A DNA stretch of 26,785 nt from a virus. Positions 1 to 26,785 of this stretch are shown piece by piece. The translations under genes were made by a program, and so were the position numbers. Numbering within the stretch: the first letter of the stretch is position 1; every line of letters begins with the position of its first letter. Under the pieces are notes generated by a model. It was not told the DNA's origin. It did not search any database and saw nothing but the letters and a program-made list of their open reading frames with translations. Where the stretch lies: the IMG/VR virus record IMGVR_UViG_3300015262_000033, positions 1 to 26,785 of that record. One strand, written 5' to 3'.

Positions 1-180
1 GAATTCGATGGCTTTGTTCAGCTGCTCCGCCTGCGACGCATGTGCTCGCGGGCTGAGTTTCCGGAGCGTATCCGCTGTGATGGCCTCGTACTTCCAGTCC
101 ACGCCGAACTGCTCGCCATACAGGCGATTTGCGTCATCTGCCGAAACATAATCTGGCACGATGATGAGCTGCTTATTCAT
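1..180 (-). CDS. partial small phage protein, C-terminus beyond window
   Basis: The frame is open for 60 codons from an ATG at 180 down to the first base of the window, so the C-terminus is missing. A very good ribosome-binding site (AAGGAG, seven bases before the ATG) decides the start. The start overlaps the stop of the upstream gene by 8 bases, as expected for the last visible member of the leftward operon. The visible part is soluble and mixed in charge, with no membrane segment or signal peptide. I do not recognise the family and assign no function. Confidence 0.7.
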   Translation of the reverse strand, partial: MNKQLIIVPDYVSADDANRLYGEQFGVDWKYEAITADTLRKLSPRAHASQAEQLNKAIEF

Positions 181-397
181 TGGATTCTCCTTTGATGGCG
201 GCGTTGAGTGAAACTCGCAAAATATGCCGAACCTCGCCTATGGATAATGTGTGATTCAACTCTTCGCCATTCCCGGAGTGAGATAGCCCAGAAAGCATGT
301 CAGCCGAATTGCGCAAACGTCGAAGGTAGTCATCGTTTTGAATTTTGGCTTCCTGCGCAATCCGTTCTTCTCGTGACGCCTTCCATCGCTTAAACAT
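173..397 (-). CDS. small charged hypothetical protein (74 aa)
   Basis: The frame is open up to 448, but the ATG at 397 is preceded by AAGGAGAATCCA, a strong Shine-Dalgarno, so I start there. The product is rich in Arg, Glu and Lys in its first half (MFKRWKASREERIAQEAKIQ), which suggests an amphipathic helix. No cysteine or membrane segment is present. Its last codons (AAIKGESNE) resemble the end of the upstream gene (AAIKSQGESNV) because both encode the same ribosome-binding cassette for the next gene. Function is unknown. It belongs to the leftward early operon and overlaps both neighbours by 8 bases. Confidence 0.7.
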   Translation of the reverse strand: MFKRWKASREERIAQEAKIQNDDYLRRLRNSADMLSGLSHSGNGEELNHTLSIGEVRHILRVSLNAAIKGESNE

Positions 398-1145
398 TGG
401 ATTCTCCTTGCGACTTGATGGCAGCGAGTTTGTAGTCACAGAAATCACCGTTCTCGAACGTTGTGATGATCACTTCAACTGAAGGGAGATTCCTTGCTCT
501 GCGGACTCGCACTACTTGCCCAGGTTCAATCTGTCCATTGATATGCAAACTCTCAAGAAGATTGAACATCGACTCAGCGCAATCTTCACCATCGTCATCC
601 GGCCAGAACAAATCACCTTCATCGAACTCAACCTGATCATCACTCGCCGATCCTTGCGACTTGGCGAAGTGGGTGAGGGCGGTCAGTTCGCCAGCAAGGT
701 CGGCGGCGTACTCGGCCAGATCGAACCACGGGGAAATTCGCGTATCCACGCCGTGCGATTCGTAGTAGTCGCCCGATGTGATATCCGCGACAACTGCGAA
801 CAGGTGCTCGGCAGCTTCCTTGATGTGCTTTACGGAGCCACGCACATCCTCATCATTCACCCCGCCAGATCGCACCGGCTGGGGGTGGGGGTAGAGCTTG
901 TAAGTGCCGGGAGGAACTGTCAGCGCCTCCACCTCCATTCGAATCCCTTCCACGTACCAGCGGTCAAGCTCAATGGTCAGAAGTGCGACAGGATTCCCCA
1001 CCGCCCCGCCATCACCCTCGGCGTCGAGGATGGAAAGGAGTTCGTTGGCGCATTTGTTGTTGGCAAACGCCAAGTCGCCCTTGCCATCGGACAATGACGC
1101 GCGACGCCTCCACCGCTCGGTCAGTTCGCGCAGCTTGTCGGTCAT
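390..1145 (-). CDS. hypothetical early phage protein (251 aa)
   Basis: A soluble, acidic protein opening with TDKLRELTERWRRRAS followed by a stretch rich in Ala and Asn. That N-terminal pattern (helix with WRRRA, then ANNKCANELLSILDA) is common in phage proteins of unknown role that look like small helical bundles. The central and C-terminal part is Asp/Glu-rich (DEGDLFWPDDDGEDCAES). I chose the ATG at 1145, which overlaps the exonuclease stop by one base (TGATG), over the GTG at 1148. No catalytic motif is visible. It lies in the leftward recombination operon, probably translationally coupled to the exonuclease gene. Confidence 0.75.
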   Translation of the reverse strand: MTDKLRELTERWRRRASLSDGKGDLAFANNKCANELLSILDAEGDGGAVGNPVALLTIELDRWYVEGIRMEVEALTVPPGTYKLYPHPQPVRSGGVNDEDVRGSVKHIKEAAEHLFAVVADITSGDYYESHGVDTRISPWFDLAEYAADLAGELTALTHFAKSQGSASDDQVEFDEGDLFWPDDDGEDCAESMFNLLESLHINGQIEPGQVVRVRRARNLPSVEVIITTFENGDFCDYKLAAIKSQGESNV

Positions 1146-1729
1146 CACGCCACCGCCGCAATCGGATTCATCGCGAAGTACACCGCGGCGCAGGCCCGGG
1201 CATCGGCCAGCGCGCTGTGCGCGTTTTCCATCTCACGTCCGACGTGATGTAGGTGAGCCTCGGCGAGCTTCGGCCACTTCACCCCACGGGCCTTCGCGTC
1301 GGCTTTCATCGTGCAGTACTTCGGCGCGGCCTTGAACGCATCGGCAATGGCGTCGCGTTCCTCCTGCGTCGCGCCATCGCCCAACCGCTTGATCGCGATC
1401 CGCACGATGCGCTGGTCGAAGTCTTCGTTGTGGGCCACGCGCAGTTCGCAACGCGCATGCAGTTCCAGGAACTCGGCCAGCACCTTGGCTTCCGGCCGAC
1501 CCTCGTCCATCGCGCGCTCGGTGGTGATGCCGTGGATCTCGGCGACGTCGTCGGGGATGATCCAGCCATCGGGGCGAACGATCGCGTGCAGCTGGTCGAC
1601 CAGTTCGCCGGTCTCATCGTCGTACAGCAGGGCGGCCAGCTCGACGATGTGCGGCTGGTGCGGCATCTCGCTGGGCTGCTTGTAGTCGGGCAGGCCGGTG
1701 GTCTCGCAATCGAAGCAGAGGATGTTCAT
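1145..1729 (-). CDS. DnaQ-like DEDDh 3'-5' exonuclease
   Basis: A 194-residue single-domain exonuclease of the DnaQ/RNase T superfamily. Exo I motif is FDCETTGL (D7 and E9 bind metal), Exo II is HNEDFD (D105), and Exo III is HSALADA with the general-base H171 and D176, so this is the DEDDh subclass. The family removes nucleotides from 3' ends of DNA or RNA using two Mg ions. The start overlaps the upstream stop as ATGA. Its place beside RecT and a YqaJ exonuclease suggests a role in processing ends during phage recombination or replication. A proofreading role is possible but would need an association with a polymerase that is not encoded here. Confidence 0.92.
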   Translation of the reverse strand: MNILCFDCETTGLPDYKQPSEMPHQPHIVELAALLYDDETGELVDQLHAIVRPDGWIIPDDVAEIHGITTERAMDEGRPEAKVLAEFLELHARCELRVAHNEDFDQRIVRIAIKRLGDGATQEERDAIADAFKAAPKYCTMKADAKARGVKWPKLAEAHLHHVGREMENAHSALADARACAAVYFAMNPIAAVA

Positions 1730-2259
1730 GCGACCATCTCCTGCTGCGCCGGCTCGTCATCACCCGGCGGCGTCAGGCTCATCTCTACCGTCTCCTGAAT
1801 CAGGCGATCGAGCTTGCCGGACACCATCCATTCGAGCGGCGCGGGAATGGTCAGGGTGAAGCTGATCCGAACGCTGCCGCCATCGAGCGCTTCGAACACC
1901 AGCTTCGACAGCTTGAGCTTGGCGAGCGTGATCTCGTCCTTCAGCTTGATCCCCGACGAGAACGACGCCGAGTACCCCGGCCAGTCCTCGTCCCACACCT
2001 GCGGCTTCACGTGCGGCAGGCGGCGTGCGGTAAGGCCATCGGTGACTTCGAGCGGGATCTCGCTCTGCGGCGGCGCTTCGTCAGCGTCAGGCTTGCGATA
2101 CAGCAGCGCCTTCAACGCGGGGTCGAACTGGTCGAGCACGCTGTTGTGGCAATTCGCCTCGCACGTCAAGGTGCCGGCGAGCACGCGCAGTTCGCCGTTC
2201 AGTTCCTTGCGTGCCGTGTAATTGTTGATCTTTACCGGGTGGTCGGTGAGGCTGAACAT
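1726..2259 (-). CDS. hypothetical recombination-operon protein (177 aa)
   Basis: The start at 2259 is chosen because CTGGAGCACCACCAC supplies a ribosome-binding site. The frame continues upstream without a stop, but that stretch reads like non-coding leader and antisense RecT. The protein is predicted beta-rich, with alternating hydrophobic strands (GSVRISFTLTI near residue 140) and an acidic C-terminus (PPGDDEPAQQEM). No enzyme motif is present. An acidic tail on a beta-rich domain recalls single-stranded DNA-binding proteins, and the gene lies just downstream of recT, but this is only inference. It follows a 214-base structured leader and overlaps the exonuclease start as ATGA. Confidence 0.75.
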   Translation of the reverse strand: MFSLTDHPVKINNYTARKELNGELRVLAGTLTCEANCHNSVLDQFDPALKALLYRKPDADEAPPQSEIPLEVTDGLTARRLPHVKPQVWDEDWPGYSASFSSGIKLKDEITLAKLKLSKLVFEALDGGSVRISFTLTIPAPLEWMVSGKLDRLIQETVEMSLTPPGDDEPAQQEMVA

Positions 2260-2473
2260 GTGGTGGTGCTCCAGTCGTGTTGGAATGGGTTCCCGGTGCC
2301 CTGTATCTCGGCAGTACCGGGGTTTCGCTTCCTCCCGCCTTTGCCGTGTCGGCGAGCCTTGTCGTTGGGGATCAGGGAGCACAGGCAACCGGCTAAAGCT
2401 CGTGCGGATTGCGCCTATGCACGCATCCGCCGGCATGACTCTCCCTTCGCGATCCCTCTCTTGGCGTATTCGG
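2260..2473 (-). promoter_or_regulatory. structured leader RNA candidate between recT and the 177-aa gene
   Basis: This is the only sizeable gap in the otherwise overlapping leftward operon. Read on the minus strand it holds three nested or consecutive stems. A 9-bp hairpin with one bulge lies at 2404-2430 (GCGGATGCG pairing with CGCAATCCGC). A long imperfect stem pairs 2377-2390 with 2288-2301, with two single mismatches and a G-U. Inside it a 6-bp stem pairs 2351-2356 with 2334-2339. The gap ends at the ribosome-binding site for the 177-aa gene. No obvious promoter or terminator T-run is seen. A short frame from an ATG at about 2434 is open but unlike a real protein. Confidence 0.4.
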
Positions 2474-3538
2474 TTATTCGCTGAACTTACCGGCGACGGC
2501 CACGCCCAGGTCGCGCAACGGCTGCTGCTCTTTCTCCGGAAGTGTGCGCACCAGGTCGAGCGCCTCGTCGAGCGCCTGTCTGCTGGCCGCGTTGGCGATG
2601 GCGTCGTGCACTTCCTGCACGGTGAACCGGGGTGCGTCGCCGGCCGGCTCGTCGCCGGTGGGCTGTTCGTCGTGCGTCTCGACGCGGTAGTCGCCGTCGA
2701 TGACCATGGCGTTGTGCTGCGGAACGCCGGCATCCGCCTGCTCGTCAAGGCCGACCGCACGCTGGATCTCGATCGAGACAGGCAGGTATTTGAACAGGCG
2801 GCGGATCACCGTCTTGAGTGCCATTGGCTCGAAGTGGTCGTGCCACGTCGACGTGGGTTCTTTCTTGTTTCGCTCGGCGATGCTCACCGCGGCCTTGAAG
2901 CCCTGGCTCTCATTGCGCACGCGCTCGATGTCGGCGCGGCTCATCACGTCGAACTGCACGCCGCCGTCTTTCAGCTTGGCCACGGCATACACGAAGGTCA
3001 GTTCGCCGCGATCGGCGGCGGTCCAGTTCGGGCGATGCACGATCTTGGAGTCCAGGCCGAGCTCGACCTCGAAGTGATCGGCCGCGTACACGGCGCGCGC
3101 TTCCAGACTCAGGATCTGGCCGGACCGGCGGGCGAGATCGAGCATGCCGCGGTAGCCGAGGATCAGTTGCACTTCGGTGCCGACTACGCCCCACTGGCCG
3201 TTGGCGAGCTTGCCGCGTTTGTCGAATGGGATCAGGTAGGCGTGGCCCAGCGCGCCGCCCGGCTCCAGGCCCAGCGCGGCCAGCTGCATGATTGCGCCGA
3301 GAAAGCTGGTCTGGTCACACTGCGCCAGCTTCGGGTTCTTGCGGATCTCGGTGAGCGCAATGCGCGCCAGCCGGTCGGCGGTCATGTGCTTCGGCAGCGC
3401 CAGCGCCATCTGCTGCTTGATCTTCGGATCGGTCAACAGGTGGGCAAGGGTCTTGTGTTCGGGCTGCTGCGTGGCGACTGCGGTGCCGGCGTTGCCGCTG
3501 CTGCGGTTTTGCATTTCCTGCTTGAGGGTCTGTGCCAT
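2474..3538 (-). CDS. recT: RecT-family single-strand annealing protein
   Basis: A 354-residue RecT/RedB-superfamily annealase. Family hallmarks visible are the KTLAHLLTDPKIKQQMALALPKH N-terminus, CDQTSFLGAIMQLAALGLEPGG near residue 80, AYLIPF, EVQLILGYRGMLDLARRSG near residue 130, and HDHFEPMALKTVIRRLFKYLP near residue 240. E. coli RecT has 269 residues; the extra length here is a roughly 70-residue acidic C-terminal tail. The protein coats and anneals complementary single strands in phage recombination. It is followed by a YqaJ-type exonuclease gene upstream in the operon, the standard exonuclease/annealase pair. The ribosome-binding site CTGGAGCAGCATCAC is nearly the same as that of the next gene. 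Confidence 0.96.
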   Translation of the reverse strand: MAQTLKQEMQNRSSGNAGTAVATQQPEHKTLAHLLTDPKIKQQMALALPKHMTADRLARIALTEIRKNPKLAQCDQTSFLGAIMQLAALGLEPGGALGHAYLIPFDKRGKLANGQWGVVGTEVQLILGYRGMLDLARRSGQILSLEARAVYAADHFEVELGLDSKIVHRPNWTAADRGELTFVYAVAKLKDGGVQFDVMSRADIERVRNESQGFKAAVSIAERNKKEPTSTWHDHFEPMALKTVIRRLFKYLPVSIEIQRAVGLDEQADAGVPQHNAMVIDGDYRVETHDEQPTGDEPAGDAPRFTVQEVHDAIANAASRQALDEALDLVRTLPEKEQQPLRDLGVAVAGKFSE

Positions 3539-3565
3539 GTGATGCTGCTCCAGTGATGGATCGGG

Positions 3566-4405
3566 TTATTTCTTGAGGTTGAAGACGCGCACGCCATCGC
3601 TGCGCGGCTTCCACGTAGCGATGGCAATGCCGCCAGTGGTGAGGGTGGTGGCGTCGCGCATGAAGCCCTTGATCTTGAATTCCTCGACGGCCTTCTGCGC
3701 CTCCAAGAACTTGATGCGCTGGCGCAGCGCGTGCAGCTCGGACATGGCCAGCTGCGTCTCGGTGTCGGCCTCGACGGCACGTCCGGTGCCGCGCGGATAC
3801 AGGCGCAGAAGGTCGTCGACGTTCGCCGGCGGCGGCGGCCGGCGCGGCAGGACGTGGTATTTCCAGAAGCGCTCCGCCTGCCTGCGGATCTCCGCTATCA
3901 GTTCGTCGTCGCGGTGAATCTCGTAGATGCGGTGATCGTCGAAGCCGATCAGGGCCTGCACGTAGCAGAGCGACCGGTCGGTGACGCCAAGCCCCCACAT
4001 TGCCTGCGCAGCGACGTACGCGGGCGGTTCCTCGTCGTCCTCGGGCTTGCCCCATGCGCCAACCGCGTTGGGATGCACGGTCTTGGTTTCGCCATTGCAG
4101 TCGCCCATCGGCTCGAAGTCGATTTCCGCCTTCGCCCACGGGAACTCGGGGTCGTCGTATCGCTGATTCACACGCACGATCTGCAGGCCGGTGGCGCGCG
4201 TGAACTTCTTCGCTGCCCACGGCTCCAGGTCGCGGCGGTCGTCGAAGAACTCACGCTGCGCCTCGGTGATTTCGACCTCGTCGCCGGTGATCGTCAGGTA
4301 CTCGTCCAGCGGGGTCTTGAACGGCGACAGGCCGAGGATGCCGGCGATGTTGCCGCCGCCGATGTAACCGCGGGTCGGGCTCAGCGGGGCGAGTTGGGCG
4401 TTCAT
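3566..4405 (-). CDS. YqaJ-like viral recombinase exonuclease
   Basis: A 279-residue protein of the YqaJ/lambda-exonuclease fold. The visible nuclease core is E61 (DLEPWAAKKF), D96 (AEIDFE) and E106-x-K108 (GETKTV), the D...ExK arrangement that binds metal. The N-terminal GGGNIAGILGLSPFKTPLDEY matches the usual opening of the family. It should digest 5' ends of double-stranded DNA and hand the 3' single strand to RecT, whose gene is 27 bases downstream. The C-terminal 90 residues are helical and may mediate that partnership. The ATG at 4405 overlaps the preceding stop as ATGA; the longer open frame to 4489 is out of register with this coupling. Confidence 0.93.
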   Translation of the reverse strand: MNAQLAPLSPTRGYIGGGNIAGILGLSPFKTPLDEYLTITGDEVEITEAQREFFDDRRDLEPWAAKKFTRATGLQIVRVNQRYDDPEFPWAKAEIDFEPMGDCNGETKTVHPNAVGAWGKPEDDEEPPAYVAAQAMWGLGVTDRSLCYVQALIGFDDHRIYEIHRDDELIAEIRRQAERFWKYHVLPRRPPPPANVDDLLRLYPRGTGRAVEADTETQLAMSELHALRQRIKFLEAQKAVEEFKIKGFMRDATTLTTGGIAIATWKPRSDGVRVFNLKK

Positions 4406-4746
4406 GCGTTGACGTCCGTGCAACCCAGCACCAGCGCCGCACGCTTGAGACAGGTCAGGCAGAGCCGGTAATCGGACTCGTCCATCCACTCGTTGCGGAA
4501 CTCGGCGACAGTCTCGACGTAGCCGTCACAGCACGAACACTGCGGGTAGGCCCAGCCTTCGTTGAGGATTGCCGCGACGTTCGCTGGCGTGTGCGCCATC
4601 GAGTTGAAGCCCTCGTCGACGCTTTCCTTCGTTGAGCCGTCGGCGAACTTGTCGCTCGGCATCCAGTCGCTGTACTGCTTGCGCCAGCGTATTGCCGCAG
4701 TGGCTGCGATCTCGATAGCTGACAGGGGGCGAATGGCGCCGCTCAT
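4402..4746 (-). CDS. hypothetical protein with four-cysteine zinc-binding site (114 aa)
   Basis: A small protein with CSCC (about residue 70) and CLTC (about residue 97), which could form a four-Cys zinc site, separated by an acidic helix. The first 30 residues form an Ala-rich helix ending RWRKQYSDW. The start ATG at 4746 overlaps the coiled-coil gene's stop (ATGA), and its own stop overlaps the exonuclease start the same way. It therefore sits inside the recombination cluster and may be a nucleic-acid-binding accessory, but no family is recognised. Confidence 0.78.
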   Translation of the reverse strand: MSGAIRPLSAIEIAATAAIRWRKQYSDWMPSDKFADGSTKESVDEGFNSMAHTPANVAAILNEGWAYPQCSCCDGYVETVAEFRNEWMDESDYRLCLTCLKRAALVLGCTDVNA

Positions 4747-5933
4747 GCCCGCGCCGTCCGCTTCACGCGCGCCGGCTTGCCGATCTGCGCTGCCGTGTCG
4801 TTGCTCAGCGCGAATTTCAGATCGGTGCAGACCTGCTCGTCGTCGCGGCCTTCGTCGACGAACCACGCGACCGCGGCTTCCGCCGCCTCGCGCAGGCCGA
4901 TGTTGGACAGGCGCACGCGCTCCGCCTCGATCGCTGCCGCTTGGCGTTCCGTCTCGAGTTTGATTCGCTCGTCAATGAGGCGATTCTGTTCGGCGAGCTG
5001 GCGCTCGCGTTCGGCCTGCAGAATGGCTTCATCCTGTTCGCGCTGAATGCGATCAGCCTCGGCCTGCTCGGCGCGAATGCGATCCTGTTCCTCGCGCTCC
5101 GCCTGTTCCCGGGCTTCACGTTCAACGCGCGCCGCTTCGTCGATGACGCGCTGCGCCTCAATCTCGGCCTGCCGCTTCTCGGCAGCCTCGCGGGCGATCC
5201 GCCCAGCTTCCTCGGCAGCAGCTTTGCGCTCACGCTCGACGCGCTCGGCTTCGGCCTGGTCAAGGCGTGCCTGCATCTCGGCCTGCTGCTTGCGCATGGC
5301 TTCCATTTCGGCGTCGCGTTCGGCCTGGCGCTTCTTCTCCGCGTCGGCCTCCTGCTGCGCCGCAAGCAGCTGCTCCACGCGCGAGATAGCCGCGGTGAGG
5401 GCATCGGTAGCGGTGAGGTAGTCCGCGCCCAGCTCGGCCTCGTCCAGCACGGTTTTCTGGAGGTTGGCCAGCTGTCCGGAAATGATCACCGACGGTTTGC
5501 CGACCAGGCTGCCGGGCACGTCGCGGATAGCCTGAATCTTCCGTTGGATGGCTTCGACGCGAAGGCGTTCGGCTTCGAGCTTTTCGAGGCGAGCCGTCTC
5601 CGCGCGCGCCTCCTCAGTCTTGATCTGCACGTCGATCGGCTCTTCCAGCGCCACCAGCTCGGCCGTGATGCGCTTCGCCTCGGCGTCGATCAGGCGGCAA
5701 CGCTCGAGTGCCGGCGCCTTGATCTCGACGCGCGTCTTTTCCAGACTCGTGCGCAGGCCGCGCAGCTCGGCCCGTGCTTCTTTCGCCAGCTTCATTTCCT
5801 TCGAGACCGTCACGTCGTACACGACGCCGGCATGGCGTTGGCGCAAGTCAGCCAGGGCGGCAGCGGTCTTCGTGTATTCCGCGATCGGCGTGAGGTTGCT
5901 GCCGACGTCCTTCATTTCTACCTGTGCGTTCAT
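4743..5933 (-). CDS. long coiled-coil protein of the recombination operon (396 aa)
   Basis: Residues 1-110 form a globular/helical start (EYTKTAAALADLRQRHAGVV then KEARAELRGLRTSLEKTRVEIK) that resembles the DUF1351-type proteins found beside phage recombinases. About residues 190-350 are an almost unbroken Ala/Glu/Arg coiled coil with many short near-repeats. The last 45 residues are a small compact tail (REAAEAAVAWFVDEGRDDEQ) with a basic end. It is likely a structural or DNA-handling partner of RecT/YqaJ; no ATPase Walker motif is present, so it is not an SbcC/Rad50 protein. The start follows AAGGGA placed directly after a 6-bp GCCGGC hairpin. Confidence 0.85.
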   Translation of the reverse strand: MNAQVEMKDVGSNLTPIAEYTKTAAALADLRQRHAGVVYDVTVSKEMKLAKEARAELRGLRTSLEKTRVEIKAPALERCRLIDAEAKRITAELVALEEPIDVQIKTEEARAETARLEKLEAERLRVEAIQRKIQAIRDVPGSLVGKPSVIISGQLANLQKTVLDEAELGADYLTATDALTAAISRVEQLLAAQQEADAEKKRQAERDAEMEAMRKQQAEMQARLDQAEAERVERERKAAAEEAGRIAREAAEKRQAEIEAQRVIDEAARVEREAREQAEREEQDRIRAEQAEADRIQREQDEAILQAERERQLAEQNRLIDERIKLETERQAAAIEAERVRLSNIGLREAAEAAVAWFVDEGRDDEQVCTDLKFALSNDTAAQIGKPARVKRTARA

Positions 5934-5948
5934 TGGTGCGAATCCCTT

Positions 5949-5966
5949 GCCGGCGCGACGGCCGGC
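5949..5966 (-). promoter_or_regulatory. hairpin abutting the ribosome-binding site of the coiled-coil gene
   Basis: GCCGGC at both ends with a six-base loop gives a perfect 6-bp GC-only stem in the 48-base gap before the coiled-coil gene. Its 3' arm ends immediately before the AAGGGA ribosome-binding site. No U-run follows, so it is not a terminator. It may protect a processed 5' end or tune translation. Confidence 0.4.
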
Positions 5967-5981
5967 TCTTGTTGAAAGTGG

Positions 5982-6146
5982 TCAGGCGATGACGCGCACG
6001 CGTGGCTTCACGCGCAAGCGTGGCTTGCTCGGCTCGCGGTGAGCGCCCTGAGCGAAGTAGCGGGCAGCCCATGCGGCGCGGCGCTCGTCGTTGCTGCGGG
6101 GGCGAATGGCTTCGTTCGTGCGGGTGTTCATCAGGGACGTGTTCAT
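5982..6146 (-). CDS. small basic hypothetical protein (54 aa)
   Basis: An ATG at 6146 preceded by GAGGA six bases upstream opens a 54-residue frame. Its stop is at 5982-5984. The product is Arg-rich (NDERRAAWAARYFAQG in the middle, KPRLRVKPRVRVIA at the end) and strongly basic, which suggests nucleic-acid binding. The start overlaps the upstream stop as ATGA, which supports it as a real operon member despite its size. A second ATG lies five codons in. Function is unknown. Confidence 0.65.
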   Translation of the reverse strand: MNTSLMNTRTNEAIRPRSNDERRAAWAARYFAQGAHREPSKPRLRVKPRVRVIA

Positions 6147-6439
6147 GCGCGGTCCTCGGAATAGGCGCCACGCGCAGCGGTATCAGCAGGCGAGGGGGTC
6201 ACCTGTCCGCTGCACGTGGCGGTTGAAAGGGTGCTGACCGCAGCACGATCCAGGGGGTGATCTACCGGAGGGAGGGCCGGCGCCGCGGTCAGCGTTGAAA
6301 AGTGACGCGCGTACAGTCGAGCGGCACGGGCCTGCTCTTCTTCGTCGCGCTTGATGCGGAGCGTCTCGACCAGAGCGACGGCGGTACGCTGCTCTGGCGT
6401 CCAGTCGGGACAGTCCATGAAGTTGGCGGGGCTGCTCAC
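6143..6439 (-). CDS. hypothetical early protein (98 aa)
   Basis: I start it at the GTG at 6439 because GGAGGG lies seven bases upstream and the GTG overlaps the upstream stop (GTGA). The first 60 residues are helical and charged (TPEQRTAVALVETLRIKRDEEEQARAARLYARHF). The remainder is Pro/Ala/Thr-rich and probably disordered. No motif is recognised. The coupling to both neighbours by 4-base overlaps is the main support for the gene. Confidence 0.7.
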   Translation of the reverse strand: MSSPANFMDCPDWTPEQRTAVALVETLRIKRDEEEQARAARLYARHFSTLTAAPALPPVDHPLDRAAVSTLSTATCSGQVTPSPADTAARGAYSEDRA

Positions 6440-6837
6440 GCGACATCCCTCCACGCCAGCACCGCATTCCGTGCCGCCAGCTCGCAGCCGACAGCCGCCT
6501 CGATCAGCCGCAGCTGCCAGCGCGGCGTCATCGCGATCTGCCGGATCCACGTGTACGCGCCCGGGTCACGCCGACGCCGCTGGCGGGCATAGCGCAGCCG
6601 CAGCAGTGGGTCGCGGTAGCCGTCGGCGATGTAGCCGGAGCCGTCGCACAGCGAGCATGTCGCGGACGTGCACAGCTCGGGCTGCCAGTGGTCGCGGTCG
6701 ATCACGCCGGAGCCAGCACAGCGCGGGCAGGGGGCAAGGCCGGAGCCATCGGGGTGCTTCGGTAGGCCGCGGTCGGCGCGCGAGGGATAGGCTTCGCGGA
6801 CTTCGTGGCGGCGGGCGTACCAGCTGGCGCGGTTCAT
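6436..6837 (-). CDS. zinc-finger protein with DnaJ-like CxxCxGxG repeats (133 aa)
   Basis: Two DnaJ-type half sites are visible: CPRCAGSG near residue 37 and CSLCDGSGY near residue 61, which together can bind one zinc. The C-terminal half is helical and basic (LLRLRYARQRRRRDPG) and ends with an Ala-rich helix. DnaJ-like zinc modules without a J domain occur in small phage regulators and antitermination proteins, so RNA or DNA binding is plausible but not shown. ATGA overlaps link it to both neighbours. Confidence 0.78.
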   Translation of the reverse strand: MNRASWYARRHEVREAYPSRADRGLPKHPDGSGLAPCPRCAGSGVIDRDHWQPELCTSATCSLCDGSGYIADGYRDPLLRLRYARQRRRRDPGAYTWIRQIAMTPRWQLRLIEAAVGCELAARNAVLAWRDVA

Positions 6838-7073
6838 GGCGCGCTCCCAGCGTGGGCGAGGGCGTCGATTTCAGTAATTTTGTCTCGGCACCTGTTCGAC
6901 TCGTCGAGCCAGTACTGCCCTTTTTCGTAGTAGCGTTCGGCTTGCTCGACTTTCCCGGATTCACGACAAGCGTTGCCGTTAGCGAGCGCGTTACTGCCGT
7001 GTGTGTCCGCATGCAACATTCGCTGCACCAACCTCGCGCGGCGCGCCGCCAGCACATCCACCGGCCCGCTCAT
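6834..7073 (-). CDS. small helical hypothetical protein (79 aa)
   Basis: The ATG at 7073 (MSGPVDVLAARRARLVQ) overlaps the upstream stop as ATGA, so I prefer it to the ATG at 7082. Residues 38-60 (GKVEQAERYYEKGQYWLDES) read like a single TPR-like helix-turn. The protein is soluble and has no catalytic motif. Its function is unknown, and as one of the first genes after PL it could be a host-takeover factor. Confidence 0.68.
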   Translation of the reverse strand: MSGPVDVLAARRARLVQRMLHADTHGSNALANGNACRESGKVEQAERYYEKGQYWLDESNRCRDKITEIDALAHAGSAP

Positions 7074-7378
7074 GCCAGCCACCCAAGCCGATCAGCCGCC
7101 AGCACCAGCCCGATCACCAGCAGCAGCGTCCAGAGAGACGAGCCCACGGCCACAAGCCACAGCGGTGCGGGCGGAGGCGGGGTCTCGTCCTCGCACTCCG
7201 CGCAGCCGGATGCGTCGTTCTCGCGGATACGGTCCAGCAGGGCGTCGACCTGCAGGGCAGCCGCGGTGCGCTCGAAGCGCTCGCGTTCGGCGTCCAGCTC
7301 GCGCTGCTGCATGCGGTAGCGCAGGATGGCGCGCTGGCTGAGCGTGGCGCCGATGTGAGGGGTGGGGCGGGCGTACAT
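7070..7378 (-). CDS. tail-anchored small membrane protein (102 aa)
   Basis: Residues 20-60 are a charged coiled coil (RYRMQQRELDAERERFERT). A short acidic, proline-rich linker contains CAEC. The C-terminal segment LWLVAVGSSLWTLLLVIGLVLAADRLGW is a convincing single membrane span with only a few residues after it. This is a tail-anchored layout with the coiled coil in the cytoplasm. It starts three bases after the preceding gene's stop. Role unknown; early membrane proteins of this form in phages often block superinfection or host processes, which is inference only. Confidence 0.72.
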   Translation of the reverse strand: MYARPTPHIGATLSQRAILRYRMQQRELDAERERFERTAAALQVDALLDRIRENDASGCAECEDETPPPPAPLWLVAVGSSLWTLLLVIGLVLAADRLGWLA

Positions 7379-7381
7379 GGC

Positions 7382-7588
7382 TCAGCCACCCCGCGCGGCG
7401 AGGCAGCGGGACGCGGCCTCGGTGATCGCATCGGCGTACGCCATCGCCTGTTCGGGGGTCAGCACAGTGTCGTCGGCGAGGACGGCATTCATGAACCTGC
7501 CGAGCGTGACGCCCTCGGTGGTCGCTTTGGCGTCGAGGGCAAGCTCGCCGCGAATCTGGATGGGGCTGGATTCCCAGATGATGCTCAT
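7382..7588 (-). CDS. first gene of the leftward operon, hypothetical (68 aa)
   Basis: The ATG at 7588 follows GGGAGAG and lies about 30 bases downstream of the predicted PL start point. The product is a small, mostly helical acidic protein (TPEQAMAYADAITEAASRC) with no membrane segment. It occupies the position of N in lambda, but it lacks the Arg-rich N-terminal box of N-type antiterminators, so I do not call it N. Function unknown. Confidence 0.72.
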   Translation of the reverse strand: MSIIWESSPIQIRGELALDAKATTEGVTLGRFMNAVLADDTVLTPEQAMAYADAITEAASRCLAARGG

Positions 7589-7622
7589 CGTTCTCTCCCT
7601 GGCCGGTGATGGCTTGGGAGTG

Positions 7623-7652
7623 ATTACACACCACGTTTACTTACCGTGTCAA
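7623..7652 (-). promoter_or_regulatory. leftward early promoter PL
   Basis: Read on the minus strand: -35 TTGACA (7652-7647), 18-base spacer, -10 TGTAAT (7628-7623). This is a near-consensus sigma70 promoter. The start point should fall around 7616, giving a roughly 30-base leader with a ribosome-binding site for the gene at 7588. From its -35 to -10 it is closely similar to PR. Confidence 0.8.
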
Positions 7653-7663
7653 CACCCTGTTTA
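7625..7663 (-). promoter_or_regulatory. left operator pair (OL1 and OL2)
   Basis: Two 15-bp pseudo-palindromes read on the minus strand. OL1 (7639-7625) is TAAACGTGGTGTGTA and covers part of the -10. OL2 (7663-7649) is TAAACAGGGTGTTGA and covers the -35. Their centres are 24 bp apart. OL1 differs from OR1 at one base and OL2 from OR2 at three. Confidence 0.7.
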
Positions 7664-7684
7664 GTTTATTTTGCGACCGACCAC

Positions 7685-7706
7685 AAAAAAGCCCGCCGGA
7701 GCGGGC
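7685..7706 (-). terminator. intrinsic terminator of the lysogeny operon
   Basis: On the minus strand GCCCGC-TCCG-GCGGGC (7706-7691) is followed by six T's (7690-7685). It lies 25 bases after the last gene of the repressor operon and separates that transcript from PL. The plus strand lacks a T-run, so it is one-directional. Confidence 0.88.
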
Positions 7707-7730
7707 TCGGTGGGCTAGGGCAGGGTGCAG

Positions 7731-8033
7731 TTAGTGGATGAACTTCGCAGCGGTGAAGGCAAGCGAAGCCAAGATCAGAGCCGTCGCCACGAACCACTTA
7801 ATCAAGGTGGACTCCATTGTGCTCAGCTCAACCTTGGTCGCCATGGTCTTGTCGACATGATCAAGCTTGGTTTCGATGGCAACAAGCCGCTCACGCACAG
7901 TGGTCATCGTTTCTTCGAGTTTGAGGACGCGAGCTTCCATAAGGGGATCATGGGGTCCGTTACCGCCTCCGTCAACTGGAGCTTTGTATTCAGTTACCGG
8001 AAGGTCGGGGTATAGAGGGTGCAAGGTTCCCAT
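7731..8033 (-). CDS. coiled-coil, C-terminally membrane-anchored protein of the lysogeny operon (100 aa)
   Basis: GGAGG seven bases before the ATG at 8033 sets the start. Residues 1-30 are Pro/Gly-rich. Residues 33-75 are a coiled coil (LKLEETMTTVRERLVAIETKLDHV region). Residues 77-96 (WFVATALILASLAFTAAKF) form one membrane span with almost nothing after it. This is the layout of XhlA-type proteins and of tail-anchored exclusion proteins. It is last in the repressor operon, just before the terminator, so it should be made in the lysogen. I infer a superinfection-exclusion or lysis-control role; a virion or host-range role is not excluded. Confidence 0.75.
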   Translation of the reverse strand: MGTLHPLYPDLPVTEYKAPVDGGGNGPHDPLMEARVLKLEETMTTVRERLVAIETKLDHVDKTMATKVELSTMESTLIKWFVATALILASLAFTAAKFIH

Positions 8034-8338
8034 CACGGTTCCTCCGTGATCGCCGGGGCGGGCTGGTTCCATTCATCAAACACGGACCGTTCCATCATCC
8101 AGATGTTTCCACAGTTTGAGCACGAAAGTACGTAAGTGGGAACGAAATAAGTAGGGTCGACCGCTGCGTCGGTTAAGGCCACAGGTAGTCCGGTTGCAGG
8201 CGCGAGTGGCGTCGACGTTAGCATTCGCCACGTGGGGTTGCCGCATCGGTCGCAAGTAGTTTTGACGCTCTTGGCTTTGTGAAAGGCCGCGATCTGCTCG
8301 ACCGTTATCGGCGCATACGTTGTTGCTTCCGTACTCAT
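8033..8338 (-). CDS. zinc-ribbon protein of the lysogeny operon (101 aa)
   Basis: Two CxxC knuckles, CDRC near residue 33 and CSNC near residue 74, about 40 residues apart, make a treble-clef or zinc-ribbon fold likely. It has no membrane segment or catalytic motif, and the tail PAPAITEEP is disordered. The ATG at 8338 overlaps the previous stop by one base (TGATG), and its stop overlaps the next ATG the same way, so it is tightly coupled within the repressor transcript. The family is not recognised. A DNA- or RNA-binding role is a guess. Confidence 0.76.
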   Translation of the reverse strand: MSTEATTYAPITVEQIAAFHKAKSVKTTCDRCGNPTWRMLTSTPLAPATGLPVALTDAAVDPTYFVPTYVLSCSNCGNIWMMERSVFDEWNQPAPAITEEP

Positions 8339-8499
8339 CAATCCTCCTGCAGTTCCACCAGGCTATCCCGCCAGTCCCCATCGAAGCCGAAGTGCGGCGC
8401 GGGCAGGATCTCACCGAACCAAAAGTTGGTGAACGGGGCGACATCCGGCACGCAAAACCAGTGCGCCTCGCACGCCTCCCCTTGTTGCCAGCGCCCCAC
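8338..8499 (-). CDS. small aromatic-rich protein of the lysogeny operon (53 aa)
   Basis: The frame runs from GTG at 8499 to TGA at 8338-8340. The sequence (VGRWQQGEACEAHWFCVPDV then FTNFWFGEIL) is rich in Trp, Phe and acidic residues and reads like a genuine compact protein. Its stop overlaps the next ATG by one base. The start is uncertain: no strong ribosome-binding site is seen, and the same frame stays open upstream through the end of the 8501-8686 gene. It could be the second half of a protein joined to that gene by a +1 shift at a run of six A's. Confidence 0.55.
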   Translation of the reverse strand: MGRWQQGEACEAHWFCVPDVAPFTNFWFGEILPAPHFGFDGDWRDSLVELQED

Positions 8500-8500
8500 A

Positions 8501-8686
8501 TCACCCGCCCGCCGCGCGCCTTCTTTTTTCCATCGGCCCCAGGGCGAAGATCGCCGGGCGCTGCATTGGCGGATCCTTCACGGGCGGTGGTTCCTTGACG
8601 ACTTCCAAATTAGGCCTTGCGGCGTACTCCGTGGGCCACTTTTTTCGTACCAGTGCCTTCAACCGGCACACCGCCACCTCGTCCAT
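8501..8686 (-). CDS. small basic protein overlapping the repressor 3' end (61 aa)
   Basis: The ATG at 8686 follows AGGGGG with six bases of spacing and opens inside the last 77 bases of the repressor gene. The product has an N-terminal helix with CRLKALVRKKWP, a Pro/Lys-rich middle (VKEPPPVKDPP), and a basic end (MEKRRRAAGG). It is short and low in complexity, so coding status is moderately supported. The stop lies two bases before the GTG of the next frame. The A-run at about 8525-8530 near its end may be a frame-change point. Confidence 0.5.
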   Translation of the reverse strand: MDEVAVCRLKALVRKKWPTEYAARPNLEVVKEPPPVKDPPMQRPAIFALGPMEKRRRAAGG

Positions 8687-9185
8687 CGTCGCCCCCTGTT
8701 GGCGTCATGATTGCTGCGAGTTTCCGCCCGAACTGGACCCACTCGTCCTGTGTCGGTCTAGCGGACATCGCCGTGCGCATCTCGTAGACGAGCACAAATC
8801 GTGCCGCACAAGTTTCGTCCTCAAGGGAGAACTTGCGACCTTCGTCTTGCTCGAGCTCACGCAGCGCCCGATGCGTCTCGGCAATCATCACGGGGTCAAG
8901 TCGCAGGGGTTGCGAATGGACGGCGTACGTGCCTTTTTGGTCCCTGACGCCGGCCACGCGAGCACCTTTGCCGGTCATCACCCAGACGGCGTCACAACCG
9001 TAGACGTCCTGCGCCGACAGAGCCCCGGACTGGGATATGCCTCGCGCCTCCCAATTGTTCAGGGTTTGCGCCGAAATATTGAGCCGCCTTGCCACCTTGG
9101 CCGGCGCGTCGTCTCCGACCTCGCTGGCCACGGAGTAGAGGCGTCGAATCGACGCATGTATGGCCTTTCCCGTCATGGGGGTCAT
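8610..9185 (-). CDS. CI-like phage repressor without a peptidase domain (191 aa)
   Basis: Residues 23-52 contain a helix-turn-helix (APAKVARRLNISAQTLNNWE, recognition helix SAQTLNNWE). This is followed by a short dimerisation-like segment (VMIAETHRALRELEQDEG) and a helical C-terminal part, then a Gly/basic tail. No LexA/S24 Ser-Lys catalytic pair or cleavage site is seen. It faces the Cro-like gene across an operator region, the lambda cI/cro arrangement, and heads a five-gene operon. Starts at 9185 or 9176 are possible; neither has a good ribosome-binding site, so the message may be leaderless as for lambda cI from PRM. Confidence 0.85.
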   Translation of the reverse strand: MTPMTGKAIHASIRRLYSVASEVGDDAPAKVARRLNISAQTLNNWEARGISQSGALSAQDVYGCDAVWVMTGKGARVAGVRDQKGTYAVHSQPLRLDPVMIAETHRALRELEQDEGRKFSLEDETCAARFVLVYEMRTAMSARPTQDEWVQFGRKLAAIMTPTGGDDGRGGGVPVEGTGTKKVAHGVRRKA

Positions 9186-9198
9186 TGTCGGGAGAGTA

Positions 9199-9212
9199 AA
9201 CAACCCGTTGTT
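9199..9212. promoter_or_regulatory. perfect dyad between repressor start and OR2
   Basis: AACAAC-CC-GTTGTT is a perfect 6+6 inverted repeat located 14 bases upstream of the repressor ATG. It occupies the place of OR3 and probably overlaps the repressor's own promoter. It does not match the 15-bp operator well, so it may bind Cro preferentially or another regulator. Confidence 0.45.
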
Positions 9213-9250
9213 ACACGGGATGTTGACTGATGTGCTAAACATGGTGTGTA
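9212..9250 (+). promoter_or_regulatory. right operator pair (OR2 and OR1)
   Basis: OR2 (9212-9226) is TACACGGGATGTTGA and covers the -35 of PR. OR1 (9236-9250) is TAAACATGGTGTGTA and covers the spacer and -10. The centre spacing is 24 bp, equal to that at PL. The idealised site is TAAACA-NNN-TGTGTA, a pseudo-palindrome matching at five of six arm positions. Confidence 0.7.
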
Positions 9251-9252
9251 AT
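9223..9252 (+). promoter_or_regulatory. rightward early promoter PR
   Basis: -35 TTGACT (9223-9228), 18-base spacer, -10 TGTAAT (9247-9252). The -10 ends only six bases before the Cro ATG at 9259, so transcription should begin at or within a base or two of the A of that ATG. Confidence 0.8.
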
Positions 9253-9258
9253 CCGCCC

Positions 9259-9483
9259 ATGAATGCACATCCCGACAAAAAGGTGATCGCCGATCTCGGT
9301 GGCCCTGCAGAGGTCGCCCGAAAGCTGGGTCTTGATCCCACCAATGGTGGCGTCCAGCGCGTCCAGAACTGGATGACGCGAGGCATTCCCTCGGCGGTTC
9401 GACTGGCCCACCTGAAGCTCTTTGGGGGCGCACCAGCCAAGCCAGCCGAGCAGGGAGCAGAGCCCATGAAGCAGGCGGGCTAG
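9259..9483 (+). CDS. Cro-like HTH regulator (74 aa)
   Basis: A small DNA-binding protein with a helix-turn-helix at about residues 14-48 (GGPAEVARKLGLDP, then VQRVQNWMTRGIPSAVRLAHL), of the YdaS/Cro style that starts with a helix and 'AEVARKLG'. It is divergent from the repressor gene, first in the rightward operon, and has the expected size for Cro. The ATG at 9259 is chosen because longer in-frame starts would lie upstream of the promoter. It has no leader and no ribosome-binding site. It should compete with the repressor for the shared operators. Confidence 0.86.
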   Translation: MNAHPDKKVIADLGGPAEVARKLGLDPTNGGVQRVQNWMTRGIPSAVRLAHLKLFGGAPAKPAEQGAEPMKQAG

Positions 9484-9611
9484 GGCGTGCGCCCGTCTGC
9501 CTTCGGCTTGTTGGACTGCTCCGCCATCCACTCGGCGAACGTCGGCCCGTCCATTTCCTCGGCTTCCAGCAGCCATTCCAGCAGTTGTTCCGGCGTCGGT
9601 TTGTCGGGCAT
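9480..9611 (-). CDS. small acidic protein antisense to the cro-cII interval (43 aa)
   Basis: On the minus strand an ATG at 9611 opens a 43-codon frame (MPDKPTPEQLLEWLLEAEEM, then FAEWMAEQSNKPKADGRTP) ending at 9480. Its stop overlaps the Cro stop in a convergent arrangement. The acidic helical composition looks like a real small phage protein, and the opposite-strand frame (9487-9705) is Ser-rich shadow. No strong ribosome-binding site or promoter is visible, so it is uncertain. If transcribed leftward it would run antisense into cro and toward the repressor, where a PRE-type transcript would lie. Confidence 0.42.
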   Translation of the reverse strand: MPDKPTPEQLLEWLLEAEEMDGPTFAEWMAEQSNKPKADGRTP

Positions 9612-9719
9612 GCGCAAGGGTCTCGGTTTGGTTGCTGATCATGGACTTTTTTTTACCCGAAATAGCTTGTCCGCCGCTGTACCCGGCCCGCGGACCGAAA
9701 CGTAATGCAGGGGCAACCG

Positions 9720-10121
9720 ATGCAAAACGAGGCACAGATTCCCATGTTCGTGGACGATCTGAACGAAGCGATCCGGGCCACCGTCAACGCCCTCGGCGGC
9801 ATGAAGGTGGTGGGCGTGGAGTTGAAGCCGGAGAAGTCCGCGGTCGACGCCGGCAAGTGGCTGGCCGACTGCCTCAACACATCGAAGCGCGACCGGCTCG
9901 ACCCCGACCAACTGGCCTACATCCGCCGCAAAGCCCGCTCCGCCGGTTGCCACATCCTGGCCTCCTACGAGATGCGTGACGCCGGCTATGCGCGGCCCGT
10001 GCCGATTGCTCCCGAGGACGAGGCAGCAGAGCTACAGCGAAAGTTCATCGCCGGTGTGAAGGCGCTGGAGACGCTGCAGAAGGAGATGGTTCGCAACATG
10101 TCGGTGAGGTCGGTCGCGTGA
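9720..10121 (+). CDS. CII-like phage regulator (133 aa)
   Basis: AGGGG six bases upstream sets the ATG at 9720 over the one at 9705. The N-terminal domain (DLNEAIRATVNALGGMKVVGVELKPE, then AGKWLADCLNTSKRDRLDPDQ and IRRKARSAGCHILASYEMRDAGY) matches the Phage_CII/CP76-type regulators, which have a helix-turn-helix for the lysis-lysogeny choice. The C-terminal part is a helix (FIAGVKALETLQKEM) suited for oligomerisation. It follows Cro in the rightward operon, as cII does in lambda. It is not homologous to lambda CII in sequence as far as I can see. Confidence 0.75.
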   Translation: MQNEAQIPMFVDDLNEAIRATVNALGGMKVVGVELKPEKSAVDAGKWLADCLNTSKRDRLDPDQLAYIRRKARSAGCHILASYEMRDAGYARPVPIAPEDEAAELQRKFIAGVKALETLQKEMVRNMSVRSVA

Positions 10122-10405
10122 ACACGATCATCGACCACCGCGATCACGACCAGCACGAGAGCAGGTTGACGCTTGAACAGCGCCTGCGCCAACCCGTGTT
10201 CGACCTGAAGATCGCCCAGCAGGTACGCGAAAAGATGCGTGCTCAAGGCATGCGCGTCCCGCTGACTGATGCGGAGGAGTTTGCTGAGGCCGAGCGGCGC
10301 TTCAGGGAAAGCACGTCGCCGGATCGCCGCGACTCGCTTAGCGTCTACGAGCAGGCAGAGCGCGACTACCACCACCACAACCGAACGCTGGACGGGCAGT
10401 CATGA
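10118..10405 (+). CDS. hypothetical early protein (95 aa)
   Basis: Starts at a GTG overlapping the previous stop (GTGA). The protein is very polar, with His/Asp-rich ends (DHRDHDQHES and RDYHHHNRTL) and a charged helical middle (QVREKMRAQGMRVPLTDAEEFAEAERRF). No known motif is present; the His clusters could bind metal. It is coupled by ATGA to the following gene and precedes the replication genes. Confidence 0.75.
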   Translation: MNTIIDHRDHDQHESRLTLEQRLRQPVFDLKIAQQVREKMRAQGMRVPLTDAEEFAEAERRFRESTSPDRRDSLSVYEQAERDYHHHNRTLDGQS

Positions 10406-10590
10406 GCCAGCATACCGAAGCCTGGTTCGAACGCAGGAACGCCCAGGCGCGGGAATGGCTCGCGCTGGCCAGCAAGATCCACACACCGGAAGAGTTGGCC
10501 GCGGCGCGCGCTGCGCTGGCCACGGCGCCTGAAGAGTTGCAGCCCGAGCTGACTCTCACACCAGCACGTCAAGAGAGGCGCACGGCGTAA
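10402..10590 (+). CDS. small hypothetical protein (62 aa)
   Basis: The ATG overlaps the upstream stop (ATGA) and its TAA overlaps the next ATG (TAATG). The protein is mostly helical with FERRNAQAREWLALAS near the start and an Ala-rich second helix (EELAAARAALATAPEEL). No motif is recognised. Tight coupling to the replication initiator suggests co-translation with it. Confidence 0.72.
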   Translation: MSQHTEAWFERRNAQAREWLALASKIHTPEELAAARAALATAPEELQPELTLTPARQERRTA

Positions 10591-11459
10591 TGGCCCGGAT
10601 TCGCAGTATCAAGCCGGAGTTTTGGACCTCCGAACAGGTCATGGACCTTTCGCCGAACGCTCGGCTCATGTTCATCGGTCTGTGGAATTTCTGCGACGAC
10701 GCTGGAATTCACCCGGCCAGCACGAAGCGCCTCAAGGCGGAAATCTATCCAGCGGACGACGTACGTTCGGAGGATGTTCGCCGAATGATCGACGAATGCA
10801 TAAATGTCGGTCTTCTGAGCGAGTACGAAGTGGACGGAGAAGCCTTCTGGATCGTTACAGGATGGCATCACCAGAAGATTGACCAGCCCTCGTTCAAGTA
10901 TCCACACCCTGATGGTAGCGTGCCCGATGGCCCCGCCAAGCGTCGTCAATCGAACAAGAATCAGGCAAAAAGCGATCAATCTGCAAAAGTGTTCGCCGAA
11001 CGTTCACCCCCGGAAGGGAAGGGAGAGGAAGGGAAGGGAAGGGAGAGGAAAGAGCTTACCCCTACCCCTAAACCTTCCAGCGAAAGGCTCCCGCTCGAAC
11101 TGACCGGCGACGAAGACGCAACCAGCCAACGTGATCCGCTGCAGCCGATCCTCGACGCCTACCACCAGCTGCTGCCGAAGTGCGAGCGTGTCGAAGTCCT
11201 GAACCCGAAGCGCCGCAAGCGCCTGCTCGCCGCGGTGAAGCTGGCGAAGTCGGTCTGCAAGTCGCAGCAGTGGCCGTACGACGCCGGTGGGTTCTGGGCA
11301 GCCTACTTCGGCGAGTGCGCCACCGACCCGTGGATGCGCGGTGAGGTGCCGAACCCGAAGAACCTGCGCTGGCGCCAGAACCTCGACGTGCTGCTCGCCG
11401 AAGACCGCTTTGCCGGGGTGATGGATCGCGCCATCGGCGCCATGCGAGGTGACGCATGA
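10590..11459 (+). CDS. lambda O-like replication initiator (289 aa)
   Basis: Residues 1-100 form a winged-helix DNA-binding domain (ARIRSIKPEFWTSEQVMDLS, then RLMFIGLWNFCDDAGIHPAS), typical of phage replisome organisers. Residues about 115-170 are a low-complexity polar linker. The C-terminal domain (DAYHQLLPKCERVEVLNPKRRKRL and YFGECATDPWMRG) is the helicase-contacting part seen in O/DnaC-coupled proteins. The gene lies directly upstream of dnaB. In lambda the origin is inside O, and a purine-rich tandem repeat is found here at the matching place in the linker. Confidence 0.86.
   Translation: MARIRSIKPEFWTSEQVMDLSPNARLMFIGLWNFCDDAGIHPASTKRLKAEIYPADDVRSEDVRRMIDECINVGLLSEYEVDGEAFWIVTGWHHQKIDQPSFKYPHPDGSVPDGPAKRRQSNKNQAKSDQSAKVFAERSPPEGKGEEGKGRERKELTPTPKPSSERLPLELTGDEDATSQRDPLQPILDAYHQLLPKCERVEVLNPKRRKRLLAAVKLAKSVCKSQQWPYDAGGFWAAYFGECATDPWMRGEVPNPKNLRWRQNLDVLLAEDRFAGVMDRAIGAMRGDA
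11016..11050 (+). repeat. purine-rich 20-bp tandem repeat, candidate replication origin
   Basis: A 20-base unit beginning GGGAAGGGAGAGGAA occurs once in full at 11016-11035 and again for 15 bases at 11036-11050, inside the initiator gene linker. A locally A-rich stretch lies just upstream (10949-10990). This recalls lambda ori (iterons plus AT-rich region within O), but purine-only repeats differ from lambda's dyad iterons. Confidence 0.45.
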
Positions 11460-12784
11460 ACGCCATCGTCCATGCCGAGGGCGCCGTGCTGGGAGCCTGC
11501 CTGTGCAGCGCCGACGCCTACTGGCGCGTGGCTGATCTGCTCACACCGGACGACTTCGCCGGCCCGGGCCACCGCAAGATCTACGCGTTGATCACCCAGC
11601 TGGCCCGCGAGGAATCCCCGTTCGATGCGGTGACCATCGGCGACGCCGCGCCGCAGCTCGGTCAGTTGGCGATCGAACTGGCCAATGCCGAAGGCTGGCG
11701 CACGGCGAACGTCCGCGCCTACGCCGAAATCGTGACCAACGCGGCCGTGGCTCGCCGCGTGAAGCTCGCCGGCCAGGAGATCGCGCGCCTCGAAGGTCCG
11801 GACGTGCTCGGCCAGGCCCAGCAGATCATGGGCGCCTGCCTGCCGCGGCACATCGGCCAGGTGAAGCATATTCGCGAGTTCATCCGCGCCTCGGTGATGG
11901 AACTGCAGCGCCGCGTTGACGCCAAGGGCGAGATGACCGGCATCCCGACGAGCCTGCAGGGGCTCGATGATCTCACCTGCGGCTGGCAAGACGGCGACCT
12001 GATCGTGATCGCCGCACGCCCCTCGGTCGGCAAGACCGCGTTCACCATCCAGGCGCTAACCAACGCCTGCCGGCACGGTAAGCACGCACTGTTCTTCAGT
12101 CTGGAAATGACCGGCGTCAAGATCGCCGACCGCGTGCAGGCCCACGTCGCCCAGGTCAACGCCGCCGGCATGAAGCGCCCGGAGCTGTTCGACAACGCCG
12201 ACTTCGGCGCGCTGTTCAACGCGGCCGCGGAGATCGCCGAGCTGCCGCTGCACATCGACGAGACCCCCGCGCTCACCGTCGAAGCCCTCTGCGCTCGAGC
12301 GCGCCAGCTGCACGCCACCCAGCACGTCGACCTGATCGCCATCGACTACCTCACGCAGATGACCCCGCCATCCGGGAAAAACCTGTCGACCGCCGACGCG
12401 CTGCAGATCATCACCCGCGCACTGAAGTCACTGGCCAAGGAACTGAACGTCCCGGTGATCCTACTGAGCCAGCTCAACCGTGACGGGGAAGGGCACCGCC
12501 CAGGACTCAAGGCGCTGCGCGATTCAGGCGCCATCGAGCAGGACGCGGACGTGGTGATCTTCCTGCACCGGCCAGACACTGAGGACAAAGAACACGTCGT
12601 GCTTATCGTGGAAAAGCAGCGCGACGGCGAGACAGGCGACATCCACCTGCACGCCAACATGCGCCACCAGCGATTCACCGAAACCGACGCACCGGTGCGA
12701 GAGGCGAGTCGCGCCCCGACAAACATGCGCGGCTACGGCCAGCGCGCCCGCAGCGCCGGAGGATGGAATGGCTACAACGAGTGA
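11456..12784 (+). CDS. dnaB: replicative DNA helicase, DnaB family
   Basis: A 442-residue DnaB-type helicase. The N-terminal domain (AEGAVLGACLCSADAYWRVADLLTP pattern) is followed by the RecA-like core. Walker A is ARPSVGKT at residues 187-194, and Walker B is LIAIDYL at 293-299. Motif H4-like LSQLNRDGE and the arginine-finger region ALRDSGAIEQDADVVIFLHR follow. It should be loaded by the upstream initiator and unwind the phage fork, replacing the host helicase. Length fits bacterial DnaB (about 470). The start overlaps the initiator stop (ATGA). Confidence 0.96.
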   Translation: MNAIVHAEGAVLGACLCSADAYWRVADLLTPDDFAGPGHRKIYALITQLAREESPFDAVTIGDAAPQLGQLAIELANAEGWRTANVRAYAEIVTNAAVARRVKLAGQEIARLEGPDVLGQAQQIMGACLPRHIGQVKHIREFIRASVMELQRRVDAKGEMTGIPTSLQGLDDLTCGWQDGDLIVIAARPSVGKTAFTIQALTNACRHGKHALFFSLEMTGVKIADRVQAHVAQVNAAGMKRPELFDNADFGALFNAAAEIAELPLHIDETPALTVEALCARARQLHATQHVDLIAIDYLTQMTPPSGKNLSTADALQIITRALKSLAKELNVPVILLSQLNRDGEGHRPGLKALRDSGAIEQDADVVIFLHRPDTEDKEHVVLIVEKQRDGETGDIHLHANMRHQRFTETDAPVREASRAPTNMRGYGQRARSAGGWNGYNE

Positions 12785-12815
12785 GTTTCGTCAGCCCCAA
12801 AGAGGCACCCTATGA
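12768..12815 (+). CDS. possible 15-codon coupling peptide
   Basis: ATG at 12768 has GGAGG five bases upstream. The frame (MATTSEFRQPQRGTL) overlaps the end of dnaB and stops at 12813-12815, overlapping the next ATG as ATGA. It may be a tiny gene that carries ribosomes from dnaB to the next gene. Its length makes chance occurrence quite possible. Confidence 0.3.
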   Translation: MATTSEFRQPQRGTL

Positions 12816-13141
12816 GTACACCCCAACACCGCTCCAACCCACTGAACCGCCGCAAGCGCGACGAGAACCTGCCCGTCGGCAACGTCTCCGGCAAGGGCCA
12901 GGGCAGCGGCAATGCCTCGCGCAGAATCGCCGCGCTGCTGCAGGACGAGCCGACACTGCTGGTTGCTGTCGCGGACGACGGCCAGATCTTCGCGGTAGAG
13001 GCGGATGGGCTGCGAGCGCAAGCGATCACCGCGCAGTACCCGCACTGGATTGTGGGACTGTATACGCGGCAGCTGTCCAGCTGGTCGATCGGGAACGATC
13101 TGCGGGTCAGGGCGAAGGAATTGGGGAGGAAGGCGGCTTGA
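12812..13141 (+). CDS. hypothetical protein (109 aa)
   Basis: The first 40 residues are basic and disordered (SNPLNRRKRDENLPVGNV, then GKGQGSGNASRRIA). Residues 40-75 resemble a small beta/alpha fold (TLLVAVADDGQIFAVEADGL). The rest contains YPHWIVGLYTRQLSSW. No known family is recognised. The start is supported by AGAGG upstream, and its stop overlaps the TTG start of rusA, so it belongs to the rightward early operon. Confidence 0.75.
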   Translation: MSTPQHRSNPLNRRKRDENLPVGNVSGKGQGSGNASRRIAALLQDEPTLLVAVADDGQIFAVEADGLRAQAITAQYPHWIVGLYTRQLSSWSIGNDLRVRAKELGRKAA

Positions 13142-13647
13142 ACGCGAATCCCGCCACCATCGCGCCCGCGCGAACCATCGCCAGCCCGGTAACGCTGGTG
13201 CTTCCGTACCCGATCAGCGAAAACCGCTACTGGGCGACGCGCGTCATCAAGCTCAAGAAAACCGGCAAGTGGGCGTCGATGACCTACGTGACGCCGGAGG
13301 CGGACGCGTACCGGCAGCAGGTGGCCCTGCTCGCGCTGCAGGCTGGCGTGCGCAAGCCGATAGTCGGCCGAACGCTAATCACCCTCGACCTCTACCCACA
13401 TCGCCCGCTCGATTGGGCGAAGCGGGCGCGCAAGGATCCGGACGGCTGGGCGGACACCGTACAGTGCATCGACCTCGGCAACTCTGAGAAGGTGCTTTGC
13501 GATGCGCTGAACGCTATCGCCTGGCTCGACGACAAGCAGCTGTGGGACATCCACAAGCGCAAGCACGAGCCCGACGAGCACGGCGCCCGTGTTGTCGTGA
13601 CGATCTCGCCCATCGTGCGCGAAGCGATCGCGCCGGGGTTGTTCTGA
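13138..13647 (+). CDS. rusA: RusA-family Holliday junction resolvase
   Basis: A TTG at 13138, eight bases after GGAGG and overlapping the previous stop (TTGA), starts a 169-residue protein. RusA features are LPYPISENRYW near the start, YVTPEADAYRQQV, DLYPHRPLDWAKRARKDPDGWADTV, the acidic pair in CIDLGNSEKVLCDALN, and WLDDKQLWDIHKRKHE, with three or more conserved Asp for metal binding. RusA dimers cut Holliday junctions and can resolve branched replication or packaging intermediates. Size is somewhat above E. coli RusA (120 aa). The rus-to-Q gene order matches lambdoid phages. Confidence 0.9.
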   Translation: MNANPATIAPARTIASPVTLVLPYPISENRYWATRVIKLKKTGKWASMTYVTPEADAYRQQVALLALQAGVRKPIVGRTLITLDLYPHRPLDWAKRARKDPDGWADTVQCIDLGNSEKVLCDALNAIAWLDDKQLWDIHKRKHEPDEHGARVVVTISPIVREAIAPGLF

Positions 13648-13784
13648 TGAACTCCAAACAGCGTCGAACCTATCGCCGCGCACTGCTGCGTGAGTGCATC
13701 AGCCTCGGCTTCAAGGTCAAACCGTACACCTCGATCGTCACGCTTCGCGGGCTGATCGCCACGGCGTACGCAGGGGAGTACTGA
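13647..13784 (+). CDS. small basic protein (45 aa)
   Basis: ATG overlaps the rusA stop by one base (TGATG) and the TGA overlaps the next ATG likewise. The product is Arg-rich in its first 17 residues (NSKQRRTYRRALLREC) and then moderately hydrophobic. It is too short for a fold assignment and may bind nucleic acid. The coupled position in the nin-like region is the main support. Confidence 0.65.
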   Translation: MNSKQRRTYRRALLRECISLGFKVKPYTSIVTLRGLIATAYAGEY

Positions 13785-13996
13785 TGCGCACCCGCCCACC
13801 CCGCGAAACCATCGCCCCGAAGCTCCTGCCGCACCTGGGCGAGCCGATCGACGCCTACACGCTGGCCGATCGCATCGGCACGACGTTCACCGGCTGCGAG
13901 TCGGCACTACGTGCGATGCAGCGCCGCGGGCTGGTGCGGAAGATCGTGCGGCGCGAGAAGGGCGAGTTCATCGCGCATCACTGGGTGCGGGTATGA
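13784..13996 (+). CDS. small winged-helix-like protein (70 aa)
   Basis: The sequence has a wHTH-like pattern: a helix (AYTLADRIGTTFTGCES), a recognition helix (ALRAMQRRGLVRKIVRR), and a beta-wing (KGEFIAHHWVRV). It is fully contained in the coupled series of the nin-like region. This could be a DNA-binding regulator, similar in position to lambda NinH, but no sequence relation to NinH is claimed. Confidence 0.7.
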   Translation: MRTRPPRETIAPKLLPHLGEPIDAYTLADRIGTTFTGCESALRAMQRRGLVRKIVRREKGEFIAHHWVRV

Positions 13997-14178
13997 ACGA
14001 CACCATCACCTGCGCCACCTGCCGCTACTTCAAGCCCGACGCGAACAATCCGGCCGCGGCGATGGGTCGCTGCTACGCCGATGCCCGACACGGCTACTTC
14101 TTCGCGAACGAACACCATCGGTGCGCGGATCACGCCTCGGAGCCGCAGGCGAAGTTGGAGAGCTCGCCGCATGAGTGA
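13993..14178 (+). CDS. small four-cysteine protein (61 aa)
   Basis: CATC near residue 7 (CxxC), then C27 and C44 in ...GRCYAD... and ...HRCADH..., give four cysteines with nearby His, a possible zinc site. It starts by ATGA overlap with the preceding gene, and its stop overlaps the next start by 8 bases. Related-looking Cys-rich mini-proteins follow. Function unknown. Confidence 0.7.
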   Translation: MNDTITCATCRYFKPDANNPAAAMGRCYADARHGYFFANEHHRCADHASEPQAKLESSPHE

Positions 14179-14506
14179 ACTCAAACCACCCGGTTCTTTC
14201 AGCGGCGGGCCCATCGAGGATTTCTCGGATGGTTGGGCGCTGATTGCTTTCGTTGGCCACCGCGGGCACTACTGGCGCGAAATCACAAACGGCCTGCGTC
14301 GACAGGGCATCGTGACCGATGACGATCTGCGCGTGTACCGCTCACTCTGCGGCGTCACCGGCAGCGCCTCATCACGAGCGAAGGCGATGAACGTCGGCAA
14401 CTGGCCGGTGTGCAAGCACTGCCAGAAGAAGGCGCCGCGCTGGCTGCGCAAAGAGGAGCGGGCGACGTGTTGGAGCGATCCGGCGGTAAGGGCGCTGTTC
14501 CGGTGA
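14171..14506 (+). CDS. hypothetical protein with C-terminal CxxC (111 aa)
   Basis: ATG at 14171 is the internal start that overlaps the previous stop. The protein starts with a Gly/Pro-rich stretch, has a helical middle (ALIAFVGHRGHYWREIT, RRQGIVTDDDLRVYRSLCG), and ends with CKHCQKKAPRWLRKEERATCW, a Cys-rich basic tail that may bind zinc and nucleic acid. The family is not recognised. It sits between small Cys-rich genes of the early operon. Confidence 0.72.
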   Translation: MSELKPPGSFSGGPIEDFSDGWALIAFVGHRGHYWREITNGLRRQGIVTDDDLRVYRSLCGVTGSASSRAKAMNVGNWPVCKHCQKKAPRWLRKEERATCWSDPAVRALFR

Positions 14507-14739
14507 ACGACCACCACACGCGCCCCGAACGCTCCGCCGAGTTCGCCATTGCGCGCAGGCACCTGGCGGAGGTCTACCGCGATCCCTGCGCGCACTGCAT
14601 GCATCGCGAGGTGGTGCTGGGCAAGGCGATCTGTCCCACCGTCGGCAGGGCTTTCCCGCGCTGCACCAGTACGCCGGGCCTGCAGTTCGAGCCCGATCAC
14701 AGCACACTCAGGGGATGCATCGATGGCAAAAACGAATGA
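14503..14739 (+). CDS. small cysteine-rich protein (78 aa)
   Basis: GTG at 14503 overlaps the previous stop (GTGA). Cysteines occur as CAHC (about residue 27), then ICP, PRC and RGC, spaced across the last 50 residues, so two half zinc sites are possible. There is no membrane segment. It overlaps the start of the Q-like gene by 17 bases. Function unknown. Confidence 0.7.
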   Translation: MNDHHTRPERSAEFAIARRHLAEVYRDPCAHCMHREVVLGKAICPTVGRAFPRCTSTPGLQFEPDHSTLRGCIDGKNE

Positions 14740-15166
14740 CCTTGAGGTTCGCCTGCACGACTGGTCGCTGGCCTACGGCGGTGGCAGGTACGTCAGCGCG
14801 AGCGGCGGTGGGTCGGCCATGTCGTCGATCATTCGGTGGCACGGTCGACCACCATCGGGCTTGGGTGCTGCCGAGGAAACGCCGGCGGCCGATGAAGTCG
14901 AGGCAGCCGTGGAGGCGCTTCAGCTGCAGGAAGGCGGGTACGGTCCGGCCAATGTGTTGCGCTGCGAGTACCTGCTGCCAGGCCAGCCGCGTGAGGCGAA
15001 ACTGCAGAAGCTGGCGCACATCGGGCTGCGGATGGAGAGCCCTCGCTACAGCCAGCACCTGCGCCTGGCGAAGATCCACGTTGCCGGCTGGTTGCGCATC
15101 CCTTTCAGCGAGCCGCTGACCGACGAACAGGCGGTGAGCATGCTCGAATTTATCGAGGGGTATTGA
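14723..15166 (+). CDS. Q-like late antiterminator
   Basis: A 147-residue protein whose pattern fits the Phage_antitermQ family: an N-terminal RLHDWSLAYGG then Gly/Ser loop, a central acidic DEVEAAVEALQLQEGGYGPANVLRCEYL, and a C-terminal helix-turn-helix-like RYSQHLRLAKIHVAGWLRIPF. In lambdoid phages Q loads onto RNA polymerase at the late promoter and lets it pass the terminator just downstream. The position agrees: it is the last early gene, and a promoter followed by an intrinsic terminator starts at its stop codon (15163-15249). The family call rests on pattern and context. Confidence 0.65.
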   Translation: MAKTNDLEVRLHDWSLAYGGGRYVSASGGGSAMSSIIRWHGRPPSGLGAAEETPAADEVEAAVEALQLQEGGYGPANVLRCEYLLPGQPREAKLQKLAHIGLRMESPRYSQHLRLAKIHVAGWLRIPFSEPLTDEQAVSMLEFIEGY

Positions 15167-15190
15167 TTGCGCAACGAAAGTGTGCACAAT
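15163..15190 (+). promoter_or_regulatory. late promoter candidate (pR'-like)
   Basis: -35 TTGATT (15163-15168), 16-base spacer, -10 CACAAT (15185-15190), starting at the Q-like gene's stop codon. The start point would be near 15197, about 24 bases before the terminator hairpin. Confidence 0.55.
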
Positions 15191-15220
15191 TCGCCATAGC
15201 TCAAAGCTACCTCTACCCGA

Positions 15221-15249
15221 AAGCCTCGCCCTCACCGGCGGGGCTTTTT
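15221..15249 (+). terminator. intrinsic terminator (tR'-like)
   Basis: AAGCCTCGCC and GGCGGGGCTT form a 10-bp stem (one G-U) with a six-base loop, followed by T's up to 15249. It lies directly between the late promoter and the first late gene, so late expression needs read-through. Confidence 0.88.
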
Positions 15250-15266
15250 CGTTTCCGGAGAAGACC

Positions 15267-15515
15267 ATGCACTACCGCAACGGCCGTGAGGCCAAGAACG
15301 GCGACAAGATCGTCCAGCTCGGCACCGGCGGAGCCATCGTGTCCGTCGGCATCCTCTACGAAGCCACTCCGGGCAACGACTACTGCAACGGCTACATCGC
15401 GCCGACCATCGGCGGCACAACAACCGTCGCCTGCATGTGCGATTGCCTGCACATGGATGACGTCATGGCCATCCTGGCCGAGAAGGGCCTGGATAAGCGG
15501 CCCGAAGGCAAATAA
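15267..15515 (+). CDS. first late gene, small hypothetical protein (82 aa)
   Basis: GGAGAAGACC before the ATG at 15267 gives a good ribosome-binding site right after the terminator. The N-terminal half looks like a small beta-barrel (REAKNGDKIVQLGTGGAIVS, KOW/SH3-like). Cysteines CMCDC sit near residue 57. No membrane segment is present, so it is not a holin. Role unknown; its position before the lysis genes is conserved in many related phages only by my recollection, so treat as inference. Confidence 0.72.
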   Translation: MHYRNGREAKNGDKIVQLGTGGAIVSVGILYEATPGNDYCNGYIAPTIGGTTTVACMCDCLHMDDVMAILAEKGLDKRPEGK

Positions 15516-15613
15516 CCAACCATTCACCCCTTGCTGCGCGCTCCTAGGTGGATATGTCGGGTAAGAGCCTCGCGCTGACGTCCGATCGCAGCATTTCAAC
15601 CGCAGGAACCACG

Positions 15614-16117
15614 ATGCTCCAGCTTTCCGCCACGCCCGCGCAGGTCTTGGCGCAGGTCATCGTGCCAACGTTCCAGCATCTGCTGCCGGGCAAGTTCGAC
15701 AGCAAACCGGCGCGCGTGCAGCTGTTGGCGATCGCGCTGCAGGAGTCTGGGCTCAGGACCCGGCGGCAGGATGGCGGCCCCGCGCGCAGCCTGTGGCAGT
15801 TCGAGCAGGGCGGTGGCATCCGTGGCGTGCTCGAGCATCCTTCCTCGCGCCAGTACGCCCGCGCCGTCTGCGCCCTGCAGGCGGTGGCGCCGGTGTCCAG
15901 CGATGTGTATGCCGCGTTCCTGAGCGACGACCAGTTGGCCTGCGCCTTCGCTCGCCTGCTGCTGTGGACCGATGCGGCACCGCTGCCGCAGCTGGGCGAC
16001 GCCGACGGCGCGTGGGCGTGCTACCTGCGCAACTGGCGTCCGGGGAAGCCGCGCCCCGGTGCGTGGGTGGGCAACTATGCCGCGGCACTCGCGGCCGTCA
16101 CAGGCGCCAACGTATGA
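15614..16117 (+). CDS. lysozyme/transglycosylase-like endolysin (167 aa)
   Basis: AGGAACCACG precedes the ATG at 15614. The motif LLAIALQESGL places a Glu at residue 44, the usual catalytic position of lytic transglycosylase/goose-lysozyme folds. It is followed by DGGPARSLWQFEQGG, where SLWQFE fits the family's GLFQ/GLWQ segment. No signal peptide is seen, so export would depend on a holin, and membrane genes follow at once. The protein is compact and ends in an Ala-rich helix. Start codons at 15548 or 15554 would add about 20 residues but lack support. Substrate specificity is not determined by sequence alone. Confidence 0.72.
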   Translation: MLQLSATPAQVLAQVIVPTFQHLLPGKFDSKPARVQLLAIALQESGLRTRRQDGGPARSLWQFEQGGGIRGVLEHPSSRQYARAVCALQAVAPVSSDVYAAFLSDDQLACAFARLLLWTDAAPLPQLGDADGAWACYLRNWRPGKPRPGAWVGNYAAALAAVTGANV

Positions 16118-16332
16118 GCGACCAGCCCGATATATCGACCGAGAGCTTGAACCGCGAAGTGCACCAGCTTCGCCGCGAAGTCCGGGCGTTGTCGGCCAGC
16201 GTGCAGGATCTGGTCGAGGCGTGGCGTACCGCGCATGGCGTCGTACGGTTCGTGAAGTGGATGGGCGGCCTGGCCACCGCCAGCACGGCCCTGTGGGCAC
16301 TGATCCAACTGGCATGGGCGACGAGAAAATGA
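16114..16332 (+). CDS. coiled-coil plus membrane-anchor lysis-cassette protein (72 aa)
   Basis: Residues 9-38 are a coiled coil (LNREVHQLRREVRALSASV), and residues 45-68 form a single membrane segment (VKWMGGLATASTALWALIQLAW) ending in a short basic tail. This is the XhlA-like layout found beside holins and endolysins. It overlaps the endolysin stop as ATGA. It may regulate or assist the holin. The lysogeny-operon gene at 7731-8033 has the same architecture without obvious sequence identity. Confidence 0.7.
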   Translation: MSDQPDISTESLNREVHQLRREVRALSASVQDLVEAWRTAHGVVRFVKWMGGLATASTALWALIQLAWATRK

Positions 16333-16607
16333 AGCTGATCGACGACATCGACGGCCAACTGCTCAAGCTGTGGAAGTTCTGGTCGGTGCGGTGGGGTGTC
16401 GTCTCCGCCGCATGCTCCGGCACAGTTGCGGCCTACGAGGGCTTCAAGGCCATGGACGCCGCCCTGGTGCGGTGGGTTCCGGAACAGGCCATCGGTGTGC
16501 TGGTGCTGGCTGCCGTGCTGTGCACCTTCGCCAGCATCCTGTCCCGTGGGATCTCGCAGCCCAAGTTGCGCGAGCCGCAGGACGACGACAACGCGGAGCA
16601 TGCGTGA
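16329..16607 (+). CDS. probable holin (92 aa)
   Basis: Two membrane segments are visible: WGVVSAACSGTVAAYEGF near residues 22-40 and AIGVLVLAAVLCTFASIL near 54-72. The N-terminus is charged (MKLIDDIDGQLLK) and the C-terminus polar and acidic (REPQDDDNAEHA). Size and layout fit a class II-like holin that lets endolysin reach the wall. It lies in a coupled series (ATGA, TGATG) between the coiled-coil anchor protein and the spanin genes. The exact holin among these membrane proteins is not proved. Confidence 0.7.
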   Translation: MKLIDDIDGQLLKLWKFWSVRWGVVSAACSGTVAAYEGFKAMDAALVRWVPEQAIGVLVLAAVLCTFASILSRGISQPKLREPQDDDNAEHA

Positions 16608-16708
16608 TGAATACGTTCGACTGGGTGGTATGCGGCATCGCCGGCGTCGGCCTTGTTGGTTGGTTGCTGCTGCGCTGGATCATGAGCGACAAGGACTCGC
16701 TGCGCTGA
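16607..16708 (+). CDS. single-span mini membrane protein (33 aa)
   Basis: The ATG overlaps the holin stop by one base and the TGA overlaps the next ATG by one base. The product is almost entirely one membrane helix (WVVCGIAGVGLVGWLLLRWI) with a short charged tail. It may be an antiholin, a small holin partner or a pinholin-like factor. Coupling on both sides supports translation. Confidence 0.62.
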   Translation: MNTFDWVVCGIAGVGLVGWLLLRWIMSDKDSLR

Positions 16709-17106
16709 TGCCCGCCACCATCGAATCCAAGCTGATCGCGCTCGGGGCGGTGATTCTGCTGCTGCTCGGCGCCTACGCGTGGGCGCATCACCGCGGCGCG
16801 GTATCGCAGCAAGTCGTCGACGCCGCCGTGATCGCGCAGAAAAACCAGGCGCTTGACGCCGCGGGCACCTCGCTTGCCAACGCCGCCGCCGCGCTGCGTG
16901 CCGCCAGCGCCGCCACAATTGCCAACCGTGACGCCGCGGCAGCGGCCCGCGCCAGCGCCGATGCCGCCAAGAAGCACGCGGACGAGGCCAAGCAGGCGCT
17001 GATCGCCGCGAACGCCGCATGGCAGGCCAAGTTCAAGGCGGCACAGCACGCGAAGGGGTGCGAAACCCTGCAGGAGCTGCTATGTCCCGCCGTCTTCCCT
17101 TACTGA
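16708..17106 (+). CDS. Rz-like inner-membrane spanin
   Basis: An N-terminal membrane span (LIALGAVILLLLGAYAWA, residues 9-26) anchors a long Ala-rich periplasmic coiled coil (residues 35-115 with many AAA, KKHADEAKQ) and a short Cys-containing C-terminus. This is the i-spanin layout, which with Rz1 fuses inner and outer membranes at lysis. The Rz1 gene starts inside its last 25 bases in another frame, the classic overlapping pair. The protein is 132 residues, near the usual length. No sequence similarity to lambda Rz is claimed. Confidence 0.82.
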   Translation: MPATIESKLIALGAVILLLLGAYAWAHHRGAVSQQVVDAAVIAQKNQALDAAGTSLANAAAALRAASAATIANRDAAAAARASADAAKKHADEAKQALIAANAAWQAKFKAAQHAKGCETLQELLCPAVFPY

Positions 17107-17357
17107 TCCCCGCGCTGCTGGTGCTCGCCGGCTGCCAGAGCGTTCCGGTGCAGCCGCAGCTCCCGAAGACCGTCTACGTCGAGGTCGACAAGTTCGTGCC
17201 GCTCGATCCAACCCTGCTCGACGACTGCCCGATCGCGGTACCGGCGAATCGTACCGTGCACGAGGCGGTTGCTGTTGCCAATGCCCGCAAGCTCTCGCTG
17301 GAGCGCTGCAACGAAGACAAGGCGGCGATCCGTGCCGCCCAGCCGAAGGGGCACTGA
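17082..17357 (+). CDS. Rz1-like outer-membrane spanin lipoprotein
   Basis: A signal sequence (MSRRLPLLIPALLVLAGC) ends in a lipobox LAGC at residues 15-18, so mature protein begins at Cys18 and is lipid-modified. The next residues, QSVPVQPQLPK, are proline-rich as in Rz1. At 91 aa it is larger than lambda Rz1 (60 aa). It overlaps the Rz gene and has its own AGGAG site. Together they should link the two membranes in the final lysis step. Confidence 0.85.
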   Translation: MSRRLPLLIPALLVLAGCQSVPVQPQLPKTVYVEVDKFVPLDPTLLDDCPIAVPANRTVHEAVAVANARKLSLERCNEDKAAIRAAQPKGH

Positions 17358-17358
17358 C

Positions 17359-17517
17359 ATGTTCACCTTCGTCGTGATCCTGATCGCCGCCCTGGTGCTG
17401 GTCGGCCTGGTCGTGTGGCTGCTGGCCGAGATCAACGCTGACCGCAAGTGGCAGGCCAGCGTCAAGCCCACCGTGCCCGGCCCGAGCGAGCGGTTGCCGC
17501 CGAAGAGTGATATCTGA
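17359..17517 (+). CDS. single-span small membrane protein (52 aa)
   Basis: Residues 4-23 (FVVILIAALVLVGLVVWLLAEI) are a clear membrane helix. The rest is polar and ends PGPSERLPPKSDI. It starts one base after the Rz1 stop and ends two bases before the terminase small subunit. It may be another lysis-cassette regulator or an accessory membrane protein. No family assignment. Confidence 0.65.
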   Translation: MFTFVVILIAALVLVGLVVWLLAEINADRKWQASVKPTVPGPSERLPPKSDI

Positions 17518-17519
17518 TC

Positions 17520-17993
17520 ATGGCTCGACCGACTTCATTCAAACCCGAGTTTGTGGGCCAGGCGAAGCGATTGGCATCCGTGCTGGGCGCCACAGACGCC
17601 GAGGTCGCAATGTTCTTCGGCAAGGACGAACGTACGATCAACCGATGGAAGCTGCAATTCCCTGAGTTCAGCAAGGCGCTCAAGGTCGGCAAGGCGCCGG
17701 CAAACGAGCGCGTGAAGCGCTCGCTGTACTTGCGCGCCATCGGCTACTCGCACGAGGCCGAAGAGGTGTTCTGCAGCAACGGCAAGGTAACCCGGGTCAA
17801 GACGGTCAAGCATTACCCGCCGGACACGGGTGCCATCGTGTTCTACCTCTGCAACCGCGATCCCGAGAACTGGAAGCAGAAGCAGCAGCACGAGCTGACC
17901 GGAAAGAACGGCGGCCCGATCCAGTCAATCACCTCGCCGCTGTCCGCCGAGGAACTGCGCACCATCGCTGCGGAAATGGCCGCCAAGGTCTAG
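17520..17993 (+). CDS. terS: terminase small subunit-like protein
   Basis: A 157-residue protein with an N-terminal helix-turn-helix (LGATDAEVAMFFGKDERTINRWKLQFPEF), the usual DNA-recognition part of TerS. A basic helical middle (ERVKRSLYLRAIGYSHEAEE) and a short C-terminal helix that would contact TerL follow. It lies directly before terL with three bases between. Its task is to recognise phage DNA for packaging. Whether this is a cos or pac system cannot be read from the sequence shown. Confidence 0.85.
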   Translation: MARPTSFKPEFVGQAKRLASVLGATDAEVAMFFGKDERTINRWKLQFPEFSKALKVGKAPANERVKRSLYLRAIGYSHEAEEVFCSNGKVTRVKTVKHYPPDTGAIVFYLCNRDPENWKQKQQHELTGKNGGPIQSITSPLSAEELRTIAAEMAAKV

Positions 17994-17996
17994 CCA

Positions 17997-19418
17997 GTGG
18001 AGTTCAGCGCGAAAGAGCGCTACGCCGCGGCGGCGCTGGCGCGGGAGGATCTGTACTTCTTCAGCCGCTGGATGTTCCTGCAGCGCCGCGGCTATCAGTG
18101 GATTCGCGGCCAGCACCACAAGGTGCTCTGCGACGCCCTGATGCGGGTGTTCAACGGTGAGTGCAAGCGCCTGATCATCAACATTCCGCCGCGCTACTCC
18201 AAGACGGAGCTGGCGGTGGTCAACTTCATGGCCTGGTGCCTCGGCAAGGTGCCGGATGCCGAGTTCATCCACACCAGCTACTCGGGGAGGCTGGCCGGCA
18301 ACAACGCCTGGCAGGCACGCGAACTGGTCGGCAGCAACGAATACCGGGAGGTGTTCCCGGGCACGATGCTCCGCGGCGACAGCGCGGCGAAGGACGAGTG
18401 GCGCACCACGGAAGGCGGCATCGTCTACGCGGTCGGTGCCGGCGGCACGATCACCGGCTACGGCGCCGGCAAGCACCGGCCCGGGTTCGGTGGCGCCATC
18501 CTGATCGATGACCCGCACAAGGCCGACGAGGCCCGCAGCGATGTCATCCGCCAAGGCGTGATCGAGTGGTTCCAGAACACACTGGAGAGCCGCAAGAACG
18601 ACCCGCAGAACACGCCGATCATCGTGATCATGCAGCGCCTGCACGAGAGCGACCTGGCGGGCTGGCTGCTGGCCGGCGGCAACGGGGAGACATGGGAGCA
18701 CGTCTGTCTGCCAGCGATCACCGAGCAGGGCAACGCGCTCTGGCCGGAGAAGCACGGCATCGAAGAGCTGCGCCGGATGCAGACGGCGTCGCCCTACACC
18801 TTTGCCGGGCAGTACCAGCAGTCGCCATCCACGCCGGAAGGCAACGTCATCAAGCCGGATCAGCTGGAGACGATCGAGGCGCTGCCGGCGTCTGGCATCC
18901 ACTGGGTGCGGGCATGGGATCTGGCGTCGACGGCACCGAAGCACGGCACCGACCCGGATTGGACGGTGGGAGCGAAGTGGGGCAAGGATCGCGCCGGCCG
19001 GTTCTACATCGGCGACGTGGTTCGCATGCGCGGCAGTCCCGACGAGGTCGAGGCGACGATCGTCAATACCGCGGCACGGGACGGCAAGTCGGTGCGCATC
19101 TCGATCCCGCAGGATCCGGGCCAGGCCGGCAAGTCCCAGGTGCTGTACCTGAGCAAGAAGCTGGCCGGCTACCGGGTCAGCTCCAGCACGGAAACAGGTG
19201 ACAAGGTGACCCGCGCGGAGCCGATGGCCGCGCAGATCAACGTGGGCAACGTGAGCATGCTCAAGGCGCCTTGGAACGACGCGCTGGTGGCTGAGATGCG
19301 GGTCTTCCCGAACGGAACGCACGACGACCAGGTCGACGCCGGCAGTCGCGCCTTCAACGAATTGACCGCGAAAGCGGGCCCGATGCAGATCTCCGACGAA
19401 CTCCTGAGACGCGCATGA
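17997..19418 (+). CDS. terL: terminase large subunit (packaging ATPase/nuclease)
   Basis: A 473-residue TerL. The ATPase has a Walker A-like INIPPRYSKTE (residues 62-71) and a Walker B ILIDDP (168-173). The RNase H-type nuclease has WDLAS at about 307-311 and a final acidic motif DDQVDAGSRAF near residue 450. The GTG at 17997 is used; ATG does not occur earlier in frame. TerL pumps DNA into the prohead and cuts it. The end overlaps the portal start (ATGA), as expected for a head operon. Confidence 0.96.
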   Translation: MEFSAKERYAAAALAREDLYFFSRWMFLQRRGYQWIRGQHHKVLCDALMRVFNGECKRLIINIPPRYSKTELAVVNFMAWCLGKVPDAEFIHTSYSGRLAGNNAWQARELVGSNEYREVFPGTMLRGDSAAKDEWRTTEGGIVYAVGAGGTITGYGAGKHRPGFGGAILIDDPHKADEARSDVIRQGVIEWFQNTLESRKNDPQNTPIIVIMQRLHESDLAGWLLAGGNGETWEHVCLPAITEQGNALWPEKHGIEELRRMQTASPYTFAGQYQQSPSTPEGNVIKPDQLETIEALPASGIHWVRAWDLASTAPKHGTDPDWTVGAKWGKDRAGRFYIGDVVRMRGSPDEVEATIVNTAARDGKSVRISIPQDPGQAGKSQVLYLSKKLAGYRVSSSTETGDKVTRAEPMAAQINVGNVSMLKAPWNDALVAEMRVFPNGTHDDQVDAGSRAFNELTAKAGPMQISDELLRRA

Positions 19419-20950
19419 TGACCTTCCGCGACTGGTTCAAACCGAAGTCCACCGCTTCGGTGAGCCCGGCTGCGCCGAAGAAGCGCGCGCGCATGAAGAT
19501 CAGCCCGGCGGCGCTGGCACTGGCGAACCAGAAGCCCGAGCCGGAGAAGTTTGAGCTGAAGCGCTACGAGCCGGCGCCGGGCGTGGTCCCGGCTGAACAG
19601 CTGCAAGCCGTGCTGGCGCAGGACGCGACGCCTTACGACTACCTCAACCAGTGCGGTGGGTTCGGCGGCTACTCCGGCTTCCCGGGCTATCCGTACCTTT
19701 CCGATCTGGCGCAGTTGCCCGAATACCGCAAGATGTCCTCGACGCTGGCCGAGGAGATGACGCGCAAGTGGATCAAGCTGACCTCCAGCGGTGAGGGCGA
19801 CAAGTCCGACCGGATCAACAAGATCGAGGTGGCGCTGCGACGATTCGGCATCCGTGAGCTGTTCCAGAAAGTGGCTGAGGATGACGGCTACTTCGGTCGC
19901 GGGCAGATCTACATCGAGGTCAAGACGCCGGCGGGCATTCTGGCCACCGATGACGCGGCGGAGCTGCAGACGCCACTGTTCGTGTCCGACAAAAAGGTGG
20001 CGAAGGGATCGCTGGTCGCGTTCCGCAAGGTCGAGCCTATGTGGACGTATCCCGGCCTCTACAACTCGACCAACCCGCTGGCCAAGGACTTCTACAAACC
20101 CACGACCTGGTTTGTGATGGGCAAGACCGTGCACACCAGCCGGATGATCATGATCATCTCGCGCCCCGTGCCGGACATGCTGAAGGCAGCCTACAGCTTC
20201 GGCGGCCTGTCGATGTCGCAGCTGGCCAAGCCCTACGTCGACCACTGGTACCGCACCCGCGACAGCGTGTCCGACATCGTGCATTCGTTCTCGGTCAGCG
20301 GGTTCTTGACGAACATGCAGGCGACGCTTACCGGCGATGCCGGCGGCGCAGACGACTTCTTCAAGCGCGTGGAACTGTTCAACCGCACCCGCGACAACCG
20401 CGGCGCGATGGTGCTGGACAAGGAATCCGAGGAATTCTTCCAGTTCAACACCCCGCTGTCCGGGCTGGATGCGCTTCAGGCACAGTCCCAGGAGCAGATG
20501 TCGTCCGTCAGCAGCATTCCGCTGGTCAAGCTGACCGGCATCACTCCGGCGGGGCTCAACGCCTCAAGCGATGGCGAGATCCGCGTCTTCTATGACGACG
20601 TGCACTCCGATCAGGAGCGCGACTTCCGCGAGCCCCTGAAGCGCGTCATCGATCTGATCCAGCTGGACGAGTTCGGCGACATCGACCCGGACATCGACTT
20701 CGTGTTCGAGCCGCTGTATCAGCTGACCGAGGCCGAGATAGCCGATACGAACAAGACCGAGGCCGAGACCGACGCCGTGCTGATCACTGCTGGCGTCATC
20801 ACCACGGACGAGGCACGGGCCCGCATCGCCTCCGACCCTGACGGCGCCTACAACTCACTGGTCTTGAACGACGACCTGGACGACGACGACAGCGAGGAAG
20901 AGGAAGGCGATGGCGAGGAGGGTGCGGACACTCAGGGCGTGGAGAAGTAG
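19415..20950 (+). CDS. portal protein (DUF1073/Phage_portal_3-like)
   Basis: A 511-residue portal. Characteristic parts are YRKMSSTLAEEMTRKWIKL near 105-125, the wing and stem segments (VAEDDGYFGRGQIYIEV), TWFVMGKTVHTSRMIMI, and the conserved LVKLTGITPAGLNASSDGEI. The C-terminus is very acidic (DLDDDDSEEEEGDGEE). The protein forms the dodecameric ring through which DNA enters. The same domain family is linked by name to anti-CBASS Acb1 in some automatic annotation; I see no paired HxT/HxS phosphoesterase motifs here, so portal is the sensible call. Confidence 0.9.
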   Translation: MMTFRDWFKPKSTASVSPAAPKKRARMKISPAALALANQKPEPEKFELKRYEPAPGVVPAEQLQAVLAQDATPYDYLNQCGGFGGYSGFPGYPYLSDLAQLPEYRKMSSTLAEEMTRKWIKLTSSGEGDKSDRINKIEVALRRFGIRELFQKVAEDDGYFGRGQIYIEVKTPAGILATDDAAELQTPLFVSDKKVAKGSLVAFRKVEPMWTYPGLYNSTNPLAKDFYKPTTWFVMGKTVHTSRMIMIISRPVPDMLKAAYSFGGLSMSQLAKPYVDHWYRTRDSVSDIVHSFSVSGFLTNMQATLTGDAGGADDFFKRVELFNRTRDNRGAMVLDKESEEFFQFNTPLSGLDALQAQSQEQMSSVSSIPLVKLTGITPAGLNASSDGEIRVFYDDVHSDQERDFREPLKRVIDLIQLDEFGDIDPDIDFVFEPLYQLTEAEIADTNKTEAETDAVLITAGVITTDEARARIASDPDGAYNSLVLNDDLDDDDSEEEEGDGEEGADTQGVEK

Positions 20951-20953
20951 GCC

Positions 20954-21760
20954 GTGGCCACCTTGCGCCAAGTCACGCGCCCGAAGGATGCGCCGCAGCT
21001 CCCCGTCGTGCGCGGCAATGCCGGCATCCACGCCTGGTACCGCCAGAAGCTGGAGAAGGCCGTCGCGGAGATGCACAAGTCGTTCGTGTACTGGCTGACC
21101 GCCGAGTACAAGGGCGAGGTGCTGGCGCGGGACGACAGCCCGGCATCGGCCATGCGTGCCGCACTGGCCCGGCTGGGCCGGCGCTGGCAGAAGAGCTTCG
21201 ACGAGCTGGCCGTGACGCTCTCGAAGCGACTGGCCGAGAAGGTACTACTGCACTCCGATACCGCGCTGAAATCGGGGCTGCAGAATCAGGGCTTTACGGT
21301 GAAGTTCACCATGTCGGCGCCGATGAACGACGCCTACCAGGCGGTGATCGGCGAACAGGTCGGCCTGATCAAGTCCATCGCCTCGCAGCACCTGACCGAG
21401 GTCGAGGGGCTGGTGATGCGGTCGGTGGCGCGCGGCCGGGATCTCGGCAGCCTGACCGCCGAACTGAAGAAGCGGTACGGCATCACCCAGCGCCGCGCGG
21501 CGTTCATCGCGCGCGACCAGAACAACAAGGCGTCCAGCACCCTGCAGGCCGCGCGACAGCAAGACATCGGCATCACCGAGGGCACGTGGCGCCACTCGCA
21601 CGGCGGCAAGCATCCCCGCCCGGAACACCTGGCCGCCGACGGCAAGCGCTTCAAGCTCGCCGAGGGGATGTGGATGCCGAAGGAAGGCCGGCACGTGATG
21701 CCGGGCGAAGACCCGAACTGCCGCTGCGGATGGACGCCGGTGCTGCCCGGGTTCGACTGA
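20954..21760 (+). CDS. head morphogenesis protein (Mu gpF / SPP1 gp7 family)
   Basis: A GTG at 20954 starts a 268-residue protein. The C-terminal half has the family pattern: LTAELKKRYGITQRRAAFIARDQ, TWRHSHGGKHPRPEHLAADGK, and finally PGEDPNCRCGWTPVLP. The N-terminal half is helical. Such minor head proteins bind the portal and enter the prohead in few copies. The gene follows the portal by three bases, the normal order. Confidence 0.9.
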   Translation: MATLRQVTRPKDAPQLPVVRGNAGIHAWYRQKLEKAVAEMHKSFVYWLTAEYKGEVLARDDSPASAMRAALARLGRRWQKSFDELAVTLSKRLAEKVLLHSDTALKSGLQNQGFTVKFTMSAPMNDAYQAVIGEQVGLIKSIASQHLTEVEGLVMRSVARGRDLGSLTAELKKRYGITQRRAAFIARDQNNKASSTLQAARQQDIGITEGTWRHSHGGKHPRPEHLAADGKRFKLAEGMWMPKEGRHVMPGEDPNCRCGWTPVLPGFD

Positions 21761-21777
21761 CCATGAGGAATCAACCG

Positions 21778-23052
21778 ATGAAGACTGACCGGCTCGCGCT
21801 GGATCGCGCCACCGTGCGCCGGATGGACGTCGACGGCCGTATGCACGTCGAGGTCTCGCCGATCAGCAAGGCGAACGTCTGCCCGTACTACGGCCGCGAG
21901 ATCCCGAACAGCGAAGCGCTGGACCTGGACCCAGGCAAGGTCTACATGCTGCTGCGCGACCCCGTGGAGCTAGCCAAGGCGGCGCCGACGTTCAACGGCA
22001 TCCAGCTGATGCAGCGGCACATCGCCGTCAGTGCCGCGGACGCGCAGAAATACGACGTGGTCGGCTGCCTCGGCAACGATGCGGTGTTCGATCCGCCCTA
22101 CCTCAAGAACTCGCTGACCGTCTGGGACGCGAGCGCGATCGCCGGCATCGAGACCGGCGAGCAAAGAGAGCTGTCGTCCTCGTATCGCTACGTGGCCGAC
22201 ATGACACCTGGCGATTACGAAGGCGTCCCGTACGACGGGCGCATGACGGACATCGTCGGGAATCACGTCGCCCTGGTCGAGGCCGGGCGCGCAGGTGCTG
22301 ACGTCATTGTCGGCGATTCACAACCACTGGAGTTCACATCCATGAAATTGAGCCACAAGTCGGTCGCCATGCGCGCGGCCCTTGGCGCTTACCTGCGGCC
22401 GCTTCTGGCTCAGGACGGCGCCATTCCCCAGCTCCGCGCCATCGTGCGCGGCAACAAGAAGCCCGAGTTCCTGGCGATGGATGCCAAGTCGGTCTTCGCC
22501 GGCAAGGTCGACATCGACGTCGAGGCGCTGACCCGCGTGCTGCAGCTGGCATGCGATGAGGCCGAAGAGGATCCGGACGACAAGAAGGCCAAGGACGAAG
22601 ACGACGAGACCGCCGAGGAAAAGGCGGCGCGCGAGAAGAAGGAAAAGGAAGAGGCCGACGCCAAGGCAGCCAAGGACGAGGAAGATGAAGAGGCCCGGAA
22701 GAAGGCGGATGCGGACGGCAAGAAGGCCAACGACGCCGCCATTCGTCTGGCCGCCGACAACGCCCGCACCAGTGCCCTGAGCGAGTTCCGCGCCATCCGT
22801 CAGGCCGAGCAGGACGTGCAGCCGCTGGTCGGTGCCGTGGTCGCCATGGACTCGGCCGAAGAGATCTACCGCTTCGCGCTCGACTCCGTCGGCATCGAGA
22901 ACAAGGGCGTGCACGCGTCCGCCCTGCCGACCCTGGTCAGCATGGCCAAGGAACGCAAGGCCGCCCCGGCGCCGCGCGTCGCGATGGACGCCTCCCATGC
23001 GAGCGATTTTGCTGCCCGCTTCCCCAACGCCACCAAGCTCGTGAGGGCCTAA
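21778..23052 (+). CDS. DUF2213-type prohead protease fused to scaffold
   Basis: GAGG nine bases upstream favours the ATG at 21778; an in-frame ATG at 21763 lies just before. Residues 1-185 match DUF2213 proteases: YYGREIPN, ELSSSYRYVADMTPGDYEG with the likely nucleophile Ser, and GNHVALVEAGRAG with the likely catalytic His. The remaining 230 residues are a scaffold-like part with a highly charged Glu/Lys/Asp coiled coil (about 260-325) and a helical end. This layout parallels lambda gpC, with protease and scaffold in one reading frame. Confidence 0.85.
   Translation: MKTDRLALDRATVRRMDVDGRMHVEVSPISKANVCPYYGREIPNSEALDLDPGKVYMLLRDPVELAKAAPTFNGIQLMQRHIAVSAADAQKYDVVGCLGNDAVFDPPYLKNSLTVWDASAIAGIETGEQRELSSSYRYVADMTPGDYEGVPYDGRMTDIVGNHVALVEAGRAGADVIVGDSQPLEFTSMKLSHKSVAMRAALGAYLRPLLAQDGAIPQLRAIVRGNKKPEFLAMDAKSVFAGKVDIDVEALTRVLQLACDEAEEDPDDKKAKDEDDETAEEKAAREKKEKEEADAKAAKDEEDEEARKKADADGKKANDAAIRLAADNARTSALSEFRAIRQAEQDVQPLVGAVVAMDSAEEIYRFALDSVGIENKGVHASALPTLVSMAKERKAAPAPRVAMDASHASDFAARFPNATKLVRA
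22342..23052 (+). CDS. probable nested scaffolding protein from internal start (236 aa)
   Basis: Within the protease gene an in-frame ATG at 22342 begins right where the protease domain ends. GGAG lies nine bases before it (CTGGAGTTCACATCC). The product would be the scaffold part alone, MKLSHKSVAMRAALGAYLRPLL onward with the charged coiled coil, like lambda Nu3 within C. The case rests on position and ribosome-binding site; it has not been shown for this family to my knowledge. Confidence 0.5.
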   Translation: MKLSHKSVAMRAALGAYLRPLLAQDGAIPQLRAIVRGNKKPEFLAMDAKSVFAGKVDIDVEALTRVLQLACDEAEEDPDDKKAKDEDDETAEEKAAREKKEKEEADAKAAKDEEDEEARKKADADGKKANDAAIRLAADNARTSALSEFRAIRQAEQDVQPLVGAVVAMDSAEEIYRFALDSVGIENKGVHASALPTLVSMAKERKAAPAPRVAMDASHASDFAARFPNATKLVRA

Positions 23053-23055
23053 GCC

Positions 23056-23535
23056 ATGCCTTTCCAGACTCAAGTCAACATCACTCCGGCCCCTGCGGTC
23101 GCTGGTGATTTCGCCTCCGCCAACCCGAACGCCAGTGTCCTGGCCGGTCCCGGCGCGTTCGTCGCCGGTGCCGCTGGCGCCAATGTCGGCCTGTTCGGCT
23201 GGGCCGATGCCAACGGCCTGGTGACCAACGCCGGCAGCGGCGCCCCGACCGGCTTCATCCACCGCGACATGCAGGCGCTGATCGTGACCTGGCTGGCCGA
23301 GGCGTCGATGAACATCCCGGTCGGCCAACCGGTGACGCTGATGTCCGCGGGCGACTTCTGGGCCAAGACCCTGACCGTCGCCACCGTCGGGCAGAAGGTG
23401 TTCGCTTCCAACACCGACGGCACGGTCAAGACCGGCGCGGCGGGCGCGACGATCGCCGGCTACACCGAAACCAAATGGTTCGTGGGCAGCGCCGCCGCCG
23501 CCAACGAGCTCGTCAAGATCACCACCTGGAACTGA
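23056..23535 (+). CDS. head decoration/cement protein
   Basis: A 159-residue Ala/Gly/Val-rich protein of beta character ([34 protein letters not shown], and [17 protein letters not shown]). This is the style of capsid cement proteins found between the protease/scaffold gene and the major capsid gene. It has no signal peptide or cysteine. It most probably binds the outer capsid and stabilises it. The gene is three bases after the protease gene and four before the capsid gene. Confidence 0.78.
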
Positions 23536-23539
23536 TGCC

Positions 23540-24586
23540 ATGACTCTCAACTTGCAGCAGGAAATCCGCGAGCTGCGTGCACGCGGCATCGAACTGGGTG
23601 ACTTCCGGGGCTACACGAACCCGCAGTTCGCCCACGACATCAACCTGGCCATGGATGCGCAGCCGGGCCTGATCACCGTCAGCAATGCCGGCATCCCGGC
23701 GTTCCTGGCCAACTACATGGATCCGGAAGTGGTCCGGGTCCTCGTGGCTCCCATGAAGGCCACCGAGATCATCGGCGAGGCCAAGAAGGGTGACTGGACC
23801 ACGCTGACCGCGCAGTTCCAGGTGGTGGAGTCGACCGGCGAAGTGTCGAGCTACGGCGACTACAGCAACAACGGCCAGTCCTCGGCGAACGTGAACTGGG
23901 TGCCGCGTCAGTCGTACCACTTCCAGACCGTCACCCGCTGGGGTGAGCGCGAGATGGAGATGGCCGGCGAGGCGCGGATCGACTTCGCCCAGAACCTCAA
24001 CATCGCCTCGGTGCTGACCATCAACAAGGCGGCGAACAAGATCGCCTTCTTCGGCGTCGCCGGCCTGCAGAACTACGGCCTGCTGAATGACCCGTCGCTT
24101 CCGGCCGGCATCACGCCACTCGCGCCGGTGGCGCCCTCGACCGGCACCACCTGGGCCCTGAAGGATGGACAGGGTGTCTACGACGACATCCGCGCGCTGT
24201 ATGGCCAGCTGGTGACCCAGATGAAGGGACTGGTCGATCGCGACACGCCGATGACGCTAGGGCTGTCGCCGGAGAGCGAGGTCAACCTGACCAAGACGAA
24301 CCAGTACAACGTCAACGTCAGCGACCAGCTGAAGAAGAACTTCCCGAACCTGCGGGTGGTGTCGGCGGTGGAGTATTCGGCGGCCGGTACCGGCACCACC
24401 GAGCTGATGCAGTTGATCGTGGATGAGGTCGACGGTCAGAAGACGGCCTTCGTCAGCTTCACCGAGAAACTGCGGGCGCACCCGGTGCTGGTGAAGCTGT
24501 CCAGCTTCCAGCAGAAGAAGTCCGCGGGCTCGTGGGGCGCCATCATCCGTCGCCCGGTGGCGATCGCGTCGATGTACGGCATCTGA
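23540..24586 (+). CDS. major capsid protein (DUF2184/HK97-like)
   Basis: A 348-residue capsid protein. The order is an N-terminal helix ([18 protein letters not shown]), then [24 protein letters not shown], the E-loop area, a conserved [31 protein letters not shown], and the C-terminal [33 protein letters not shown]. These fit the DUF2184 major capsid family. Two hairpin terminators follow immediately, which fits the high expression of this gene. Confidence 0.93.
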
Positions 24587-24613
24587 CGCCAGCCGCCAAG
24601 CAACACCTCCCCG

Positions 24614-24636
24614 AAGCCGCGTCGAGCGGCTTTTTT
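24614..24636 (+). terminator. intrinsic terminator after the capsid gene
   Basis: AAGCCGC-GTCGA-GCGGCTT forms a 7-bp stem followed by TTTT at 24633-24636, located 28 bases after the capsid stop. It is likely partial, so downstream genes are still expressed at lower level. Confidence 0.85.
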
Positions 24637-24638
24637 GT

Positions 24639-24666
24639 GCCCGCAGCAATGCGGGCGCTTCTTTTT
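24639..24666 (+). terminator. second hairpin with T-rich tail after the capsid gene
   Basis: GCCCGCA-GCAA-TGCGGGC is a perfect 7-bp stem with a GNRA-type tetraloop (GCAA), followed by GCTTCTTTTT. It lies two bases after the first terminator's T-run and just before the next gene's ribosome-binding site (CGAGG). Confidence 0.65.
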
Positions 24667-24680
24667 CCGAGGTACCTCCC

Positions 24681-25025
24681 ATGGCAAACGTTATCGTCGG
24701 CTGCAAGCTGCCGCACGGCCTGATCATCAAGACCGGCGGCAAGTCGGTCACCCTCAACGGCGCCAACAGCTCGCGCATTATCGGCGGCTACGGCCTCACC
24801 CCGGTGGACAAGGACTTCTTCGACGCGTGGAAGGCCGAATACGCCACCTTCACGCCGCTGAAGGATGGCCTGATCTTCGAGCAGGCCAACGAGCGCTCGG
24901 CCGTCAGCCAGGCGAAAGAGCAGGAAGAGATCACGTCCGGCCTTGAGCCGCTGGCTCTCGACAAGCCGGCAGCAGGCGTCAAGGCCGATTCGTACGAAGG
25001 CAAGCCGGCGTCCGAGGAAGACTGA
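24681..25025 (+). CDS. head-tail region hypothetical protein (114 aa)
   Basis: Residues 1-80 have a beta-strand-rich look ([21 protein letters not shown], then [18 protein letters not shown]), and the C-terminal 30 residues are acidic and disordered. It follows the capsid terminators and precedes the DUF4054-type adaptor, a common place for a short protein of unknown role in this head module. One cysteine only. It could be a minor capsid or connector protein. Confidence 0.75.
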
Positions 25026-25462
25026 TGGCCACGGGTATCGTCGTCTTCGATCCGGCGGCCTTCAAGGTCCGGTACCCGGAGTTCGCCAGCGTCAGCGATA
25101 CGCTGCTGCAGGCGTACTTCGACGAGGCGACGATCTACCTGGCCAACACCGAGGACAGCCGCGTGCAGGACGTCGCCCAGCGCGGCGTGCTGCTGAACAT
25201 GCTGGTGGCCCACATCGCCATGCTCAATGCCGGCGCCAACGGTCAGCCCGCGTCGCCGCTGGTCGGCCGCGTCAACACCGCCACGGAAGGCTCGGTGTCG
25301 GTCGGCACGGACATGGGTGTGGTGCCGTTCACCGCGGCGTGGTTCCTGCAGACGAAGTACGGCGCGTCGTTCTGGCAGGCCACGGCGCGCTACCGGACGA
25401 TGCAGTACGTGCCGGGGCGTTCGTATCCGGGCGCTGGCTTCGGCTATCCGAGGATCCACTGA
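25025..25462 (+). CDS. head-tail adaptor, DUF4054-like
   Basis: A 145-residue protein opening with [30 protein letters not shown], which is the typical signature of DUF4054/gp6-like adaptors ('F...YPEF...s...l..yfd.A'). It continues with helices and ends in [26 protein letters not shown]. The adaptor ring binds below the portal. The start overlaps the previous stop as TGATG. Confidence 0.85.
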
Positions 25463-26046
25463 TGGCAGTCATCGGCATGACCGGCGGCGACGGCCTGAAG
25501 CGGCGTCTCGAGGAGATCCGCAGGGGACTCGGGCAGGGCGAGGAGCTGCGCCTTGGGTTCCTGGAAGGGTCGACGTACCCGGACGGCACGCCGACGGCAC
25601 AGATCGCCGCCATCCAGGAGTTCGGCGCGACGGTCAAGGTCGAGGCGCACCAGACCACCATCTTCCGGAAGATCGACAAGTCCGGCGATTTCATGAAGAA
25701 CGGCCGGTTCGTGAAACAGGGTCTGTCCAACTTCGCCACCACCCACGACGTTCCGGAGCACACCGTCACGATCCCGGCGCGGCCGTACTTCCGCCACATG
25801 ATCGAGGCGAAGTCCTCGCGATGGGGTGAGGCGATGGCCAAGAACCTGAAGGCCACCGACTACGATGCGAACGCCACACTGGCGCGCATGGGTGAGGGCA
25901 TCAAGGGCCAGCTGCAGCAGTCCATTCGTGACTTCGACGAGGTGCCGCTGGCGCGCTCCACGATCGCCCGCAAGGGCAACGACAAGCAGCTGATCGAGAC
26001 CAGTCACATGGTCAACAGCGCTGACTACGAGGTCACTGGCTCATGA
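25462..26046 (+). CDS. tail completion/neck protein (HK97 gp10 / Mu gpG-like)
   Basis: A 194-residue protein with features of the virion-morphogenesis family: RRLEEIRRGLG near the start, TAQIAAIQEFGA in the middle, IPARPYFRHMIEAK (the conserved 'IPARPFLR' type motif), and ATLARMGEGIKGQLQQSIRDF in the C-terminal helix. It should act where head and tail join. Coupled by TGATG to the adaptor and by ATGA to the next gene. Confidence 0.83.
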   Translation: MAVIGMTGGDGLKRRLEEIRRGLGQGEELRLGFLEGSTYPDGTPTAQIAAIQEFGATVKVEAHQTTIFRKIDKSGDFMKNGRFVKQGLSNFATTHDVPEHTVTIPARPYFRHMIEAKSSRWGEAMAKNLKATDYDANATLARMGEGIKGQLQQSIRDFDEVPLARSTIARKGNDKQLIETSHMVNSADYEVTGS

Positions 26047-26414
26047 ATCTTCACGGGATTGTCAGCGGCGCGATCGCTACCGTGAACCCGTTCATTGCCG
26101 CGCAGGCCATTCAGTCCACCGGCTACACCACGTCGCCCAGCGGCAAGCAGGTGCCGAGCTTCGCCGCACCGGTGCCGCTGTCGATCCAGAAACAGGAACT
26201 GAGCTTCAAGGACCTGCAGCACGTGGATGGCCTGAACCTGCAGGGGCAGCTCTGCTCGGTTTACTTGAGCGGCCAGATCTACGGCATCGACCGCGGCACC
26301 GCCAAGGGTGGCGACAAGTTCGTGTTCAACGGCCAGACCTGGCTGGTGGTGGCGGTACCGGAGCAATGGCCGGACTGGTGCCGCGTGATCCTGTGCCTGC
26401 AGGTGGTGCTGTGA
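26043..26414 (+). CDS. neck or head-closure-region hypothetical protein (123 aa)
   Basis: A beta-rich protein (VPLSIQKQELSFKDLQHVDG, LCSVYLSGQIYGIDRG, FVFNGQTWLVVAVPEQW). The order adaptor, gp10-like protein, this gene, terminator-like gene suggests a neck or tail-junction role. I do not recognise a specific family with certainty. ATGA and GTGA overlaps join it to both neighbours. Confidence 0.75.
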   Translation: MNLHGIVSGAIATVNPFIAAQAIQSTGYTTSPSGKQVPSFAAPVPLSIQKQELSFKDLQHVDGLNLQGQLCSVYLSGQIYGIDRGTAKGGDKFVFNGQTWLVVAVPEQWPDWCRVILCLQVVL

Positions 26415-26785
26415 CGCTGTCGATCTCCATCACCGACGACGACCTCCTGACCGCCTTGCGCGGTTTTTTGTTGTCCGCGTTCGCTGGTGAGGTGGTACAG
26501 GGCCAGACGAACCGGGTCGCCATGCCGACGGGCGACTTCATCGAGATGACGCCGATGCTGCTGTCGTCGCTCTCGACCACGCGCTCCAGCTACGACCCGA
26601 TGACCGCGGTGCAGAGCTTCGCCAACCCGACGAAGTGGACGTGCCAGCTCGATTTCTACGGTGCCTCGGCCGCCAACAACGCCGCGACGTTCCTCGCGGT
26701 GATCCGCACCAGCTACGCCTGCGACCAGTTCGCCGCCTCGGGACTGGATTTCCAACCGCTCTACGCCAGCGAGCCGCGCAACACC
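26411..26785 (+). CDS. partial tail terminator-like (neck gp12-like) protein
   Basis: A GTG overlapping the preceding stop (GTGA) opens a frame that is open for all 125 codons to the window end. The sequence begins ISITDDDLLTALRGFLLSAF and continues with GQTNRVAMPTGDFIEMTPML, then WTCQLDFYGASAANNAATFL, a pattern resembling phage neck terminator gp12-like proteins. The C-terminus is outside. Its position after the gp10-like and neck genes agrees with a tail terminator ring. Confidence 0.72.
   Translation, partial: MTLSISITDDDLLTALRGFLLSAFAGEVVQGQTNRVAMPTGDFIEMTPMLLSSLSTTRSSYDPMTAVQSFANPTKWTCQLDFYGASAANNAATFLAVIRTSYACDQFAASGLDFQPLYASEPRNT

Follow-up and report, generated by a model that had tools for sequence, protein, structure and literature searches.

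Why does a leftward viral recombination operon, the other genes of which overlap or nearly touch one another, contain a spacer of 214 nucleotides? This question was addressed in the window, i.e. the whole 26,785-base virus record that was analysed, where the minus-strand genes occur in the following order: a YqaJ/RecE-like exonuclease gene, recT (2474-3538; Pfam PF03837, E 9.9e-52; phrog_148), the gap (2260-2473), the gene of a 177-aa protein (1726-2259) and a DnaQ-like exonuclease gene. The 177-aa protein has homologs in related bacterial genomes, and its comparison with Pfam and PHROG gave no match. An earlier note had drawn attention to this gap, describing on its transcribed strand a 9-bp bulged hairpin, a long-range imperfect stem and an inner 6-bp stem, followed by a ribosome-binding site. 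The coordinates proved exact, the gap extending from the recT stop codon (2474-2476) to the ATG at 2259-2257, and so did the description of the other junctions, since yqaJ and recT are separated by only 27 nt and the 177-aa gene overlaps the DnaQ-like gene. The ribosome-binding site corresponds to a Shine-Dalgarno-like GGAG (2269-2272, minus strand), recognised from its sequence and located 9 nt before the ATG.

Eight distinct copies of a conserved element of about 165 nt, which has the orientation of the leftward operon (2292-2456, minus strand), were collected, namely that of the window and seven in IMG/VR contigs, one of which also occurs in a bacterial genome. A DNA search of 233 related genomes revealed a G237 region 76% identical to query bases 24-193 (E 5.4e-26), the other matches being short. 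The conserved core was then used as a pattern to scan IMG/VR, which yielded L037 (identical to the G237 copy), L038 (= L042), L043, L044, L045 and L046 (= L047-L049). The eighth copy, L052, was found by a different pattern, derived from hairpin H3 (see below); it is absent from our covariance model R1, yet scores 182.7 bits with it, while the window copy, which is part of that model, scores 191.5 bits. A final, broader pattern scan gave no additional copy, and public phage and plasmid records contained none. As an indication of host range, a single carrier of the element was met in a sample of several hundred genomes centred on Rhodanobacter fulvus and its order. The 17-mer and 19-mer pattern matches in L023-L025, L033, L034, L036, L039-L041 and L053-L063 were attributed to chance, as they have no fold, and so was the partial match of the model to G415 (27.9 bits), the sequence of which looks coding by eye and misses the 5' domain.

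The copies share an architecture in which a long-range stem, P1, encloses P2 and P3 and a loop-to-linker pseudoknot (together, the 5' domain), followed by the two hairpins H2 and H3 (all coordinates are on the minus strand). The outer part of P1, P1a, pairs GGGAUC (2451-2456) with GAUCCC (2368-2373); it is 100% paired in the eight copies, through the variants GGGAUC/GAUCCC, GGGAGC/GCUCCC and GGGGCC/GGCCCC. The inner part, P1b (2442-2446 with 2374-2378, so that the 3' strands of P1b and P1a together occupy 2368-2378), is 97.5% paired, with both-sided changes at two pairs (A-U to G-C; A-U to C-G). P2 (2429-2434 with 2388-2393; CCGGC/GCCGG) is almost invariant and 97.9% paired, and the P3 hairpin (2406-2428; GCGGAU GCG ... 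CGC AUCCGC) is 100% paired, with a compensatory G-C to A-U change in L052. H2 (2334-2356) is 100% paired as well, four of its five pairs having both-sided changes (CUCACC/GGUGAG, CUACC/GGUAG), L052 adding new compensatory changes here as it does in P3. H3 (2292-2321; 2313-2321 with 2292-2300) carries the conserved loop GCCGAGAUnnAG and is 88.9% paired in the common alignment, with both-sided changes at three pairs, L038 retaining a re-registered stem. The pseudoknot, between CACAGG of the P3 loop and CCUGUG of the linker (CAUAGG at 2414-2419 in the window, with 2380-2385), was added by inspection to the fold predicted by RNAalifold; 97.9% of its cells are paired. A C-G pair is replaced by G-C in L038 and by G-U in L037, and the window and L052 each have a one-sided wobble; as this makes a single both-sided pair (two sequences) and two one-sided wobbles, its support is less firm than that of P1 and H2. 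The 5' domain also comprises an almost invariant, partly unpaired core (CCGGCGGATGCGTGnAnAGGCGCAATCCGCnnGAGCTTTAGCCGG), in which L052 has one compensated pair change. The three stems of the earlier note are thus all found among the conserved helices, the bulged hairpin as H3, the imperfect stem as P1 and the inner stem within P3/P2, and the compensatory changes it had proposed to look for are present in the helices containing them. The pseudoknot, H2 and the cassette behaviour described below are additions to that note.

The following lines of evidence bear on the reality of this fold. First, the minimum free energy by itself does not mark the gap as unusual: the 214-nt strand has a folding energy of -72.1 kcal/mol (z = -0.25), 73 of 200 shuffles being equally stable, and separate shuffles gave z = -0.8 for the element alone and z = -2.2 for its 5' domain. 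Second, RNAalifold applied to seven copies predicted 41 pairs, nine of them showing compensatory changes. Third, in the eight-copy alignment the 46-pair structure has 97.0% standard pairs, both-sided changes at 13 of its 46 pairs, as expected of a structured RNA acting in cis or in trans, and a covariation score of 0.244, and none of 500 shuffles reached the pairing share, the both-sided count or the covariation score. Fourth, sliding the partners by one to three columns left at most 43.8% paired and two both-sided pairs, and no set out of 2000 random sets of 46 consensus-complementary column pairs attained either value (maxima, 92.5% and 7). The copies being mutually related, these counts of pair cells do not represent independent events. 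Fifth, 15 pair cells of the eight-copy table are G-U on the operon strand, hence A-C on the opposite strand, which favours the operon strand as the RNA strand. From these data, we regard the structured RNA family as almost certainly real.

The element, as we show, is an intergenic cassette of phages that otherwise differ. In blastn comparisons, the window and L037, L038 and L044 share only the element (75-81% identity over about 170 bases), the window and L049 share the element (83%) and one 29-base match, and more of the operon is common to the window and L043 and L045. Each of the eight copies is in the sense orientation and is flanked on either side by genes of the same direction (the reading frames having been chosen by a simple composition score). 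RecT is encoded upstream of the window copy, exonuclease VIII-like and phrog_11517 proteins upstream of the L043 and L045 copies (with a phrog_902 lipoprotein downstream), and an RdgC-FtsK-gamma protein upstream of that of L044; a Sak4-like annealing protein is encoded downstream in L052. The neighbours are phrog_204 and DUF2303 in L049, phrog_2600 and a large helicase-like protein (named by eye from its sequence) in L037, and phrog_1672 in L038. Hence, the upstream genes are unrelated between copies, and at least five unrelated genes stand directly downstream (the 177-aa gene, the lipoprotein gene, the Sak4 operon, DUF2303 and phrog_2600). Because the neighbours vary but remain early or recombination genes, the element belongs to such regions rather than to one gene. 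In most copies, it begins about 30 nt or less after the upstream stop codon and is followed by a start codon within about 50 nt.

The borders of the cassette are partly shared too. Directly after the recT stop, its 5' flank CCGAATACGCCAAGAGA (2457-2473, minus strand) has counterparts of the form ACCGAAnGCA...CGAGA in L043, L045, L052 and L038, and a weaker one in L046. On the other side, the boundary or leader sequence CCATTCCAACACG (2276-2288, minus strand) is found at the same position in L052 with a different last base, and CCATCCCAACACG precedes the homolog of the 177-aa gene in L002, L013, L043 and L045. Two other features were noticed. Short GCCGGC-N-GCCGGC hairpins, distinct from the element, lie about 20-40 nt before early-gene start codons in L015-L018, L020, L037, L044 and L052. 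In addition, a tail of about 60 aa at the C-terminus (FTVQEVHDAIANAAS...DLGKVVAGKFSE), encoded by positions 2474-2690 of recT in the window and also present in L013, L043 and L045, is common to RecT-like proteins of phrog_148 and phrog_561 and to a phrog_11517 protein without a RecT match; it looks like a swapped docking module.

As operon relatives, we considered those drawn from RecT homologs in viral contigs and genomes. In Rhodanobacter fulvus (L002/L009), the RecT of which is 85% identical to that of the window, the gap holds different DNA; in G258 (L013), where the downstream protein is 88% identical, a 171-aa gene occupies the gap. All that these relatives share with the window gap is a leader near the start codon, and model R1 found the element in none of the nearest RecT-operon loci. 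The earlier note had named deletion of the arms in homologous gaps as evidence against a function. These relatives do not refute one, as the element is an accessory cassette that is intact in other phages; what their lack of it argues against is that the downstream gene has the element as its intrinsic leader. The 171-aa protein encoded in place of the element in the closest relative (L013, 924-1439; MGLDITAYRK...) has no PHROG match.

The 177-aa gene family has a leader of its own, made up of CCCATYCCAACACG and, after it, a small hairpin the loop of which is CGUAA/CGUAG; this leader was seen in L002 (5166-5222), L013 (1441-1500) and L043/L045, and also in L014 upstream of a homologous gene. 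The stem of this hairpin covaries (GGCCGG/CCGGCC, GCCGA/UCGGC, GCCGC/GCGGC), and the L014 hairpin is related. The leader hairpin is missing from the window (2260-2291), where a deletion between two CGACT repeats, as in L043, would account for its loss.

No Rfam family describes the element. The Rfam scan that the earlier note had suggested (Rfam 15, gathering threshold, on the window, L037, L038, L043 and L044) gave no family matching it, and permissive scans gave only chance-level matches, inconsistent between copies. Among these, Proteo-phage-1 (RF03044) scored 13.7 bits over 2360-2436 (gathering score, 42; E 6.2) and was absent in three other copies; named for proteobacterial phages, this RNA also has the AGCCGGU found in the element, but its pairing partners are not those of the element. 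The sX15 match to L044 has two hairpins in a different arrangement, and an sX15-like match in G258 lies on a contig other than that of the operon. The C4 antisense RNA (RF01695) is, similarly to the element, a phage-encoded structured RNA, but its model gives no match. In L036, the core 17-mer match of which is a chance one, a C4 antisense RNA is accompanied by its a1/b1 target and isrK (11818-12009), an arrangement known from phage immunity. GOLLD/ROOL-type orphan RNAs are linked to phages; they are several hundred nt long, as opposed to about 165 nt here, and the element has no Rfam match. Their structure was recognised by covariation ahead of any function (PMC12286853). We found no paper describing the present RNA, most subscription literature lying outside the search, and its rarity in cultured phages, i.e. 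the lack of a copy in phage and plasmid collections, may explain this lack of description. Structured RNAs of phages and operons being a broad and known kind, we judge the element to be a new RNA family among them.

What could such an RNA do? The earlier note had left three choices, namely cis regulation, a site of processing and a phage-made small RNA; what our data uphold is the general idea of a structured RNA with a function, encoded on the operon strand, rather than any one of the three in particular. As for transcription signals, no sigma-70-like promoter was detected at the element, and no intrinsic terminator (GC hairpin plus T run) was found on the minus strand between 2150 and 2650, which sets the element apart from terminators. 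A strong intrinsic-terminator-like hairpin with a T-run lies on the same strand at 7708-7689, about 5.2 kb upstream and within the leftward cluster, so that the transcript carrying the element may begin downstream of that site. We propose that the element would be transcribed as part of the operon transcript and that its action would be that of an RNA, not one exerted through a single neighbouring gene. The nascent RNA would fold and modify the passing RNA polymerase, which would then read the long early operon without pausing or polarity.

RNA-only antiterminators are established in phage and conjugative-element operons (PMC9378689; PMC11658703). The put RNA of HK022 (about 70 nt, two stem-loops) operates at early promoters or no more than about 270 nt away from them (PMC9378689), while EAR (Bacillus eps operon) and canT (Tn916, a mobile element) are antiterminators of long operons (PMC11658703). 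Like put, the element is a structured RNA of a phage early operon with no obvious adjacent protein partner; like EAR and canT, it is not tied to the product of a neighbouring gene. It does not have the form of put, however, being about 165 nt long, three-domained, pseudoknotted and located mid-operon; EAR and canT come from Gram-positive hosts and have no Rfam-level match to the element. The varied downstream genes are as expected for something that acts on polymerase, and the indifference to neighbours, the sense orientation in long operons and the lack of own signals fit a polymerase-acting RNA, and nearly as well a processed RNA acting in trans. Several observations count against antitermination: put operates near early promoters, whereas the element sits mid-operon, about 5 kb past the nearest strong terminator-like site upstream of it; relatives whose operon is almost the same manage without it; and it resembles no Rfam family. 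The mid-operon place and the lack of obvious downstream terminators in the window also lower this reading, as a search of the operon strand over 2.3 kb downstream of the element gave no terminator-like site (those downstream of it in L037 are weak). By analogy with put, EAR and canT, we tentatively propose antitermination by the nascent RNA as the single most likely mechanism. The whole statement, i.e. a conserved fold in a portable cassette acting within the operon transcript by antitermination, falls somewhat short of an even probability.

It is nearly as likely, if likewise somewhat doubtful, that the early transcript is instead cut to release a stand-alone phage RNA, which would act in trans on a host target (e.g. 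in host takeover or counter-defence). Such an RNA would agree with an accessory element that moves as a unit independent of its neighbour genes and with the near-invariant, partly unpaired core, a sequence constraint beyond structural need, but no promoter or terminator of its own was seen at the element. Less likely is a cis element for mRNA processing or stability, balancing the upstream recombination genes against the downstream genes: the stable structure does sit at a cistron boundary, close behind the upstream stop codon in most copies, yet the upstream genes are unrelated, and the tight sequence conservation and the pseudoknot exceed the needs of a simple 3' block. A translational leader or riboswitch for the directly downstream gene is improbable. 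The closeness of a start codon in most copies would suit it, but the element is not confined to one kind of downstream gene, the diversity of which already weakens this reading; the 177-aa family genes of L002 and L013 have their own, different leader hairpin and no element; and the ribosome-binding site lies outside the conserved helices.

We reject the view that the locus encodes a short conserved peptide (MPADACTGAIRTSFSR...) with an incidental structure, which is very improbable. The core is conserved and five of the eight copies have an AUG behind a GGGAG-like site, but AUA replaces it in the other three (L046, L037 and L038), six of the nine core codons that vary alter the amino acid, the copies diverge past the core in where the frame ends or shifts, and the changes preserve base pairs, so that a conserved start, a conserved frame and a synonymous bias are all lacking. 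A chance structure in a GC-rich spacer, to which the ordinary energy of the whole gap might have pointed, is refuted by the covariation and the cross-phage conservation and is scarcely credible.

Leaving the choice of mechanism aside, we consider it rather probable that the element represents an undescribed pseudoknotted RNA family, carried as a cassette in the recombination or early operons of Lysobacterales-type phages and effective through RNA alone, whether by a new form of RNA-only antitermination or in trans, in host takeover or counter-defence. To our knowledge, few phage-encoded structured RNAs have been described. The strong covariation, the defined pseudoknotted fold, the portability of the cassette and its consistent place in early or recombination regions make the function of this one directly testable. 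If it is a true RNA-only antiterminator, it would bring the put/EAR/canT concept to a further group of phages; should it prove to act in trans, it would be a phage effector that consists of RNA.
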